Positions 1-64,000 of a stretch of 64,000 nt of DNA are shown one piece after another; positions within the stretch are counted from its first letter, which is position 1, and the number at the start of each line of letters is the position of its first letter. The position numbers and the translations under genes are program-made. The notes beneath the pieces are model-generated. The model made no database searches and was not told the DNA's origin. It saw nothing but the letters and a program-made list of their open reading frames with translations. This DNA is from Streptomyces spectabilis. GTDB taxonomy: Bacteria; Actinomycetota; Actinomycetes; Streptomycetales; Streptomycetaceae. Where the stretch lies: NCBI RefSeq assembly GCF_008704795.1, contig NZ_CP023690.1, forward strand, positions 8,442,501 to 8,506,500, in the 5' to 3' direction.

Positions 1-309
1 ACCGACACCGGAAAGGTGGACCGCAAGGCGCTGCCGCTGCCGGACGGCGGCGGGGCGCAGTGGGTCGCGCCGCGCGACGAGACCGAGCGGGCGGCCGCGG
101 AGGTGCTCGCCCAGGTCCTCGGCCGGGACCGGATCGGCGTCACCGACGACTTCTTCCGCCTGGGCGGGCACTCGCTGTTGGTCACCCAGGTGGTGCACCG
201 GCTGCGCGCCGCGCTCGGGGTGCAGCTCCCGATGCGGGCGGTCTTCGAAGGTCCGACCGCCGCGGCACTGGCCAAGGAAGCGCGCCGGCTGCGCGAGGAG
301 CGCGGATGA
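1..309 (+). CDS. NRPS C-terminal fragment (end of A domain plus T domain)
   Basis: This is the 3' end of a non-ribosomal peptide synthetase gene whose start lies before the window. The first residues are the A10 end of an adenylation domain (TGKVDRKALPLP). A thiolation (peptidyl carrier) domain follows, with the phosphopantetheine motif DDFFRLGGHSLL. The protein ends right after the T domain (REERG), so it has no terminal condensation, epimerisation or thioesterase domain, and its product must be passed to another protein. The stop codon overlaps the start of the next synthetase (ATG at 306), which implies translational coupling and a shared assembly line. The specificity of the A domain cannot be read here because its core lies outside the window. 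Confidence 0.93.
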   Translation, partial: TDTGKVDRKALPLPDGGGAQWVAPRDETERAAAEVLAQVLGRDRIGVTDDFFRLGGHSLLVTQVVHRLRAALGVQLPMRAVFEGPTAAALAKEARRLREERG

Positions 310-3300
310 AGGAGGGGACGGCGGCGGGGGAGCCGACCGGTCGGCCCGAGCTGTCCTTCGCCCAGGAGCGGCTGTGGTTCCTCGACCAGCTCTCACCGGG
401 GGAGTCCGGCTACCTCACGCCGTTCAGCCGCCGTCTTGACGGCCCGGTGGACGCGGACCTGTTGGAGCGCGCGCTGCGGGCGGTCGCGGAGCGCCATCCG
501 GTGCTGCGGTCACGGATCGACGATGCTTCGGGGACACCGGTTCCCGTGGTCGAGGCGGCCGCGACGGTCCGCCTGGAGCGCGTCGACCTGAGCGGTGCGC
601 CGGACCCGGAGCGCGCCGCCGAGGCCGCCGTGGCGACGATGCTGAACACGCCCATGGACCTGACGGCGGCGCCGTGGCTGCGGGCCGCGCTGTTCACACT
701 GGGCGAGGGCAGCGCCCTCTTCCACGTCCAGGTGCACCACATCGCCTTCGACGGGATCTCCCGGGGCCTGTTCGAGCGGGAGCTGTCGGCGCAGTACCGG
801 GCCCTGGCGGGGGGCCGCCCGGCACTGGAGCCCCCGCCAGGGCAGGACTACGCCGCCCACGCGGCCCGGCAGCGGGCGGCGCTCGGACCCGCCGAGCGCG
901 AGGAGTTGCTGGCCCAGTGGCGCACCGCCCTGGACGGCGCGCCGCACGTGCTCGAGCTGCCCTCGGACCGCCCGCGCCCGGCCAGGCCGGGCCCGCGGGC
1001 GGGGCGGGTGGACTTCGTGGTCCCCGAAGAGGTCACCGCCGCCCTGCACCGCGTCGCGCAAGCGCGACGGACGACCCTGTTCTGTGTCGGCCTGGCCGCC
1101 TACCAGCATCTGCTCGGCCGGTACGCGGATGCCCGGGACGTGCTGGTGGGGGTGCCGTTCGCGGGCCGCGAGGACCCGGAGACGGAGCAGATCATCGGGT
1201 TCTTCACGCACTCCGTGCCGCTGCGCGGGGAGTTGGCCGGGTCACCGTCGCTCGACGCACTGACCCGGCAGGCGCGGGACCGGGTGCTCGAGGCGATGGA
1301 CCTCCAGGAACTGCCGCTTGAGCAGCTCGTGGACGGGCTCGGCGTGACCCGCGAGGCCAACCGCAATCCGCTGTTCCAGCACTGGTTCGACCTGGCGGAC
1401 CCGCAGTGGGACCGGCCTGCGCTGATCCTGCCCGGCGTTCGGATCCGGCCGGTCCCGGTCACCGAGACCACCACCCGCTTCGACACCGAACTGCATCTGC
1501 GTCCCGCGGGAGCGGGTCTGGCGGGACGGCTCCTGTACTCGGCGGAGCTGTTCGACGAGGAGACGGCCGCGGGCCTTGCCGGACACTATGCCGCGCTGCT
1601 CGCCGCGGCGGCCGCGGAGCCGGGGCGACCCCTCGACTCGATCCCGCTCACCGGGGCGGACGAGAGCGCGCGACTGATCGACCTGGGCACCGGGCCTGCC
1701 GTGCGGCGCGGCCCGGCGACGGTGGACGCGTACGTGGAGCGCACGGTGGCCCGCGTTCCGGACGAGGTGGCCGTCCGCTCCGGCGAACGGCGGCTGACCT
1801 ACCGTCAGCTCGACGAGCGGTCACGGCGGATCGCCCGGGCGCTGCGGGAGCACGGGGCCGGGCCCGAGCAGGTGGTCGCGGTCTGTCTGCCGCGCGGGCC
1901 CGAGCTGGTCTGCGCCCTGCTGGGCGTCGTGCGGTCGGGGGCGGCCTACGTGCCGGTGGATCCGGAGCTTCCGGCCGAGCGGATCGCGTACCTGCTGCGC
2001 GATTCCGGCGCGATGGCGGTGCTCGGGGACGCCGGGGCCGAGAGCCTCACCGAGGTGACCGGGCACCCCCTGGTGCGCGTCGACCACTTCGTGGACGGCG
2101 ACGGCCCGCACGGCGGGGCGGCGCCGTCGGCGACCGGGACCGGGGCACAGGACCTGCCGACGGCGCTGGATCCCGACCGCCTGCTGTACGTCGTCTACAC
2201 CTCCGGCTCGACCGGGCTGCCCAAGGGTGTCGGTGTCACCCACCGCTCCTTCACCCGGCTCCTCGACTGGCATCTCGACCGCTACCCCGTGGCGTCGGGA
2301 GCGGCCACGGCGCAGACGGCCGGAGTCTCCTTCGACGCCGCGGCCTGGGAGATCTGGCCGGCCCTTGCGGGCGGTTCGCGCCTCGAGGTGTGCTCGGCGG
2401 ACGAGGTGCGCACCCCGTCGCGCCTGCTCGCGCGCCTGGAGGAGGCGGGCGCGGAGTCGGCTTTCGCGCCCACCGCGTTGGCGGAACTGCTGATCCGCGA
2501 GCCGCTCGGGCAGCGGACCGCGCTGCGGCGGCTGCTGACCGGTGGGGATGTGTTCCGGCCGCGTGCCGGGGACGCGCCGGGGGTCGCTGTGGTCAACCAC
2601 TACGGCCCGACGGAGAACACCGTCGTCGCCACCGCCACCGACGCGCTCACCCGTCCCTGGCCGGGCCGCTCCATCGGTCGGCCGATCGCCGGGGTGCGGG
2701 CCTACGTGCTCGATGACCGGCTGCACCTGGTGCCCCGTGGAGTGCGCGGCGAGCTGTGGCTCGGCGGGGCCCTGGTGTCACGCGGCTACCTGGGGCGGCC
2801 CGGCCTCACCGCCGAGCGGTTCGTCCCGGATCCGTTCGCCGCGGAGCCGGGGGCGCGGATGTACCGCACCGGGGACCTGGTGCGGTGGTCGGCCGACGGC
2901 TCGCTGGAGTTCCGGGGCCGGGCGGACGGGCAGTTGAAGATCAGCGGTTACCGGGTGGAACCGGCCGAGGTCGAGGTGGTGCTGCTGCGCTGCCCGGGCG
3001 TGCGGGAGGTGGTCGTGACCGCGGCCGCGGGCCCCGACGGAACCCCGATGCTCGTAGCCCACCTGGTGTGCGACGCTCCCGGCCCGAGCGACGCGGAGCT
3101 GCGCTCCCAGCTGCGCCGCCAGGTGCCCTCGTACCTGGTGCCGTCGGTCTTCGTCCGGCTCGACGCGCTGCCGCTGACCGTCACGGGCAAGATCGACCGC
3201 CATGCGCTGCCCGCGCCCTCGGAGGGGGCCCGCGCGGCGGTGGCCCCGCGGACCCCGGCCGAGTCGGCGGTGCACGCCCTGTGGCTGGAGGTGCTGCCCG

Positions 3301-3527
3301 GACGCGCGCCCGGGGTCGAGGACGACTTCTTCGCCGCGGGCGGCACCTCGCTGTCGGCGGCCCGGCTCTCGGTACGGGTCCGGGAGGTCTTCGCGATCGA
3401 CTTCCCGGTACGTGCGGTATTCGATTTCCGTACCGTCACCGAACAGTGCGTCGCCATCGAAGAACTCGTACTCGAATCCATTTCCACCATGTCCGAGAGT
3501 GAAATAGCCGAAGCGCTGAATCACTGA
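306..3527 (+). CDS. NRPS module C-A-T
   Basis: A 1073-residue single-module synthetase. A condensation domain comes first (HHIAFDG active-site motif near residue 144). An adenylation domain starts near residue 472, with the A3 loop YTSGSTGLPKG near 627, NHYGPTE near 764, YRTGD and the A8 region GRADGQLKISGYRVEP near 877. A T domain follows (DDFFAAGGTSLS near 1005-1016). Aligning by eye to the GrsA pocket gives the ten-residue code D-A-W-A-L-G-H-V-V-K. It suggests a hydrophobic side chain and partly resembles leucine codes, but this is a weak prediction. The C-terminal tail after the T domain (EELVLESISTMSESEIAEALNH, about 22 residues at the end) looks like a docking tail. I start at ATG 306, which overlaps the upstream stop. 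The frame is open further upstream, but that stretch is out of frame with the real preceding gene. Confidence 0.95.
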   Translation: MKEGTAAGEPTGRPELSFAQERLWFLDQLSPGESGYLTPFSRRLDGPVDADLLERALRAVAERHPVLRSRIDDASGTPVPVVEAAATVRLERVDLSGAPDPERAAEAAVATMLNTPMDLTAAPWLRAALFTLGEGSALFHVQVHHIAFDGISRGLFERELSAQYRALAGGRPALEPPPGQDYAAHAARQRAALGPAEREELLAQWRTALDGAPHVLELPSDRPRPARPGPRAGRVDFVVPEEVTAALHRVAQARRTTLFCVGLAAYQHLLGRYADARDVLVGVPFAGREDPETEQIIGFFTHSVPLRGELAGSPSLDALTRQARDRVLEAMDLQELPLEQLVDGLGVTREANRNPLFQHWFDLADPQWDRPALILPGVRIRPVPVTETTTRFDTELHLRPAGAGLAGRLLYSAELFDEETAAGLAGHYAALLAAAAAEPGRPLDSIPLTGADESARLIDLGTGPAVRRGPATVDAYVERTVARVPDEVAVRSGERRLTYRQLDERSRRIARALREHGAGPEQVVAVCLPRGPELVCALLGVVRSGAAYVPVDPELPAERIAYLLRDSGAMAVLGDAGAESLTEVTGHPLVRVDHFVDGDGPHGGAAPSATGTGAQDLPTALDPDRLLYVVYTSGSTGLPKGVGVTHRSFTRLLDWHLDRYPVASGAATAQTAGVSFDAAAWEIWPALAGGSRLEVCSADEVRTPSRLLARLEEAGAESAFAPTALAELLIREPLGQRTALRRLLTGGDVFRPRAGDAPGVAVVNHYGPTENTVVATATDALTRPWPGRSIGRPIAGVRAYVLDDRLHLVPRGVRGELWLGGALVSRGYLGRPGLTAERFVPDPFAAEPGARMYRTGDLVRWSADGSLEFRGRADGQLKISGYRVEPAEVEVVLLRCPGVREVVVTAAAGPDGTPMLVAHLVCDAPGPSDAELRSQLRRQVPSYLVPSVFVRLDALPLTVTGKIDRHALPAPSEGARAAVAPRTPAESAVHALWLEVLPGRAPGVEDDFFAAGGTSLSAARLSVRVREVFAIDFPVRAVFDFRTVTEQCVAIEELVLESISTMSESEIAEALNH

Positions 3528-3541
3528 CGCGCCCACCGAAA

Positions 3542-3575
3542 GATACCGCCGCGACCTGATGGTCGCGGCGGTATC
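3542..3575. terminator. Bidirectional hairpin terminator between convergent genes
   Basis: A perfect 15-bp inverted repeat (GATACCGCCGCGACC and its reverse complement) with a 4-base loop TGAT. It lies 14 bp after the stop of the C-A-T synthetase and 39 bp from the stop of the convergent MbtH-like gene, so it can serve both transcripts. Confidence 0.85.
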
Positions 3576-3614
3576 GAGAGTGCTCGGGAAACTTCTCAGG
3601 AATTCTGAACGCCC

Positions 3615-3818
3615 TCAGGCCGATGCCTCGGCATACTTCTTCCGTACGCTCAGCGGGGTGATGTCGGTCCAGGTCCGCTCGATGTGAGCCAGGCATTCCG
3701 CTCTGCTGCCGGAGACTCCGACAGGGCTCCAGCCTGCGGGTATGTCCATCTCGGAGTCCCAGATCGAGTACTGTTCCTCGTGATTGACAACAATCTGATA
3801 GACGCGGTCGTCGGTCAT
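3615..3818 (-). CDS. MbtH-like NRPS accessory protein
   Basis: A 67-residue protein of the usual MbtH length. These small proteins bind adenylation domains of NRPSs and help them fold and work. The family signature is visible: N-x-E-x-Q-x-S-x-W (NHEEQYSIW), PAGW, and CLxxIxxxWTD (CLAHIERTWTD). The residue after the first signature Trp is Asp, where most members have Pro (S-[LI]-W-P). The gene runs opposite to the synthetase genes on both sides, so it has its own promoter in the 3819-3976 gap and is not co-translated with its likely partners. It could serve the C-A-T protein or A domains elsewhere. The family assignment is firm; the partner is inferred. Confidence 0.92.
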   Translation of the reverse strand: MTDDRVYQIVVNHEEQYSIWDSEMDIPAGWSPVGVSGSRAECLAHIERTWTDITPLSVRKKYAEASA

Positions 3819-3976
3819 TCAGGAGCCTCCAGAACAAGTTGTGCAGAGCTCTTACCGGCGGTGCAGCCTACTTATCCCGGGGATCAATTGTCGAGGGTTT
3901 TGAAATCCCTTGTGCTCCGCGTTCCGGCCGAGTACCGTCCCGATTGCCGGACCATCGATCAAGACTGGAGTCGAAT

Positions 3977-5461
3977 GTGACGGGCAACCTTTCGGACGCC
4001 GCCCGCAGGCTTATGGAGCGGCGGCTCGCCGGCCTTTCGGCGCCGGTGGGCAAGGAGCGGGACCCGCGCCCCGAGCGTCCGCCGCTCGCACCGGCCCAGC
4101 GCCGACTGTGGTTCATCCACCAGCTCACCCAGGGCAGCCTGGCCTACAACGTGCCGACCGCCTACCGGCTGCGCGGCCCGCTGGACACCGAGGCGCTGGA
4201 GCGCGCCGTCCACCTGGTGGTGCGGCGGCACGAGGTGCTGCGCACCTGCTATCCGGCCGACGAGCAGGGCGAGCCGTTCCAGCGCGTCCTGGACACCGAC
4301 GCCGGCCCGCGGACGCCGGTGGCACGGCACGACCTCACCTCGGCCGCCGACCCGGTCGCCGAGGCCCTGCGGATCGCCGGCAGCGAAGCCGACCACCGGT
4401 TCCGCCTCGACGCGGAAGGTCCGCTGCGGCTGTGGCTGGCCACGCTGGGGCCGGACGACCACGTGCTGGGGATCGTGGTGCACCACATCGCCTTCGACCG
4501 GGAGTCCTTGGCCGTCCTGGCCGGTGAGCTCTCCGCGGCCTACCGGGCCGAGGCCGCCGCCGGCACCCCCGAACTGCCCCCGCTCGACGCCCAGTACGCC
4601 GACTTCGCCCTGTGGCAGAGCGGCCTGACCGGCACGCAGGAGTACGAGAAGGAACTCGGCTACTGGCGCGAGACCCTGGGCCGCCTGGCGCCCGTACTGG
4701 AGCTGCCCGCCGATCACCAGCGGCCGAAGGAACCGACCTACCGGGCCGGCGAGGCGGCGATCCACATCGACGCCGAGACCGCCGAACGGCTGCGGGCCCT
4801 GTCCACTGAGCGCGGCGCCTCCCTGTTCATGACGTGCCTCGCAGCCTTCCAGGGCCTGCTGTCGCGCTACACCGCGGAGACCGCCCTCGCGGTCGGCTGC
4901 CCGGTCAACGGCCGGGCGAAGGTGGCGTACGAGGGGCTCATCGGGTTCTTCGCCAACTCCCTGCCGATCGGCGTCCACCTCGACGACGACCCGGCGTTCG
5001 CCGCCATGGTGGACCGGGCGCGCGAGTCGCTCCTTTCGGCGCACGCACACCAGAACGTGCCGTTCGACCGGATCGTGCGGGAGCTGTCGCCCGTACGCGA
5101 CCTCAGCCGCAACCCGCTGGTCCAGGTCTGGTTCGACCTGGACGCGGGCGACACCGGCACGGCGGCCGACCTCCTGGCCCTGCCCGGGGTGCGGAGCGAG
5201 TACTTCACCGAGGGACGGGTGCGGACCCGGTTCGACGCCGAAATGCACCTGGGCGAGCGCGCCGACGGGACGATCACCGGCCGACTGCTGTACGCACAGG
5301 ACCTGTTCGCGGCCGAGACGGCGAACGGGCTCTGCGAGCACTACGCGAACTTCCTGGCGGCGGTGGCCGCCGACCCGGGGCTGCGGCTTTCGCGCGTGCC
5401 GCTCTTCTCCGCGCGCCAGCGGTCCACCCTGCTGGACGACTGGAGCGTGGGCAGCGGTTGA
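3977..5461 (+). CDS. Stand-alone NRPS condensation domain protein
   Basis: A 494-residue protein consisting only of a condensation domain. The N-terminal motif is LAPAQRRLWFIHQL. The active-site motif reads HHIAFDR (residues 169-175), so both catalytic-motif His and the Asp are present but the usual final Gly is Arg. Later core motifs such as GFFANSLPI and HQNVPFDRIVREL are present. No A or T domain follows; the protein stops at WSVGSG. I chose GTG 3977 because GGAG stands six bases upstream and because the residues before it, read from an upstream ATG at 3839, look non-coding. A free C domain usually joins aminoacyl or peptidyl groups held on carrier proteins in trans, or releases the product onto a soluble amine. 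Context fits a dissociated assembly line. Confidence 0.9.
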   Translation: MTGNLSDAARRLMERRLAGLSAPVGKERDPRPERPPLAPAQRRLWFIHQLTQGSLAYNVPTAYRLRGPLDTEALERAVHLVVRRHEVLRTCYPADEQGEPFQRVLDTDAGPRTPVARHDLTSAADPVAEALRIAGSEADHRFRLDAEGPLRLWLATLGPDDHVLGIVVHHIAFDRESLAVLAGELSAAYRAEAAAGTPELPPLDAQYADFALWQSGLTGTQEYEKELGYWRETLGRLAPVLELPADHQRPKEPTYRAGEAAIHIDAETAERLRALSTERGASLFMTCLAAFQGLLSRYTAETALAVGCPVNGRAKVAYEGLIGFFANSLPIGVHLDDDPAFAAMVDRARESLLSAHAHQNVPFDRIVRELSPVRDLSRNPLVQVWFDLDAGDTGTAADLLALPGVRSEYFTEGRVRTRFDAEMHLGERADGTITGRLLYAQDLFAAETANGLCEHYANFLAAVAADPGLRLSRVPLFSARQRSTLLDDWSVGSG

Positions 5462-5644
5462 CGGGCCGCCGGGCGGCACGGGCGGCGAGCGGAGCCGCTC
5501 GGCCAGGAACAGGCCGTACGGCCCGCGCGGACCGTGCCGCCGCGGCCTGACCGCCCGACCAGCACACCGAGACGCCACCTCGCCGCCGCGCTCGCGCACC
5601 ACAGACGACCGGGCCAAGACCATCCGCCGAGAGGGAAACCGCCG

Positions 5645-6409
5645 ATGACGACCGCCGACGCTCTGCTGCCCTTCTGGGACGACCGACTGCCAGGCGCCCG
5701 AGCCACCATGTTCTGCCTGCCGCACTCGGGCGGGGGCGCCTCGGCCTACCGGGAGTGGGTCAGGGCCTCCACCACCCTCGACGTCCAGCCCGTCCAACTG
5801 CCGGGGCGCGAGCAGCTGATCGACACGCCCGGCATCGAAAGCATGCCTGAGCTCGCCTCCCTGATCGGCGGGCTGATGGTCGAGAGGGCCCCGCAGCGCT
5901 TCGTGCTCTTCGGACACAGCATGGGCGGCGCGATCGCGGCCGAGGTGGCGGCCTGGCTGGAGCGCGGCGGGCATTCCGTGCCCGCGCTCCTGGTCGTCTC
6001 GGCCCGCCCGCCGGTGAACCAGGCCCGGCCCGGGCCCGGCGAGAGCGAGGACGAGTGGCTCCTGCGGCGCGTCCTCGCCATGGGCGGAACTCCGGCCGAA
6101 GTCCTTGAGGAGCCCGAACTGCGCGAGCTGATCCTCGGGACGTTCCGCGCCGACACGCGCCTGCTGCAGGACTACGTGCCGCGGTTCGGCCGCCTGTCCC
6201 TGCCGCTGCTCGCCCTGGGCGGCACCGAGGACGACGTGACCGAGTCCCGCCTCGCCGCCTGGCAGGACCACTTCACCGCGCCGATCCGCATCCGCATGTA
6301 CCCGGGCGGTCACTTCTATCTGCGCCGGCACCGCGACGCCGTCCTGGCCGCCGTGGAAGAGGCCCTCACCGACACCCCGGCAGGAAAGGAGACGCTCCAT
6401 GACGCCTGA
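5645..6409 (+). CDS. Type II thioesterase
   Basis: A 254-residue alpha/beta hydrolase of the external thioesterase family, which clears wrongly loaded or stalled acyl groups from carrier proteins. Visible features are the N-terminal LPHSGGGASAY, the nucleophile motif GHSMG (Ser92), the region GGTEDDV with the likely catalytic Asp, and GGHFYL with the catalytic His (His223). The start at ATG 5645 follows a GAGAGGG ribosome site. The 3' end overlaps the next NRPS gene by 11 bases, so the two are probably translationally coupled. The 180-bp gap upstream holds no gene. Confidence 0.93.
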   Translation: MTTADALLPFWDDRLPGARATMFCLPHSGGGASAYREWVRASTTLDVQPVQLPGREQLIDTPGIESMPELASLIGGLMVERAPQRFVLFGHSMGGAIAAEVAAWLERGGHSVPALLVVSARPPVNQARPGPGESEDEWLLRRVLAMGGTPAEVLEEPELRELILGTFRADTRLLQDYVPRFGRLSLPLLALGGTEDDVTESRLAAWQDHFTAPIRIRMYPGGHFYLRRHRDAVLAAVEEALTDTPAGKETLHDA

Positions 6410-8009
6410 GCCGACGGCCCACGCGCTCCTCACGATCTTTCAGGAGGAGATCGGGTCCGACCAGATCGGGCCGGACGACGACTTCTACGCGGTCGGCGGG
6501 GACTCCCTCATCGCCGTGCGGGTGGTCACGCGCGCGACCGAGCAGGGCATGCCGCTGCGCCTGATCGACCTGCTGATGAACCCGACGGTGGACGAACTCG
6601 TGGACCACCTGCGCGCCGCGGCCACCGACGGCGCGGACCCGCGGGAGGCGGCGGCCGCCCCGGCTTACCCGGGCGACTCCCTGGTGGAACCCGAGGACCG
6701 GGCGGCCCTGCCCGCGGGCGCACTGGACGCGCTGCCCGCCTCGGCGCTCCAGACCGGTCTGATCTTCCAGTGCGAGATGGCCGAGGACCCGAGCCTCTAC
6801 CACGACCTGATCGGGCTGCGCGTGACGGCGCCCTACGACGAGGACCTCTTCCGGTCGGCCCTGCGCGAGCTGATGGACCGGCACCCCGCGCTGCGCAGCT
6901 CCTTCGATCTGGGCAGCTACTCGGAGTCCCTGCAGGTGTTCTGGGGCGACGTGGCCGAGCCACTGGAGAGCGAGCGCGTGGGCACGGCCGCCGAGGCCGA
7001 CGCGGCCGTGTCCGCCTGGCGCGACAAACAGCTCTCCACCACCCTGGACTGGGAACAGGCGCCCCTGTTCCGCTGCCATGTGGCCGCCGGTCCCGGCGAC
7101 ACCTTCCGGGTGACCGTGGCCATGCACCATGCGATCATGGACGGCTGGAGCTTCGCCACCGTCGTCGTCGACCTGCTCACCCTCTACGACGCCCACCTGT
7201 CCGGCACCGACCACGGACTGCCGGAGCCGCCCGCGGCCGCGGCCGCCGAGTTCGTCCGCCTCGAGCGGGCCGCCGTGGACTCCCCGGAAGCCGCCGCGTT
7301 CTGGCGCGCCCAGTGCGATGCGCCGCCGCTGGTGGACCGGGAGCGGTACGGCCGTTCGGCCAACGCCTCCGAGCGGCGGGCCACGGCACTGCCCGCCGGC
7401 CTCTTCGCCGACCTGCGCGCCGGGGCCGCGGAGGCACGGGTCCCGCTGAAGAGCCTGCTCCTCGCGGTGCACTGCTGGGCCCTGGGCCGGATGGCGGGCC
7501 GCGCCACCGACGTGGTCACCGGCGTGGTGGTCAACGGGCGCCCCGAGCTGCCGGACGCCGACCGGGTCGTCGGGCTCTTCCTCAACACCGTTCCGCTGCG
7601 CCTGCCGTCCCTGTCCGGCACCTGGGCCGAACTGGCCCGGACGCTGTGGGAGACGGAGACCGCCGCCGCGCCCCACCAGCGCCATCCCCTCGCGCTGATC
7701 GAGGAGAGCGCCGGGCGGCGGTCCTTCGACGTGGCCTTCAACTTCACCGACTTCCACGTCTACCGCCGCGTGTCCCGACTCACCGCCCTCACCGCCGACG
7801 GATGGTGGGACCGGGACAAGGCCAGCCACCCGATGTCCTGTGACTTCACCCTCGACTACCCCGGTTTCGGCAGCGGCCTCCTCCTCTCCTTCGACCCGCA
7901 CCTGGTGACCGAGGAACAGGTGGAGAGGTACGAGGCACTGACCGTCGACGGCCTGCGCGCCGCGGCCCGGGACGTGCACGCGGCCGGGACGGAGCCTCAC
8001 GATGGGTGA
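6399..8009 (+). CDS. NRPS T-C didomain protein
   Basis: A 536-residue protein with a thiolation domain first (DDFYAVGGDSL, phosphopantetheine Ser36). A linker follows, then a condensation domain with the active-site motif HHAIMDG (residues 243-249) and GLFLNTVPLRL. There is no adenylation domain, so its carrier must be loaded in trans by an A domain elsewhere or receive a chain from another synthetase. The unusual T-C order, together with the free C domain upstream and the overlapping ATP-grasp gene downstream, points to a dissociated, partly non-linear assembly line. It overlaps both neighbours (11 bases before, 8 bases after). Confidence 0.92.
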   Translation: MTPEPTAHALLTIFQEEIGSDQIGPDDDFYAVGGDSLIAVRVVTRATEQGMPLRLIDLLMNPTVDELVDHLRAAATDGADPREAAAAPAYPGDSLVEPEDRAALPAGALDALPASALQTGLIFQCEMAEDPSLYHDLIGLRVTAPYDEDLFRSALRELMDRHPALRSSFDLGSYSESLQVFWGDVAEPLESERVGTAAEADAAVSAWRDKQLSTTLDWEQAPLFRCHVAAGPGDTFRVTVAMHHAIMDGWSFATVVVDLLTLYDAHLSGTDHGLPEPPAAAAAEFVRLERAAVDSPEAAAFWRAQCDAPPLVDRERYGRSANASERRATALPAGLFADLRAGAAEARVPLKSLLLAVHCWALGRMAGRATDVVTGVVVNGRPELPDADRVVGLFLNTVPLRLPSLSGTWAELARTLWETETAAAPHQRHPLALIEESAGRRSFDVAFNFTDFHVYRRVSRLTALTADGWWDRDKASHPMSCDFTLDYPGFGSGLLLSFDPHLVTEEQVERYEALTVDGLRAAARDVHAAGTEPHDG

Positions 8010-9372
8010 ACCGGCACCGCTCGTGGTGGCGTACGACGTGGGCTCCGTCTCCCCGGCTGAGATCGCGGTGGGCGTGGCGGGCCTGGCCCCGGTGGTCTTC
8101 CTGCTGCCCCGCTCCCCGCACGTACGCACGCTGCGCCCGGTCCTGGCCGAGCTGGGCCGGGTGGTCCAGTCGACGGGCAGCGCCCAACAGGACGCCGTCC
8201 TCGTACGACGGCTCGCCCCGGCGGGGGTGCTCACCTTCTCCGAGAACCTGTTGCGCGTCACGGCCGGTCTCGCCCACGCTCTGGGCCTGCCCCACCACAC
8301 GCCGGAGGTCGCCGAGGTCCTCACCGACAAGTACCGGCAGCGGCAGCGGTTGCGCGCCGCCGGAGTCGACGCGGTGGCCTGCCACCTGGTGCCGGACGCC
8401 GCCGCCTGGGAGGAGGCGCTGGCGGCCGTCGGACTGCCCGCGGTGGTCAAACCGGTACGGGGGCAGGGCAGCCGGGGCACCTTCGCCGTCCACGACCGGG
8501 CGGAGGCGGAAAGGCTGCGGTCACGGCTCTTCACCGACCCCGGCGAGTCCTGGGTGGTCGAGCAACTCCTGAGCGGACAGCCGGGCGGGCCCTTCGGCGA
8601 CTACGTGTCGGTCGAGACCGCGACGGACCCGCACGGCACGCGGGTGCTCGCGGTGACCGGCAAGCACCCGCTGACCCCGCCCTTCCGCGAGACCGGCCAG
8701 TTCTGGCCCGCCGCGCTGACCCCCGACCACACCGCTGCCGTGTCGGACTTGGCGGTACGGGCGGTCACCGCACTCGGCGTCACCACCGGCATCTGCCACA
8801 CGGAGATCAAACTCACCCCGCACGGCCCCCGCATCATCGAGGTCAACGGTCGTCTCGGCGGCCACCTCAACGAACTGTCGCGCCGCGCCTGCGGAGTGGA
8901 CCTCGTCCGGACGGCCGCGCTCCTCGCCCTCGGCGCCGCCCCGCCGCCCGCTCCGGCACCGCCCGACCGGGTCTTCTTCCAGTTCAACGGCCTGGCCCCG
9001 GACAGCCCCTGCCACTTGCGTGCCCTCACCGGCGCCGACGAGATCCGCTCCCTCGAGGGCATCACCGGCTACCGGCCCTACGTCCGCCCCGGCGACCACC
9101 TCTCCGGCGGTGTGGGCAGCACCTTCATGGACCTCCTCACCGGCGACGCGCCCGACCACTCCGCGATGGTCGATCTCCTGGACCAGGCCTTGCCCCTTCT
9201 CCGCTACGAGTTCACCGACGGCGCCACCACCTGGACCGTGTCCCCACAGCGGGCGCGGACCGACGACACGGCGCAGCGCACTCCGGCGCCGATCACGGAC
9301 AAGGCGGTGGAGGACGCGAGCGTCACCCCCCGTCCGGATCCACGGCAATCACTGAACAGCGGTCGCGTGTAG
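8002..9372 (+). CDS. ATP-grasp domain ligase
   Basis: A 456-residue ATP-grasp protein. The N-terminal third resembles a pre-ATP-grasp fold. The ATP-binding lysine segment is AVVKPVRGQGSRGTFAV, and the metal and phosphate region reads HTEIKLTPHGPRIIEVNGRLGGHLNEL, typical of carboxylate-amine ligases of the carbamoyl-phosphate-synthase-like group. Such enzymes form amide bonds through acyl phosphates and occur in peptide antibiotic clusters. The start overlaps the T-C gene by 8 bases, so it belongs to the NRPS operon, perhaps adding an amino acid or amine to the product. The last 40 or so residues (from about RTDDTAQR) look low in complexity and run up to an IS5 remnant, so the native C terminus may have been altered. 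Confidence 0.88.
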   Translation: MGEPAPLVVAYDVGSVSPAEIAVGVAGLAPVVFLLPRSPHVRTLRPVLAELGRVVQSTGSAQQDAVLVRRLAPAGVLTFSENLLRVTAGLAHALGLPHHTPEVAEVLTDKYRQRQRLRAAGVDAVACHLVPDAAAWEEALAAVGLPAVVKPVRGQGSRGTFAVHDRAEAERLRSRLFTDPGESWVVEQLLSGQPGGPFGDYVSVETATDPHGTRVLAVTGKHPLTPPFRETGQFWPAALTPDHTAAVSDLAVRAVTALGVTTGICHTEIKLTPHGPRIIEVNGRLGGHLNELSRRACGVDLVRTAALLALGAAPPPAPAPPDRVFFQFNGLAPDSPCHLRALTGADEIRSLEGITGYRPYVRPGDHLSGGVGSTFMDLLTGDAPDHSAMVDLLDQALPLLRYEFTDGATTWTVSPQRARTDDTAQRTPAPITDKAVEDASVTPRPDPRQSLNSGRV

Positions 9373-9384
9373 AGGCCTTCCGCA

Positions 9385-9790
9385 TCAGGATCAACTCGAT
9401 GACGCTGGTCTCATCGACGTCACCCAGGTCCGAGCCCGTGGACCGGCGCAAGCCGGGTACCAAGATGCACATCCTGTCGGACGAGAACGGACTGCCCCTT
9501 CTCGTCGGCGTCTCGGCCGCCAACGTCCACGACAGCGAAGGACTGAAGCCCATGGTCGAGGGGCACCAAACGCAACACGACTCCTACCGCGGCCGGTGCT
9601 TCAAGCCGCAGCGGCTCCCTGCGGACAAGGCATACGACATCCCTCACCTGCGGAAATGGCTTTGGGGAAAGCACATTGGAGTGTGCATTGCCCGCAAGGG
9701 CATCGAGTGCAGCGAGCGAATGGGACGTCGCCGCTGGGTGCTGGTCACGGTGCGCGGAGACGGCGACGGGCGGACGGGGGCGCACGACTC
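9385..9790 (+). pseudogene. IS5-family transposase remnant
   Basis: The open frame from about 9399 encodes the middle of an IS5-type DDE transposase: VDRRKPGTKMHILSDENGLPL, VGVSAANVHDSEGLKP, ADKAYDIPHLRKWL and IARKGIE. The N-terminal third is missing. The C-terminal region after GRRRW turns into unrelated residues (LVTVRGDGDGRTG), so the 3' part is also lost. No intact terminal repeats were seen. It directly abuts the stop of the ATP-grasp gene and marks the right edge of the left NRPS cluster. Confidence 0.8.
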
Positions 9791-9799
9791 GTGCTGACT

Positions 9800-10593
9800 T
9801 GACGGCGTGAAGGGTGGGCGATTCCGTAGCGGGCGACTCACGAGTTGTGGTAGGCCGACGACCCTCGGGCTGTGTGTGGGGAAATCGACACCCCTGTGGG
9901 CTGCGGTGCCCACCCGCAGATTGTTGGCCTGCTGGTGGTACGCGCTCGCTAACGTCTCTGGCCTGCAGCTAGCGGGCGGATTTTCGCTTGCGGAGCCGAG
10001 TTGGTCCGCTCCTGGTCCGGATCTTGGTGTGCGGTCCGCTGTGCAGACGAAAGGGTCGCGCGGTACCACGTGGCACCGGTAGGCGTGGACGTCGTCTGGC
10101 GAGCCACGTGGTTTAGGGCGATGCCGTTTGCGCAGTTCGGGACTTGTGGTGCAGGTGTATCGATGGCGTTCGTGAGACGTGATGACGGAGCCGACGGATC
10201 CGGTCCGTGGACGACGGTGGGCCGATCACTGCCGGACCTTGGAAGCCAACGTGTGGAAGTGCTGCACCTGTTCGTCCGCCCCGCCGGAGCGACTCACCCC
10301 GCCCGGGACTGACGGGAATTCAGGAAACTGCGCCCGACAGCCGCTTCACCGGGCCGTGAACCGAAACCCTCAACTCCAGTCCTAGGAGGGCCCGTTGGCT
10401 CACGAAATCAACGGCCCGCGATACACATGACGTGCACAGAATCCTCGCCGTAGGCGAGCGTAATCACGTCCCACCCGCCACAAGGCTGCCACCCAACCCC
10501 GACGATGGGGATGGAACGCAAGCTCATGTATTGCCCAGTCGTCAGTGTCTTGGTATAGCGGATGTAAGGGTTGGTCTATCTCTTGGAGTGAAA
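9800..10593. other. About 0.8 kb with no recognisable gene
   Basis: Several short open frames occur on both strands (for example 9807-10082 and 10001-10312 on plus, 10400-10603 on minus), but none shows a convincing ribosome site, codon bias or family resemblance. The stretch lies between an IS5 remnant and a small membrane protein and is most simply decayed insertion-sequence-flanking DNA. Confidence 0.5.
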
Positions 10594-10917
10594 ATGGGCG
10601 CAAATGGGCGCAGAGTCAAGGGGGGCGATATTGTAACTGTCGTACTGGCCTTCCTTGTCGCGTTCGGTGCATTGTCGATCCTGCCCCTCAAGATGGCTGG
10701 CGAGGTGGATATACACATCGGCTGGGTTATCTGCATAACCATATGCGGGGCCTTCCTCATGTTCATCGGGATCGACTTAAGTGTGAATGGGTTCGATTCC
10801 AGCACGCCCTCCATGTCGAAAGGCAGCGGTTACTCGTGTTCCGGTGATGCGCGCGAGGGAAGTGACTGCCATGGGGTCGGAGGAGATGGGTGCGGCGGGT
10901 GCGCCGACGCCGGCTGA
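10594..10917 (+). CDS. Small Cys-rich membrane protein, unknown function
   Basis: A 107-residue open frame starting at ATG 10594, with TTGGAG nearby upstream. It shows two hydrophobic stretches long enough to span the membrane (roughly IVTVVLAFLVAFGALSILPL and IGWVICITICGAFLMFIGI). A C-terminal tail rich in Gly, Ser and Cys follows (YSCSGDAREGSDCHG, then CGGCADAG). I recognise no family. The GC content is lower than that of neighbouring genes and the gene lies among IS debris, which fits a recent arrival or a decaying gene. It could be non-functional. Confidence 0.45.
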   Translation: MGANGRRVKGGDIVTVVLAFLVAFGALSILPLKMAGEVDIHIGWVICITICGAFLMFIGIDLSVNGFDSSTPSMSKGSGYSCSGDAREGSDCHGVGGDGCGGCADAG

Positions 10918-10958
10918 CCATCAGGAAAATCTCAGCTTGTTTCTATGATTTATGAGCT

Positions 10959-11111
10959 CAGAGGCTGTGCCCCGGTGACAGCGGCGGCCCCCTCGTCAAT
11001 TCCCGCGGCCGCCTCATCGGCATCGCCCCCTACGGTAAGACCTGCGCGGTCGGTGCTCCCGACGTCGGCACCAGCACCGCCGCCTACCTCGACTGGATCC
11101 GGGCCGTCTAG
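10959..11111 (+). pseudogene. Trypsin-like serine protease, 3' remnant
   Basis: The frame ending at TAG 11109-11111 encodes the catalytic-serine end of an S1 protease: LCPGDSGGPLVNSRGRLIG, then KTCAVG, and the C-terminal helix AAYLDWIRAV. The region with the catalytic His and Asp is absent; upstream sequence is unrelated. This is a truncated copy that cannot make an active protease. Confidence 0.8.
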
Positions 11112-11120
11112 GCTTGATAC

Positions 11121-11520
11121 TTAACCTCGGGCGGGCTGGGATTCGGCATTGAAGCTTCGTGAGCTGCAGATTCCTCTGGTGTTCCGGCGAATGCCGGGCC
11201 ACAGCATGCTGGAAGGCATTCGATCACTATGGCGATGGCCTTTGCCTTCGGCGCGTTTGCGGTCATAGAACTGACGCGACCCGTCGCAGCGCCGGATGCT
11301 GAACAACACCGGGGATGACGCCCAGACCGGGCATGCTGGTGATCACGTCGAAGGCGTGGTGGTCGCGGAACCGGGCCTCGATGCTCTTGTCGAGCTCGGA
11401 GACATGCTGGTTGAGGCTCATCACCTCCTTCGCCGGCGTACGCACCAGCTGGGCGGCCAGCTTCTCGCCGGGCAGGCTGATTCATCGGGCGAGTATGCCG
11501 AGCTGATTCGTCCTCCTCAA
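11121..11520 (-). pseudogene. IS110-family transposase remnant
   Basis: The minus strand from about 11520 down encodes IS110-type transposase segments. These are VRTPAKEVMSLNQHVSELDK, SIEARFRDHHAF and the diagnostic DVITSMPGLGVIPG. In another frame comes FYDRKRAEGKGHRHS, the start of the C-terminal domain. The N-terminal catalytic domain is missing and the frame shifts at least once. Confidence 0.75.
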
Positions 11521-11528
11521 CTGAGCGA

Positions 11529-11905
11529 GTGCGGTTGATCGGTGGCGACATCCGCTGTTCCGTGCTTCCGCCGCCCTTCCAGGCGGCTTACTCCGTGGGT
11601 GGCATCTGGTACTTCACCCGCGATGAAAACAACGACGAGACGATGCTCATCAGCCACCTCGTGGACGACGAGGACAACGTCAGGGCGCCGGTTCACGTGC
11701 ACGACGCGTTGGTACCCGACGGCATCCTGGCTCTCGCTGTCCAGGGCCCCGCACCGCGCATACGAACGCCCGCTGTCCGGCGGCCTCGTGTATGCCCTGG
11801 AGATCTCTCAGATCGATGCCGGGGTTTTCGTCAAGGACTACTACGTCAAGTTGAGCGATACGGATGCGCAGCCAGGTGCGGGTGGGATCGTGGAGCACAT
11901 GCGCT
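11529..11905 (+). pseudogene. Frameshifted gene fragment of unknown family
   Basis: Two plus-strand frames carry protein-like sequence that would join through a frameshift near 11745. The first contains SVGGIWYFTRDENNDETML and HLVDDEDNVRAPVHVHDA. The second contains SGGLVYALEISQIDAGVFVKD. Both are less biased in composition than shadow frames. They lie between IS110 and IS701 remnants. No family is recognised; this is probably a disrupted host gene. Confidence 0.35.
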
Positions 11906-11921
11906 GCCCCGTACCGGCAGT

Positions 11922-12835
11922 TCACGGCGGATCAGGCCGAGCGACTGCTCGAGCAGTGCTCTGGAAGCACTCCTCCGCCGCCCACCGGCTGCCCGCAACG
12001 CGGACCACCTCGTCCAGCGTGGTGTCGGCCGGGCAGCAGACGATGTAGTAGGAGATCTCCTCGGGCTGGCGGACGCTGCGGCGGGTCAGCACCCAGTGTC
12101 GGCGGTCGTCCCGGTGCCAGGGCCGCACCTGCGCCCGGGCCCAGTCATCAACGCGTCGGCCGTGGGCGCCGTCGCCACGCGAGCGGCGCTTCCACCTCTG
12201 CCGTGTCAGGACGGGACAGGTCATGGACGGGGTGGTCGATCGCCCAGCGGGTGACCACGGTGTCGTGCCGGGTGGTGGCCATCACGTGGAAGACGTCCGC
12301 CTGCTCCAGCTCGAACCGCCCGTCCTTGGAGAAGCCATAGGCGGCATCCGCGGTCATCCAGCCGAACGGACTCCGGTCCGTGATGGCCCGCGGGACCATG
12401 GCCTTGGCCAGGGCCGCCTTCGTGGCGAAGCCGACCCCGTTCTGGGAGTTCTCGGTGCGGCCTGCGGTGCCGGAGTACTGCCGCTGCACGCCCGCCGAGC
12501 CGGTGCCCTTCTTCAGGAAGCCGGTGTCGTCCACGACCAGCATGGCCTCCTCGTCACCGAGGTTCTCGACCACATAACCGCGCACGTCCTCAAGGACCTC
12601 GTCGGCGTCCCACTCGATCCGGTTCGGCGGCCGGTGCAGCCGGTCCGGCCCCGCATGTGCGGCTTCCTCCGCCAGCGTCCAGCCGTTCTTCCGCTCCAGC
12701 GGAGCGACCAGCCCGCGCATAGGGGCTCAGCGCCTACTCCTGCGGCTCCGACCTGCTGAACCGGTGCGCGAACCGCTCATGTACCCGCTCCAGCTCACCC
12801 GCCCACAGCCTGACATCAGCAACGTCCCCACCCAC
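11922..12835 (-). pseudogene. IS701-family transposase remnant with several lesions
   Basis: Reading the minus strand from 12835: DVRLWAGELERVHERFAHRF, then an in-frame stop and frameshift. Next come APLERKNGWTLAEEAAHAGPD and the DDE-type block VDDTGFLKKGTGSAGVQRQY, followed by an internal deletion that joins TENSQNGVGFATK. MTADAAYGFSKDGRFELEQA and VMATTRHDTVVTRW come after it. A frameshift near 12200 leads into RRHWVLTRRSVRQPEEISYY and WAAEECFQ. The C-terminal end is missing. These are recognisable blocks of an IS701-type transposase; the copy is clearly dead. Confidence 0.82.
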
Positions 12836-12865
12836 GAAACCATCGACGACAAACCTGCTCAGCAA

Positions 12866-13048
12866 TCACAGCAGGCACCGTTGCAGCACTCGGCCCGTTC
12901 CGACGCTGCCACCGGGCACCGCGATGCCCTCTTGCCCGTTGACCGCCGTGAAGACGCGCACCCGCGCGTTGACGACCACCTGGGGCAGCCAGCGCGGCAG
13001 GCTCGCCGCCACCGCCGCGCCGGCCAGGGTCGCCACCCATCGCCTCAT
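12866..13048 (-). pseudogene. Truncated secreted-protein gene (5' remnant)
   Basis: A good start site is visible on the minus strand: GAGGAAA, six bases, then ATG at 13048. The frame begins with a signal-peptide-like stretch (MRRWVATLAGAAVAASLP) and runs for 60 codons (NARVRVFTAVNGQEGIAVPG) before it ends close to the IS701 remnant. The good ribosome site and sudden end suggest a secreted-protein gene cut off by the insertion. The original family is not recognised. Confidence 0.4.
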
Positions 13049-13186
13049 CGTCCGTTTCCTCTGCTCTGCGCGCGTCGTCGCAGCGGGGGCAGCGGCGGCG
13101 CCTGGTCCGGCATCACGCTCAGGACGCGTTCGCCGTCACCCGCCCCCCTACGCGAAGGACAACCAGTCCGAGGTCAAGGGCCGGGC

Positions 13187-13558
13187 TCAGCCGGGCCGGC
13201 AGTCGGTGGGCCGGACGCTCTGTACGGCGTCCAGCTTGTTGCGCCACTCCCAGTTGGTGCTCCGGTCGCCCGTCCAGATCGTTCGGTAGAGGCATTCACC
13301 GGGCCTGACCCAGTCGATGGCATAGACGGTGACGTCGGCGTTCGATTCGAAGGAGGCTGCGTTGTCGTGCAGCGGTGCCGGTACGTCGGCATAGCCCGGC
13401 GGCCGGTAGCACCAACTCGCCCCGGCGTAGCCGGGTTCGGTGTAGAAGCAGACGTCCCCCCGTGACCTTTCCGGTGCGGGCGCCGCGGACGCCGGGGCAG
13501 CGGCCGACAGGACGGCCGCGGCGATCGCGGCGGCGAGCGGAGCGGTTCGGCGAGACAT
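13187..13558 (-). CDS. Secreted peptidase inhibitor, I36 family
   Basis: A 123-residue protein with a Sec signal peptide (MSRRTAPLAAAIAAAVLSAAAPASA). The mature part carries the I36 (Streptomyces metalloproteinase inhibitor-like) pattern: VCFYTEPGYAGASWCY, then ASFESNADVTVYAIDW, then CLYRTIWTG, with regularly spaced Cys. Members are small extracellular beta-sandwich inhibitors of proteases. The start at 13558 follows GGAGGA with eight bases between. It appears to be a single-gene unit; the truncated S1 protease 2 kb away is not an obvious partner. Confidence 0.82.
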   Translation of the reverse strand: MSRRTAPLAAAIAAAVLSAAAPASAAPAPERSRGDVCFYTEPGYAGASWCYRPPGYADVPAPLHDNAASFESNADVTVYAIDWVRPGECLYRTIWTGDRSTNWEWRNKLDAVQSVRPTDCRPG

Positions 13559-13763
13559 GTCGGTGGATCCTCCAGGAGTGGTGGCGGGCGCTGTGCACGC
13601 TCCCTCTCCCCGCAGGTCATCGCGGCCAAGCACCCCACCCCCCGAAGGGGTGACTAGTCGTACCGCAGCAGCCTCACATGTCTCTCCCCGCAACGGCATC
13701 GGGCGTGACGGGCGAGGGGCCACGCACGCGGAGGCTCCGTTCCGACGCACCGCCGCTAGACGG

Positions 13764-15080
13764 CTATCGGGCGTTGCCCGGCCGGAGTGTCCGGAGTGTG
13801 CTGAACCAGCGCACCACCTCTGCCGTCGCCCGCACGTTCGAGCCGAGGTGCCGTGACGTCTGGTGGTCGACGGCACCGAGGTCGACGACCGACACCTCAC
13901 TGCCGCCGGCGTGGAAGGCCGCGGCGCAGCGGGCCGTGTTCCGGACGGTCGCCTGCTCATCGCCCCGCGCCATGTACAGCCGAGTCGGGGCCTTCACCTT
14001 CCAGTCCTTGCACACCCTGTCGGTCACCCGCAGCCCGGCCGCGAGGCCGCCCTTGGGGTGGGCCAGCAGATCGCGCCCGTACGGCGTCAGCAGTTCGTCC
14101 AGTGTCCGGGGCAGCGCGCCGAGCATCTGCGGGCCGGTGTGCACGCCGTCGAACAGCTCCGCCACGGCGGGGTCGCGGAACACCTCGTCCGGGTCGTCGT
14201 ACACGTCGCGGACGCGGTCGAAGGCGACCAGGGTGTACGCGGCGTACACCATGCCCCACCTCGGCTCCAGCTCACCGTCACCCGCGAGCAGCGCCGGGAT
14301 CTGCGTGCCGCCGAAGTCGTAGGCCCCGCTGACGGGGGCGAGGGCGCCGAGTCCGAAGTGCCGGTCCTCGCCCGCCTGGAGGGCCCGGCCGAGCCCGAGG
14401 GCGGCCGATGCGCCCTGGGAGAAGCCGGTGACCAGGATGTCGCGGTCCAGGGTGCGTCCGGTGCGCGGGGCGAACCGGCGTGCGGCCCGGAGCAGATCCA
14501 GGGAAGCCGTCGTCTCGGACGGCACATCCATCCAAGGGTGTGTGCCGCGGCCGGTGCCCATGCCGAGGTAGTCGGGTGCGACGGTCGCGAAGCCCGCGGA
14601 GGCGTACGAGACGGAGGGGCCGGTCAGGAAGACCTTCCGCTGCATCGAGGGAGCGTCGACGCGGTGGACTCCGGTGCCGTGGGCGAACGAGACGGTGGGA
14701 AGGCGCCCGTGGAGGCCGCGCGGGAGGGTGAACAGGCCGCTGGCGGTGGTGGGTCGGCCCTGTGCGTCCACGGTGCGGTAGAGGAGGCGGTACGCGTCCA
14801 CGCCGTGGCGGGCGGCGCCGGGATCGTAACCGGAGGCGGTGAGTTCGGCTGCGGAGTCCTCGGGCGAGGCGAGGGTGTAGAGCCGCTCGGCGGAGAGCAG
14901 GGTGCCGCGCCGGGAGGTGGCGTCGGACGAGGACGCGGCGGACGTCCGTGACGCGGGGCCGGGGTCGGGGCCGGCCCCGGCGACGCCCGCCCCGGCGAGG
15001 ATCGCGAGGGCGACGGCGACGGCGGTGGTGACTCGGCGGTGACCGTAGCGGCGGCGATACGAGGTTCTGGCGACTGCCAT
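13764..15080 (-). CDS. Secreted lipase/esterase, alpha/beta hydrolase
   Basis: A 438-residue exported hydrolase. The N terminus is a signal sequence with an Arg-rich start (MAVARTSYRRRYGHRR) and a hydrophobic core. The mature enzyme has the oxyanion-hole motif HGTG (134-137), the nucleophile elbow GFSQG (Ser221) and a likely catalytic His in DHQTS near the C terminus. Length and pattern fit the secretory lipase (LIP) group, which hydrolyses ester bonds of lipids outside the cell. It could instead be an esterase on small substrates. It is monocistronic; the next gene upstream is an IS630 remnant. Confidence 0.8.
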   Translation of the reverse strand: MAVARTSYRRRYGHRRVTTAVAVALAILAGAGVAGAGPDPGPASRTSAASSSDATSRRGTLLSAERLYTLASPEDSAAELTASGYDPGAARHGVDAYRLLYRTVDAQGRPTTASGLFTLPRGLHGRLPTVSFAHGTGVHRVDAPSMQRKVFLTGPSVSYASAGFATVAPDYLGMGTGRGTHPWMDVPSETTASLDLLRAARRFAPRTGRTLDRDILVTGFSQGASAALGLGRALQAGEDRHFGLGALAPVSGAYDFGGTQIPALLAGDGELEPRWGMVYAAYTLVAFDRVRDVYDDPDEVFRDPAVAELFDGVHTGPQMLGALPRTLDELLTPYGRDLLAHPKGGLAAGLRVTDRVCKDWKVKAPTRLYMARGDEQATVRNTARCAAAFHAGGSEVSVVDLGAVDHQTSRHLGSNVRATAEVVRWFSTLRTLRPGNAR

Positions 15081-15180
15081 GGTGCGTTCTCCCTCAAGTC
15101 CGGCTGATCCACGACGGGTTCAGCCTCGGTCAGGAGAGGCGCCGGGCGCACTGGTGCACACCCCCGGGTACGGGGGAGGG

Positions 15181-16205
15181 CTAAGCGGCTTGGGTGAAGT
15201 TCCTTGCTGATGTGTGGAGCCGGTCTCGTTGCTGGGCCATGGCCTCGTCGACGGCCTTGCCGAGGGAGCCAGTGCTGGTCCGGGCACGCTGTGGATAGCC
15301 CTCGTACTTCGCCTGCCGCCGGACCAGCTCGATGTCGTTCAACTCCGGTCTATATGGCGATAGATGGAACAGCGCCACCCCGATCTTCGCCAGCTGACGG
15401 CGGCGCCCCTTGAACGCCTTGGCCACGTGCGCCGAGGCGTTGTCCAGCACGACTGTGCACCGCCTGCGGCGTTCCCAGACCGGCATCACATCGATGCCGA
15501 GGCCGTCGGCGGCCAGGTCCAGCACGGCCGCTCCACCGCCCAGGCCCGCCAGCCGCACGCAGACGAACCCCAGCGCGCCGTGCACGTTGACCCGCCGGTT
15601 TCTGGTGTCCTCACGTGGCACTACCGCCCGGCGGCCGATGCGCGGCCAGGTGTAGCCGGTGGGCATTGTCGGGGCGAGGCCGGACTCGTCCAGGAAGACC
15701 AGGTCGCATACTCCGGCGTGTGCGGCCTGCCGCAAGGCCGCAAGTCCTCCAGCTGGGCCCGGGCGGTCTGCTGGAGGACGGGGTCGGCCTTGTGCCGCAC
15801 GCTGTCACGGGTACGTTTCCAGCGGAAACCCTCGCGGTGCAGCAGCTCGCTCAGCCAGTCCGCAGAAATCTCCACCCCGCGCTCGGCCTGCAGCCAGTCG
15901 CACGGAGCCGGGGCACTCCACGTGATCCCCACCGGTCCGATCGTCCGGTCCCAGAAGCTTTGCCGGCCGACCTGAGCGAGGGGCATCGGGCAGCGCCTCG
16001 ACCCCGCCCTCCGCGAAGCGGTGGACCGCGGCACGGACCGTGACCGGATGACACTCCAGCAGGTCAGCGACCTCGGATACGGACCTGCCGCGATCCAGGA
16101 AGCGGATGCACTCGGCACGCTGGCGGGTGTAGGCGGTCAGAACGCGGCGAGCCAGCAACGCGTGCGACTCGCGCCGCTGATCGTCGGTCAGCTCACCATG
16201 AAGGC
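15181..16205 (-). pseudogene. IS630-family transposase, frameshifted
   Basis: Three minus-strand frames together make an IS630 transposase. The first is an N-terminal helix-turn-helix part (ELTDDQRRESHALLARR, then RSVSEVADLLECHPVTVRAA). After a frameshift near 15975 comes VEISADWLSELLHREGFRWK. After a second near 15740 come the catalytic blocks VFLDESG, VVLDNASAHVAK and SPYRPELNDIE, which supply the D, D and E. Two frameshifts make it inactive unless slippage rescues it. Its 3' end is repeated in inverted orientation at 16833-16895. Confidence 0.82.
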
Positions 16206-16296
16206 TTCTGGGCGTGGAGTCCCTCCCAGCGGAGTCCCTCCCAAGGGACGCCTACCCAACGCAACCAACGTCACCGGATCCCCGAACGCCCCTGAT

Positions 16297-16686
16297 TCAG
16301 CGCCTCCCGCGACGCGCCAGGAAGCGCAGGATCGCAGCCCCGGCCAGGAGGCCGCCCGTCAGTGGCACGAGGACGCTCACCCAGGGATCGCGGATGGACT
16401 TGTACGTGGCCTTGCCCTCTTTGATCTCGATGAAGCCGAGCGGCCTCGCTTCTGCCCCGCCGCCGACCACGGTGTCCCTACCGGCCTCCTGGCCGGTGTT
16501 GCCGCCGAAGCCGAATCCGATGCGCGCCACGGGGATCACGGTGACGTCCTGGCTCACGATGGGCTCGCCGAACACGACGGTGCCCGGGGCCCGGCCGCCG
16601 AGCTTGTCGGCCAGCTGTTCCAGCAGGACGGCAGAGACATGGTCTGCTGTCCTCGCTTCCAGCGGTGCGTTCTCTGAAGCGGTCAT
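16297..16686 (-). CDS. GerW/YtfJ family sporulation-type protein
   Basis: A 129-residue protein. The central motif block FGEPIVSQDVTVIPVARIGF, a Gly-rich loop (GFGGNTGQ) and GGGAEARPLGFIEIKEG are the hallmarks of the GerW (YtfJ) family, known in Bacillus spore germination and widespread in actinomycetes with unclear function. The C terminus adds one transmembrane helix (VSVLVPLTGGLLAGAAILRFL) and a basic tail, so it is probably membrane anchored. It sits between the IS630 transposase remnant and the inverted IS630 end and seems intact. Confidence 0.8.
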   Translation of the reverse strand: MTASENAPLEARTADHVSAVLLEQLADKLGGRAPGTVVFGEPIVSQDVTVIPVARIGFGFGGNTGQEAGRDTVVGGGAEARPLGFIEIKEGKATYKSIRDPWVSVLVPLTGGLLAGAAILRFLARRGRR

Positions 16687-16832
16687 CGGGGGCCGCCCTC
16701 AGCCGGGCGTTCGGCCGGGCTCAGAGGGTCGATGGCAGCCGGGGAGGACATTCGAATCTCGGCATAGGCGAAGCAGTCCACCGCAGCGAGGGTACAGGCG
16801 GCTGTGGTCAGGGCAGGGGGGAATGTCGAACA

Positions 16833-16895
16833 GGCCATGCCCCAGCAACGAAACCGGCCCCACACATCAGCAAGGAACCTCCCCCAAGCCGCTTG
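16833..16895 (+). repeat. Inverted copy of IS630 3' end
   Basis: About 62 bases starting GGCCATGCCCCAGCAACG match the reverse complement of 15183-15244 (the transposase 3' end) with only a handful of mismatches. They encode a relic of the same C terminus (QQRNRPHTSARNLPQAA against QQRDRLHTSARNFTQAA). The two arms face each other across 1.6 kb. Confidence 0.85.
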
Positions 16896-17829
16896 GGCCC
16901 CCACACCGACTCAACGGGTGGGCACGGGCATGCGCTTCGGCGAGGTGAATGGCTACGACGGGGCCCGCTGGGCTCGCCGTATCGCTCGTCTGCCTGAGCA
17001 GCGCGAGGGCCTCCTCCGATGGGGAGCCGGTGGGGGTGGTGCACACGATGAGCGTCTGCTCGGGTGAGCGGGCGATCGACAGTGTCTGCTGTGTCACCGT
17101 CACCGTGCCGACGAGAGGATGGTGCAGCTCGTAGGCCGCGGCATCGCACGGTGCCACACGGTGATCGGCCCACAGGGAGGCGAACTGCGGGCTCTTCATG
17201 GACAGTTCGCCGATCAGCTCCGCGAGAAGTGGGTCCTCCGGGTTCCTGCCTACGGTGATGCGCAGGTTGCCCACCACCGCGCGTGCCTTGCGCTTCCAGT
17301 CCGCGTACAGCTCCTGACAGTGCGGGTCCAGGAACAGCATCCGGCTCATGTTCGGGCGTCGCTCCGGGTCGTCCGGGTCTCGGAAGTCCAGGTGGCCGGC
17401 CAGCAAGGCATGTCCGAGGGTGTTCCAGGCGAGCACGTCCGTACGGCGGCCGAGCACGATCGCCGGGACGCCGTCGACGGCGCGCAGGAGGTCGCGGGTT
17501 TCGGCGGTCAGCCTTTCGGGCCGCGGGCGGCGCGGCCGCGGCGTGTGGCGGGCGCCGTCGGCGAGGCGGTGGAGGTGTTCGCGCTCGTGGTCGTCGAGTT
17601 GGAGGGCGCGGGCGATCGCGTCGAGGACCTCGGCCGAGGCCCCGCGGGACTGGCCCTGTTCCAGCCGTGCGTAGTACGAGACGCTGACGCCCGCCAGCTG
17701 GGCCAGTTCCTCGCGCCGGAGCCCGGCCACGCGTCTGCGGGGGCCGAGGTCGCGCAGGCCGACGTCCTCGGGGCGCAGCCGCGCCCGTCGGGCTTGGAGG
17801 AAGGTGCCGAGCGGGCCGGGTCCGTTCAT
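16867..17829 (-). CDS. XRE-family regulator with MmyB-type ligand domain
   Basis: A 320-residue regulator. An N-terminal helix-turn-helix (VAGLRREELAQLAGVSVSYY, ARLEQG) is followed by the MmyB-like ligand-binding domain (VLGRRTDVLAWNTLGHALLA, NMSRMLFLDPH, LYADW, HRVAPCDAAAYELHHPLVG). The group controls nearby oxidoreductases or hydrolases. I start at ATG 17829 rather than further upstream, since the longer frame would cover the divergent promoter. The natural C terminus should lie near the segment LLRQTSDTA. The last dozen residues (CGGPSGLGEVPC) and the stop come from the IS630 end at 16833-16895, so the protein is extended by insertion-sequence DNA. It is divergent from the hydrolase gene it likely controls. 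Confidence 0.88.
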   Translation of the reverse strand: MNGPGPLGTFLQARRARLRPEDVGLRDLGPRRRVAGLRREELAQLAGVSVSYYARLEQGQSRGASAEVLDAIARALQLDDHEREHLHRLADGARHTPRPRRPRPERLTAETRDLLRAVDGVPAIVLGRRTDVLAWNTLGHALLAGHLDFRDPDDPERRPNMSRMLFLDPHCQELYADWKRKARAVVGNLRITVGRNPEDPLLAELIGELSMKSPQFASLWADHRVAPCDAAAYELHHPLVGTVTVTQQTLSIARSPEQTLIVCTTPTGSPSEEALALLRQTSDTASPAGPVVAIHLAEAHARAHPLSRCGGPSGLGEVPC

Positions 17830-17862
17830 CCCCCCAGTATTCGGTGCGCGGCCCGGCCCCAG

Positions 17863-17898
17863 CCACACCCTGTGAGGGGTGGGACAACCAGGGTGTGG
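17863..17898. promoter_or_regulatory. Candidate operator in divergent promoter
   Basis: A perfect 10-bp inverted repeat, CCACACCCTG at 17863-17872 and CAGGGTGTGG at 17889-17898, is separated by 16 bases. It sits in the gap between the divergent XRE regulator and the metallo-beta-lactamase-fold gene, where a regulator dimer could bind and control both. Confidence 0.55.
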
Positions 17899-17967
17899 TG
17901 CGTGCCCGTCCGCGCGTCCAGGCTCGGTCCCGTTCGGCAACGCATCTCAGACCCGAGGACGGCCCAC

Positions 17968-18885
17968 ATGGATCAGAGTCCGAAGCAGATCACGCTCGGC
18001 GACGTCACCGTCAGCCGTATCAAGGAGTTCTACGGCTCGTCGCGGATGTCTCCGGGCCAGTTCTTCCCCGACAGCCCGCGCGGGTCGTGGGAGGAGCACC
18101 GCCACTGGCTGGCACCCGACTTCTGGAACCCGGAGGAGGACGACTGTCGTACGGCGATCCAGACCTGGCTGGTGCGCAGCGAGGGGCGCACGATCCTCGT
18201 CGACACCGGGGTGGGCAACCACAAGGACCGGCCCTACGCGCCCGTGTGGAGCCGCCTGGACACGAACTACCTCGACCACCTGGCCGCCGCCGGGGTGCGT
18301 CCCGAGGACGTCGACATCGTGGTCAACACCCATCTGCACATCGATCACGTCGGCTGGAACACCCGCCTCGACGGCCGGTCCTGGGTGCCGACCTTCCCGA
18401 ACGCCACGTACCTCATGCCCCGGCGGGACTTCGACTTCTGGGACCCGGCCAACGAGAACAGGACCGTCCTGGGCCGCGGGAACCAGAACGTCTTCGAGGA
18501 CAGTGTCACGCCCGTCCACCAGGCGGGACTCACCCACCTGTGGGACGGGACGTACCGGATCGACAAGAACCTGCGTCTCGACCTCGCTCCCGGGCACACT
18601 CCCGGCTCGTCCGTGCTCACCCTTGAATCCGGTGGTGAACGTGCCCTGTTCGTCGGGGACCTGGTGCACACCGCGCTGCAGATCGCGGAGCCGGACACCA
18701 ATTCCTGCTTCTGTGAGGACCCGGCACAGTCCCGCGCCACCCGACGCGAGCTGCTCGGGCGCGCCGCCGAGAGCAACGCGCTCGTCTTCCCTGCGCACTT
18801 CGGCGGGCAGGGCGCCGTGGAGGTCGCCCGCAGCGGCTCGAAGTTCGCGATCAAGGAGTGGGCGGGCTTCTCCCGCGTCTCCTGA
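17968..18885 (+). CDS. Metallo-beta-lactamase-fold hydrolase
   Basis: A 305-residue protein with the zinc-binding motif H-x-H-x-D-H (THLHIDH, residues 122-127), a later PGHTPGSSVL with a third ligand His, FVGDLVH with the bridging Asp, and AHFGG. Members hydrolyse esters, lactones or thioesters; the exact substrate cannot be told. The start ATG 17968 follows GAGGAC. The gene is divergent from the XRE/MmyB regulator, a common pairing in Streptomyces, and the shared palindrome supports regulation by it. The stop lies nine bases before a 12-copy octamer repeat. Confidence 0.87.
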   Translation: MDQSPKQITLGDVTVSRIKEFYGSSRMSPGQFFPDSPRGSWEEHRHWLAPDFWNPEEDDCRTAIQTWLVRSEGRTILVDTGVGNHKDRPYAPVWSRLDTNYLDHLAAAGVRPEDVDIVVNTHLHIDHVGWNTRLDGRSWVPTFPNATYLMPRRDFDFWDPANENRTVLGRGNQNVFEDSVTPVHQAGLTHLWDGTYRIDKNLRLDLAPGHTPGSSVLTLESGGERALFVGDLVHTALQIAEPDTNSCFCEDPAQSRATRRELLGRAAESNALVFPAHFGGQGAVEVARSGSKFAIKEWAGFSRVS

Positions 18886-18894
18886 CGACCCTCT

Positions 18895-18996
18895 CCCGAA
18901 AGCCCGAAAGCCCGAAAGCCCGAAAGCCCGAAAGCCCGAAAGCCCGAAAGCCCGAAAGCCCGAAAGCCCGAAAGCCCGAAAGCCCGAAAGCCCGAA
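18895..18996 (+). repeat. Twelve tandem copies of an 8-bp repeat
   Basis: The unit CCCGAAAG is repeated without error twelve times from 18895 to 18990, then CCCGAA leads into ATG (18996) of the esterase gene. Because 8 is not a multiple of 3, the array reads as a KPESPKAR-type peptide in every frame, and gain or loss of a unit changes which upstream frame joins the esterase. Each unit also carries GAAAG, a weak ribosome-site look-alike. Confidence 0.95.
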
Positions 18997-20528
18997 TGGA
19001 AGTGCGCCCCTTGTCCCGACAGGCAGATCCGGTCGTCGAAACCCCGGCGGGCGCCGTGCGCGGCCTCCGTGACGGGTCCGGCGAGCGCTACCGCGCCCTG
19101 CCCTACGCGGCGGCCCCGACCGGCGCCGGCCGTTTCGCCCCGCCCGCGCCTCACCCGGGCTGGTCCGGTGTCCGCGACGCCACGCGGCCCTCGCCCACGG
19201 CTCCCCAGCCGGTCCGCGACTTCGGCCGGCTCGACATGGCCCCCTACTTCGGGCCCGGCTGGGTGCCCGGCGAGGAGTACCTGACCGTCGATGTCCACAC
19301 GCCCGCCGCCGACGGCGGCAGGCGGCCCGTCATGGTCTTCGTGCACGGTGGCGGGTTCGTCACCGGCTCGAACCGCGCCGCGCTCTACGACGGCAGGGCC
19401 TTCGTCCGCGACGGCATCGTCCTCGTGACGGTGAACTACCGTCTGGGCATCCCCGGGTTCCTCGATCTGGCGGGTGCTCCGGCCAACCGCGGACTGCTGG
19501 ACGTACTCGCCGCGCTCAGATGGGTACACGACACCGTCGGAGCGTTCGGCGGCGACCCCGGCAACCTCACGGTCTTCGGTCAGTCCGCGGGCGCCACGCT
19601 CACCGGCGCGCTGCTCGCGACACCCGAGGCAGAGGGGCTGTTCCAGCGAGCGATCATCCAGAGCGGCAACGGCACCGGCGCGTTCACCCCGGAACAAGCC
19701 CGACGAGTCACCACCGCGGCGGCCGCCGCGCTGGGCGTCGCACCGACCGCCGAGGCGTTCGGTGCGATCCCGGACGAGCGCTTCCTGGCCGTTCTGCCCG
19801 CGCTGGCCGGCCTCGACCTGCGTACCAGTACCGCCATGGACCCGCTGGCCGGTCTCAGCCTGTTCAGCCTGGTCCTGCCGGTCCAGCCCGCCGATGCCCT
19901 CGCCGACGGTCCGGCCGGACACGTCGACCTGCTCATCGGCACCAACACCGAAGAAGGGCGCCTCTACCTCGTACCGCAGGGCGACCTGGAGTCCACCACG
20001 GGAGCCGACGTACTCGCCGTCGCCACCCGTGTGCACGCGGACCCCGAGGCCGCCCTCGCCAGGCACCGGGCGGCACGCCCGGACGGAACACCGGGCGAGC
20101 TGCGCTCCGCCCTGCTCGGGCAGGCCCTGTTCGAGTCCGGTACGACGCGCATGGCGCGGGCCCACGCGCGGATCTCGGGCGGCCGCACGCACGTCTACTC
20201 CTTCGGGTACCGCTCGACGGCCCTGGAGGGGCGCCTCGGCGCGGCCCACACCGTCGAGCTGCCCTTCGTGTTCGACATCGCCGACGAACCCTGGCTGCAC
20301 GGGGACACCCGCCTGCTCGGCCCCGACCCCGCCCCACCAGGACTCGCGGCGCGGGTACACGGCGCCTGGGTCGCGTTCGCCACCACCGGCGACCCTGCCT
20401 GGGCCCCTGCACCCCGCAGGACTTCGCGGTGGAAGCCCACTCTCTTAATAAATGAACCGCCATTTATTAACGTGGTAGGGTCGACTTCGAGAGGAGGAAC
20501 CCATGCCACGTCCACGCGCTACCAGTGA
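18996..20528 (+). CDS. Type B carboxylesterase
   Basis: A 510-residue esterase. It has the oxyanion motif HGGGF (117-121), the nucleophile motif GQSAG (Ser197; GESAG is more usual), TNTEEGRLYL with the probable acid region, and AAHTVELPFVFD with the catalytic His. It lacks a signal peptide. The start is uncertain: ATG 18996 directly follows the octamer array, and the open frame continues upstream through the repeats. The C terminus is odd. After DPAWAP the frame reads through the palindromic operator at 20445-20470 and 26 bases into the next gene before stopping, so the native stop appears to have been lost. Hydrolysis of carboxylic esters is expected; the substrate is unknown. Confidence 0.87.
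   Translation: MEVRPLSRQADPVVETPAGAVRGLRDGSGERYRALPYAAAPTGAGRFAPPAPHPGWSGVRDATRPSPTAPQPVRDFGRLDMAPYFGPGWVPGEEYLTVDVHTPAADGGRRPVMVFVHGGGFVTGSNRAALYDGRAFVRDGIVLVTVNYRLGIPGFLDLAGAPANRGLLDVLAALRWVHDTVGAFGGDPGNLTVFGQSAGATLTGALLATPEAEGLFQRAIIQSGNGTGAFTPEQARRVTTAAAAALGVAPTAEAFGAIPDERFLAVLPALAGLDLRTSTAMDPLAGLSLFSLVLPVQPADALADGPAGHVDLLIGTNTEEGRLYLVPQGDLESTTGADVLAVATRVHADPEAALARHRAARPDGTPGELRSALLGQALFESGTTRMARAHARISGGRTHVYSFGYRSTALEGRLGAAHTVELPFVFDIADEPWLHGDTRLLGPDPAPPGLAARVHGAWVAFATTGDPAWAPAPRRTSRWKPTLLINEPPFINVVGSTSRGGTHATSTRYQ
20445..20470. promoter_or_regulatory. TetR-type operator palindrome
   Basis: TTAATAAATG at 20445-20454 and its exact reverse complement at 20461-20470 flank a 6-base spacer AACCGC. 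The site is very AT-rich in a GC-rich genome and lies 32 bp before the TetR start, so it probably contains the promoter core and the autoregulatory operator. A GAGAGGAGG ribosome site follows. Confidence 0.8.
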
Positions 20529-21084
20529 CACTCAGATCCTCGCCGCCACCGCACGCGCCATCGGCGCCCACGGGCCCGGCAAGCTCACCCTGGCGCACGT
20601 CGGCGCCGAAGCGGGAGTCTCCCCGGCGACGCTGTCGCAGCGGTTCGGGTCCAAGCGGGGTCTGCTGCTCGCCTTCGCCGCGGGCGCCGCCGCGGATGCC
20701 GCCGGGCCCTACCGGAGGGCGCGGGCCGCGCACGACTCGCCCCTGGCGGCCCTGCACGCCGTCGCCGACGAGTTCGCCGGTCACCTGTCCACCCCCGAGG
20801 AGATGGCCAACCACCTCGCCATGCTCCAGCTCGACCTCTCCGATCCGGAGTTCCGCGTCCACGCCGCCGAGCACACCCGCGCGGTCGACACGGCGCTGCG
20901 AGAGCTGCTCGCCGACGCCGTCGCCGACGGTGAACTCCCCTCCGGCACGGACGTGCCGCGCCTGGCGCGCGCCGTTCAGATCACCACCGACGGCTCCCTG
21001 CTGCGGTGGGCCCTGACCGGCGACGGGGACCCCGCCGCCCTTCTCCACGACGACCTCGAACACCTGCTGAGGAGCACCCCGTGA
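20503..21084 (+). CDS. TetR/AcrR-family transcriptional regulator
   Basis: A 193-residue one-component regulator. The N-terminal helix-turn-helix is clear (LTLAHVGAEAGVSPATLSQR, then FGSKRGLLLAF), and the C-terminal part is all-helical, as for a ligand-binding TetR domain. The start ATG 20503 follows a strong GAGGAGG. A perfect palindrome 32 bp upstream suggests that it represses itself. Its stop overlaps the GTG of the next gene, so it is co-transcribed with the DHFR-like reductase, which is probably the main regulated function. Confidence 0.9.
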   Translation: MPRPRATSDTQILAATARAIGAHGPGKLTLAHVGAEAGVSPATLSQRFGSKRGLLLAFAAGAAADAAGPYRRARAAHDSPLAALHAVADEFAGHLSTPEEMANHLAMLQLDLSDPEFRVHAAEHTRAVDTALRELLADAVADGELPSGTDVPRLARAVQITTDGSLLRWALTGDGDPAALLHDDLEHLLRSTP

Positions 21085-21611
21085 CCTTCACCGCCACCGT
21101 CTTCATCGGCACCAGCCTCGACGGCTGCATCGCCCGCCCCGACGACGACATCGAATGGCTGACCTCGCGCGGCGAGCGCGCCGGTGACCTGGGCTTCTTC
21201 GAGTTCCTCGGCTCGGTCGACGCCGTGGTCATGGGGCGCAACACCTACGACAAGGTCATAGGCTTCGGCGAGGAGAACTGGCACTACGGCGACCGCCACG
21301 TCGGCGTCCTGAGCACCACCCTTCCCGAGGACACCGACCCGCGCGTCACCGTCTACCGCGACATGGACAGCCTCGTCGCCGACCTCGACGAGCGCGGGAT
21401 CAAGCACGTCTACCCCGACGGCGGGCGCCTCGTCCAGAGCTTCATCGGCGCCGGACGTGTCGACGCCTTCATCATCAGCGTCGCTCCCGTCCTGATCGGC
21501 GCCGGTCACCGCCTCTTCGGCGAGCTGACCGAGGACGTCCCGCTGCGCCTGGACTCGGCCACCGACGTCGGCGGCGGCTTCGCGCAGCTGCGCTACACCG
21601 TGGAGAAGTAG
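21081..21611 (+). CDS. Dihydrofolate reductase-family (RibD C-domain-like) protein
   Basis: A 176-residue protein of the DHFR-like/RibD C-terminal fold: FIGTSLDGCIARPDDDIEWL at the N terminus, AVVMGRNTYDKVI, VYPDGGRLVQSFI and SVAPVLIGAGHRLFG. Many actinomycete members are NAD(P)H-dependent reductases of unknown substrate and are not true folate enzymes. The GTG start at 21081 overlaps the TetR stop (GTGA), so translation is coupled. It is followed by a strong bidirectional terminator. Confidence 0.85.
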   Translation: MTFTATVFIGTSLDGCIARPDDDIEWLTSRGERAGDLGFFEFLGSVDAVVMGRNTYDKVIGFGEENWHYGDRHVGVLSTTLPEDTDPRVTVYRDMDSLVADLDERGIKHVYPDGGRLVQSFIGAGRVDAFIISVAPVLIGAGHRLFGELTEDVPLRLDSATDVGGGFAQLRYTVEK

Positions 21612-21685
21612 CGTGCCCGCGACCTGTTTCGCGGCTGGTGTCCGAGCGGGACTCCACGGCCGAGGCGATGGCTTCGTTCCGTAGC

Positions 21686-21722
21686 CGGGTGGCCCGGAGG
21701 GATCACACCTCCGGGCCACCCG
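21686..21722. terminator. Bidirectional hairpin terminator
   Basis: A perfect 15-bp inverted repeat (CGGGTGGCCCGGAGG and its reverse complement) with a 7-base loop GATCACA, between the convergent DHFR-like gene and the secreted lectin-like gene. Confidence 0.85.
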
Positions 21723-21740
21723 GATCCGCCCGGAAGGTCC

Positions 21741-22232
21741 TCAGTACTTGTTCAGGCGCCAATTGCTCCAGTGCCCGGGGGCACCTCCGGTGCTGCCGCC
21801 GTTGAACCGCTCCTTGTACCAGGCCCTTCCGTCGGTCCCCTTGCAAGTGATGGCGAAGTTCCACCCGTTGGCCCAGGCCATGTCGATGGAGTGGTTACCG
21901 GGTTGCGTGCACGTCCCCCCGAGCGAAGTCCAGCCGCTCGTTCCGCTTCCGGAGCCCCACTTCGTGTACGCCTGCCGGTTCGTGCCGATGACGAAGACCT
22001 GCCACTGCCCGTTGGGCAGCTTGTGCTTGAGCTGACTGTTGCAGTAGAAGTTGCCGCCCCAGTTGCTGTAGTGGCACCATCCGCCGCTCTGGTACGTCGT
22101 GCCGGGGTCGGATACGGCCAGGGCCGCGCCGCGGCTCGCGGAGCCTGTGGCCGCCTGGGCCGACACCGCCGTACCTCCGAGGGCGAGCGCGGCCCCCAGG
22201 GCGAGGCCCGTCAATGCGTGTGATGTGCGCAC
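21741..22232 (-). CDS. Secreted protein with PLL-lectin-like repeats
   Basis: A 163-residue exported protein. The signal peptide ends near AVSAQA. The mature part contains two Trp-rich blade-like units, WQVFVIGTNRQAYTKWGSGS with SGWTSLGG, and NFAITCKGTDGRAWYKERF with HWSNW. These resemble the repeats of fungal-type fucose lectins and related beta-propellers (VFVxGTDxxxWxKW..GWSxWxSLGG). Only two units are present, fewer than a full propeller, so it may oligomerise or serve another role. Several Cys could form disulfides. Carbohydrate binding is an inference from the repeat pattern. Confidence 0.6.
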   Translation of the reverse strand: MRTSHALTGLALGAALALGGTAVSAQAATGSASRGAALAVSDPGTTYQSGGWCHYSNWGGNFYCNSQLKHKLPNGQWQVFVIGTNRQAYTKWGSGSGTSGWTSLGGTCTQPGNHSIDMAWANGWNFAITCKGTDGRAWYKERFNGGSTGGAPGHWSNWRLNKY

Positions 22233-22407
22233 GGTGATTCCCCCTTGTTCTGCCTTCTGGTTGTGTGCTCGACACGAGAACCTAGGGCGTGGGCCACGTG
22301 GTGCGCGTCCTGCGCTCGTTGGACGTCGCTTGTCAACCCAGCACGTAACCGGGGTAAACCTGAGCGGCAGTTGACAGTAGCCGGGTGGGAGGCCGGGCGG
22401 ATAGGCC

Positions 22408-23073
22408 CTACGCGGAACCCGGCACCACGAGCCCGCTCTCGTACGCGACGACCACGGCCTGGGCGCGGCTCTTGAGGCTCAGCTTGGACATGATCCGGTG
22501 CAGATGCGTCTTCACCGTGCCCTCGCTGAGGAAGAGCCCGGCGGCGATCTCGTCATTGGTGAGGCCCCGTGCCACCAGGGTGAGGACGTCGAGTTCGCGC
22601 GTGGTGAGCTCGGCCAGCTGCTCGGGTCGGCGCAGCGCGGCACCCGGACGGGGCGTGTACGCCTCGATGAGACGGCGCGTGACCGTCGGCGCGAACAGCG
22701 CGTCGCCACCGGCGATGGTGGCGATGGCGCCGAGCAGGCGCTGCGGCGGGGTGTCCTTGAGGAGGTAGCCGCAGGCGCCGATGCGCAGCGCGTCGTACAC
22801 GTACTCGTCCACGTCGAACGTGGTGAGGACGACGACACGCGGTGGTGGAACGAGGTCGAGAGCGAGGATGCGCTCCGCCGCGGTGAGGCCGCTGATGCCG
22901 GGCAGACGGACGTCCATGAGCACGACGTCGGGCCGGTGCCGCTCGGCCAGGGACACGGCTTCCTCGCCGTCCGCGGCCTCCGTGACGGACGTGAAGCCGG
23001 GCGTGGCACGCACCAGCGCGGCCACTCCCGCCCGGATCAGGTCTTGGTCGTCGACAACGAGAACACTGGTCAT
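22408..23073 (-). CDS. NarL/LuxR-family response regulator
   Basis: A 221-residue two-component regulator. The receiver domain has the acidic pair DD near residue 8, the phospho-acceptor Asp54 in VVLMDVRLPG, the conserved Thr in VVLTTFD and Lys in YLLKD. The C terminus is a LuxR-type helix-turn-helix (LTTRELDVLTLVARGLTNDE, then LSEGTVKTHLHRIM). It lies 14 bp after the histidine kinase gene on the same strand and is the cognate partner. The target genes are not evident. Confidence 0.94.
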   Translation of the reverse strand: MTSVLVVDDQDLIRAGVAALVRATPGFTSVTEAADGEEAVSLAERHRPDVVLMDVRLPGISGLTAAERILALDLVPPPRVVVLTTFDVDEYVYDALRIGACGYLLKDTPPQRLLGAIATIAGGDALFAPTVTRRLIEAYTPRPGAALRRPEQLAELTTRELDVLTLVARGLTNDEIAAGLFLSEGTVKTHLHRIMSKLSLKSRAQAVVVAYESGLVVPGSA

Positions 23074-23087
23074 GTACGATCTCCCCC

Positions 23088-24314
23088 TTACGGTCCGCCG
23101 CCGTCCGGTGCGTCAGACACTGTCGGCGCGGCGCTGGTCGGAAGGGTGAGCCGGACTTCGTACCCCCCTTTACGCCGCGGCCCGGCGGACAGCGAACCCC
23201 CACAGAGGTTTGCCCGTTCCCGCATCCCGATCAAGCCGTAGCCGCTCTTCGGTGCCGAAATGGCCGGTTCATGGCTGCCACCGGGCGACCTTCCGTCGTC
23301 GAGCACGGCGACCATCACGTGCTCCGGCTCATAGGTGATGTGCACGTACGCGCTGGTGGGCGCCGCGTGCTTGACCACGTTGGTCAACGCCTCCTGGACG
23401 ACGCGGTACGCGCACAGGTCCGGGCCCAGGGCCAGCTTTCGGACGGTGCCCTGGGTGTGGACGGTGACGTTCACGTTGGCCGCCTTGAGCCGTTCGGCGA
23501 GTTCGCCGACCCGGCTGAGTCCGGGCGGAGCGTGCCGGGGCGCACCGCCCTCCACGTCGTCACAGCGGTCGTCCACGCGCAGCATCGACAACAGGCGCCG
23601 CAGCTCGTCCAGGGCCTCCCGGCTGGAGTCCGCCACGGCGGACAGGGCCGACCGTGCCGTCGCTCCGTCGGTGTGGAAGACGTACGCGGCCAGGCCGGCT
23701 TGCACGGAGATGGCCGACAGGTGGTGGGCGACGACGTCGTGCAGTTCGCGGGCGATGCGGACCCGCTCGCCAAGGACGGCGTTGCGCGCGTGCGCTGCCT
23801 GCTCGTTCGCCAACTGGGCGCTCAACCGCCGCAGTTCACGATTGCGCTGCGTGACCAGGCGCATCGCGTACCCGAAGGCCAGGCCGATCGCCGGGATGAG
23901 AATCCCCTGGGCGACGACCAAGAGGACGGGGAGGCGCCCGCACACCCCGTTGTAGAGGATCACGGCACCGGTCAGCACCGACGCGGCCGACGACACGCGC
24001 GGCTCGCGCAACGCGGCCACGCTCACCAGGGCGATCATCGGAGCCCACCAGTTCAGCGAGGGCTGGTAGCCGAGCGCGAGATATCCGACGTACGACGTAC
24101 AGGAGACGGCGAGGGCCACCACCGGTGCCGAGCGGCACCACGCCAGGGGCAGCGCGACCAGAGCGGTGAGCAGATACGCCCACGCGTCGAACGGCTCCCA
24201 CCCCTCGGGGTGGTACACGTGCCCCGCGACGCTTCCGCTCACCGCGACCCCGGCGGCGAGCACGGCGAAGACGATCCGCTGAACGGGCACGGACCATACC
24301 GATCTCACCTGCAT
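23088..24314 (-). CDS. Sensor histidine kinase (HPK7 type)
   Basis: A 408-residue membrane kinase. Several hydrophobic segments occupy residues 10-160. The HisKA_3 dimerisation helix follows, with phospho-accepting His202 in ARELHDVVAHHLSAI. An HATPase domain (VVQEALTNVVKHA with the N box, VAVLDDGRSPGG, GYGLIGMRERA) comes last. It is the first gene of a two-gene unit with the LuxR-type regulator. The short extracellular loops suggest that it senses something within the membrane or cell envelope; the signal is unknown. Confidence 0.94.
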   Translation of the reverse strand: MQVRSVWSVPVQRIVFAVLAAGVAVSGSVAGHVYHPEGWEPFDAWAYLLTALVALPLAWCRSAPVVALAVSCTSYVGYLALGYQPSLNWWAPMIALVSVAALREPRVSSAASVLTGAVILYNGVCGRLPVLLVVAQGILIPAIGLAFGYAMRLVTQRNRELRRLSAQLANEQAAHARNAVLGERVRIARELHDVVAHHLSAISVQAGLAAYVFHTDGATARSALSAVADSSREALDELRRLLSMLRVDDRCDDVEGGAPRHAPPGLSRVGELAERLKAANVNVTVHTQGTVRKLALGPDLCAYRVVQEALTNVVKHAAPTSAYVHITYEPEHVMVAVLDDGRSPGGSHEPAISAPKSGYGLIGMRERANLCGGSLSAGPRRKGGYEVRLTLPTSAAPTVSDAPDGGGP

Positions 24315-24416
24315 CGGGGGATGGTAGACCCGCGCTCAACTCATGTCGTCAGTCCCACGGTTGAGTTGCCGACGGCCGCCATGGGCGGGACCTGGTGCAC
24401 CGCGTCGTGACCCCCG

Positions 24417-24830
24417 CTAGGGGGTGCTCGTGGCCGGGAGTACCGGCACCAGACCGTTCCAGCGTGCGATCTCACATCCGTTGGACCGGTCGAAGGCGGC
24501 GTCCACGGGGCGGCCGGCCCAGGTTCCCGTGATGTGGGCGGTGGCCGGACCGCTGTACTGCATGGTGCACTGCGCGTCTTGCGGTACCGGCGCGAAGGGA
24601 TCGGAGCCCGGGGTGGTCAGCTCGTCCAGCCTGGCGCAGGCCCCGCTGGGATCGCGGTGGGTGCCACCGGCGAGGTGACAGCGCAGCTCGAAGGTGCCAT
24701 CGGCGTCGGGGCCGCCGGAATCGCCGGCGGTCACGGTGAGCCGGTACTGAGGTGCCTCGGCCTGGGCGGTGGGGCCGACGGAGGTGAGCCCTGCGGCCAG
24801 GGCCAGGGTGAGAAGAACGCGGCGCGGCAT
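24417..24830 (-). CDS. Subtilisin inhibitor-like secreted protein (SSI family, I16)
   Basis: A 137-residue exported protein. The signal peptide spans about residues 1-25. The mature domain matches Streptomyces subtilisin inhibitors: LTVTAGD, FELRCHLAGGTHRDPSGACA, CTMQYSGPATAHITGTWAGR, and FDRSNGCEIAR. Four Cys (51, 65, 88, 119) fit the two conserved disulfides. By alignment with SSI (C-P-M-V-Y) the reactive-site P1 residue would be Met90. ATG 24830 is chosen because GGGAG precedes it at good spacing and the signal peptide starts there; the longer frame upstream only encodes a Ser/Met/Thr repeat. Confidence 0.85.
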   Translation of the reverse strand: MPRRVLLTLALAAGLTSVGPTAQAEAPQYRLTVTAGDSGGPDADGTFELRCHLAGGTHRDPSGACARLDELTTPGSDPFAPVPQDAQCTMQYSGPATAHITGTWAGRPVDAAFDRSNGCEIARWNGLVPVLPATSTP

Positions 24831-25240
24831 GAGCACTCCCGACATGGACGACATGGATGACGTAGGCGACGTGGACGACATGGATGACGTGGATGAAACG
24901 AGCGGATGCTCATGCCGATCCATTGCCAGGCCCGCCCGGCGGCCTCACCTTCGCCCCGCTCGACCACTCGCACGGCCCATCACCGTCACGGATCGGTCCA
25001 GGGTTCCCGTGCGAGCGCGTGGCTGTCGCGCGCCCCAAGCGAAGCCCTTGGAGTGGGCAGAGCGTCGCCCGGGGCTCCGTTGGCCGCGCGTGCTGGACCG
25101 TGGCGCGACGTGCGTGGGAGTCGTGAAGATATTGCGAGTGATTCTTGGGATTCGGTCACAAGAGCGGAAAGCTCAGAGGGCTCACTCGGCGCTTTCGAAC
25201 AGGTCGGGCGCCGACCCATGCGATGGGAGACCGATCAACG
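24831..25240. other. Intergenic region with GAC/ATG-type imperfect repeats
   Basis: Between the divergent inhibitor and Endo H genes. From 24838 to 24898 an imperfect tandem repeat built on GACATGGATGACGTGGAC is seen. The rest must hold the two promoters; the stretch near 25100-25240 is less GC-rich and probably includes the Endo H promoter. No further gene is apparent. Confidence 0.55.
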
Positions 25241-26164
25241 ATGTTCACTCTGGTACGGAGCAGAGTGCGGACGGCCGCGCTCGCGCTCTCGGCAGTCGCG
25301 GCCCTCGCCTTCGGCGCGACCACCTCGACCGGCGCGGTGGCGGCCCCCGCTCCGGCTCCCGCGAAACAGGGGCCGACCTCGGTGGCGTACGTCGAGGTGA
25401 ATGACAACAGCATGCTGAACGTCGGCAAGTACACCCTCGCCAAGGGCGGTGGCAACGTCTTCGACGTCGCCGTGATCTTCGCGGCGAACATCAACTACGA
25501 CACGACCAAGAAGGCGGCGTATCTGCACTTCAACGAGAACGTGCAGCGCGTCCTCGACAACGCCGCCACACAGATACGGCCGTTGCAGCAGAAGGGCATC
25601 AAGGTCGTCCTCTCGGTGCTCGGCAACCATCAGGGCGCGGGCTTCGCCAACTTCCCGACCAAGCAGGCGGCTTCGGCGTTCGCGAAGCAACTGTCGGACA
25701 CCGTCGCCAAGTACGGCCTCGACGGCATCGACTTCGACGACGAGTACGCCGAGTACGGCAACAACGGCACCGGCCAGCCCAACGCCAGTTCGTTCGTGCA
25801 CCTGGTGACGGCGCTGCGCGCGAACATGCCGAACAAGATCATCAGCCTCTACAACATCGGCCCGGCCGCCTCGCGCCTCTCCTACGGCGGCGTCAACATC
25901 TCGTCCAAGTTCGACTACGCCTGGAACCCGTACTACGGCACCTGGCAGGTCCCCGGCATCGCCCTGCCCAAGTCGAAGCTCTCGCCCGCGGCCGTCGAGA
26001 TCGGCCGGACCTCGCAGAGCACGTCCGCCGCCCTCGCCCGCCGCACCGTCAGTGAGGGGTACGGCGTCTATCTGACGTACAACCTCAACGGCGCCGACCG
26101 CAGCGCCGAAGTCTCCGCGTTCACCAGGGAGCTGTACGGCAGTGACGCCGTCTACACGCCGTAA
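25241..26164 (+). CDS. Endo-beta-N-acetylglucosaminidase H (Endo H-type, GH18)
   Basis: A 307-residue secreted glycosidase that is very close to the well-known Streptomyces plicatus Endo H in the parts I can recall (GPTSVAYVEVN, FDVAVIFAANINYD, FNENVQRVLDNA). It cleaves the chitobiose core of high-mannose N-glycans. The catalytic motif DGIDFDDE is at 161-168, with Asp166 and Glu168 as the catalytic pair. A signal peptide and an Ala-Pro linker (APAPAPAKQ) precede the domain. I start at ATG 25241, matching the MFT start of the known enzyme, though an in-frame ATG lies 18 bases upstream. It is likely a monocistronic secreted enzyme. Confidence 0.95.
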   Translation: MFTLVRSRVRTAALALSAVAALAFGATTSTGAVAAPAPAPAKQGPTSVAYVEVNDNSMLNVGKYTLAKGGGNVFDVAVIFAANINYDTTKKAAYLHFNENVQRVLDNAATQIRPLQQKGIKVVLSVLGNHQGAGFANFPTKQAASAFAKQLSDTVAKYGLDGIDFDDEYAEYGNNGTGQPNASSFVHLVTALRANMPNKIISLYNIGPAASRLSYGGVNISSKFDYAWNPYYGTWQVPGIALPKSKLSPAAVEIGRTSQSTSAALARRTVSEGYGVYLTYNLNGADRSAEVSAFTRELYGSDAVYTP

Positions 26165-26182
26165 GGCGACCGAGCGCCTCGA

Positions 26183-26208
26183 AGCGCGCCGCTCCCTCGG
26201 GGCGCGCC
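26183..26208. terminator. Possible terminator after Endo H
   Basis: The inverted repeat GCGCGCC (26184-26190) and GGCGCGC (26201-26207) is separated by ten bases, 20 bp after the Endo H stop. It is a modest stem without a T tract. Confidence 0.4.
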
Positions 26209-26279
26209 GCGTCCCGTAGGTCACGGCCACGCAGGCCGCGCCTTCGACAACGATGTCGGAGGCGCGGATGCGGCCCGGG

Positions 26280-26480
26280 TCAGGCCGCGCGGCTGTAGCG
26301 GTCCGGGCGGTGGGTGGTGGGCCGGGTGCGCTCGGCGGTCGGGCGGGCCTCGGCCGCTTCCCGGCCGAGCAGCGTCCTGCGCGTCTTCGCGGCCTTGCGG
26401 GCTTCGCGTACGAGGCCGTGGTGGGCGGCCTGGGCGGCGAGCTCGGCGGTGCGGAACTGGTGGAGTTCGTAGTCGAACAT
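26280..26480 (-). CDS. Small basic hypothetical protein
   Basis: A 66-residue open frame starting at 26480, with GGGGG eight bases upstream. The sequence starts MFDYELHQFRTAELAAQAAH and is rich in Arg, Ala and Glu, probably helical (REARKAAKTRRTLLGREA). Similar short proteins beginning MFDYELHQ are common in Streptomyces genomes and have no assigned function. No signal peptide or membrane segment is seen. Confidence 0.6.
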   Translation of the reverse strand: MFDYELHQFRTAELAAQAAHHGLVREARKAAKTRRTLLGREAAEARPTAERTRPTTHRPDRYSRAA

Positions 26481-26662
26481 TCTCGTGTCCCCCTGGGTGG
26501 TGGTGTCTCGCTCTGTGCGATGACTCCACTTTCGTTTCCCAGGGGGGTCGGGCACATCGGGAAGGTTCCGCATCTTCCGGGGGCGGGGGGCCTTAGGCGT
26601 ACGGGGGTGCCTTAGCTCGCCGGTCACCTCAGGTCCGTCCGCGGCCACGGTGGGTCCAGCCG

Positions 26663-27337
26663 CTAGTCGGTCGTGTGGGTGGGGTAGACCTGAACGTCGG
26701 TGTAGGCGCCCTTGATGTCTCCGGCGCCCGCGGGCCACTTCAGGTTCACGCTGTGGGTCTCGTTCGGGGGCGTCACCAGGATGTCGGTCGGGGACGCGAG
26801 GCTGTCGCCGGTGGTGTCGATGTCGTAGGCGAGGTTGAAGACGGCGGCGTCGCCGGGCTTCAGGGTGGTGACGCGCGGCTGGGCCGGGCCGCGCTCGATG
26901 GGGCTGGAGGTGTTGTCGGCGTCCTTGATGTCGACGCCCGCGAAGCCCGTCGCCGAGCAGGTGGTCGAACCCCGGTTGACCATGGTGATGTCGATCCTGC
27001 CGGACTGCGCGTCGGGTGCGGCGTCCGCGGCGTCGACAGCCAGGTCCGCCGTCCTGCAGAAGGTGACCTTGCCGCCGGTCTTCGTCGCGCCCTTCGCGGC
27101 CGTCCCGGCCCCGGTGTCCCCACCGGAACCCGTCTTCGCGTCGCCTGCCTCCGAGCCGCTCTCCGACTTCGAGCCGCCGCCCGAGGACGCAGATGAGGAA
27201 GAGGAAGAGGAAGACGACGAGGACGAGGAGCCCTTGGAGGAAGAGTCCTTCTTCGCGTCGTCGCCGCCACAGGCGGTGAGCGAGAGGGTGGCGGCGAGGC
27301 TGACGGCGGCGAGAGCGGTGACTCGGGTGTGCTTCAC
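26663..27337 (-). CDS. DUF4232-type lipoprotein with poly-Ser linker
   Basis: A 224-residue lipoprotein. The signal sequence ends in a lipobox (SLTAC, Cys23), so the mature protein is probably membrane anchored outside the cell. A long Ser/Gly linker follows (S-rich over about 20 residues, then GGGSKSESGSEAG). The C-terminal domain is DUF4232-like: VTFCRTADLAV, GRIDITMVNRGSTTCSATGF, VTTLKPGDAAVFNLAYD and DILVTPPNETHSV. GTG 27337 is chosen for its ribosome site (GGGGGA) and signal peptide; the longer frame adds 20 unlikely residues. Function unknown. A damaged paralogue lies at 45524-46162. Confidence 0.82.
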   Translation of the reverse strand: MKHTRVTALAAVSLAATLSLTACGGDDAKKDSSSKGSSSSSSSSSSSSSASSGGGSKSESGSEAGDAKTGSGGDTGAGTAAKGATKTGGKVTFCRTADLAVDAADAAPDAQSGRIDITMVNRGSTTCSATGFAGVDIKDADNTSSPIERGPAQPRVTTLKPGDAAVFNLAYDIDTTGDSLASPTDILVTPPNETHSVNLKWPAGAGDIKGAYTDVQVYPTHTTD

Positions 27338-27853
27338 GGGTTCCCCCAGAAGTGGCGCGGTGCATGTCATGCGGTCGGAAGTATTTGTAACTCGCACCGA
27401 GTCACGGGCGGTCCTCCGTGAAGTCTTCGTTCTGTCACAGGCGTACCGGCCTCACGGTGGAGACCGGGGGAGCCTGTGGGGGTGCGACCGCGGGGTGAAC
27501 TGCCCATGGTTCCGGTCCCTTTGACGGGTGGGCGGCGGTGGTTGCGGGGCGTCGCCCCTCACGTGGCGGTCCTCGGGGTTCCGGTTCCCTGGACTTCGCC
27601 TGTCGGTACTCCTGGTGTCCGCGGCCTGGCCGAAACGCGCAGGGACGGTGTCCGGTCGCCTCGCCGTGTCGGGTGCGGCGGCGTGGTGTTCACCTGCGCG
27701 GGGGCCCGCCCCGATGGCGGCCCGGCGACGCTCTGGAAGGTGCTGCCCGGGTAGGATTCAGGCCAGCGCACGCCGTGGGGACGACGCGCCGAGCGCCCGG
27801 CGGGGGAAGACGGGGCCGGCCGCACGGGCGACGCGCCCGAAGGCGGCAATGGG
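27338..27853. other. Intergenic region upstream of the first SARP gene
   Basis: About 0.5 kb between the divergent lipoprotein and SARP genes. No protein-like frame, strong hairpin or long repeat was noticed; it presumably holds both promoters. Confidence 0.5.
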
Positions 27854-30800
27854 GTGGGGCGGAAGATGGTCACCGGGAACACCGGGGACACCGGGCTGCG
27901 GTTCGCGCTGCTCGGCCGGTTGCGCGCGTGGCGCGGCGACAGGGAGCTGGAGCTCGGCTCGCCGCAGCAGCAGGCGTTCCTCGCGGTGCTCCTGTTGCGT
28001 CAGGAGCGGGCCGCGTCGGTGGGCGACGTCGTGGAGGCCCTGTGGGGCGGGAACCCACCACCACGCGCCGTGGGCGCCGTACGGACGTACGCGTCGCGGC
28101 TGCGCAAGGTCCTTGAACCGGAGCGGGCCGCGGGCGAGTCACCCCGGGTCCTGGTGTCCGTCGCCGACGGCTACGCGCTGCAGCTGCCGCGCGAGTCAGT
28201 GGACCTCACCCGGTTCGAGGACCACGTCGCCGCGGCGGGCCGGGCCCGGGCCGCCGGGCAGCTCGCGGAGGCGCGCGCCCGGCTGTGCCTCGCGCTCGAA
28301 CCCTGGCGGGACGACCCCCTGCCGGGCGTCCCCGGCGCGGCCATGGACGCGCACCGCGCCCGGCTCGCCGACCAGCGCCTGACGGCCCTCGAAGCCCGGC
28401 TGGAGCTCGACCTGGAACTGGACGGTCCACGGGCGGTCCTCGCGGTCCTCGCCGACCTGGCCGTACGCCATCCGCTGCGCGAACGGCTGCGCGCCCTCCA
28501 GATGCGGGCGCTGCACCGGCACGGCCGGTCCGCCGAAGCGCTCGCTGTCTACGACGAGACCCGTCTGCTGCTGGACGAGGAACTCGGCCTCGAACCCGGC
28601 CGCGACCTCGCCGAGGCACGCGATCTGCTCGCGCCGCCGGACACCACCGGAAGGACCGGGCTCCCGGACCCGGCCACGCCACCGCTGCCCGCCCAGCTCC
28701 CGGGCGACCTCGCCGACTTCACCGGCCGCGCCGCGCTCGTGGCGGACCTGTGCGCGTTGCTGACGTCCGACCGCCCCGGTGCCGCCGCCCTGGTGGCGGT
28801 CTCCGGGGCCGGTGGGGTGGGCAAGAGCGCCCTCGCCGTGCACGTCGCGCACCTCGTACGGCAGTCCTTTCCGCACGGACAGCTGTACGTGGACCTCCAG
28901 GGCGTCGGCGGCCACCCGGCCGACCCCGCCACCGTGCTGCGCTCGTTCCTGCGCGCGCTGGGCGTGGACGACGCCGTGATACCGGAGGGCCTGGCGGAAC
29001 GCTCGGCGCTCCTGCGCGCCCGCCTCGACGGGCGCCGCGTGCTCATCCTGCTCGACAACGCCCACGGCCCCGAGCAGGTGCGGCCCTTCCTGCCCGTGCT
29101 GCCCTCCTGTGCCGTCCTGGTCACCAGCCGCGCCAAGCTCGCGGGGCCGACGTCGGCGCGCCTGGTCGACCTCGACGTCATGACCGCAAGCGAGGCACTC
29201 GAACTCCTGGGCCGGGTCCTGGGCCGGGACCGCGTCGCCGCAGAGGCGGACGACGCCGCCCGGCTGGTGTCGGCCTGCGGCCATCTGCCGCTTGCCGTAC
29301 GGATCGTGGCGGCCCGCCTCGCCACGCGCCCCGCGTGGCCGCTGCGCGCGCTGCACGACCGGCTCGCCGACGAGCGGCACCGCCTCGCGGAACTGCGCGT
29401 CGCCGATCTGACCGTCGAGGCCGCCTTCGCACTCGGCCACGCCCAGCTCCGGCCGGACCAGCGGCGCGCCTTCCGGCTGCTCGCCCTGCCCGACGGCCCG
29501 CACGTCTCGTCCGCCGCCGCGGCCGCCGTCCTCGGTCTGCCGGAGCCGGAGGCCGAGGCGCTGTGCGAGTCCCTGGTCGACGTCAGCCTCCTCGAATCCC
29601 CGGCTCCCGGCCGCTACCGCTACCACGACCTGCTGCGCCTCTACGCGCGTGGACGCGCGAGCGCGGAGGAGTCCGTGGAGGGACGGGCCGCCGCCCTGCG
29701 CCGCCTCCTCGACTTCCTGGTGTCCACGGTGCGGGCCGCGCACCCTGGCACCCTCGGCAGGGCCGAGCGCCTGGGGGTGACCGCGACCGTCACCGGCCTT
29801 TCGTTCGCCACGGCCGACGACGCCGGTGCCTGGCTGGCCGCGGAGGCGCCGTGCCTGTTCGCAGCCGTGCGCCAGGCAGCCGCGGCGCGCGCCGTCGCCC
29901 CGGCGGCCGACCTGCTGCTCATGATGGAGGAACTCCTCGAACGCGGCGGCCCCGGACCGGAGTTCGAGCGGGCGGCCCACGCCGTGGTCTCCGCGGCGCT
30001 CCGCCTGGACGACCGGCGCAGCGCGGGCCGCGCCTACCTGGCCCTGGGCCACGGCTACTACCACGCCGCCCGCCTGCGTGAACTGGTCGTGGCCTGCCGC
30101 GAGGCGGTGGCGGCGAGCCGTGCGGCAGGCGACGCGCTCGTCATGGCCGACGCGCTGGTGCTGCTCGCGCGCTGCTCGTACCACCTGCGCGGCCACGACG
30201 AGGCCCGTGCCCTCCTCGCCGAGGCGTCGGCGGTCTTCGAGGCCCACGCCGACCGGTTCGGCGAGGCGAACCTCCTCGGCGCGCGCTGCCGGGTGCGCCA
30301 GGCGACGGGCGAGACGGACCTGGCGGTCGCGGACGCCGAGGAGGCCCTGGCGGTCCATCAGGGCCTGAGTGACGGGCGCCGGGTGGGGTTCGCCCTGTAC
30401 GACCTGGGCGTCGTCCTCGACGGCGCCGGGCGGACCGCCGAGTCCGCCGCGCGCCTCACCGAGGCGCTCGCCCTCTTCCGTGACCGCGGCAGCCGACTGT
30501 GGGAAGGGCTCACCCTGTTCCGGCTCGCGGAGAACCGGCTCGCCACCGGTCTCGCCGAGCAGGCCGCGGGCCTTGCCCGGACCGCTGCCGCGATGCTGGA
30601 GGAGGCCAGGAACGACCACGGCCGCGCACACGCCCTGTCCGTGCTCGGCTCCGCCCTCGACCGGCTCGGGGACCACGACGGCGCCCGGGCGCACCGGCGC
30701 GCCGCGCACGAGATCTGCACCCGCCTGGGCATGCCGGAGGCCGACGACCTCCTCGCCCTGCTCGGCGACGGGCCCGGGCGCCGGGACGGGGGCGAACCGG

Positions 30801-30940
30801 CACCGGTTCCCGCGGCGGAACCAGCATCGGTTCCTGCGGCGGAACCAGCACCGGTACCTCCGGCGCGAGCGGCCCGCTCCCCTCGCGTGCCGAACGCGGC
30901 ACGGCGTAACCGGCGGCACGGGCGATCCCCCCTCCCGTGA
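27854..30940 (+). CDS. Large SARP regulator (AfsR-like: SARP-NB-ARC-TPR)
   Basis: A 1028-residue regulator. An N-terminal OmpR-like winged helix (LRFALLGRLRAWRGDRELEL, QQQAFLAVLLL) and a bacterial transcriptional activation domain (to about residue 260) make the SARP part. An NB-ARC-type STAND ATPase follows, with P-loop SGAGGVGKSALAV and Walker B-like VLILLDNAHG. A C-terminal half of helical repeats (TPR-like) comes next, then a Pro/Ala tail made of 24-bp DNA repeats. Such proteins switch on secondary-metabolite clusters when an ATP-dependent switch is triggered. The start may be GTG 27854 or ATG 27866. It is followed at once by a paralogue in the same direction. Confidence 0.93.
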   Translation: MGRKMVTGNTGDTGLRFALLGRLRAWRGDRELELGSPQQQAFLAVLLLRQERAASVGDVVEALWGGNPPPRAVGAVRTYASRLRKVLEPERAAGESPRVLVSVADGYALQLPRESVDLTRFEDHVAAAGRARAAGQLAEARARLCLALEPWRDDPLPGVPGAAMDAHRARLADQRLTALEARLELDLELDGPRAVLAVLADLAVRHPLRERLRALQMRALHRHGRSAEALAVYDETRLLLDEELGLEPGRDLAEARDLLAPPDTTGRTGLPDPATPPLPAQLPGDLADFTGRAALVADLCALLTSDRPGAAALVAVSGAGGVGKSALAVHVAHLVRQSFPHGQLYVDLQGVGGHPADPATVLRSFLRALGVDDAVIPEGLAERSALLRARLDGRRVLILLDNAHGPEQVRPFLPVLPSCAVLVTSRAKLAGPTSARLVDLDVMTASEALELLGRVLGRDRVAAEADDAARLVSACGHLPLAVRIVAARLATRPAWPLRALHDRLADERHRLAELRVADLTVEAAFALGHAQLRPDQRRAFRLLALPDGPHVSSAAAAAVLGLPEPEAEALCESLVDVSLLESPAPGRYRYHDLLRLYARGRASAEESVEGRAAALRRLLDFLVSTVRAAHPGTLGRAERLGVTATVTGLSFATADDAGAWLAAEAPCLFAAVRQAAAARAVAPAADLLLMMEELLERGGPGPEFERAAHAVVSAALRLDDRRSAGRAYLALGHGYYHAARLRELVVACREAVAASRAAGDALVMADALVLLARCSYHLRGHDEARALLAEASAVFEAHADRFGEANLLGARCRVRQATGETDLAVADAEEALAVHQGLSDGRRVGFALYDLGVVLDGAGRTAESAARLTEALALFRDRGSRLWEGLTLFRLAENRLATGLAEQAAGLARTAAAMLEEARNDHGRAHALSVLGSALDRLGDHDGARAHRRAAHEICTRLGMPEADDLLALLGDGPGRRDGGEPAPVPAAEPASVPAAEPAPVPPARAARSPRVPNAARRNRRHGRSPLP
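30805..30876 (+). repeat. 24-bp tandem repeat at the 3' end of the SARP gene
   Basis: GGTTCC-GCGGCGGAACCAGCA-type units recur at 30805, 30829 and 30853 and encode PVPAAEPA-like repeats. GGTTCC and GGAACC within each unit can also form small hairpins. Confidence 0.8.
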
Positions 30941-31012
30941 CCTTCTCCCGTGACCTCCCTTCCTTCCCGTGACCTCCCTCCTTTCCCGTGACCTCTCGTC
31001 CCTTCCGTGACC
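30936..31012 (+). repeat. CGTGACC direct repeats, mostly 19 bp apart
   Basis: CGTGACC occurs at 30936, 30949, 30968, 30987 and 31006. The last four are evenly spaced by 19 bp in a pyrimidine-rich context (TTCCCGTGACCTCC). The cluster begins at the stop of the first SARP gene and ends 54 bp before the start of the second. SARP proteins bind direct repeats, so this may be a regulatory site for the second gene, although 19 bp differs from the 11 or 22 bp pitch usual for SARPs. Confidence 0.6.
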
Positions 31013-31033
31013 GCGCGTCGCAAGGCCCGCCCG

Positions 31034-31057
31034 CCAAATGGTCCTCACGTCATTTGG
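31034..31057. promoter_or_regulatory. Inverted repeat before the second SARP gene
   Basis: CCAAATG (31034-31040) and CATTTGG (31051-31057) form a perfect 7-bp palindrome with a 10-base spacer. The right arm runs into the GGAGA ribosome site (31056-31060). It could be an operator or an RNA hairpin that hides the ribosome site. Confidence 0.45.
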
Positions 31058-31066
31058 AGACATCCC

Positions 31067-34024
31067 ATGCCCCCCACCGCCTCGCCCGCCCGCTCCTCCG
31101 GCGACGAGTCCGGGCGAACCTCCGCCCACCGCTTCACCGTTCTCGGCCCGCTTCGTCTGTACGACGGTCCGGCCGAGGTGCCCGTCGGCGCGCCCCAGCT
31201 GCGGGCGGTGCTCGCGGTTCTGCTGCTGCGGGCGCGTACCCCCGTGTCCGCCTGGGAACTGATCGCCGCGGTCTGGGGCGACGAGGCCCCGCCCGGCGCG
31301 CTGGGGTCGTTGCGCACCCACGCCTTCACCCTGCGCCGCCTCCTCGAACCCGGCCGGGCACCCCGCGCCGCCGCGCGCACGCTGCTGACGACGGGCGACG
31401 GCTACAGCTTGAACGTCGACCCCGAGGACGTCGACCTGACGGTCTTCGAACTCCGTACTGCCGAGGCACGGCGGGCCCGGGCCGCAGGTCAGCTCGAACG
31501 GGCGCGGTCACTGTTCGTCTCCGCCCTCGACCTGTGGCGCGGCACGCCGCTCGCCGGTGTGCCCGGCCCGTACGCCGAGGCCCAGCGCACCCGTCTGGAG
31601 GAGCTGCGCCTGTCGGCGGTCGAGGCCCGCTGGGAGGCCGAGATCGCCTCGGGCGGGAGCGACGGCGCGATCGGTCCGCTGCGCGCGCTCGCCGCCGAAC
31701 ACCCGTGGCGCGAGCGGGTCCACGAGCTGCTGATGACAGCGCTGCACCAGGCCGGACGGCAGGCGGACGCACTCGACGTCCACGCGCACGTCCGCCGCGC
31801 GCTCGCCGAGGAGCTGGGCATCCGGCCGGGCCCCGGCCTCGACCGGCTCCAGCAGAAGATCCTCACCGAGGGGCCCGGGGGACGGACGGGTGACGCGGCC
31901 GGGCCCCCGGCTCCGGGCCGCTCCCACGGACCGGCTCAACTCCCGCAGGACGTCGCCGACTTCACGGGCCGCGGCGACGAGGCCGACCGGCTGTGCGCCG
32001 CGCTGGAGAAGGGCGGGATCGTCGCCCTCAGCTCCATCAGCGGGATGGGCGGCATCGGCAAGACGGCCCTGGCCGTCCACGTGGCCCGGCGGATGCGCCA
32101 CCGCTTCCCGGACGGGCAGCTCTACGCGGACCTGCGGGGCACCGACCCCCGGCCCGCCGAGCCCATGGAGGTCCTCGGCCGCTTCCTGGGCGTCCTCGGC
32201 GTCCGCGCCGGTCACCTCCCGAGGCTGCCCGGGGAGCGGGCGGCGCTCTACCGCTCACTGCTCGCCACCCGGCAGGTGTTCGTCGTCCTCGACAACGCCC
32301 GCGACCCGGCCCAGGTGCGCGACCTGCTGCCCGGCGCGCCCGGCAGCGCGGTGGTCGTCACCAGTCGCTCCCGCCTCGTCGGCCTGACCGGGGCCACCCT
32401 GGTGGACCTGCGGCCCATGGCGCGGGCGGAGGCCCTGGAGCTGCTGACCCGGATCGTCGGCGAACCGAGCGTGTCCGCCGAGCCGGAGGCCGCCGCCGAG
32501 GTGCTCGACGCCTGCGGCCATCTGCCGCTCGCCATCCGCATCGTGGCCTCCCGGCTCGTCGCCCGCCCTGACCACACGCTCGCGGAGACCGCCGCGCTCC
32601 TCGCGGACGAGCGGCGCCGCCTCGGCGCGCTGCGGGCGGAGGACACCGCCGTGGAGACGACCTTCCGGCTCGGCATGGAACTCCTCGACGCCGAGCAGGT
32701 CCGCGCCTTCCGGCTCCTCGCCCTGCCCGAGATGCCCGAACTGGGCGTGCCCGTCGCCGCGGCGCTGCTCGCCCGGCCGGAGCGGGAGGCGGAGGAGCTG
32801 TGCGAGTCGCTCGTCGACCTGAGCCTGCTCGAGTCGGTCGCTCCCGGCCGCTACCGCTACCACGACCTGCTCCGGCTCTTCGCCCGTGAGACCGCGCGCG
32901 CCGAAGTGCCGGACCACGAGCGGACGGCCGCGCTCACCCGTCTCCTCGAGTTCTGCCTGGCCGCCGCCCTCGGCGCCCACCGGGCATCGCTGCCCGACGA
33001 CGTGTTCCCCGGGCACGTGGCCGCGCTGCGCCACGAGGGCCTGGACTTCGCGGGGCCGCAGCAGGCCACCGTCTGGCTGCTCGACGAGCAGACGTCGCTC
33101 CTCGGGCTCATCGAGCAGGCCGCGGGCGACGCCTCCCTGTCGCTGACCGTCTGCGCGGACCTGCTCCTCGCGGCGGACCCGCTCGGCCGCCTCGGCGCCC
33201 AGCCCTACGGCATCGAACGCGCCGCCCGGACCCTGGCCGGGGCCGCGCGCGCCGCCGGTCACCGCACCGCCGAAGCGCGCGCCCTGTACATGCTGGGCAG
33301 CTCCGTGCAGCACCGCTTCGCCATGCGGCTCGGCGCCCCCGCCCTCGACCGGGCCGTCGAGCTGTGCCGCGAGACCGGGGACCGGAGGCTGCTCGCCCAC
33401 GTACTGATCACACGGGGCGGAGGAGCCCTGGCCCTGCGCGACTTCACCGCCGCGCACGCCCTGTTGAGCGAGGCCCTGACCCACTGCCGGGCCCTGGCGA
33501 GCCGCGGCATCGAGGCGTACGCGCTCGGCTTCCTCGGCCTGGCCCTGCTGGCCACAGGGCGGGCCGACGAGGGGCTCGCGCACTGCCGCGAGGCCGTCGC
33601 CGTCACCCGGGCGACCGGGGACGTCGCGGGTCAGGCCAACGCGCTGCACAACCTCGGCCAGGTCTGTCTGCGCACCGGGCGGACGTCCGAGGCCTTCGAC
33701 TGCCTGCACGAGAGCCTGCGCCTGTGGCGGCAGACGGGCTCCCGCTTCCGCGAGGGCCTGCTGCTCGGCGCGATCGCCCAGGCCCACAACCTCTCGGGAC
33801 GTCCCGAGGAGGCCGCCGAACACGCCGCGCGGGCCCGGGACATCGCCGAGGCGCGCGGCGACGCGGGCATCCTCGCCCGCGCCCTCGCCCAGCTCGGCCA
33901 CGCCCACCGCGCGCAGGGCGACACCGACCGGGCCCTGGAGCAGTACCGCCGTGCGCGGAGCGTCTTCCACGAGCTCGGCCTGCCCGACGCGGACGACATC
34001 GCGCGGCACCTCGGGGAGCTGTGA
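31067..34024 (+). CDS. Large SARP regulator (AfsR-like), tandem paralogue
   Basis: A 985-residue paralogue of the preceding gene with the same layout. It has a winged-helix DNA-binding domain (HRFTVLGPLRLYDGPAEVPV), an activation domain, and an NB-ARC switch domain with P-loop SGMGGIGKTALAV and Walker B-like VFVVLDNARD. Conserved downstream blocks are shared with its neighbour (CGHLPLAIRIVASRL, ESVAPGRYRYHDLLRLFARE). A long TPR-like C-terminal region follows. ATG 31067 with GGAGA six bases upstream is the best start. It lacks the Pro/Ala repeat tail of its neighbour. A strong hairpin terminator follows the stop. Its target cluster is unknown; both NRPS regions in this window are candidates. 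Confidence 0.93.
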   Translation: MPPTASPARSSGDESGRTSAHRFTVLGPLRLYDGPAEVPVGAPQLRAVLAVLLLRARTPVSAWELIAAVWGDEAPPGALGSLRTHAFTLRRLLEPGRAPRAAARTLLTTGDGYSLNVDPEDVDLTVFELRTAEARRARAAGQLERARSLFVSALDLWRGTPLAGVPGPYAEAQRTRLEELRLSAVEARWEAEIASGGSDGAIGPLRALAAEHPWRERVHELLMTALHQAGRQADALDVHAHVRRALAEELGIRPGPGLDRLQQKILTEGPGGRTGDAAGPPAPGRSHGPAQLPQDVADFTGRGDEADRLCAALEKGGIVALSSISGMGGIGKTALAVHVARRMRHRFPDGQLYADLRGTDPRPAEPMEVLGRFLGVLGVRAGHLPRLPGERAALYRSLLATRQVFVVLDNARDPAQVRDLLPGAPGSAVVVTSRSRLVGLTGATLVDLRPMARAEALELLTRIVGEPSVSAEPEAAAEVLDACGHLPLAIRIVASRLVARPDHTLAETAALLADERRRLGALRAEDTAVETTFRLGMELLDAEQVRAFRLLALPEMPELGVPVAAALLARPEREAEELCESLVDLSLLESVAPGRYRYHDLLRLFARETARAEVPDHERTAALTRLLEFCLAAALGAHRASLPDDVFPGHVAALRHEGLDFAGPQQATVWLLDEQTSLLGLIEQAAGDASLSLTVCADLLLAADPLGRLGAQPYGIERAARTLAGAARAAGHRTAEARALYMLGSSVQHRFAMRLGAPALDRAVELCRETGDRRLLAHVLITRGGGALALRDFTAAHALLSEALTHCRALASRGIEAYALGFLGLALLATGRADEGLAHCREAVAVTRATGDVAGQANALHNLGQVCLRTGRTSEAFDCLHESLRLWRQTGSRFREGLLLGAIAQAHNLSGRPEEAAEHAARARDIAEARGDAGILARALAQLGHAHRAQGDTDRALEQYRRARSVFHELGLPDADDIARHLGEL

Positions 34025-34047
34025 GGCACGCCCTCCGCTCAACGCAC

Positions 34048-34079
34048 ACGCCCCGTCGGCAACACACTGCCGACGGGGC
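34048..34079. terminator. Bidirectional hairpin terminator
   Basis: A perfect 13-bp inverted repeat (CGCCCCGTCGGCA and its reverse complement) with a 6-base loop ACACAC, between the convergent SARP gene and a small secreted-protein gene. Confidence 0.85.
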
Positions 34080-34102
34080 GCTCTCGCTGGACCAGAGCCG
34101 GA

Positions 34103-34333
34103 CTACAGCTCGCCCGGACGGGGCTTGTCGAGCCAGCCGGCGGCCACCACGCTGTGCTTGGCCGGGCGGAGCTCCCACGCCCCCGGAGCGACGTCGGAAC
34201 CGGCCGCGGGGCCGTGCGCGGCCGCCGCCCCCGTCGCGTGGGCGCCGTTGCCGCCCGCATCGGCAACCGCCACGCCGCCGCCGAACGCGCACAGGGCGGC
34301 TGCCGCCACACCCACTGCCACACGCTTGATCAC
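34103..34333 (-). CDS. Small secreted hypothetical protein
   Basis: A 76-residue exported peptide. GTG 34333 follows GGAGG with five bases between. The signal peptide (MIKRVAVGVAAAALCAFGGG, cleavage near AVADA) leaves a mature part of about 50 residues, rich in Gly, Ala and His at first (NGAHATGAAAAHGPAAGS), then WELRPAKHSVVAAGWLDKPRPGEL. No family recognised. It has no Cys in the mature part. Confidence 0.55.
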   Translation of the reverse strand: MIKRVAVGVAAAALCAFGGGVAVADAGGNGAHATGAAAAHGPAAGSDVAPGAWELRPAKHSVVAAGWLDKPRPGEL

Positions 34334-34662
34334 GAAAACCTCCAAGGTCTGATGGGGATCAACGCACGCAGTAGACCGACCACCGATCAACAAGCGGTCA
34401 ACATCGGTGTGACGGTGCGTTCCTGGAGGCGTCAGGGGTCCGGCGGACCGGCGTCGGCAAGCTCCGCGCCGGGAGGCGCTGGGCCGAGGAGGCGACGGCC
34501 GAACGGGTGCGGTTGGGACCGCGTCATCTCCGTCTGACCAGCGCTGATCCGCAGTTCCTTGGCATCGGGCGGAGCCGTTCCGGCCGGGAGCGGGGATCGG
34601 CGGGCTCCAGCTTTCGGGGCAGCGGCCGATCAGAACCGGTGACCGACCGTAGGGAGCCGACC
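34334..34662. other. Intergenic region upstream of the GH16 gene
   Basis: About 330 bp between two divergent secreted-protein genes. No convincing small gene or hairpin was noticed; it presumably holds both promoters. Confidence 0.5.
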
Positions 34663-35694
34663 ATGCCCCAGCGCGAGCGACGACGCGGACGCACACCCCT
34701 GATCGCCGTGACCTTCGGGGCCGCCCTTGTGGTGGCCCTTCTCTCTGCCCCCGCTGAGGCGTCCGGCGCGTCGGCGCCGTCCGAAGACGCCTGCCGTACG
34801 ACCACGATCGTCATGCCGCGCGGCGACTGCGGCCCCTTCCGGCAGGTCTTCGCCGAGGACTTCGAGGGCGACTCGGTACCGCTCGGCTCGTTCACCGACT
34901 GCGACCACACCCCGGACCGGCGCACGGCCTACTGCGGCGGGCTCACGGGGGAGTACCGCGCCAACTGGTGGGCGTACCCCACCGGATGGCAGGACACCGC
35001 GAAGAGCGGGGCGGACGGCAACACCGGCCGCGCGGTCGGAGGGGTCTACCACCCCGAGGACACGGTGAGCGTGGGTCCGGCCGACGACGGCGACGGGCGG
35101 ATGCGGATCCGCATGTGGCGCCCCTCCGGCGGCGGTGACGTCCACTCCGCCGCGCTCGTGCCGAAGAGGGTCATGGAGCAGGCGTACGGGAAGTTCAGCG
35201 CCCGCATCAAGGTGACCAGGCTCGCCGCCGGCTACAAGTCGGCGTGGCTGCACTACGGCGGCGGCTGCGAGATCGACTACCCGGAGCAGAACTGGACGGA
35301 CACCATCACCGCCTTTCACCACCCTTGCGACGGCAGGCCCCAGGGCTCCTTCCCGACCGGCGCGCGCTGGACGGACTGGCACACGGTGAGCACCGAGTGG
35401 ACGCCGGGCCGCGTGCGCTTCTTCCTGGACGGCGAGCGCGTCGGCGAGGACACGCGAGGCGTGCCGTCCCGGCCGTTGAGCTGGATCCTGCAGAACGAGA
35501 GCGCCCTGTACGGCCCCTACGCGGCCCCGGGGTCGTCGGCACAGCTCGAGATCACCTGGATCACGGCGTACGCGTACGACGGGTGCGGTGACTCTCCCGC
35601 CGCACGGCCTTCGCGGCCACCGGGCATCCGCGAGGACGCCGCCGTGCCCTTCCCGGCCGACGTGGTGTCCCGGCCGCCCCGGTCCGGTCCGTGA
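34663..35694 (+). CDS. Secreted GH16-like glycoside hydrolase
   Basis: A 343-residue exported protein. A signal peptide with a basic start (MPQRERRRGRTPLIAV) is followed by a concanavalin-like domain with AEDFEGD, YGKFSARIKVTR, and the catalytic signature E-x-D-x-x-E (EIDYPE, Glu203, Asp205, Glu208). WTDWHTVSTEWTPGRVRFFL and LEITWITAYAYD follow. GH16 enzymes cleave beta-1,3- or beta-1,4-linked glucans and galactans. The substrate cannot be set from sequence alone. Start ATG 34663 has AGGGAG six bases upstream. It is likely an independent extracellular enzyme. Confidence 0.8.
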   Translation: MPQRERRRGRTPLIAVTFGAALVVALLSAPAEASGASAPSEDACRTTTIVMPRGDCGPFRQVFAEDFEGDSVPLGSFTDCDHTPDRRTAYCGGLTGEYRANWWAYPTGWQDTAKSGADGNTGRAVGGVYHPEDTVSVGPADDGDGRMRIRMWRPSGGGDVHSAALVPKRVMEQAYGKFSARIKVTRLAAGYKSAWLHYGGGCEIDYPEQNWTDTITAFHHPCDGRPQGSFPTGARWTDWHTVSTEWTPGRVRFFLDGERVGEDTRGVPSRPLSWILQNESALYGPYAAPGSSAQLEITWITAYAYDGCGDSPAARPSRPPGIREDAAVPFPADVVSRPPRSGP

Positions 35695-35948
35695 CCCGGG
35701 GCGGGGGCCGAGGGAGCGCCCGAGGCAGTGCCGTATCGGCCATGTTTGGCCTTCAACCAGTGGCTCCTGCACGCGTCCGTCCACCAGGCAAGGAGAGCGG
35801 GGCGGCCCGCTGCCCGGGGCTTTGATCTGCGGGTGCCGGACGTGGCTCGCGCGCTGAGGGTGGCTGGTTCGGGCTCATGGGATGACTAGGGTGGGTCAGG
35901 CGTGGGACGTAGGGGCTCGACCCATCGCCCGACTGCCCCAGGAGCACC

Positions 35949-37022
35949 ATGCAGAACGTCATGGCCACGCCCAGCAGCTCTGCTTCGACGGACGCCTACG
36001 CGCCGGGTCTCGATCACTACGCCTCGCGCCATCGCCGGGACGCCGTGAAGAGGCTCTGGGAGGAGCCGGTCACCTTCTCGATCCTGCGAGCGGCGCTCGC
36101 GCAGGTGCCGACGTCACGGAGCCTGAGCGTGATGGACATCGGCTGCGGCGCCGGTGAAGGCCTGCATCTGTTACGGGCCCTGCACGCCACGCGCGCCCTC
36201 GCCGACCTGCCCCGCATCACCTACCGCGGACTCGACCTGGACGAGGGCCTCCTGCGCCTCGCGGCGCGCACGCACCACGAGGAGGACGACGCGGAGTTCT
36301 GGCACGGTGACATCCGTGAGGACCTCCCCGAGGACCCCTTCGATCTGTATCTGTCCTGTGGTGTGCCCTACTCGCACCTGACCGCCGACGAGTTGCTGGC
36401 GGCGCTGACGCGGGTGTTCACCGCGGTCCGCCGCAACCGGACCCGCTCTGTCGTCGTCGTGGACGTCCTGGGCCGCTACTCCCTGGAGTGGGTGCCGAAC
36501 TGGGGCCGCGCGCGGTGGCCGTACCGCATGAGCTTCTTCCAGAGCGACCAGGAGGCCCAGGACGTGCCCATGACCTTCTGGGACGCGGGCGGGCTGCGCG
36601 ACTGCATCGGACAGGCCGCCAGGAACGCCGGGGCGCACATGGAGCGACAGCAGCTCTTCGACCGCTCCATCATGGTGGGCCGCCACACCGCCACCGGGCA
36701 GTTCAACCCCCAGCTGCCGCCCTACCGCACGCTGATCAACCTGCTGGAGGACGGCGACGCCGTCCCCCTCGAGGACCTGCGGGCCCCCGCCGTGCCCGAG
36801 CAGGCGCCGCCCGTGCAACGAGCCTTCTTCAGCCAGCTCTTCACCCAGTGGAACGACGTGCTGGACGCCGCGGGGGCGAGCACCCGCGCGCGCAGCCTCC
36901 CCGCCGCCGTCGGCGGCCCCATGGTGGCCCGCGGCCTGCGGGCCGTGGAGCACCGGCTCTCCTCGGGGCTGGGGGTGGGGCACTCGCTCAGCGCCGTCGT
37001 CACCCTCGACGAACGGGCCTGA
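35949..37022 (+). CDS. SAM-dependent methyltransferase
   Basis: A 357-residue class I methyltransferase. Motif I (VMDIGCGAGEG, residues 61-71) binds S-adenosylmethionine, YRGLDLDEGLLRLA provides the motif II acidic residue, and DLYLSCGVPYSHL is the post-II strand. The C-terminal third (after GQFNPQLPPY) is an added helical region of unknown role. The gene leads a tight unit: the next start is two bases after its stop, and the third gene follows ten bases later. The two downstream proteins look like Fe(II)/2-oxoglutarate oxygenases, so the three probably modify one small molecule or peptide. The acceptor is unknown. Confidence 0.85.
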   Translation: MQNVMATPSSSASTDAYAPGLDHYASRHRRDAVKRLWEEPVTFSILRAALAQVPTSRSLSVMDIGCGAGEGLHLLRALHATRALADLPRITYRGLDLDEGLLRLAARTHHEEDDAEFWHGDIREDLPEDPFDLYLSCGVPYSHLTADELLAALTRVFTAVRRNRTRSVVVVDVLGRYSLEWVPNWGRARWPYRMSFFQSDQEAQDVPMTFWDAGGLRDCIGQAARNAGAHMERQQLFDRSIMVGRHTATGQFNPQLPPYRTLINLLEDGDAVPLEDLRAPAVPEQAPPVQRAFFSQLFTQWNDVLDAAGASTRARSLPAAVGGPMVARGLRAVEHRLSSGLGVGHSLSAVVTLDERA

Positions 37023-37024
37023 CC

Positions 37025-37804
37025 ATGTGGACCCTTCTGGAACACCGCAGCCTCACCGATGTCACCGGCCAGGCCCACGACGTGCAGGCCGTCTCGTCCC
37101 TGGGCTACGCCCGCTACGTCCACGACTATCCGCAGCCGCTGCTGGACGACATCCTCGCCGCCGCGCGCGCGTGCGTCCGGCACGAGGGGGAGGCCCGCAG
37201 CGCCGACCGCTACCTGAAGCTGCGTCACCTCCGGGCGGCCCACGAGGCCGTCCCGGGCGTCGAGAAGCTCATGCGTGACAGGAGCCGTCTGGAACGCCTC
37301 GGCCAGCTCGCGGGCACCGAACTGGAGCCGTACCCGATCACGCGGGCCGCCTCCCACATCAACTTCTACCGGCCCGGTGAGATCCCCATCGAGCACCACA
37401 CGGACGGCGCCGCCATGGTCGAGCTCATCCCCCTGTACACCAGCGGGCCCGCGGAAGGCGGCGCCACCCTGATCTACCCGGGCTCCCCGGAGGACGGCCG
37501 ATGGGAGCTGCGGCACCGCGGTGCCCTTCCTCCGCACGAACACGCCCGCGTGCCCCAGCGCACCGGACACGCCGTCCTGATGCAGGGGCGACGCCTGCTG
37601 CACACCGCCGAACCCCTGGAGGACGGCGAACGCGTCACCCTCGTCCTGGTCATGCGCTCCACCAAGGAGCCCTGGAAGGACGGCAACAGCCTCGCACGTC
37701 TCCTGCTCGACGACCCGCTCGACTCCGTACGCGACGAGTGGATCCAGGACCAGCAGTATCAGGCGGGCCTGTACCGGGCCACAGCCGCAAGCGACGACAC
37801 CTAG
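37025..37804 (+). CDS. Fe(II)/2-oxoglutarate oxygenase-like protein
   Basis: A 259-residue protein. The facial-triad motif His-x-Asp is visible at 125-127 (EHHTDGAAMVELI), with a distal His at 193 (RRLLHTAEPL) and Arg203 (GERVTLVLVM) in the place that binds 2-oxoglutarate. ASHINFYRPGE just before the HxD fits the double-stranded beta-helix fold. Length is normal for the superfamily. It sits between a methyltransferase and a second HxD-H protein with near-zero gaps. Hydroxylation or desaturation of a shared substrate is the likely job; nothing in the sequence names the substrate. Confidence 0.72.
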   Translation: MWTLLEHRSLTDVTGQAHDVQAVSSLGYARYVHDYPQPLLDDILAAARACVRHEGEARSADRYLKLRHLRAAHEAVPGVEKLMRDRSRLERLGQLAGTELEPYPITRAASHINFYRPGEIPIEHHTDGAAMVELIPLYTSGPAEGGATLIYPGSPEDGRWELRHRGALPPHEHARVPQRTGHAVLMQGRRLLHTAEPLEDGERVTLVLVMRSTKEPWKDGNSLARLLLDDPLDSVRDEWIQDQQYQAGLYRATAASDDT

Positions 37805-37814
37805 GAGCACACCC

Positions 37815-38792
37815 ATGATCACCACGACCCCCGACACCACCAGGGTCGCCGCCATCACCACCGGTCTCGACCGGCTGCGGCGCTCCCTGCACACCGCCGA
37901 GGACGGCGTCCCCCGCCACCTCGACGAGCCGCCCTGGGAGCCCGGCTTCGTCGCCGACCTCCCGCGAGCGGGCGTCGGCTCCTTACGGATGGCCGAGTTC
38001 GACTACACCTCCGCGGAACTCCACGGCAGGGCCGGGCTCACCGACGACCTCGCGATGGCGGGCCCGGTCGAACTGCTCACGGCCCGGGGAGCCCAGGCGC
38101 TGCGGACCATCTGCCGCGACCTCAAGCCGTGGGCGGTCCACAACGACTACGTCGTCTCCCACCGGCTGCGCAACGTCGAGGCCGTCTCGCCGTTCGTCCG
38201 CGCGATGGTCCGTGACCCGGCGTTCCTCCGCAACGCCTCCCGACTGGTGGGCGTCCCGCTGATACCGCATCCGCTGCGCAACGCCGGAGTCCAGATCAAC
38301 TACTACGCCCCGCCCGCGGACGGCGCCGCCCCCGCGGTCGCCAAGTGGCACCTCGACGGCATGAACTACGTCTTCACCATGACGCTCTCCGATCACGCCG
38401 AACACACCGGCGGGGACTACGTCTACTACCGCGGGCACCCCCGCGACTTCGACATCAACCGGGAGAAGATCACCGCCATGGGGGCATCGCACCCCGAGGT
38501 GCACGCCGCTCCCTTCCAGCACGTCGGCGACACCATGTTCACCCGGGGAAGCAGGGTGTACCACGCCGTCACCCCTGTCTCCCGAGGCGACCGCATCACC
38601 CTGGCCGTGTCCCTGTTCTGCCCCCTGCTCGGCACCCAGGACGAGAACCGCTTCTGGCACAGCGCTCCCGACGACGGGCTGCTGCGCACCCTCGGCAACT
38701 GGCGCAGGCTGCGCCGCGCCGTCCGCCGCCCCGCCACCTACTGCCGCCGAGAGGGAATTCCCGTCATTCCCTCGGCCGGCCGGTCTGAATGA
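37815..38792 (+). CDS. Second Fe(II)/2-oxoglutarate oxygenase-like protein
   Basis: A 325-residue protein with the same triad arrangement as its neighbour but little overall similarity. It has His179-x-Asp181 (KWHLDGMNYVF), distal His250 (SRVYHAVTPV) and Arg260 (RGDRITLAVSLF). The region GVQINYYAPPADG precedes the motif. The N-terminal 130 residues include HNDYVVSHRLRNVEAV and may help bind the substrate. It starts ten bases after the previous stop, with AGGAG upstream. The LysE-type exporter downstream is convergent and might export the product. Confidence 0.7.
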   Translation: MITTTPDTTRVAAITTGLDRLRRSLHTAEDGVPRHLDEPPWEPGFVADLPRAGVGSLRMAEFDYTSAELHGRAGLTDDLAMAGPVELLTARGAQALRTICRDLKPWAVHNDYVVSHRLRNVEAVSPFVRAMVRDPAFLRNASRLVGVPLIPHPLRNAGVQINYYAPPADGAAPAVAKWHLDGMNYVFTMTLSDHAEHTGGDYVYYRGHPRDFDINREKITAMGASHPEVHAAPFQHVGDTMFTRGSRVYHAVTPVSRGDRITLAVSLFCPLLGTQDENRFWHSAPDDGLLRTLGNWRRLRRAVRRPATYCRREGIPVIPSAGRSE

Positions 38793-38823
38793 ACCCTGAC
38801 TGAGCAATGCGTGCGGTCAGCGT

Positions 38824-39528
38824 TCAATGCTGTTCCGTCGAGAGCCATCCGGCGAGCCCCAGCATCGCCACACCCGTGAAACCATCCAGTACGCGCCGAG
38901 CACGCCGGGAGATCCCCATGCTCCGCAGACGGCTTCCCAAGGCCGCATAGCCGCACGCACAGAGGAATTCGACGGCGATATACGCGGCGCCGAGCAGCAA
39001 CAACGGTACGGCCACATCCTTGGCGTCGTGGACGAGGAACTGCGGAAGGAACACGGTAAAGAGAATCAAGGCTTTGGGATTCGACGCGGCGACGATGAAT
39101 TCCTGCCGGGCCAGCCGCCAGGACCGCACCGTGTCCGGGCGGCCGGCCTCCCGGCGGTCGCCGTCCCGCGGCGCGGGCCGGTCCCCGCCCGTCTCCCGCT
39201 CGTCGCCCGAACGGCCACGCAGGGCCGTGGCCAGTGTCTTTCCGCCCAGCCACACCAAGTAGGCCACACCGCACCACTTGATGACGTTGAAGGCGACCTC
39301 CGAAGCGGCGAGCACCGCGCCCAGTCCCGCGGCCACGGCCACCACCATGAGGGCGAAGGCCGTGAAGCGGCCCAATGACGCGCTCATCGCGGGGGTGAGC
39401 CCATGACGCAAGCCATTGCGCAGGCTCAGCAGCTGATTCGCGCCGGGCGTCGCCGCCACGAGCAGGGCCGCGGGGAAGAACGTCGTCCACTCCACGTCAG
39501 AGAACATGAAGACACGTATACCCCACAT
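38824..39528 (-). CDS. LysE/RhtB-family amino acid exporter
   Basis: A 234-residue membrane protein. The N-terminal motif LLVAATPGANQLLSLRNGLRHG (in part) is diagnostic for LysE/RhtB exporters. About six hydrophobic segments are present, with a charged loop in the middle (GRSGDERETGGDR). SNPKALILFTVFLPQFL is the conserved segment before the last helices. The start at 39528 has AGGG upstream; an internal ATG at 39507 is an alternative. These proteins export amino acids or derivatives. It is convergent with the oxygenase cassette, so joint function is only suggested. Confidence 0.88.
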   Translation of the reverse strand: MWGIRVFMFSDVEWTTFFPAALLVAATPGANQLLSLRNGLRHGLTPAMSASLGRFTAFALMVVAVAAGLGAVLAASEVAFNVIKWCGVAYLVWLGGKTLATALRGRSGDERETGGDRPAPRDGDRREAGRPDTVRSWRLARQEFIVAASNPKALILFTVFLPQFLVHDAKDVAVPLLLLGAAYIAVEFLCACGYAALGSRLRSMGISRRARRVLDGFTGVAMLGLAGWLSTEQH

Positions 39529-39741
39529 TCAAGCCCTAATGGCTCCGCATGAATTCACGGCGCTTCGGGGTGTGGAGAGCGGTCGGCCGGGCACCCAGGG
39601 GCGAACGGAAGCTGTGCAAACTCCACGCTGTCCGCATCGCGTCGCCATCTGTCATGGCAGAAGCGGCGACCGGCCGCGAACAGACGGAGGGTGGAGAAGA
39701 AGACGCCCTGCCGTGGAGTCCCGACGGACGGAAGGCACCAG

Positions 39742-40455
39742 ATGACCACGCGCGTGCGGACAGCGACGCAGGGGTGGCCGCGGACGTCCCCGCGCGCCCG
39801 GCCGGTCCGCCTGCTCACCCCGCCGGGCGTGTACGCGCCGCAGTGCGACACCGAACTCCTGCTCCGCGCCCTGTACCGCGAGGACATCCGCACCGCCGCT
39901 CCCGTCCTCGACCTGGGAACCGGCTCCGGGGCCCTCGCCCTGGCCGCGGCCCGGCTCGGAGCCGAGGTGACGGCCCTCGACATCTCCTGGAGGGCGGTCC
40001 TGACCGCCCGGATCAACGCCTTCCGCGCAGGGCAGCCGGTCACGGTGCGCCGCCGGGACATGACCGCCCGGGTCCCCCCGGGGCCCTACGACCTCGTGGT
40101 CAGCAACCCGCCGTACGTGCCGTCCTTCTCTGCGCTGCCGCCCCGGCGCGGCGCCGCACGGGCCTGGGAGGGCGGCCCCGACGGCAGGGCCTTCGTGAAC
40201 CGCGTCTGCGACGTGAGCGCCCGCACCCTGCGTGCCGGTGGCGCCCTGCTGATCGTGCACTCCGCGCTGTGCGGCGTGGCCGCCACGCTGGCCCGGCTGA
40301 CGGACCTCGGCATGGACGCCCAGGTCACCGGCCGGGAAATCGTCCCCTTCGGACCCGTACTGCGCTCCCGCCGGGCGTGGCTGCGCCACCGCGACCTCCT
40401 CGGCGAGGACGAGACCTGCGAGGAACTGGTGGTCATCCGTGCCGAACGCCGCTGA
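39742..40455 (+). CDS. HemK/PrmC-like methyltransferase
   Basis: A 237-residue methyltransferase. Motif I is VLDLGTGSGALAL and the N/Q-methylating signature NPPY is clear (LVVSNPPYVPSF). The N terminus RPVRLLTPPGVYAPQCDTEL matches small HemK-like enzymes of actinomycetes and lacks the extra N-terminal domain of true PrmC. The start ATG 39742 has GGAAGG six bases upstream. It overlaps the CDGSH gene by 17 bases, and that gene overlaps the heme-oxygenase-like gene, so the three form one operon. The substrate is unknown; it may methylate an operon partner or a small molecule. Confidence 0.85.
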   Translation: MTTRVRTATQGWPRTSPRARPVRLLTPPGVYAPQCDTELLLRALYREDIRTAAPVLDLGTGSGALALAAARLGAEVTALDISWRAVLTARINAFRAGQPVTVRRRDMTARVPPGPYDLVVSNPPYVPSFSALPPRRGAARAWEGGPDGRAFVNRVCDVSARTLRAGGALLIVHSALCGVAATLARLTDLGMDAQVTGREIVPFGPVLRSRRAWLRHRDLLGEDETCEELVVIRAERR

Positions 40456-40690
40456 GCGCCCTCGCCGCGTCACGATCGGCCCCGACGGGCCCCTCCTCGT
40501 CGAGGGCCCGGTGGAGGTCGTCGCCGACGACGGCACCGTCCACGTCTCGCGGCGCTTCACCGTCGCGGTCTGCACCTGCCGCCGCAGCCGTACGTACCCG
40601 TGGTGCGACACGAGCCACCGTCCACGGGAGAGTCGCCGAGGGCGGCCGCCGTCCCTGACCGGCGGCGAGGAGCGCGGGGCCGTGTCATGA
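40439..40690 (+). CDS. CDGSH-type iron-sulfur protein
   Basis: An 83-residue protein with the CDGSH iron-sulfur signature C-x-C-x(8)-C-x(3)-H: CTCRRSRTYPWCDTSHRP, ligands Cys45, Cys47, Cys56 and His60. It thus carries a labile [2Fe-2S] cluster with one His ligand. The canonical CDGSH core reads CDTSH here. The N-terminal half (GPLLVEGPVEVVADDG) is the beta-rich lead-in typical of the bacterial group. GTG 40439 lies inside the methyltransferase 3' end. It may pass electrons to, or supply iron for, the downstream diiron-type enzyme. Confidence 0.88.
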   Translation: MPNAAERPRRVTIGPDGPLLVEGPVEVVADDGTVHVSRRFTVAVCTCRRSRTYPWCDTSHRPRESRRGRPPSLTGGEERGAVS

Positions 40691-41691
40691 CCGTCTTCAC
40701 GGAGCCGCGTCACCGCAGCCCCGAACTCCCGGACGCCCGCGGCGATCTGTCCGGTGGAGTCATCGCCGCCCTGCGGGCCGGTGACGCGGTGCCCTCGCCT
40801 CGGGAGGCACGGGACGCGGACGCGTACGGAGACGACCTCCAGCTCGCCCTGTACGTTCTCTACGAACTCCACTACCAAGGGTTCGCGGCAGTGGCCGACG
40901 AGCGGGAATGGGACCCCGCCCTGCTGGCCCTGCGGGCCGCCCTGGAGCAGCGATTCCTGAAAGCCCTGCGGGCCGACGCGCCCCCGCGCGAAGGCGCCGA
41001 GGAAGCGCTGGCCGCGCTCCTGGTGGAGCCCGCCGGGCACGACGCGGCGAGCGTGAGCCACCACCTCCAGCGTGACGGAGAGCCGTGGCAGCTCAGGGAG
41101 TACGTGGCGCTGCGCTCGCTGTACCACCTGAAGGAAGCCGATCCGCACGCCTGGGTCATCCCACGGCTGCACGGCCGGGCCAAGGCGGCCATGGTGGCCG
41201 TCGAGTTCGACGAGTTCGGGGCCGGGCGCGCCGAGGACGTCCACGCGCGGCTCTTCGCCGACCTCATGGCCGACCTGGGTCTGGAGACGGCCTACGGCCA
41301 CTACCTCCCGGCAGCCCCCGCCGCGGCCCTCGCCCCCGTGAACCTCATGTCCCTGTTCGGCTTGCACCGCGCCCTGCGCGGGGCGCTCGTGGGGCACTTC
41401 GCGTCCGTCGAAGTGACGTCGCCGCCCGGTTCGCGGCGCCTCGCCGCGGCCCTGCGCCGCACCGGCGCGGGACCCGCGGCCCAGCGGTTCTACGACGAAC
41501 ACGTGGTGGCCGACGCCGTACACGAGCAGGTCGTACGCCGTGACGTCGTCGGCGGTCTCCTCGCCGCCGAACCCGCCCTGGACGCCCAGGTCGCCTTCGG
41601 TGTCCGCGCCACCGGCGTCCTCGAAGACCGCCTCGGCGCCGGCCTCCTGGAAGCCTGGCGGCAGGGCCGCAGCGCACTGCGTGCTCCCTGA
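40687..41691 (+). CDS. Iron-containing redox enzyme (heme-oxygenase-like fold)
   Basis: A 334-residue, mostly helical protein of the heme-oxygenase-like diiron oxidase family. Recognisable blocks are LYVLYELHYQGFAAV, REYVALRSLYHLKEADPHAW, VAVEFDEFGAGRAEDVHARL and FYDEHVVADAVHEQV, rich in the Glu and His that bind the metals. Members oxidise amino acids, fatty acids or other small molecules. ATG 40687 overlaps the CDGSH stop (ATGA). The partnership methyltransferase - CDGSH protein - this enzyme suggests a three-component oxidation/methylation system with unknown substrate. Confidence 0.8.
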   Translation: MTVFTEPRHRSPELPDARGDLSGGVIAALRAGDAVPSPREARDADAYGDDLQLALYVLYELHYQGFAAVADEREWDPALLALRAALEQRFLKALRADAPPREGAEEALAALLVEPAGHDAASVSHHLQRDGEPWQLREYVALRSLYHLKEADPHAWVIPRLHGRAKAAMVAVEFDEFGAGRAEDVHARLFADLMADLGLETAYGHYLPAAPAAALAPVNLMSLFGLHRALRGALVGHFASVEVTSPPGSRRLAAALRRTGAGPAAQRFYDEHVVADAVHEQVVRRDVVGGLLAAEPALDAQVAFGVRATGVLEDRLGAGLLEAWRQGRSALRAP

Positions 41692-41793
41692 TGTCACCTC
41701 TGCCGTGGTGTGCGAGCCGTGCGCCAGGGCACCCGTAGCCGACGAGAGAACGTGTCACAGACGAGGCTCACAGACGAGGACAAGGAGAACACC

Positions 41794-42162
41794 GTGCCCC
41801 CAGCCACCTACTGTCTCGTCGCCGTGGACTGCCCTGATCCCGCTGCCCTGGCGGGGTTCTACGCCGCGCTCCTCGGCGGCGACATCAAGCGGGACAGCGA
41901 CGACTGGTACGACCTGTACGTGCCGGGAGGCCATCGCATCGCCTTCCAGCGGGCCGAGGGGCACCAGCCGCCGCAGTGGCCCCGCGCGGACGCCTCCCAG
42001 CAACTGCACCTCGACTTCCACGTCACGGACATGGACGCGGCCGAGAGCCAGGCCCTTTCGCTCGGCGCGATGCCGTTGGACCTGGACGACCAGGGCGGTC
42101 GGCGCGGCTTCCGCGTCTACGCCGACCCGGCGGGCCACCCGTTCTGCCTGTGCCGCGCCTGA
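41794..42162 (+). CDS. VOC-superfamily (glyoxalase-like) protein
   Basis: A 122-residue single-domain protein of the vicinal oxygen chelate fold. It starts YCLVAVDCPDPAALAGFY, ends VYADPAGHPFCLCRA, and has LHLDFHVTDMDAAE in the middle, the usual VOC landmarks. I use GTG 41794 with AAGGAG six bases upstream; a longer frame from 41710 would add unlikely residues. Function unknown: members include isomerases, dioxygenases and resistance proteins. Confidence 0.8.
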   Translation: MPPATYCLVAVDCPDPAALAGFYAALLGGDIKRDSDDWYDLYVPGGHRIAFQRAEGHQPPQWPRADASQQLHLDFHVTDMDAAESQALSLGAMPLDLDDQGGRRGFRVYADPAGHPFCLCRA

Positions 42163-42188
42163 CGTGCGGCACTGCCTCATCCGGCTGT

Positions 42189-42836
42189 TCACTCCCGCCC
42201 TGTGAACCTGACGTCCTGAGCGCGGACGACGCGTGCGCCCATGTTCGTGCGCATCATCTCCAGTGCCGCGTCGGCGAGTTCGGGGTGGATCGACGCGACG
42301 GCGTCGGAGACGACCGTCACGTCCAGGTGCCGGATGTGGGCGTCGAGCGCCGAGTAGAGCACGCACTGCTCGGTCACCTGGCCGCACAGGACCACGTGGC
42401 GCACTCCCAGCTCCCACAGCAGATACGACAGCGGCGTCTCGTAGAAGATCGAGTGCCGCGCCTTCACCACGAACAGCGCTTCGTCGTCCGGCACGATCGG
42501 TGCGACGAGATCCGCGTGCGGACCGGCCAGGGCCGCGTCGACGATCTCGCCGTGGTGGGAGCGCCACTGCCCGAAGTTGTCGTTGGCGTACACCACCGGA
42601 GCGCCCTGGGCCCGTGCCGCGGCGAGCAGGTCGGCCACCACCGGCACGACCCTGCGCGCCGAGGGCAGCAGCCGCTCGGCGTCCTCGTGGTCGTACATGT
42701 TGATCATGTCGATCACGATCACGGCGGACAGCGCCCCGGTGCCTGACGACGCAGTGGTCACGGACTCCCCGGAAGAAGCGGGCCGGTGCCGCGTCAGCGC
42801 CGGGACGCCCGGGAATCCAGTCACAGCGCCCTCCAT
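42189..42836 (-). CDS. Isochorismatase-family cysteine hydrolase
   Basis: A 215-residue protein with the catalytic triad of the family: Asp43 (VIVIDMINMY), Lys125 (LFVVKARHS) and Cys158 (GQVTEQCVLYS). The fold hydrolyses amides, as in nicotinamidases and N-carbamoyl hydrolases, or vinyl ethers in isochorismatase. The start is uncertain: ATG 42836 is used, but the first 35 residues look poorly ordered and a GTG about 25 codons later is also possible. It is convergent with the VOC gene. The cellular role is not clear. Confidence 0.85.
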   Translation of the reverse strand: MEGAVTGFPGVPALTRHRPASSGESVTTASSGTGALSAVIVIDMINMYDHEDAERLLPSARRVVPVVADLLAAARAQGAPVVYANDNFGQWRSHHGEIVDAALAGPHADLVAPIVPDDEALFVVKARHSIFYETPLSYLLWELGVRHVVLCGQVTEQCVLYSALDAHIRHLDVTVVSDAVASIHPELADAALEMMRTNMGARVVRAQDVRFTGRE

Positions 42837-43028
42837 TCTCGCCATTCTCGGCCACGCCGTGCCGCTCCGCACGCTGTGGCCGCAGTCGGGGTACCTGGCC
42901 GGGCGCGTGTGAAACGTGCTCGCTCCCCGGGCGCCCGCGGTGTGTGGCGACGCGGTGAAGCCATGTGATGGAGTAAGGGAACGGAGGTCCCGGGGGGCCG
43001 AGAGGGCGGGGAGGGCGCAGAGCGCATC

Positions 43029-44123
43029 GTGAGTGGCGACAAGGAAATATCGGACCAGGAGTGGGAGCGCTTCCTGCGGGACGCGGGGGCCGACACGCAA
43101 GGCGCGCCCAAGGAGCCGTCGGCGCGGGCCAGGATGGTGGGGCGGCGCCTGCGGGAGGAGCCGGGCGGGCCGGAGGGGTGGCGGACGCACCGGCCGCCCC
43201 CGCGACGACGGGGCGTCAAGGCCTGGTACGTGGTCGGGATGGCGGCGGCGGCCGCCCTGCTGGTGGTGGCGCTGGCCTCCGACCAGGTGGCCGGGTGGTT
43301 CGGGAGCGGAGGCGGCGAAAAGCCCCCGCTCGCCGCGGAGTCGGAACGACCGACCGGGGCGCCGAGGCTGGAGGCGGCCCAACTGCCCACGGTGGAGCAC
43401 CCGTTCAGGGGTTCACCCGCGGCGCGCTGGGGCGACGGGACGGCGGGGATCCACCTGCCGCCCGCGCGGGCGACCGGGTGGATGAGCAAGTCCCAGGTCG
43501 CCCGGGCGCTCACGCGCAGCCGGGACTTCCTCGCCGCGTCCAGCCTGGACGAGGACGTGCTGCGGGGGCAGCGGCCCACCAAGGCGATCGCGCTGATCAA
43601 CCCGCGCCAGCAGGACGTGCAGGACTATCTGGCCGCCGCGTTCCGCACTCCCAGCCGCAAGAACGACCCCCTGCTGCTCTTCAGCCGCTTCCCGAAGGAC
43701 GAGGTGCGGCCTGTCGGCGACGTGGTCAAGACGCGGGGGCGGATCACGTTCCGGGAGGGGAAGCGCGGCGCGGTCGAGGTCGTCAGCGACGTCACGTACG
43801 TGTATCCGGTCGTACGCGCCGCGGGCGGCAGCGACGAAGTCGCTCGCACCATCGTGCGCCGGGAGGTGGTGATGAGCTGGGACGATCCGGCGAGAGTGAT
43901 CACCAGGCCCGGCACGCTCTCCCTGGTGTCGTACAAGGCGGACTTCACCAACGGGGGCTGCGACAACGACACCGGCTACTTCACCCCCACCTTCGGCTCC
44001 CAGCGCGCCGGCACCGGCTCCGGGGACGGCCCCGAGGTCGACCCGTACGACCGGAGCACGTCCATGGACGAACGGATGCGGGAGGCGGCCGGGGTCGGGT
44101 GCGGGACGGCCACACGGTCGTGA
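43029..44123 (+). CDS. Membrane-anchored hypothetical protein
   Basis: A 364-residue protein with one transmembrane helix near residues 64-84 (VKAWYVVGMAAAAALLVVAL). The N-terminal cytoplasmic part begins SDQEWERFLRDAG. The large C-terminal part would be outside the cell and includes HLPPARATGWMSKSQVARAL, LLLFSRFPKDEVRPVGD and a C-terminal Cys pair (GGCDNDTGYF, GVGCGTATRS). I know such proteins from Streptomyces only as hypothetical. The GTG start gives the acidic N terminus. It is convergent with a WYL-type regulator. Confidence 0.75.
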   Translation: MSGDKEISDQEWERFLRDAGADTQGAPKEPSARARMVGRRLREEPGGPEGWRTHRPPPRRRGVKAWYVVGMAAAAALLVVALASDQVAGWFGSGGGEKPPLAAESERPTGAPRLEAAQLPTVEHPFRGSPAARWGDGTAGIHLPPARATGWMSKSQVARALTRSRDFLAASSLDEDVLRGQRPTKAIALINPRQQDVQDYLAAAFRTPSRKNDPLLLFSRFPKDEVRPVGDVVKTRGRITFREGKRGAVEVVSDVTYVYPVVRAAGGSDEVARTIVRREVVMSWDDPARVITRPGTLSLVSYKADFTNGGCDNDTGYFTPTFGSQRAGTGSGDGPEVDPYDRSTSMDERMREAAGVGCGTATRS

Positions 44124-44136
44124 CGAGCCGGGCCCG

Positions 44137-45117
44137 TCACGCCGAGGGCGGAGCTCCGTAGCGGGCGGCGACCGTGGTGGCGCGCCGGTGCAGGGCGGCG
44201 CGCAGCGACCGCGGGGCCAGGGCTTCTGCCTCCGTGCCGAGCTGCCACAGCGCCCATTCGGCGTGCCGGGCGTCCTGGAAGGTCACTTCGAGGCGCAGCC
44301 AGCCGTCCGCTTCCGGTTCTTCCGCGCGGACGGCGAGGGCGGTGTCCAGGAGCTCCTCCCGGCGCGCCGGGTCCACCCGTACCCGCACGGCCATGTGGTC
44401 GCCGTCGGAGAGGAACCGCGCGGAGCGCTCCCGCCAGATCCGGTCCAGGTCGACCCGGTGGGGGCGCTCCGCCGCTTCGGGGAGCGCCTCGGCGGCCAGG
44501 ACGCGGGACAGCCGGTAGGTGCGGTCCTCGCCCGCTCGTGCGGCCAGCAGATAGCCCCGGTCGCGCACGGTCACCAGGCCGATGGGGTCCACCGTGCGCC
44601 ACCGCGGGGCCTGGTCCGAGGCCGCGTAGTGGATGCGCAGCTTGTGTCCGGTGAGGACCGCGCGCCTGACCTCGACCATGGTGGCGCCGGGTATGTCGTC
44701 GACGACCCGACGGCGCGCGAGCAGGTCGGTCTCCGGGTCGACGAGGAAGCGCCGGGCCGCGTCGCTCGCGGTGGCCCGGTGGTCCTCGGGCAGTGCGTCG
44801 ACCACCTTCCGCATGGCCGAGGCGAGCGCCGAGCCGAGGCCGAACACCTGCTCGCCGAGGGCCGATCCGGCGGTCAGGACGGCGAGGGCCTCGTCGTGGT
44901 TGAGGCCGGTGAGCTCGGTCTGGAAACCGGGCAGCAGCGCGAAACCGCCGTGTCGGCCGCGTTCGGCGTAGACCGGGACACCCGCCGCCGACAGCGCCTC
45001 GATGTCGCGCAGCACGGTACGCGTGGACACCTCCAGCTCGCGGGCGAGCGCGTCCGCCGTCATCCGGCCGTGCCGGCGCAGCAGCAGGACCAGGGAGACC
45101 AGCCGATCGGCACGCAT
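44137..45117 (-). CDS. WYL-domain transcriptional regulator (YafY-like)
   Basis: A 326-residue regulator. The N-terminal winged helix-turn-helix (RLVSLVLLLRRHGRMTADAL, ARELEVSTRTVLRDIEAL) is followed by the WYL domain (HYAASDQAPRWRTVDPIGLV, RGYLLAARAGEDRTYRLSRV) and a C-terminal extension. It probably senses a nucleic acid or small molecule and acts as activator or repressor. It is divergent from a RidA-like gene, which is a likely target. Confidence 0.9.
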   Translation of the reverse strand: MRADRLVSLVLLLRRHGRMTADALARELEVSTRTVLRDIEALSAAGVPVYAERGRHGGFALLPGFQTELTGLNHDEALAVLTAGSALGEQVFGLGSALASAMRKVVDALPEDHRATASDAARRFLVDPETDLLARRRVVDDIPGATMVEVRRAVLTGHKLRIHYAASDQAPRWRTVDPIGLVTVRDRGYLLAARAGEDRTYRLSRVLAAEALPEAAERPHRVDLDRIWRERSARFLSDGDHMAVRVRVDPARREELLDTALAVRAEEPEADGWLRLEVTFQDARHAEWALWQLGTEAEALAPRSLRAALHRRATTVAARYGAPPSA

Positions 45118-45255
45118 GCGAGAACGCTAACCGAATACATGACTGAGGGTGTCGTGATTGGTTGGCAGGCTCGTCGGCACGACGTCGGAGGCGGCTGCCG
45201 ACCCGAACCGCGCTGGGCCGGACTCCGATGTTCCGACGCATGGACTGGAGCTGAT

Positions 45256-45657
45256 GTGGCAGTGGAAAGAACGGCGGTCAACCCGGTGACGTGGTCGCAG
45301 GAGCTGGGATTCAACCAGGGCGAGCTGGTCTCCGGGCACCCCCGGACCCTGTACGTATCGGGGCAGACCGCGACGAGCGCCGACGGCGAACCCCGGCACG
45401 ACGGGGACATCGCGGCGCAGTTGGCCTTGAGCATCGACAATCTGGAGGCCGTGCTCGGCGAGGCCGGCATGTCCCTCGCGCACCTCGTCCGGCTCAACGT
45501 CTACACGACCGACGTCGATCGGCTCATGCCGCACTACGGCGTGCTCGCGGCGCGGTTGGGTGCCGCCGGGGTCGCGCCGGCCTCCACGATGCTGGAGGTG
45601 ACGCGCCTCGCGGTCCCCGGCCAGCTGGTCGAGCTGGAGGGAACCGCCGTGGCGTGA
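45256..45657 (+). CDS. RidA-family protein, non-canonical
   Basis: A 133-residue protein of the RidA/YjgF/UK114 family: LYVSGQTATSADGEP, IAAQLALSIDNLEAVL, HLVRLNVYTTDVDRL and the C-terminal VELEGTAVA. True RidA enzymes deaminate reactive enamines with an Arg in the motif P-A-R-S. Here that place reads P-A-S-T, so the key Arg is missing and this is probably a paralogue with another function. GTG 45256 has CTGGAG five bases upstream. It is divergent from the WYL regulator. Confidence 0.85.
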   Translation: MAVERTAVNPVTWSQELGFNQGELVSGHPRTLYVSGQTATSADGEPRHDGDIAAQLALSIDNLEAVLGEAGMSLAHLVRLNVYTTDVDRLMPHYGVLAARLGAAGVAPASTMLEVTRLAVPGQLVELEGTAVA

Positions 45658-46162
45658 CGCGGCCCCGTCGCTCAGTTCGCGCCGCTTGGTCTCGCCGGGA
45701 GGGGGCACCACGAGAGCCGTGACCCGGACGCCGGACGTTGACCGGGTAGGTGATGCCGAAGGACACCGACTCGCCGTCCTTGAGGGTCATCGGGGTGGCC
45801 CGCTCACCGCTGCGCTGGGCGGACAGGTCCCCCTCACTGGTCTTCAGATCAGCGCCCGCGTATCCGGACAGGGCGCAGTCCCGGCCGCCGCCGTTCTTGA
45901 AGGTCACCGCGACGGTGCCCTCGGTGTCGCCGTCGATGGTGCTGTCCGACGCGGTGATGTCGAGGTCGTCGGTGCGGCACTTGCCGACCTTCGCGTTCGC
46001 GTCGGAGCCGCCCGAGCCGGAACCTCCCGTGGACGACGACGCGTGGGACGAGGACGACGACGAGTCGCTCCGGCCCGAGTCGTCGTCGCCGTCGCAGGCC
46101 GTGAGCGAGAGACCGGCGGCTACGGCCAGGGCGGCGAAGGTGAGCTTGTGAACGCGCGTCAT
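45524..46162 (-). pseudogene. DUF4232-like lipoprotein, probably frameshifted
   Basis: The start at 46162 (ribosome site GAGGA) gives a lipoprotein signal (lipobox SLTAC) and a Ser-rich linker. A DUF4232-like domain follows: VGKCRTDDLDITASD, GTVAVTFKNGGGRDCALSGY and LKDGESVSFGITYPVN. After that point, near 45735, the frame goes wrong. The expected DUF4232 ending (VRVTALVVPPPGETKRRE) is found in another frame, while the open frame continues antisense into the RidA gene to 45524. A one- or two-base indel is the simplest cause. An intact paralogue is at 26663-27337. A working but altered C terminus remains possible. Confidence 0.65.
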
Positions 46163-46385
46163 TGTTTCCTCGGGATCGGTGGCGGTGGCGGTGGCGGTGT
46201 CGGCCGCTCGGTACGAGTCGTTGCGATTCGGTACGAGCGAGCGTTGCTGACCACCAGGACCGGTCACACCCAGTGAACCGTTCCGCTCAACTTCCGCCCA
46301 AGACAGTCCTGTTACCTGCACGCGCGGCTCCTGCGGCGAGAGCGGGAAGTGACCGGATGTCGGACCCCTCCGTTAGCCTCCCCGC

Positions 46386-46955
46386 ATGTCTCTCACCGTG
46401 GAACAGCTGACCGGATACGTGGAGCGGGGCCTCGACGCCGACCTGGCGCGCTGGTTTCCCGACGGGCCGCGCGTGGAGGTCCCGGCGTCGACCCGCCCCG
46501 TCGCACCGTTCCTCGCGAGGCTTCCGCACGACGCCGCGACCGCCCTCGCCGCCTTCGACCGCCGGGTCCGCGCGGGAACCCTGCCGGGCGTGCTCGACAT
46601 AGCCGACTGGTCGTACGCCTTCGACTTCGCGGCCAACGACTGCCGGATCCTCGGCTCCGACCACGAGACGGAGCTGTCCGACGACGACGTGTGGTCCATC
46701 GGCGCCGACGGCGGAGGCAACTACTACGTCGTCCTCACCGACGGCCGCGTCGCGGTGTGGTTCCACGAGGAGGAGGCCGTCGAGGCCGACACGCAGCACG
46801 ACAGCCTCGACGTCTTCCTGTGGTCGCTCGTCCGGTACCACGCGGTGCGCGCCGGTGTCCTCGACCTGGCCGAGGTCGAGGGCGACTTCCGCGCCCTCGG
46901 GCAGCCCGGCGCCCTCGCGCCGGGGCTCGGGCTCCTCGCCCTGATGTCCCGATGA
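46386..46955 (+). CDS. SMI1/KNR4 (SUKH)-like hypothetical protein
   Basis: A 189-residue cytoplasmic protein. The block DDVWSIGADGGGNYYVVLTD with GRVAVWFHEEEAVE resembles the SUKH core (WxIGxxGGGNxxxLxxxGxV..W.HE). In other bacteria SUKH proteins are often immunity proteins for polymorphic toxins, but isolated members are common in Streptomyces. No toxin gene is next to it. Its stop overlaps the start of the VOC gene, so the two are coupled. Confidence 0.6.
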   Translation: MSLTVEQLTGYVERGLDADLARWFPDGPRVEVPASTRPVAPFLARLPHDAATALAAFDRRVRAGTLPGVLDIADWSYAFDFAANDCRILGSDHETELSDDDVWSIGADGGGNYYVVLTDGRVAVWFHEEEAVEADTQHDSLDVFLWSLVRYHAVRAGVLDLAEVEGDFRALGQPGALAPGLGLLALMSR

Positions 46956-47362
46956 CCGCACCGGCCACGGGGACGCTCCACCACGTCGAGGTCTGGGTGC
47001 CGGACCTCGACCGCGCCGTCGCCTCCTTCGGCTGGCTCCTCGAAGCCCTCGGCCACGTACGGTTCCAGAGCTGGACCACGGGCCGCAGCTGGCGGCTCGG
47101 GGCGACGTACCTGGTCGTCGAGGCGTCCCCGGCCCGTACCGCGGACCGGCACGACCGGTGCCGGCCCGGCCTGAACCACCTGGCGTTCCACGTCGAGGAC
47201 CACCGCGCCGTGGAGGCCCTGGTCGCCGAGGCGCCGCGGCACGGCTGGAGCCTGATGTTCCCCGACCGCCACCCCCACGCCGGTGGCGAACGGACCTACG
47301 CCGCCTACCTGGAGAACACCGACGGCTTCGAGGTCGAACTCGTCGCCGGGACCCATCCATGA
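46952..47362 (+). CDS. VOC-superfamily protein
   Basis: A 136-residue glyoxalase/bleomycin-resistance-fold protein: LHHVEVWVPDLDRAVASFGW at the N terminus, GLNHLAFHVEDHRAVEALV in the middle and YLENTDGFEVELVAG at the end. These supply the metal-ligand His and Glu positions of the family. ATG 46952 overlaps the SUKH-like stop (ATGA). The activity is unknown. Confidence 0.85.
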   Translation: MTAPATGTLHHVEVWVPDLDRAVASFGWLLEALGHVRFQSWTTGRSWRLGATYLVVEASPARTADRHDRCRPGLNHLAFHVEDHRAVEALVAEAPRHGWSLMFPDRHPHAGGERTYAAYLENTDGFEVELVAGTHP

Positions 47363-47504
47363 GGAGCAGCGCCTACGGCGGCACGGCTCTTGACGGGGCA
47401 TCGGTCCGGTCGCGCGAATCCGCGTGCATGGAACCGCGGGTGGCGGGCAGACGCACGACACATCCCCCTCGGGGGAGGGGAGAGCCAGTGACGTCGAGAG
47501 AAGG

Positions 47505-48392
47505 GTGGAAGGTGTGGCTGCCGCGACAGGCGCAGTGTCCGAGGTCCAGGTGCCCGCAACGCACGTCGGCACGGACGGTGAACTGCCACTGATCGAAGCG
47601 CCGCTGTCCGTCGAGCCGCGCGACGCCCGGGTGTTGTCCAAGCAGTTCTTCGCACGCCTCGCCGTGCTGGAGGAGGGCACCCACGACCACCAGTACGTCC
47701 GCAACACGCTGATCGAGCTGAACCTCTCCCTCGTGCGTTACGCCGCCACCCGCTACCGCAACCGCGGCGACGAGCGGGAGGACATCGTGCAGGTCGGCAC
47801 GATCGGCCTGATCAAGGCCATCGACCGCTTCGACCTCACGCGCGAAGTGGAGTTCACCACGTTCGCCGTCCCCTACATCGTCGGCGAGATCAAGCGCTTC
47901 TTCCGTGACACCAGCTGGGCCGTGCACGTGCCGCGCCGCCTCCAGGAAGCCCGTATCGAACTGGTGAAGGCGACCGAGGAGCTGTCCAGCCGCCTCGACC
48001 GCGACCCCACCACCGCCGAGCTGGCCGAGCTGATGTCCCTGCCCGAGGACGAGGTCGTCGAGGCCCGCAAGGCCGCCAACGCCTATACGTCCTCGTCCCT
48101 GGACACCACGCTGCTCACCGGCGCCGCGGGGGACGAGAGCGAGGCCGTCCTCGCCGACTTCATCGGCGCGGAGGACGCCGGGTACGAACTGGTGGAGGAC
48201 CTCAACAGCCTGGCCCCGCTGATCGGCGAACTGTCCGAGCGGGACCGGGAGATCGTCCACATGCGGTTCGTGGAGGAGCTGACGCAGGCGGAGATCGGCG
48301 AGCGGATCGGGGTGTCCCAGATGCAGGTGTCCCGCCTGCTGAACCGCATCCTCGGCCGGCTGCGCGCGGGCCTGCTGCCCGAAGGCGCCTGA
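47505..48392 (+). CDS. SigB/SigF-type alternative sigma factor
   Basis: A 295-residue sigma factor. Region 2 shows LIELNLSLVRYAATRYRNRG, EDIVQVGTIGLIKAIDRFDL and FTTFAVPYIVGEIKRFFRD. Region 3 has VPRRLQEARIELVKATEEL, and region 4 LSERDREIVHMRFVEELTQAE with ERIGVSQMQVSRLLNRIL. This is the group of B. subtilis SigB and SigF and the many Streptomyces stress and sporulation sigma factors. The start is uncertain; GTG 47505 is used, with an in-frame GTG at 47424 and another at 47514. A strong terminator follows. The stressosome operon 0.4 kb downstream is the obvious upstream regulator of its activity. Confidence 0.92.
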   Translation: MEGVAAATGAVSEVQVPATHVGTDGELPLIEAPLSVEPRDARVLSKQFFARLAVLEEGTHDHQYVRNTLIELNLSLVRYAATRYRNRGDEREDIVQVGTIGLIKAIDRFDLTREVEFTTFAVPYIVGEIKRFFRDTSWAVHVPRRLQEARIELVKATEELSSRLDRDPTTAELAELMSLPEDEVVEARKAANAYTSSSLDTTLLTGAAGDESEAVLADFIGAEDAGYELVEDLNSLAPLIGELSERDREIVHMRFVEELTQAEIGERIGVSQMQVSRLLNRILGRLRAGLLPEGA

Positions 48393-48473
48393 GCGGCCAC
48401 CGGCCACCGGCCACCGGAGAGACGGACAACTGCAAGCGGTACGCGGCGTCCACACGCCGTACGACACACGAAC

Positions 48474-48501
48474 GTGGCGGGGCCGATGTCGGCCCCGCCA
48501 C
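48474..48501 (+). terminator. Hairpin terminator after the sigma factor gene
   Basis: An 11-bp perfect inverted repeat (GTGGCGGGGCC and its reverse complement) with loop GATGTC, followed by a pyrimidine-rich tract CTTCTTCTG. Confidence 0.85.
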
Positions 48502-48569
48502 CTTCTTCTGGCACCTGCGCCCCCCGTCCGCACCCGCTCAAGCGTTCCGGGGTCACCCGCAAGTGCCAT

Positions 48570-48593
48570 GGTTCGTACGGGACGGAGGGGTAC
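48570..48593 (+). promoter_or_regulatory. Possible SigB-type promoter for the stressosome operon
   Basis: GGTTCG at 48570-48575 and GGGTAC at 48588-48593 resemble the GTTT...GGGTAT type promoter used by SigB-class factors, with a slightly short spacer. It lies about 200 bp before the RsbR-like gene in the otherwise gene-free stretch 48393-48789, which also holds an imperfect palindrome TTTGCC-GGGC-GGCAAA (48675-48690). Confidence 0.35.
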
Positions 48594-48789
48594 ACGGAGT
48601 CAGACGAGCACGACGGCCCCCGCCGCGCGGCCGCGCGGAACCCGCCGCCGGCGGCAGGACGGGGGTCGATAACATTTGCCGGGCGGCAAACGAAACCCGG
48701 CCGGGCGAGGCGAACCCGGCCTCAACTCCCGGTCGAAAGCAAGAGGATGACGCCCCACCGGGCGCATCCGGAAGGTGAGGGGTTGGGCT

Positions 48790-49662
48790 GTGACTGGCAG
48801 CGACACCGCCGTACGTGAACGCGTCACCGAGGTCCTGCGCGCGAACGCCGACGACATCGCGGACCGCTGGGTACGGCTCCAGCGGGAACAGGCCGTGCTC
48901 GGCAGCGACCTCACCGAGGGAGAACTGCACGAGGAGGCCGACGCGTTGATGCGCGCCCTCGCCGGGGCCCTCGACGGGCCGGGACACGCGCACGGCCTCG
49001 TCCACACCCACGAGGACCTCAACAGGAGCGTCACCGACCTCTCCCTGCGCCGGGCCCGCAGCGGCGCCTCCCCGACCGTGGCCTCGCTCGCCGTCCAGGC
49101 CCTGAAGCAGGCGCTCCTCGAAGCCGTGCGCCGCGTCACGCGGGAGAGCGACGAGATCCTCGCGGCGGCGCTGCTCATCAACCAGCTCTTGGACAGCGCC
49201 GGAGCCCTGTCGTTCGAGGTCTACGTCGAAGGCCGCGAGGAGATCATCCGCCGGCAGAGCCGCCAGCTCCTGGAGATGTCCACCCCCGTCGTACGCCTGT
49301 GGCGCCAGGTCCTCGCCGTACCGCTGATCGGCACCCTGGACACCGCGCGCACCCAGATCGTCATGGAGAACCTCCTCCAGGCCATCCAAGACGACCAGGC
49401 CCTCGTCGCCATCATCGACATCACCGGTGTGCCCACCGTCGACACCGCCGTCGCCCAGCACCTCATGCAGACCGTCAAGGCGGTACGGCTCATGGGCGCC
49501 GACTGCGTCATCAGCGGGATCCGGCCGCCGATCGCCCAGACCATCGCCCAGCTCGGCATCGACCTGTCGACCATCCTGACCCGCGCCACGCTCGCGGACG
49601 CGCTCGCCGCCGCCATCAAGCTCGCGGACACCCCCGGCCCCGACGGGACGGACGGCCGGTGA
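48790..49662 (+). CDS. RsbR-like stressosome protein
   Basis: A 290-residue co-antagonist protein. The N-terminal half is a helical RsbR-type sensor region. The C-terminal half is a STAS domain beginning LEMSTPVVRLWRQVLAVPLI. Both Thr that RsbT phosphorylates in Bacillus RsbR have counterparts: Thr165 in EMSTPVV and Thr219 in VPTVDTAVAQHL. The start is GTG 48790 (GTG 48775 is an alternative). It overlaps the RsbS-like gene. With RsbS it should build the stressosome scaffold, which releases RsbT on stress. Confidence 0.9.
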   Translation: MTGSDTAVRERVTEVLRANADDIADRWVRLQREQAVLGSDLTEGELHEEADALMRALAGALDGPGHAHGLVHTHEDLNRSVTDLSLRRARSGASPTVASLAVQALKQALLEAVRRVTRESDEILAAALLINQLLDSAGALSFEVYVEGREEIIRRQSRQLLEMSTPVVRLWRQVLAVPLIGTLDTARTQIVMENLLQAIQDDQALVAIIDITGVPTVDTAVAQHLMQTVKAVRLMGADCVISGIRPPIAQTIAQLGIDLSTILTRATLADALAAAIKLADTPGPDGTDGR

Positions 49663-50057
49663 ACGGGCACCCCACCGCGGGAGTGCCCATCCTGCGCCTC
49701 GGCGACGTCCTTGTCAGCGGGCTCCTCAACGAGCTCGACGACAAGTCGGCGCTCGCCTTCACCGAGGAACTCACCGAGACGATCGTGGCCAGCGGCGCGC
49801 GCGGCGTCCTCATCGACATCTCCCGCCTCGAACTCGTCGACTCCTTCGTCGCCCGCATGCTGATGGACCTCAGCACCACGGCCCGGCTGCTCGGCGCCCG
49901 CGTCATCGTGGCCGGGATGCGCCCGCCGGTCGCCATCACCCTCGTCGAGCTCGGCATCGAGCTGGCCGGGGTCGAGACCGCGCTCAGCGCCGAACAGGGC
50001 CTGACCGCCCTTGGCTGGCACAAGGGCGTGCCGCCGCGGGAGAGGGCGGAGCCATGA
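49659..50057 (+). CDS. RsbS-like stressosome protein
   Basis: A 132-residue single STAS-domain protein: VPILRLGDVLVSGLLNELDD, LIDISRLELVDSFVARML and GMRPPVAITLVELG. The phosphorylatable Ser is Ser62 in LVDSF (Ser59 in Bacillus RsbS). It overlaps the RsbR-like gene before (GTGA) and the RsbT-like gene after (ATGA), giving balanced synthesis of the complex. It is the core scaffold and the inhibitor that holds RsbT. Confidence 0.93.
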   Translation: MNGHPTAGVPILRLGDVLVSGLLNELDDKSALAFTEELTETIVASGARGVLIDISRLELVDSFVARMLMDLSTTARLLGARVIVAGMRPPVAITLVELGIELAGVETALSAEQGLTALGWHKGVPPRERAEP

Positions 50058-50530
50058 CGCGAACCGAAGGACGGACCGCCGCGGCGCCCCGCACCGCGGG
50101 GGAGCCCGGCCTGACCCGCCCGCAGGAGTCCACCACCCACACCGTGTACAGCGAGGAGGACCTGCTGCACGTCCGGCACGCGGTGCGGGCCGCCACCGTG
50201 CTCGCGGGCTTCGGCATCGTCGACCAGACGCGGGTGGTCACCGCCGCCAGCGAACTGGCCCGCAACGCCTACGTCCACGGCGGTGGCGGCGTCCTCACCG
50301 TCGAGATCGTGCGCAGGCTCGGCACCACGGGCCTCCGGCTCACCGTCAAGGACGAGGGCCCCGGCATCGCCGACGTGGAGGCCGCCCTCACCGACGGCTT
50401 CACCACGGGCGCGGGCCTCGGCCACGGCCTCGGCGGCGCCCGCCGGCTCATGGACGACTTCGCGCTGCGCACCGAGGCCGGGCGGGGCACGGTCGTCACG
50501 GCCGTCCGGTGGCACAAGAGGCGCGCGTGA
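50054..50530 (+). CDS. RsbT-like serine/threonine kinase
   Basis: A 158-residue GHKL-fold kinase: TAASELARNAYVHG (N box, Asn71), KDEGPGIADV (G1 box, Asp100) and GLGHGLGGARRLMDDF (G2 box). It should phosphorylate the RsbR-like and RsbS-like proteins upstream and then, once free, activate an RsbU-type phosphatase. A 30-residue N-terminal extension precedes the domain. It overlaps neighbouring genes on both sides. Confidence 0.92.
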   Translation: MTRTEGRTAAAPRTAGEPGLTRPQESTTHTVYSEEDLLHVRHAVRAATVLAGFGIVDQTRVVTAASELARNAYVHGGGGVLTVEIVRRLGTTGLRLTVKDEGPGIADVEAALTDGFTTGAGLGHGLGGARRLMDDFALRTEAGRGTVVTAVRWHKRRA

Positions 50531-51573
50531 CCACTGGCCCCAGCGGTCACCCCGGCCCCGCGCGAGCCGTCCTCGCGGAGCCCACCCGGGCCGTCCCCAT
50601 CGACCACTTCAGCGCCGTGCACCTGGCCGCGGCCACGGCCCGCACCCTGGCCCGGCGGTGCGGCCTTCCCGGCGCCCTGCCCGACCGGGCGGCCGTCGTC
50701 GCCTCGGAGCTGGCCAGCAACATCGCCAAGCACGCCACCGGCGGCAGCGTCTACCTCCAGGCCCTCACCCACGGCGAGGGCCTGGAGATCACCGCCGTCG
50801 ACCGGGGCCCCGGCATGCGCGAACCGGAGCGCTGTCTGACCGACGGCTACACCACCACCAACACCCTCGGCGCGGGGCTCGGCGCGATCCGCCGCATCGC
50901 CACCACGCTGACCATCCGCACCCGGGCGGGCACCGGCACGCTCGTCTGCGCCCGCCTCGCACCCCCCGGCCGCACCGCCGACGCCGAACGGCCGCTGGGG
51001 TCCCTGTGCCTGCCCGCCGAGGGGGAGCGGCACTGCGGCGACGCCGCGTCCTTCGCCCTCACCGACCGCGGCCTGACCGCCCTCGCCGTGGACGGGCTCG
51101 GCCACGGAGCGGAGGCGGAGGAGGCCGCGCGGGCCGCCGTGCGCTGCTTCCACCGAGGGCCGGACGCCGACCTGCCCGACCTGCTCACCGCGGCGAACCG
51201 CGCCCTGCGCCACTCCCGCGGCGCCGCCATCGGTCTGCTCCGGCTGCGGGACACCGCCGTCGACTACTGCGGCGTCGGGAACGTACGCGCCGTACTCCTG
51301 TCGCCCGACGACGTCGGGCGACGGCTCAGCGGGCAGCCCGGCGTCGTCGGCTGGAACATGCCCCCGCCGCAGGTGCGCCGCCTCAGCGTGCCCGCGGGCG
51401 CCACGGCCGTGCTCCACACCGACGGCGTCGACCAGCGGTGGTCCCGGGACCCGGAGCCGTTCCTGCTGCGCCTGCCGCCGCCGCTGCTCGCCGCCGCCCT
51501 CGTCCACGGATTCCGCCGCAGCCGCGACGACGCGACCGCCGTCGCCGTCAAGACCCCCCAGAGGCCCCGATGA
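50527..51573 (+). CDS. Fusion of GHKL kinase and PP2C-type (RsbX-like) phosphatase
   Basis: A 348-residue fusion. Residues about 30-145 form a GHKL ATPase domain (AVVASELASNIAKHATGG with the N box, VDRGPGMREP, TTTNTLGAGLGAIRRIA). The rest is a SpoIIE/RsbX-like PP2C phosphatase (LTALAVDGLGHGAEAEE, YCGVGNVRAVLL, VLHTDGVDQRW, SRDDATAVAV). In Bacillus, RsbX is a free phosphatase that resets the stressosome by dephosphorylating RsbR and RsbS. Fusing it to a kinase-like domain may tether or regulate it. GTG 50527 overlaps the RsbT-like stop. Confidence 0.88.
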   Translation: MTTGPSGHPGPARAVLAEPTRAVPIDHFSAVHLAAATARTLARRCGLPGALPDRAAVVASELASNIAKHATGGSVYLQALTHGEGLEITAVDRGPGMREPERCLTDGYTTTNTLGAGLGAIRRIATTLTIRTRAGTGTLVCARLAPPGRTADAERPLGSLCLPAEGERHCGDAASFALTDRGLTALAVDGLGHGAEAEEAARAAVRCFHRGPDADLPDLLTAANRALRHSRGAAIGLLRLRDTAVDYCGVGNVRAVLLSPDDVGRRLSGQPGVVGWNMPPPQVRRLSVPAGATAVLHTDGVDQRWSRDPEPFLLRLPPPLLAAALVHGFRRSRDDATAVAVKTPQRPR

Positions 51574-52802
51574 CCGCCACCGACCTGCGCTCCCTGCCGG
51601 CGCTCAGGCACGCCGTCCGTTCGCTCGCCGACACCCACCGCCTCGGCGTGGAGGTACGCGCCCGGCTCGCGCTCGCCGCCGGGCGCGTTGCGGCGCCGGT
51701 CGTCGACGCGGGCTTCCCGGTCACCCTGACCGCCACCAGGGAGGACGACGGCGGGGCGCCGCTGCTCGCGGTCACCCTCGACCACCGCGCGTGCGGCATC
51801 GGCGTCCCCCCGGCCGACGAGCTGCCGCTCGCCGCGCACAGCACCACGCCGTCCACCGTGACCTGGCACATCGCCCTCGACACCGCAGGGGGGACGACAC
51901 CGGCGCCGACGGACGCGGACGCGCCGCCGGACGGCGAGAGCGAGGTGCTCCTCAAGGAACTCGGCGCCGCCCTGGCCCAGGTCGACGCCCTGAAGGCCGA
52001 ACACCGCCTCCTCAAGCACGAACTGGCCGAGACCAACAGCGGTGTGCTCGCCCTGTACGTCCAGCTCGACGAGCGCGACCAGCAGGTGCGCCGCGCCCAC
52101 GGCCGCGTCCTGCGCGAACTGGAGGACGCCCTGCGCCCGCCCGTCCTGGACGTGCCCGGGCTCGAACTGGGCGTGCACTACGCCCCGGCCGACTCCGAGG
52201 CACCCACGGGAGGCGACCTGTACGACTGGTTCGTGCTGCCGGACGGCACCGTGCACATCACGGTCGTGGACGCGCTCGGCCACGGCGTCCGCTCCACCCG
52301 CACGGCCCTGAACGTCACGCACGCCGTCCGCACCCTGGCCCTCGAAGGCCACCCCTTGCAGTCGATCGTGGCCCGTACGAACGAAGTGCTCGCGCCCTTC
52401 GACCCCGCACTGATGGCGACGGTCCTGCTGGCCCGGCTGCGCCCGGAGACCGGGGAGCTGCACCTCGCGGGCGGCAGCCATCCGCCCGCGCTCCTGATGC
52501 GCCGGGGCGGCGGCACCGAGTACCTCGAAACCCCCGGCCGGGGCATCGGTTTCCCCCTGCCCGGCAGCGAGGAGGTCCGCCGCACCCGCATGCGCCCCGG
52601 CGATCTCCTGCTGCTCTACACCGACGGCCTCACCGAGAGCCGCAGGGACCCCGAGGAGGGCGAGGCCCGGCTGGCCCGCGCGGTCCGCGACCACGCCCAC
52701 CGCCCGACGGCGCACCTGCCGAGGGCGCTCGCCAAGGAGATGCACGCGGTGATACTCCACGCCGACGACACCCTCGCCCTCGCGGTGCGCTTGAGCGCAT
52801 AG
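51570..52802 (+). CDS. RsbU-like PP2C phosphatase
   Basis: A 410-residue protein. The N-terminal 120 residues form a degenerate GHKL-like or sensory region. A coiled-coil-like linker follows (LLKELGAALAQVDALKAEHR). The C-terminal SpoIIE-type phosphatase has the metal-site motifs APTGGDLYDWF, VVDALGHG, LYTDGLTESR and ADDTLALAV. It probably dephosphorylates an RsbV-type STAS protein after activation by RsbT, which in turn frees the sigma factor. ATG 51570 overlaps the previous stop. It is the last gene of the operon. Confidence 0.88.
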   Translation: MTATDLRSLPALRHAVRSLADTHRLGVEVRARLALAAGRVAAPVVDAGFPVTLTATREDDGGAPLLAVTLDHRACGIGVPPADELPLAAHSTTPSTVTWHIALDTAGGTTPAPTDADAPPDGESEVLLKELGAALAQVDALKAEHRLLKHELAETNSGVLALYVQLDERDQQVRRAHGRVLRELEDALRPPVLDVPGLELGVHYAPADSEAPTGGDLYDWFVLPDGTVHITVVDALGHGVRSTRTALNVTHAVRTLALEGHPLQSIVARTNEVLAPFDPALMATVLLARLRPETGELHLAGGSHPPALLMRRGGGTEYLETPGRGIGFPLPGSEEVRRTRMRPGDLLLLYTDGLTESRRDPEEGEARLARAVRDHAHRPTAHLPRALAKEMHAVILHADDTLALAVRLSA

Positions 52803-52848
52803 CGGCCCGTGAGCGCATAGAGGTGAGGTCCCCGAGCGCACAGGGAGG

Positions 52849-53265
52849 TCAGGAGCGCGGCGCCGGCGCGTCGTCCACGGCCTCGGTGGCGTCGACGACG
52901 TGGAACACCCGCTCGGTGTGCGTCAGTCGCAGCAGATGACGGACGCTGGGGGAGGGCCGCGCGAGCAGCAGCCGGGCGCCGGACGCCGCGGCCCGCTCGC
53001 GCAGGTTCAGCAGCGTGTTGAGCCCGCTGGAGTCGCAGAACGTGACGCCGTGACAGTCCAGGACGAGGGTCCGCGACCCGTCCTGGAGCAGCGGCCCCGC
53101 GGCCTCGGCGAGCGACGGCGCGCCCTCCAGGTCCAGCTCGCCCGAGAGCCGCAGCACGGCCCGTGCCCCCGCCCCGTCGTCCTGCGAGCGGCCGTGGTCC
53201 CGTGCGCCCCCGTCGTCCCGCGCGCCCTCATCGTCCTCGCGGCGGAGCCAGAAGCGGTCTTCCAT
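52849..53265 (-). CDS. RsbV-like anti-anti-sigma factor (STAS)
   Basis: A 138-residue protein with a STAS domain: RAVLRLSGELDLEGAPSLAE, LVLDCHGVTFCDSSGLNTLL and FHVVDATEAVDD. The likely phospho-acceptor is Ser79 in CDSSG. About 30 acidic, repetitive residues (DDEGARDDGGARDHGRSQDD) precede it and are unusual. It faces the stressosome operon and lies on the same strand as the RsbW-like gene 200 bp upstream. When unphosphorylated it should bind the anti-sigma kinase and free the sigma factor. Confidence 0.9.
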   Translation of the reverse strand: MEDRFWLRREDDEGARDDGGARDHGRSQDDGAGARAVLRLSGELDLEGAPSLAEAAGPLLQDGSRTLVLDCHGVTFCDSSGLNTLLNLRERAAASGARLLLARPSPSVRHLLRLTHTERVFHVVDATEAVDDAPAPRS

Positions 53266-53433
53266 GCCTGCGCACCTCTCTCGGGCCGTCACCGCCCGAC
53301 TCGCTGCTGACGTGCGTACGTGGAGCTGACCCGTACCCCCGAGTCGGCGCCGATACCGGCGCGCGGACGGGCCGTACGTGTCGCCTTGATCACACGCGAG
53401 CACGCCTGCGGACGGCGAACTGCCCCAGGACGC

Positions 53434-53469
53434 CACGGATGTCACGGATGTCACGGACGTCACGGACGT
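53434..53469 (-). repeat. Four tandem copies of a 9-bp repeat
   Basis: CACGGATGT twice and CACGGACGT twice, without gaps, followed by CACGAC. The array ends at the stop codon of the RsbW-like gene and lies in the gap before the RsbV-like gene. Confidence 0.85.
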
Positions 53470-53867
53470 CACGACAGCGGCACGGTGGCGCGCACTCTCT
53501 TGCCGCCCGGACACCACTCGACCTCAAGCCGCCCCGCGAGGTCCCGCACCAGGTGGAGCCCGAATCCGCCCGGCCGCGCCGGGTCGAGGGGCAAGGTGCG
53601 CGGCGGCTCGTCGGCGGCGTCGGACACGGACACCGTCAGACCCAGGTCGCTGTGGCCGAGCCGCAGGGCGGTCACCCCGCGGGCGTGCCGCAGCGCGTTC
53701 GTCACCAGCTCCGACACGACCAGGAGCACGGCCTCTGCCTGCCGCTCGTCGTCGCATCCCACCGACGCCATGAAGTCACGCGCCGCCGCACGTGCCTCGG
53801 CGGCCGACACCGTCCCGTTACGCTCCCACTCGCGCACCACTCGCTGCTCCTTCGGAGGGTGCATCAC
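53469..53867 (-). CDS. RsbW-like anti-sigma kinase
   Basis: A 132-residue GHKL-type ATPase: VLLVVSELVTNALRHARG (N box), VSVSDAADEPPRTLPLDPAR, GGFGLHLVRDLAGRLEVEW. It resembles the many Streptomyces RsbW/SpoIIAB-like kinases. The usual D-x-G-x-G of the G1 box is degenerate (DAADEPP), as in many actinomycete members. It probably binds and blocks a SigB-type sigma factor and phosphorylates an RsbV-like STAS protein, here likely its neighbour. It is divergent from the MarR gene. Confidence 0.88.
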   Translation of the reverse strand: MMHPPKEQRVVREWERNGTVSAAEARAAARDFMASVGCDDERQAEAVLLVVSELVTNALRHARGVTALRLGHSDLGLTVSVSDAADEPPRTLPLDPARPGGFGLHLVRDLAGRLEVEWCPGGKRVRATVPLS

Positions 53868-54001
53868 GACAACCTCCCGTCGTTCCGCGGTTCACACCGA
53901 TCGCTTGCCCCGAACCCCGCCGACTACGCGGTGGTTCCGGTGCGGCACGCGGATAGTGTGGACGCGCCAGCCGTGGGAGAGGGGCGACGAGGGGAAAGGC
54001 C

Positions 54002-54505
54002 ATGGACGCGGACCCCGGTGGGCCGGGAGCGCGGCGGCGCGCGGACCGCGCGGACGCCGATCCGGCCGCCGAACTGGCGGACGTCCTTGAGGTGTTGTGG
54101 GAGCACGGCCGTGCGGTGAGCCCGGCGCCCGCCTCGCCCTCGCAGCTGCGCGTGCTCCACTGCCTCGACCGGGACGAGGGCATCAACCTGCGCACGCTCG
54201 GCGAACTGCTCGGCGCCTCGCCCCCGTCCGTGAGCAGGCTGTGCGACCGCCTGGAGGTCCTGGGCTTCGTGCGCCGCGCCCCCAGCAGGGCCAGCGGGCG
54301 CGAGCTGGAGCTCCGTCTGACGTGCCACGGCAGGACGCATCTGCGCGCCCTGAAGGACCGGCGCGTCGCCTCGCTGCGGGAGGTGACGGACCGGATGACC
54401 CCGGCGGACCGCCGCGCCCTGCTCCACGGACTCCTCGCGCTGCGCGCCACGTTGGCGCACCCGGAGACCGCAGCGGGGCGCGATACCGAGGGCGATGGGC
54501 GCTGA
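54002..54505 (+). CDS. MarR-family transcriptional regulator
   Basis: A 167-residue regulator with a winged helix: LRVLHCLDRDEGINLRTLGE, LLGASPPSVSRLCDRLEVLG and the wing FVRRAPSRASGRELELRLT. A charged, Ala-rich leader and helices for dimerisation flank it. It is divergent from the RsbW-like gene (134-bp gap), so it may control that gene or itself. A link to osmotic or stress signalling is only suggested by position. Confidence 0.88.
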   Translation: MDADPGGPGARRRADRADADPAAELADVLEVLWEHGRAVSPAPASPSQLRVLHCLDRDEGINLRTLGELLGASPPSVSRLCDRLEVLGFVRRAPSRASGRELELRLTCHGRTHLRALKDRRVASLREVTDRMTPADRRALLHGLLALRATLAHPETAAGRDTEGDGR

Positions 54506-54619
54506 CACGCCGTCGCGCCGCCTTGCCTTTCCGTGCTCCCGTGGGACCCGTGGGAGTGGAATGGATGTCGGGCAGCTCGAATAGGGCTCGGACGGCCGTT
54601 GTTAACCCGCCGGTATAAC

Positions 54620-54829
54620 TTACGAGTAGTTTATCGGGCGCTTCGGCGCGAAGGCGTGGGCGCGCACTGCGGTGACCAGTGCATTCTCGCAGAAGTGGTG
54701 TAGACCATACTCCTGGTGCAACACCCAGTCAACGTCTTGTCTTTCTATTAGGGGCGCGAGTAGATTCCCCCGCCAAGCACCGCCGGAATTCCTGCCGTTG
54801 CACATGGTGAAATCCTTGGCGTTGCACAT
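54620..54829 (-). CDS. Small hypothetical protein in a low-GC island
   Basis: A 69-residue open frame (MCNAKDFTMCNGRNSGG, ending AFAPKRPINYS) with no recognised family, in a stretch (about 54560-54980) much poorer in GC than its surroundings. The start region is duplicated: TTTCAACATGTGCAAC and TTTCACCATGTGCAAC lie 24 bp apart, giving two in-frame ATG-TGC-AAC starts. The protein has Cys in positions 2 and 10 and HHFC further on. It could be a real small gene or a remnant. The remainder of 54506-54977 shows no other gene. Confidence 0.35.
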   Translation of the reverse strand: MCNAKDFTMCNGRNSGGAWRGNLLAPLIERQDVDWVLHQEYGLHHFCENALVTAVRAHAFAPKRPINYS

Positions 54830-54837
54830 GTTGAAAT
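54797..54837. repeat. 17-bp direct repeat, 24 bp apart
   Basis: GTTGCACATGGTGAAAT (54797-54813) and GTTGCACATGTTGAAAT (54821-54837) differ at one base. They overlap the two possible starts of the small minus-strand gene. Confidence 0.8.
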
Positions 54838-54977
54838 GGTCTCAGATGGTAGGACGAGGATGGCGGAACCTGAGCTTCCTGTGCTTCTCTGAGCCAAGCC
54901 GAGCGAGACTCCAGGGCACCACGGACGACCCCGTGAGCGCTTCCGTTTCTTTTCCTTTTGCTTTGCGGGGAGGGTTC

Positions 54978-56354
54978 GTGATTGCTGTGCACACGCATGG
55001 GCGGCGGCGCTTACACGTCACGCGCTCCGCCCGCACCGCCTGTGCGCAGTGCCGGCAGTCCGCGGTGAAGCGGGACGCCCAGCGGCGGGACGAGCGGCTT
55101 TTACGAGTGGCTTTCATCATTTCCAGCAGCGGGGACTGGATATTCCGCTTCGCCCTGCCCGTACTCGTGCTCCAGATCACCGGATCGGCGGTCTCCACGG
55201 CGCTGACCTATGCGATCGAGTTCGTGCCGTTCGTCGTCATCGGACTCTTCAGCGGAGTTGTCGCCGACCGGGCCGACCGACGGCAATTGATGATCGCGTG
55301 CGATGTCGTGTCCGCGGTGATCGTGGCCGGGATCGGGGTGCTCTGCCTGATCGATCCGCCGGTGTTCCTGGTGATGGCGGCGGCCTTTCTGCTGGGCTGC
55401 GTACGGCCGTTCTCGTTCCCCGCGTTCCAGGGATTCATCACCGAGCGGGTCGCCGAGGAACGGCGGGCCTCGATGAACGCCTGGGTCCAGGGCGCGGACG
55501 GCACCCTCGGCATGCTCGGCCCCGTCGCCGGGGTCGCGGTCGTCACGCTCCTCGGGCCGACCGCGGCGAGCTTCGCCAACGCGGCCTCGTTCGCGGTCTC
55601 CGCCCTGCTGATCGCCGCCACCGCCGCCGTCGCCGCGGGGCGGCGCCTGCGGACCTCGTTCGCCGCGGCCTGCCGCTCGCTCGGGCCCGACTCCGCGGCG
55701 GCGCTGCGCATGGTCGTGCGGGAGCGCGCCCTGTTGTGGGCCACGTTCCTGCTGACCCTCGCCAACCTCACCTTCCCCGCGGCGGCGGCCAACCTCGTCT
55801 ACATCGTGGCCGGGCCCGACGGGGACGTCCCGGCCTCGCTCGCGGTGGTCGCGGCGGCACAGGGACTCGGGGTCGCGCTCGGCGCCGCCGCGGCACCCCT
55901 GCTGCTGCGCAGGTTCTCGGCGGGCACGCTCATGGGTTCGGCCATGGCCGTGAAGGCCCTAGCCCTGACACTGCCCGCGTTCCAGCCCGGCATCGGCGCG
56001 CTGACCGTGTGCTGGTTCGTCGTCGGCACGACGACCTCCACGTTCATCGTGCCCTGGCGGACCTATCGGCAGGGCGCGGTCGATCCGCAATTCCTCGGCA
56101 GGGTGGTGGGGCTGCAGCGGGCCATTCCCTTCGCCGCCATCCCGGTCAGTTCGCTTCTCGGCGGCTGGCTGGTCGTCGAGTTCGGTGTCACCGCGCTGTT
56201 CACGGCCATCGCCGTCATTCAGTTCTTCGTCTGGCTCGGTACTCGTTTTTCGCCATTGGGGAGATCCGGCTCTTCGCGCGTCGAAGTGGCCGGGCCCCAG
56301 GTCATTCCTTCGCCGCAACCGACGTCACTACCGAGTCGAACAGGCAGGAATTGA
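54978..56354 (+). CDS. MFS transporter
   Basis: A membrane protein of 458 residues from GTG 54978 with about twelve hydrophobic segments. The Arg/Asp loop between helices 2 and 3 (GVVADRADRRQLMIACDV) is the MFS signature. Conserved downstream blocks are VQGADGTLGMLGPVAGVAVV, ASFANAASFAVSALLI and FLGRVVGLQRAIPFAAIPVS, typical of enterobactin-exporter-like (EntS-type) carriers. A cytoplasmic leader rich in His, Arg and Cys (VHTHGRRRLHVTRSARTACA) precedes the first helix. It opens the second NRPS cluster and could export its product. GGGGAGG lies just before the chosen start. Confidence 0.87.
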   Translation: MIAVHTHGRRRLHVTRSARTACAQCRQSAVKRDAQRRDERLLRVAFIISSSGDWIFRFALPVLVLQITGSAVSTALTYAIEFVPFVVIGLFSGVVADRADRRQLMIACDVVSAVIVAGIGVLCLIDPPVFLVMAAAFLLGCVRPFSFPAFQGFITERVAEERRASMNAWVQGADGTLGMLGPVAGVAVVTLLGPTAASFANAASFAVSALLIAATAAVAAGRRLRTSFAAACRSLGPDSAAALRMVVRERALLWATFLLTLANLTFPAAAANLVYIVAGPDGDVPASLAVVAAAQGLGVALGAAAAPLLLRRFSAGTLMGSAMAVKALALTLPAFQPGIGALTVCWFVVGTTTSTFIVPWRTYRQGAVDPQFLGRVVGLQRAIPFAAIPVSSLLGGWLVVEFGVTALFTAIAVIQFFVWLGTRFSPLGRSGSSRVEVAGPQVIPSPQPTSLPSRTGRN

Positions 56355-56439
56355 GCCGACTGCGGCGGGACCTCACCAGTCGCATGCATACCATCCACGT
56401 TCACTGCGTCATTCCCGTTCACGGAAAGGTGTGGGGTAG

Positions 56440-57240
56440 ATGCCACTATTCTTCGAGGGCAGTGGGACGGTTTCGGCGCAGCGGGAGCACTTCACGGACC
56501 TGGGCTACCTGGTCCTGCCCGCCCTGCTGCCCGGATCGCTCCTCGACCGGCTCGTGCCCGAGGTGGACCGCTGGGTCGACGACGGGCTGCGGTCCCGCTC
56601 CATCGCCGCCTGCCTCGATCCGGGCCCCGACCACGATCCGCCGCCCGTCATGGAGCTGGAGTTGCCCGCCCATGGCGAACTCATCACCCACGAACCCCTG
56701 CTGCGGGTCATAGCGGACCTCATGGGCGCGCCCTTCGTCTTCCACCATCTGCACAGCGACCGGCACAATCCCGGCGTGCCCGGCAAGCCGTGGCACCACG
56801 ACCACGAGCCCAACGACGCGGGCGACCCCGACCTGTCGATGGTGCACGCGCTGCACTACCTCGGCGGCCTCGACGGCACGGTCGGCAACCTCACCGTGGT
56901 GCCGGGCTCCCACCACCGGCCCTGGGCCAAGTCGGCGCTCGCCCACCTCGGCACCACCGAACTCCCGGGCGAGGTGGTCATCGACGAGCTGCCGCCCGGT
57001 TCGACCGTGGTCATCAACTCCGCGCTGCTGCACGCCCGCAGGCCCGCGCCGAGCCCGCCCGGCAGCCCGGCCCGCTACTTCGTCGACGCCTCGTACTGCC
57101 AGACCGGGGCGCGTTGGCGGCCGGTGAAGCCGTACTGGCGGCACATGCTCCGTACGGCCCGCACCCTCGATCTCGACGGCGGGCGCTGGCCGGAGCTGTT
57201 CGCGGAGCGGCACTTCACCGAGTACGCCAGGCACGCGTGA
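56440..57240 (+). CDS. Phytanoyl-CoA dioxygenase (PhyH)-family oxygenase
   Basis: A 266-residue Fe(II)/2-oxoglutarate oxygenase. It starts FTDLGYLVLPALLPGSLLDR, as PhyH proteins do. The metal triad is His119-x-Asp121 (KPWHHDHEP) and His198 (ALLHARRP), with Arg200 or Arg201 to bind 2-oxoglutarate. LTVVPGSHHRPW is the family loop. It lies 85 bp after the transporter and 15 bp before the DUF6309-like gene, so it is probably in one operon with the synthetase. It likely hydroxylates an amino acid or the NRPS product. Confidence 0.88.
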   Translation: MPLFFEGSGTVSAQREHFTDLGYLVLPALLPGSLLDRLVPEVDRWVDDGLRSRSIAACLDPGPDHDPPPVMELELPAHGELITHEPLLRVIADLMGAPFVFHHLHSDRHNPGVPGKPWHHDHEPNDAGDPDLSMVHALHYLGGLDGTVGNLTVVPGSHHRPWAKSALAHLGTTELPGEVVIDELPPGSTVVINSALLHARRPAPSPPGSPARYFVDASYCQTGARWRPVKPYWRHMLRTARTLDLDGGRWPELFAERHFTEYARHA

Positions 57241-57255
57241 GAAAGGACCGCACGG

Positions 57256-57840
57256 ATGCAGATCATCGGCCCCACCACCTTCGACGAGGTACGCGCCCTC
57301 TTCCACCGGGACCATCCCGTCACCCGCGCCCACGAGGTCAACACCAACGAGGACGCGGACAGCGCGCTGCGCCTGGCCGACGCGACCTTCGGCACCTGGG
57401 CCACGATCCGGCTGTCCCGCGCCGACGTCCGCTCGGTGCTCCTGCCCTGGCACCTGAGCTGCGGCGGCGGCCGCGAGCTCGTCCCGCGCACCGGCCTCAC
57501 CGTCGGCCAGGCGGCGGACCTGCTGCGCGCGCACGAGGCGGAGTTCACGGCGGCCAACCCCGTCTGCACCGGCAAGATCGCCCGGTTCCGCACCGCCGCC
57601 TTCTCCTCCATCTACCTCACCACGCGGCCGATCCCGCACGACCACTACGCGGACCTCCCCACCGACGAAGGGCTTGTCCACCTCGACGGCCTGCACCGCC
57701 TGCTCGCCTGGGAGCTGGCGGGACGCCTGTCGCCCGGCGCGGAGCTGACCGCCCTCATCGCCGGTGACCTCACCCCGCTCGCCCCGACCGCCGCGAGCGA
57801 CAGCACACCGAACGCCACCACCGGAGGTCCACGCCCATGA
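57256..57840 (+). CDS. DUF6309-like protein
   Basis: A 194-residue protein: TFDEVRALFHRDHPVTRAHE at the N terminus, WHLSCGGGRELVPRTGLTVG, and ANPVCTGKIARFRTAAF. LVHLDGLHRLLAWELAGRL near the C terminus resembles the ParB-like core (DGxHRL). I recall similar proteins as DUF6309, found next to biosynthetic genes, with unknown activity; this name is from memory. Its stop overlaps the synthetase start (ATGA), so it is made together with the A-T-E-reductase protein and may assist it or edit its product. Confidence 0.65.
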   Translation: MQIIGPTTFDEVRALFHRDHPVTRAHEVNTNEDADSALRLADATFGTWATIRLSRADVRSVLLPWHLSCGGGRELVPRTGLTVGQAADLLRAHEAEFTAANPVCTGKIARFRTAAFSSIYLTTRPIPHDHYADLPTDEGLVHLDGLHRLLAWELAGRLSPGAELTALIAGDLTPLAPTAASDSTPNATTGGPRP

Positions 57841-60800
57841 CGCGAGCGATGCGTTCCCCCGCCTCGCTGCCCGACGCCACGCTGCCCGGCCTGCTCGTCC
57901 ACCACGCCCTGACCCACCCGGACAGGACCGCCCTCAGCGACGGGACCCGCACCCTCGACCACCGGCAACTCGACACCGCGGCCGGGCACATCGCGGCCCG
58001 CCTCGCCGGACTCGGCACCGCGCGCGGCGACCGGGTCGCGCTGTTCGGCCCCCGGGACGCCCGCATGTGCGCGCTGCTGCACGGCGTCCTGCGCGCGGGC
58101 GCGGCCGCCGTCCTGGTCGACCCGGGGTGGAGCCCGCGCGACGTGCACCGGCGCCTGGACGCGGTCAAGGTGCGGCACGCCCTGACCACCGCGCGGGACC
58201 TGCGCGCGCCCGAGCCGTACCGCACCGAGGTCGTCGACGTCGACGCGCTCGCCGCGAGCGCGCCCGTCGCGCCCGACGGCACACAGGGCTGCGCGCCGGA
58301 CGACCTCGCGTACCTGTCCTTCACCTCCGGATCCAGCGGGGAGCCGAAGGCCGTCGCGGTCACCCACGCCAACGCCGTGCACTACGCCCTCGCCCTGCGC
58401 GACCGGCTCGGCCTCACCGACGCCGACGCGCCCCGCGTCGCCCACGTCACCACCCTGGCCGCCGACCTCGGCCACACCTCCTGGCTGCTCGCCCTCGCGA
58501 CCGCCGGTTCGGTGCACGTGGTGCCCGACGCGACCGCGCGGGACCCGGAGGCGTTCTGGGCGGACCTCGGCGCGGCCGGGGTCTCGGTGCTCAAGACGAC
58601 GCCGTCGCACCTGACGGCCCTGCTCGCCGGGCGGCCGTCCGACGCACCCGCCCTGGACACCGTCCTGCTCGGCGGCGAGGCGCTGCCCCGGTCGCTCGCC
58701 GCGCGCCTGCTCGACGAGCGCATAGCCGCGCGCGTGGCCAACCACTACGGTCCGACCGAGACCACCGTCGGCGCCACCTGCTTCCTCGCCGCCACCGCGG
58801 CCGACCTGCCCGCGGACGAGCCCACCGTGCCCATCGGCACCGCCATCGGCGAGGTCGAACTGCGGCTCGTCCCCGACACGCGCGCGCCCGTGACGCCCGA
58901 CCCCGACGCCGCGGAGGGCGAGCTGTACATCGGGGGACGCGGCGTGAGCGCCGGATACTTCGGGCGCCCCTACGAGACCGCGCGCCGCTTCATCGCGCAC
59001 GCGGGACGGCGCATGTACCGCACCGGCGACGTGTGCCGCCGCCGAGCGGACGGCAACCTCGTCTTCGTCGGCCGCTCGGACCGCCAGGTCAAGGTCCGTG
59101 GCTTCCGCGTCGACCCCGCCGAGATCGAGCGGGCCATGGAGGAGTTCCCGGGCGTCGGCCAGGGCGCGGTGATCGTCCGCGAGACCCCGGCGGGCAGCCA
59201 ACTCCTGGCCGCCGTACGCCTGACCGGCGGGCGCGACGAGGACGGCACGCTCGCCGCGCTCCGCTCCCACCTGCACGACCGGCTGCCCGGCTACTCCGTG
59301 CCGCAGCCCGTCCTCGCCCTGCCGGAGTTCCCCTTCGGCGCGAACGGGAAGCTCGACCGCGCCCGCCTGAGCGACATCGTGTCCGGCCTCATCGAGTCCC
59401 GGGCCCGGACCGCGCGGCCCGCGCCCGCCACCGCGGGGCGGCCCGCCGACCGCTCCGCCGCGTCGCTCGCGCACGCCCTGTGCGAGCTGTGGGCGGACGC
59501 CCTGGGCCTGCCCGTCGTCGACCCGCACGCGGACGTGCTGAGCCTGGGCGGGGACTCGATCCTCGCGATGCGCACCATCGCGTTCCTGCGCCGCCGCGGC
59601 CACCGCGTCGCGTTCGAGGACTTCTACGAGCACCCGACGCCCACCCGGCTCGCGGCGGTCGCCGCCTCGTCCCGGCGGAGCGCACAGCCGCGCGCCGAGA
59701 CCCTGGCGGCCGAGCCGCGCCACCTGGCGCCCGCCCAGCGGTGGCTGTTCCGCCAGCCCGTCGACGAACCGCGGCACTGGAACCAGTCCGTGCTCCTTCG
59801 CTGCCGCGAGCGCGTGGACGCCGGAGCCCTTGCGCGGGCCGTCGAGGCCGTGCTGCACCGGCACACGGCGCTGCGCAGGCCGCTCGGTCCCGGCGGCCTC
59901 GGCCCGCTGCGGCCCGCGGGCGACCTGGACGCGGTGAGCCACTCACGGCTGCGGCCGGGCGATCCGCTGCCCGAGACGGTCGGGGCGCTCTGCACCGAGC
60001 TGCAGCGCAGCCTCGACCCGGAAGCCGGGCGCCTGCTGAGGGTGCACCGGTTCGCGGGCGGACCGGGCGTCGACGACCGGCTCGCGCTGATCGCCCACCA
60101 CCTCGTCGTCGACGGCCTCTCCTGGCGCATCCTGCTCGACGACCTCGCCGCCGCCTACCGGGCCGCGCTCACGGGGCAGCGGGCAGACCTGGCGCCGACG
60201 GCCGACTTCTACGCCTGGGCCGCCACCACGCCCCGGACGGCCGCCGCGCACCCGGCGGTCGCGCCCCGGCTCCCGGTGGACGACGCCACGTCGAGCACCG
60301 AACCGGCGACCCTGGTGTGGAGCCTCGACGAGCGGGCGACCGGCCGTCTTCTGGAGCGCCACGGGGGCGCGCAGCGCCTGGAGGCGGTGCTGCTCGCGGC
60401 CTTCGCCGACGCCACCCTCGCCTGGAGCGGGCAGCGGAGCCTCGGCGTGGAGGTGGAGACCCACGGCCGCGGGACCGACGGCGACGACGGCCAGTACCTG
60501 GACACGGTGGGCTGGTTCACCGCCGTCAAGTGGCTGGCCGTCGACGCGGGCGGGACGGCCGAAGGGCCCGAGCGCACCGCCCGGGTCGAGGACCTCGTAC
60601 GCGCGGCGCCCCAGCTGCCGATGGACGTCGAAGGGGCGCGCCCCGAGGCGGCGTTCAACTTCCTCGGCACCTTCCGGCTGCCCGACGAGCCCTGTCTGGA
60701 CTGGTCGGTGGCGGACGAGCAGGCCGGGGCCGCCCGCTGCGCCACCGGGGACTCGCTCTACCGGCTCCGTCTGACCGCCCGGATCGTCGACGGGCGCCTG

Positions 60801-62066
60801 GTGACCGACCTGGTCTACGCCTGGCCGCGCCTGTCGCACGAGAGCGCGGAGCGGATCGTCGCCTCGTTCTCCCGCGCGGTGGCCGCCGCCGCGGACACCG
60901 AACCGGCCGACCACGCGCGGGCGGTGGTGTCCACCTCCGGCCAGCTGGTGCACACCGGCATCGCTCCCGCGCGCGGACACTGGACGGTCGTGCGCGAGCC
61001 GGTGCCCGTCCTGCTGACCGGGGCGACCGGCTATCTGGGCGGGCACGTGCTCACCGAACTGGCGGCGCGGGGCGCCCGCGTGACCTGCCTGGTCCGCGGC
61101 GACAACGATGCCGAGGCGGCCCGGCGGCTCGGCGGCGCCGACGTGATCGCCGGTGACATCACCGCGGACGGCCTCGGCCTGACCCCGGCCGGACTCGCCC
61201 GCGCCCGCACGGCCCGGGTCGTCGTGCACGCGGCCGCGGACGTCCGCCTCGTGGCCTCGCCCGCGGACCTCGAGCGGACCAACCACACCGCGGTGCGGCG
61301 GCTGCTCCACTGGATCGACGCCCACACCCCGGCGGCCCGCTTCCACCACGTCTCCACGCTGGCCGTCTCGGGCGAGGTGGAGGGGCCCGCGCGCCGCTTC
61401 AGCGAGGCCGACCTGCGCATCGGGCAGAGCTTCCGCACCCCGTACGAGAAGGTGAAGTTCCACGCGGAGGAGACCGTGCGGGCCTGGGCGGCATCCGGCC
61501 GTCAGGCCTACGTCCACCGCAGCGGCCACATCGCGGCGCACAGCAGGACCGGCGCGTTCCAGCGCAACGTCGCGGACAACCGGATCTACCAGACCGTGCG
61601 CGGCTACGTCCTGGCCGGGGCGGCGCCGCGCAGGCCGTCGACGACGTTCGAGTTCTCCCACGTGGACACGGTGGCGGCGGGAATCGCGGCGCTCGCGACC
61701 CAGCCGCACGCGGCGCCGGGCGTCTACCACGAGGAGTCGCCGCACACCGTCGCCCACGACGACCTGGTGGCGTGGATGGTCCGGCACGGCTATCCCATCC
61801 GGCTCACGGACGACGCCACGTTCGCCGCGGCGCTCGCCCGCGCGGAGCGGCACCATCCGACCATGGCCAGGCTCGCCTCGACCTGGTCCCAGCTCGGCGA
61901 CCGCAACGTCGTCGTCGACAGCGCGTGGACCCAGTCCGTGCTCGACCGGCTCGGGGTGCGGTTCGCCGAGCCGACCGCGGAGTGGTGGTCGGCCGCGCTG
62001 ACCTGGGCCGCCGACGCCGGGTTCCTGCCGCACCGGTCCCCGGTCCCGGCCGACCCGGCCCGCTGA
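57837..62066 (+). CDS. NRPS with domain order A-T-E-reductase
   Basis: A 1409-residue synthetase with no C domain. The adenylation domain has SFTSGSSGEPK near 160, NHYGPTETT near 302, YRTGDVC and GRSDRQVKVRGFRVDP. Its pocket aligned to GrsA reads D-L-T-K-L-G-H-V-G-K, close to published aspartate and asparagine codes. The T domain carries LGGDS (Ser574). An epimerisation-type C homologue follows: LAPAQRWLFRQP, HHLVVDGLSWRIL (754 on), DTVGWFTAVKW and FNFLGTFRL. The end is a thioester reductase: GATGYLG near 1062 for NADPH and the Tyr-x3-Lys YEKVK near 1203. The predicted route is load, epimerise, then release as an aldehyde, which the adjacent aminotransferase could aminate. Confidence 0.93.
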   Translation: MTRAMRSPASLPDATLPGLLVHHALTHPDRTALSDGTRTLDHRQLDTAAGHIAARLAGLGTARGDRVALFGPRDARMCALLHGVLRAGAAAVLVDPGWSPRDVHRRLDAVKVRHALTTARDLRAPEPYRTEVVDVDALAASAPVAPDGTQGCAPDDLAYLSFTSGSSGEPKAVAVTHANAVHYALALRDRLGLTDADAPRVAHVTTLAADLGHTSWLLALATAGSVHVVPDATARDPEAFWADLGAAGVSVLKTTPSHLTALLAGRPSDAPALDTVLLGGEALPRSLAARLLDERIAARVANHYGPTETTVGATCFLAATAADLPADEPTVPIGTAIGEVELRLVPDTRAPVTPDPDAAEGELYIGGRGVSAGYFGRPYETARRFIAHAGRRMYRTGDVCRRRADGNLVFVGRSDRQVKVRGFRVDPAEIERAMEEFPGVGQGAVIVRETPAGSQLLAAVRLTGGRDEDGTLAALRSHLHDRLPGYSVPQPVLALPEFPFGANGKLDRARLSDIVSGLIESRARTARPAPATAGRPADRSAASLAHALCELWADALGLPVVDPHADVLSLGGDSILAMRTIAFLRRRGHRVAFEDFYEHPTPTRLAAVAASSRRSAQPRAETLAAEPRHLAPAQRWLFRQPVDEPRHWNQSVLLRCRERVDAGALARAVEAVLHRHTALRRPLGPGGLGPLRPAGDLDAVSHSRLRPGDPLPETVGALCTELQRSLDPEAGRLLRVHRFAGGPGVDDRLALIAHHLVVDGLSWRILLDDLAAAYRAALTGQRADLAPTADFYAWAATTPRTAAAHPAVAPRLPVDDATSSTEPATLVWSLDERATGRLLERHGGAQRLEAVLLAAFADATLAWSGQRSLGVEVETHGRGTDGDDGQYLDTVGWFTAVKWLAVDAGGTAEGPERTARVEDLVRAAPQLPMDVEGARPEAAFNFLGTFRLPDEPCLDWSVADEQAGAARCATGDSLYRLRLTARIVDGRLVTDLVYAWPRLSHESAERIVASFSRAVAAAADTEPADHARAVVSTSGQLVHTGIAPARGHWTVVREPVPVLLTGATGYLGGHVLTELAARGARVTCLVRGDNDAEAARRLGGADVIAGDITADGLGLTPAGLARARTARVVVHAAADVRLVASPADLERTNHTAVRRLLHWIDAHTPAARFHHVSTLAVSGEVEGPARRFSEADLRIGQSFRTPYEKVKFHAEETVRAWAASGRQAYVHRSGHIAAHSRTGAFQRNVADNRIYQTVRGYVLAGAAPRRPSTTFEFSHVDTVAAGIAALATQPHAAPGVYHEESPHTVAHDDLVAWMVRHGYPIRLTDDATFAAALARAERHHPTMARLASTWSQLGDRNVVVDSAWTQSVLDRLGVRFAEPTAEWWSAALTWAADAGFLPHRSPVPADPAR

Positions 62067-62148
62067 ACCGCCCCGCACCACGGCCCCCTGCGGGCCGCAC
62101 CCTCATCCGGCCCGCCCGACGGGCCACCGAATCCTAGGAAGTGACGCG

Positions 62149-63405
62149 ATGCCCCAGCTCTCCCCGGTGCTCCAGCAGGCCACGCCCGTGGTCGCCACCC
62201 GCGGCGAGGGGATGTACCTGTACGACGCCGACGACCGTCGCTACCTCGACTTCACCGCGGGCGTCGGCGTGACCAACACCGGCCACTGTCACCCCCGGGT
62301 GGTCGAGGCCGTGCGGCAGCAGGCGGGACAGCTCATCCACGGCCAGTACACGACCGTCATGCACGACCGGCTGCTCACGCTGACCGAGCGCCTGGGCGAG
62401 GTACTGCCCGCGGGCCTGGACGCGCTGTTCTACCTCAACTCCGGCAGCGAGGCGGTGGAGGCCGCGCTGCGGCTCGCCCGGCACGCCACCGGGCGGCAGA
62501 ACGTGATCGTGCTCGACGGGTCCTTCCACGGGCGCACCATGGGCGCGGCGGCGATGAGCACCGCGGGCACCCGGTTCCGCGCCGGGAGCGGCCCGCTGAT
62601 GCCCGGTGTCGCGGTGGCGCCGTTCCCGCACGCCTTCGCGCTCGGCCTCAGCGAGGAGGCGGCCGTCGCACACGCCCTGCGCGGCCTCGACCACGTCCTC
62701 GCCACCGTGAGCGCGCCCGAGGAAACCGCCGCGATCTTCGTCGAACCCGTCCTCGGCGAGGGCGGTTACGTGCCCGCGCCGCCCGGCTACCTCGCGGGGC
62801 TCAGGGAGCGCGCGGACCGGCACGGGATCCTGCTGGTCCTCGACGAGATCCAGACCGGCTTCGGCCGCACCGGGCGGTTCTGGGCCCACGAGCACTCCGC
62901 CGGTGTCGTCCCGGACATCCTCATCACCGCCAAGGGCCTGGCCAGCGGCTTCCCGCTGTCGGCGATCGCCGCGTCCGTCGAGCTCATGGGCCGGGCCCGC
63001 CCCGGCTCGCAGGGCGGGACCTACGGCGGCAACGCCGTGGCCTGTGCCGCGGCCCTCGCCACCCTCGACGTCATCCGCGACGAGGGCCTGGTGGCCAACG
63101 CCGCCGAGCAGGGCCGCCGCCTCGCGGACGGGCTGCGCAAGACCGCCGCCGGCGTCCCGGCCGTCGCCGATGTGCGCGGCACCGGCCTGATGCTGGCCAG
63201 CGAGTTCCGCGGCCCCGACGGCTCGCCCGACGCCGCCCTGGCCCGCGCCGTGCAGCAGGCCGCCGCCGAGCGGGGCCTGCTCTTGCTGACCTGCGGGGTG
63301 CACGGCAACGTCGTACGGATGATTCCGGCGCTCGTCGTCACCGCCGAGCAGATCGACGAGGCGCTGACCCTGTGGTCCGACGCCGTGGCCGCGGCCGTCC
63401 GGTGA
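62149..63405 (+). CDS. Class III PLP-dependent aminotransferase
   Basis: A 418-residue aminotransferase of the 4-aminobutyrate/ornithine type. Landmarks are FLNSGSEAVEAALRLARHAT-like (LNSGSEAVEAALRLAR), DGSFHGRTMGA, the signature LVLDEIQTGFGRTG (230 on) and the PLP Lys262 in ITAKGLASGFPL. It starts 82 bp after the synthetase and, with it, suggests reductive release of an amino aldehyde followed by transamination to a vicinal diamine. It could instead supply a non-standard amino acid precursor such as a diamino acid. A primary-metabolic role is less likely here. Confidence 0.92.
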   Translation: MPQLSPVLQQATPVVATRGEGMYLYDADDRRYLDFTAGVGVTNTGHCHPRVVEAVRQQAGQLIHGQYTTVMHDRLLTLTERLGEVLPAGLDALFYLNSGSEAVEAALRLARHATGRQNVIVLDGSFHGRTMGAAAMSTAGTRFRAGSGPLMPGVAVAPFPHAFALGLSEEAAVAHALRGLDHVLATVSAPEETAAIFVEPVLGEGGYVPAPPGYLAGLRERADRHGILLVLDEIQTGFGRTGRFWAHEHSAGVVPDILITAKGLASGFPLSAIAASVELMGRARPGSQGGTYGGNAVACAAALATLDVIRDEGLVANAAEQGRRLADGLRKTAAGVPAVADVRGTGLMLASEFRGPDGSPDAALARAVQQAAAERGLLLLTCGVHGNVVRMIPALVVTAEQIDEALTLWSDAVAAAVR

Positions 63406-63462
63406 CGGCTCCGCACAGCGGAACCCCCTGCCCGTACGCCTCTCGAAAGGACTGAGGACGCC

Positions 63463-64000
63463 ATGACCGGAACCACCATCGACGACATCGGCTGGACCAG
63501 CGACTACCTGGAGTCCGCGCGCGACGTGTGGTCGCTGTCGGTCTCCGACGACGACCGGCGGCTGCTGTGGCCGGACTCCCTCACCGGGCGCTGGGGTGCG
63601 GGCGAGGAGGCGTACACCACCGTGCGCTCGTTCATCGCCAACAGCCTGGACGCCGTGGGCTTCGTGAACGTGCGCAACGTCATCTCGCCGGACGCCTCCG
63701 ACGACGACCTCATCACCAGTCTGTCCCGCGTCGTCGACGAGATCGGCGGGGCCATCCCGCAGAACGCGCAGGGCGACCTGTGGACCGTCCTGCGCGACCG
63801 CGACGGTGACGGCGCCACCGAACTCGGCTTCCACTGCGATACCTGCGACCTGCTCGTCCTGCTCTGTCTGCGGCCCGCGGCGGACGGTGGCGGCACCACC
63901 AAGCTGGCCAGCGCCCGGCACGTGTACGACATCATCGCGCGCGAACGCCCCGACGTGCTGGCCCTGTTGCAGGAGGAGTGGCGCTTCGACCGCAGCGGCC
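63463..64000 (+). CDS. TauD/clavaminate-synthase-like dioxygenase (3' end outside window)
   Basis: The first 179 residues of an Fe(II)/2-oxoglutarate oxygenase; the gene runs off the window. The HxD motif is in LGFHCDTCDLLVLLCLRP (His124, Asp126), as in TauD/TfdA and clavaminate-synthase-like enzymes. The third ligand His and the Arg lie beyond the end. VGFVNVRNVISPDASDDDL is the family N-terminal motif. ATG 63463 follows GAGGAC. It is the second oxygenase of this cluster and probably hydroxylates an amino acid or the peptide product. Confidence 0.85.
   Translation, partial: MTGTTIDDIGWTSDYLESARDVWSLSVSDDDRRLLWPDSLTGRWGAGEEAYTTVRSFIANSLDAVGFVNVRNVISPDASDDDLITSLSRVVDEIGGAIPQNAQGDLWTVLRDRDGDGATELGFHCDTCDLLVLLCLRPAADGGGTTKLASARHVYDIIARERPDVLALLQEEWRFDRSG

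Follow-up and report, generated by a model that had tools for sequence, protein, structure and literature searches.

The operon at the downstream end of the window, the whole 64,000-nucleotide stretch of Streptomyces spectabilis DNA analysed here, probably leads to a compound derived from (R)-3,4-diaminobutyrate (3-amino-GABA) by means of a four-domain synthetase and an aminotransferase, with later tailoring. Starting from the observed domain order, catalytic motifs, operon conservation and family placements, we infer the chemistry of each step, the configuration and the tailoring order of the following route. L-Aspartate would be activated by the A domain and loaded on the T domain. The E domain would convert the L-aspartyl into the D-aspartyl thioester, and reductive release by the R domain would give an alpha-amino aldehyde, (R)-3-amino-4-oxobutanoate (3-amino-succinic semialdehyde), which the adjacent GABA-aminotransferase-like enzyme would turn into (R)-3,4-diaminobutyrate. 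The PhyH, TauD, SDR and DUF6309 proteins and, in most copies, a methyltransferase would modify the diamine or an intermediate. Loading, epimerisation, aldehyde release and transamination to 3,4-diaminobutyrate had already been proposed in the first-pass annotation, and the motifs, the adenylation code, the GABA-aminotransferase kinship and a distant locus holding the same pair of genes (L157) support that proposal at the level of sequence.

On the forward strand, a gene for a PhyH-type Fe(II)/2-oxoglutarate oxygenase (56440..57240, 266 aa; Pfam PhyH 4.8e-5, barely above the cut-off) is followed by those for a DUF6309 protein (57256..57840, 194 aa; DUF6309 profile 1.6e-75), the A-T-E-R synthetase with its aspartate-type adenylation code (57837..62066, 1409 aa; Pfam, NCBIfam and alignments), the GABA-aminotransferase-like class III aminotransferase (62149..63405, 418 aa; Pfam Aminotran_3 1.6e-119) and a TauD-type Fe(II)/2-oxoglutarate oxygenase (63463..64302, the window stopping at 64000; Pfam TauD 1.8e-26 for the full length). 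A scan of the downstream genes placed an SDR (64299-65054) and a methyltransferase (65059-65823) beyond the window. Upstream on the same strand, an MFS exporter gene (54672..56354 as the longest ORF; Pfam MFS_1 2.4e-20 over residues 147-364) probably has its true start further in; of the 23 operons with a synthetase, three (L003, L007 and L092) have a homologue at the equivalent position. The 82 bp between the synthetase stop and the aminotransferase start, with an oxygenase on each side of the pair, had been seen before, and the PhyH and TauD profiles agree with it; the earlier gene content was right for the synthetase, the aminotransferase and the two oxygenases, but it overlooked the DUF6309, SDR and methyltransferase genes and the fact that both oxygenases belong to a conserved operon.

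The Pfam matches of the synthetase are AMP-binding (residues 22-375, 3.5e-68), PP-binding (547-607, 8.3e-13), one condensation-superfamily domain (630-1020, 1.4e-24) and NAD_binding_4 (1060-1281, 5e-30, above the cut-off); the NCBIfam model AA-adenyl-dom was barely passed (318.4 bits, cut-off 317.4) and the cut-off of Thioester-redct, TIGR01746, was not reached (146.6 of 213.35 bits). The sole condensation-superfamily match carries HHLVVDGLSW, ETHGR and TVGWFT, which we take to be epimerase-type motifs, so that there is no separate condensation domain, in agreement with the A-T-E-reductase order first read from the sequence. E-domain residues H754, H755, D759, E874, H876, G877 and R878, R-domain residues T1174, Y1203 and K1207 and the carrier S574 are invariant in 18/18 chosen diverse rows, and the R-domain nucleotide-binding motif of the query is GATGYLGG. 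In the full synthetase alignment of 121 rows (the query and 120 matches listed out of 3164), the first E-domain motif is variable, with 6 rows reading HHLVVDTISW for instance, and two sequences have gaps at the ETHGR columns. That the aminoacyl group is passed to a condensation domain elsewhere, the unit being an ordinary extension or loading module, is scarcely credible: NRPS-type genes are abundant in the genome (121 AMP-binding matches), but this protein ends in a reductase domain and the nearest other AMP-binding matches lie ~55 kb upstream and ~108 kb downstream. The E domain aside, no condensation-superfamily match was found among the operon proteins and the downstream genes scanned, and the downstream condensation partner, which the first-pass annotation had named as the observation that would speak against its reading, was rejected on these grounds.

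The ten code residues of the A domain, read again here, are D-L-T-K-L-G-H-V-G-K, as reported earlier. We take the pattern DLTK-x-GH-x-GK, on the basis of reference codes, to be an aspartate code, and an aspartate-type code is present in 121/121 aligned rows (the query and the 120 listed of 3164), 120 of them reading DLTK[LIV]GH[VI]GK and one DLSKIGHVGK. The Asp and Asn adenylation codes resemble each other, both amino acids had been named as possible substrates, and with asparagine loaded the product would be 3,4-diaminobutyramide. This we consider very unlikely, as code position 322, which is His in the Asp form and Glu in the Asn form, is His in every one of these rows, and a carboxylate is what an aminotransferase of GABA type would expect; the kinship of the operon aminotransferase with such enzymes implies a free carboxylate and disfavours the amide branch. 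Asparagine was set aside on the Asp-type His at 322, and the sequence supports aspartate as the substrate, so that the Asp half of the earlier "Asp or Asn" is supported and the Asn/amide half is disfavoured.

In a PDB sequence comparison, the top-scoring solved relatives of the aminotransferase were 4-aminobutyrate aminotransferases; its score against the GABA aminotransferase model TIGR00700 (379.8 bits) is below the cut-off of 506.65, and we therefore class it as GABA-AT-like and not as GabT. The catalytic Lys, K262, is invariant in 23 rows. As the proposed (R)-3,4-diaminobutyrate is 3-amino-GABA, the substrate would fit such an enzyme. The closest paralogues (65-71% identity) occur in 40/199 Streptomyces genomes, with up to nine candidates scored per genome. 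In the tree they group apart from the operon aminotransferases as a clade of their own (support 100/99), with 12 near-fixed differences between the operon enzymes and these gabT-type sequences. A succinate-semialdehyde dehydrogenase (SSADH) gene was found near the paralogue in 10/10 loci opened at 16-18 kb, which come from nine of the 40 genomes and the 72% copy of Nocardiopsis flavescens, at a distance of ≤0.5 kb in 8 and ~2.9 kb in 2. With 1.5-kb flanks, SSADH was not visible in 5/16 paralogue loci; in L134, one of the five, it lies 2.9 kb off (L150), and the other four were viewed at 1.5-kb flanks only. The nearest paralogue family is GabT beside SSADH, and the substrate proposed for the operon enzyme, 3-amino-succinic semialdehyde, is in keeping with this kinship; the GabT-SSADH pair is catabolic, whereas the operon enzyme lies across a supported tree branch.

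Of the 23 distinct operons with a synthetase, 22 have the order PhyH, DUF6309, synthetase, aminotransferase, TauD, SDR, and 20 have the methyltransferase; 15 of the 23 were retrieved via DUF6309 and contain it by construction. L008 has an interrupted synthetase frame, in which the longest ORF is 958 aa. Being kept in other genomes, the gene set is not there by chance, and its distribution over Kitasatospora, Streptomyces and Nocardiopsis suggests that a conserved, unrecognised metabolite may be waiting; no paper in our literature search was recognised as describing the operon. The remaining operon, L011 from Nocardiopsis flavescens, lacks the aminotransferase, and the nearest copy in that genome (72%) was rejected as proof that the enzyme is kept elsewhere, because the tree places it with the gabT sequences. 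Fifteen intact class-2 loci carry PhyH, DUF6309 and a different aminotransferase without the synthetase, with an SDR in 14 of them; this aminotransferase is GSAM-like, of a different subfamily and ~30% identical to the operon enzyme, and was rejected as a true HemL (~401 bits against the TIGR00713 cut-off of 527.3, with a separate HemL in its genome, G094). Locus L120 has PhyH, DUF6309, TauD and SDR and neither synthetase nor aminotransferase, and its genome yielded no close copy of these two; we count this joint absence in favour of the preferred route.

These loci bear on another reading, in which tailoring starts from the aminoaldehyde, or from the amino alcohol to which R domains can also reduce on, and the aminotransferase comes in afterwards, its substrate being a ketone that oxygenase and SDR have produced (hydroxylate, oxidise, transaminate). 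We regard it as unlikely. The pairing of PhyH and SDR with an aminotransferase in the synthetase-less class-2 loci, together with the missing aminotransferase of L011, speaks for it, but the class-2 enzyme is of another subfamily, the relatives of the operon enzyme are GABA-type omega-aminotransferases, and L157, in which no PhyH or TauD match was found, still has the aminotransferase adjoining the synthetase. Direct amination of the released aldehyde, the core of the preferred route, is supported by L157 because just the synthetase and the aminotransferase are kept together there. As the tailoring genes also occur without the synthetase, in the 15 class-2 loci and L120, their substrate may be something other than the diamine. 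The only match in the plasmid collection at E≤1e-100 came from Rhizobium; for a Rhizobium A-T-E-R protein with an aspartate-type code, no aminotransferase is annotated in the stretch that was viewed. Synthetases at 35-55% identity also occur in Mycolicibacter, Micromonospora, S. canus and others.

In L157 the synthetase (55%) and the aminotransferase (79%) are adjacent; of the other operon genes only the SDR has a match there, at 26% identity, and the operon methyltransferase gave none. Beside the pair lies a carnitine-acyltransferase homologue (PF00755, 1.2e-92), a feature of L157 and not of the window's operon, and no such match was found in the window's genome at E≤1e-15 (3/20 candidates scored). 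There are also two SAM methyltransferases, the first of which scored 81.4 of 550 bits against sarcosine/dimethylglycine N-methyltransferase; the best solved relative was MitM, and O-methyltransferases were also among the matches. Emeriamine (aminocarnitine), of fungal origin, has a (R)-3,4-diaminobutyrate skeleton with the terminal nitrogen trimethylated, and shares this skeleton with the proposed operon product; we know of no biosynthetic genes for it. It is described in PMC11154567 as a natural inhibitor of fatty-acid oxidation. The gene content of L157 suggests an aminocarnitine-type product: the terminal amine would be trimethylated and the other amine acylated by the carnitine-acyltransferase relative, the acyl group perhaps being chlorinated, with a CmlS-type halogenase as source. 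We tentatively raise, at somewhat less than even chances, that the synthetase-aminotransferase pair is a portable (R)-3,4-diaminobutyrate cassette used in at least two pathways, one encoded by the widespread operon of the window and another of L157 type that would give acyl-aminocarnitines as bacterial counterparts of the emeriamine class. If the proposed route is true, the pair could be useful as a biocatalytic cassette and would provide a starting point for testing how carnitine acyltransferase inhibitors of aminocarnitine type are made. Carnitine-acyltransferase matches occur in at least 44/392 Streptomyces genomes (a lower bound, with three candidates scored per genome); copies outside G069 are only 30-35% identical, and no second L157-like locus was established.

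The combination of reductase domain and aminotransferase is already published logic. Myxochelin comes from a siderophore assembly line and, in contrast to the proposed operon product, is not a single-residue building block. For myxochelin B, passages of PMC3870968 and PMC5878181 hypothesise R-domain release followed by amination of the aldehyde by a stand-alone PLP enzyme, MxcL. For the fragin/valdiazen ham cluster of Burkholderia cenocepacia, the section concerned of PMC5878181 describes HamD (A-T-R) and the aminotransferase HamG, and its authors suggest that the product leaves reductively as an aldehyde, from which the aminotransferase then makes an amine, with a vicinal pair of nitrogens as the result. 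A free-standing synthetase, proposed R-domain release and an aminotransferase are common to the ham cluster and the window's operon, and the operon shows two sequence features of the fragin/myxochelin type: a terminal R domain with Thr/Tyr/Lys and an adjacent PLP aminotransferase with its catalytic Lys. The same section mentions no E domain for fragin, and describes diazeniumdiolate chemistry, with a starter condensation protein as the acylating enzyme (PMC5878181), whereas the operon combines an E domain with an aspartate-type code and has a different set of tailoring genes. If the proposed route is true, it would lead at gene level from aspartate to a chiral vicinal-diamine amino acid with one four-domain protein and one aminotransferase.

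Among the tailoring proteins, H119, D121 and H198 of the PhyH protein are invariant in 40 aligned rows from both operon classes, H119-x-D121 and H198 presumably being metal ligands; no PDB relative was found by sequence at E≤1. In the TauD protein H124, D126 and H255 are invariant in 25 rows, and its top solved matches were 7n7v, a 'predicted hydroxylase', and FrbJ; the cut-offs for gamma-butyrobetaine/trimethyl-substrate dioxygenases were missed (TmpA 40.1 of 400 bits, TIGR02409 33.9 of 414.75). The operon methyltransferase was assigned neither as an N- nor as an O-methyltransferase (structure model mean pLDDT 46.5), and its top PDB sequence matches, to UV endonuclease at ~1e-3, were taken as spurious. 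No paper on DUF6309 was found in a literature search, and the proposed route, if true, would provide a pathway context for this family. The DUF6309 protein may have a fold weakly like that of ParB/sulfiredoxin, and it has an invariant HxDGLHR motif; a DGxxR-like motif is also present in SerK and SbnI. These free-serine kinases, according to the portions of PMC5120207 and PMC12704722 that concern them, use a ParB-like fold in amino-acid metabolism. The likeness of the DUF6309 protein to them is weak and structural only, and it is possibly a small-molecule kinase.

The genome is a single contig of 9.8 Mb, of which the window covers bases 8442501-8506500. Upstream of the DUF6309 gene (57256-57840, + strand) lie genes for an MFS transporter and a PhyH-type oxygenase (56440-57240). 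The synthetase gene (57837-62066, 1409 residues) overlaps DUF6309 by 4 bp and is followed, all on the + strand, by the class III aminotransferase (62149-63405), a TauD-type oxygenase (63463-64302) that extends beyond the window end and, beyond the window, an SDR (64299-65054) and a methyltransferase (65059-65823). The domain order, the adenylation code and the 82-bp gap between synthetase and aminotransferase had all been read correctly in the first-pass annotation. The TauD enzyme has 7n7v and FrbJ as nearest solved structures, and its matches to betaine dioxygenase families are sub-cut-off only. Other AMP-binding matches are grouped at window positions 1737-2792 and genome positions 8433-8442 kb, about 55 kb from the operon.

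Pfam and NCBIfam models place in the synthetase an adenylation domain, a carrier, a single condensation-superfamily domain and a reductase, the latter below the TIGR01746 cut-off (146.6 vs 213.35 bits) and above that of Pfam NAD_binding_4. A search of 5.8 billion proteins, with 7990 candidates scored, gave at least 3164 relatives; among the 120 listed, with identities from 92% down to 33% and originating from streptomycetes, Nocardiopsis, Nocardia, Amycolatopsis, mycobacteria, Micromonospora and others, 119 carry the AMP-binding, carrier, condensation-superfamily and reductase families, the sole exception being a partial protein of 846 aa (P0102). The adenylation code is DLTK[LIV]GH[VI]GK in 120 of the 121 aligned rows (query plus listed relatives) and DLSKIGHVGK in the remaining one; we take it to be an aspartate code, with His at position 322 where asparagine codes have Glu. 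Across 18 synthetases chosen for diversity, the epimerase residues H754, H755, D759, E874 and H876-G877-R878, the carrier serine S574 and the reductase residues T1174, Y1203 and K1207 are invariant. Over all 121 rows the first E motif is variable (six rows, for example, read HHLVVDTISW), and two rows have gaps in the ETHGR columns.

The top-scoring solved relatives of the operon aminotransferase are 4-aminobutyrate aminotransferases (PuuE, GabT), and its score against the NCBIfam GABA-AT family is below the cut-off (379.8 vs 506.65 bits). Matches at E<=1e-130 occur in 43 of 199 Streptomyces genomes (up to nine candidates scored per genome), 40 of which carry a paralogue outside the operon, 65-71% identical. 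Ten paralogue loci were opened, nine of them, taken mainly from the head of the list, as 16-kb stretches and one, around a 72% copy of Nocardiopsis flavescens, as an 18-kb stretch; all ten contain a succinate-semialdehyde dehydrogenase (SSADH) homologue, within 0.5 kb of the paralogue in eight and about 2.9 kb away in two, the identity of this enzyme being based on one member whose best family, TIGR01780, is matched below cut-off (583.6 vs 646.35 bits). With flanks of 1.5 kb, SSADH was visible in 11 of 16 short paralogue loci (L132-L147), and of the five lacking it in view, L134 has it 2.9 kb off. In a 42-row tree a branch with 100/99 support separates the 17 gabT-type sequences from the operon enzymes, and the enzyme of L157, a related locus, takes an intermediate position (90/87); given the incompletely settled bootstrap and the long outgroup, the tree is read without direction of descent.

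The natural reading is that the synthetase would form a D-aspartyl thioester and then release it reductively. Since the proposed substrate of the aminotransferase, 3-amino-4-oxobutanoate, is 3-amino succinic semialdehyde and the proposed product, 3,4-diaminobutyrate, is 3-amino-GABA, a GABA-type aminotransferase is the expected recruit. This kinship, like the code, favours aspartate over asparagine, the other residue originally put forward. D-aspartate is (R), and conversion of the alpha-carboxylate to CH2-N leaves the priority order unchanged; (R)-3,4-diaminobutyrate is therefore the predicted product, and (R)-aminocarnitine (emeriamine) is built on this skeleton. Emeriamine is described as a natural product that inhibits fatty-acid oxidation (PMC11154567).

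Besides the window, and once duplicated and truncated loci are set aside, the synthetase is present in at least 23 distinct operons: eight were located through the synthetase itself, by generic patterns and not as a census, and 15 through DUF6309. PhyH, DUF6309, TauD and SDR are each present in 23/23, the aminotransferase in 22 (L011 lacks it) and the methyltransferase in 20 (not in L091, L093 and L096); DUF6309 accompanies all eight of the operons located by synthetase. At L008:10001-14453 the synthetase frame is broken (longest ORF 958 aa), yet the match covers the whole protein. When 246 Streptomyces genomes were searched independently with the reductase portion (8 candidates scored each), five matches were obtained, namely the window, the operons L091, L096 and L097, and genome G069. 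Counting the window genome, DUF6309 is present in 19 of 392 Streptomyces genomes, in 19 of 200 sampled across the family and in 1 of 396 sampled across the phylum. The Streptomyces copies fall in seven synthetase operons, twelve loci of the synthetase-free type described below (class 2; one, L090, fragmentary) and one broken copy, and G066 holds one operon and one class-2 locus. At L105 (G175:C56) DUF6309 is broken into two overlapping fragments.

Fifteen class-2 loci (L087, L088, L094, L095, L098-L104, L123-L126) combine PhyH and DUF6309 with a GSAM-like aminotransferase without the synthetase, and 14 also have a divergent SDR (L104 does not). Their aminotransferase scores above the PRK00062 cut-off (428.6 vs 398) and below that of GntE (395.5 vs 525); its identification as HemL was rejected. 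A further locus, L120:7778-10783, has PhyH, DUF6309, TauD and SDR and lacks synthetase, aminotransferase and methyltransferase; no copy of the aminotransferase in its genome (97% complete) exceeds 43% identity and, with 150 of 214 synthetase candidates scored, no synthetase was found at E<=1e-140. Class 2 and L120 show that PhyH, DUF6309 and SDR form a separate set, which may act on a substrate other than the diamine.

The converse arrangement is found in G069, where the gene run L157:2738-15796 holds the synthetase (55%) and the aminotransferase (79%), and no match to PhyH, DUF6309, TauD or the operon methyltransferase was found in the locus. Taken together, L120 and L157 link synthetase and aminotransferase more closely with one another than with the remaining genes. 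The run also encodes a carnitine-acyltransferase homologue (PF00755, 1.2e-92) that has CPT2 as its best solved relative and retains the His of the FEHS.GD motif, and two SAM methyltransferases, the first weakly resembling sarcosine/dimethylglycine N-methyltransferase (best solved relative MitM). Upstream are genes for an acyl-AMP ligase and for a CmlS-type halogenase that scores above its cut-off, together with an SDR-like stretch (26%) and a 108-aa protein that resembles a carrier by eye and matches no Pfam family. Because methylation and a carnitine-acyltransferase relative meet at this single locus, the most economical guess for its product is an acyl-aminocarnitine.

Fragin (PMC5878181) and myxochelin (PMC3870968, PMC5878181) are both proposed to arise through amination of an aldehyde released by an NRPS, so the principle is known. 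What seems new, as far as an incomplete literature search extends, is the aspartate/epimerase version of this amination, the GABA-aminotransferase kinship of the aminotransferase, the conserved operon, and the connection with carnitine-type enzymes.

An A-T-E-R protein with the code DLTKVGHIGK is also encoded on the Rhizobium leguminosarum plasmid p3 (NZ_CP071629.1; L196:7590-11813), in a stretch with no annotated aminotransferase, where its gene adjoins a plasmid-borne serS and two NRPS genes.
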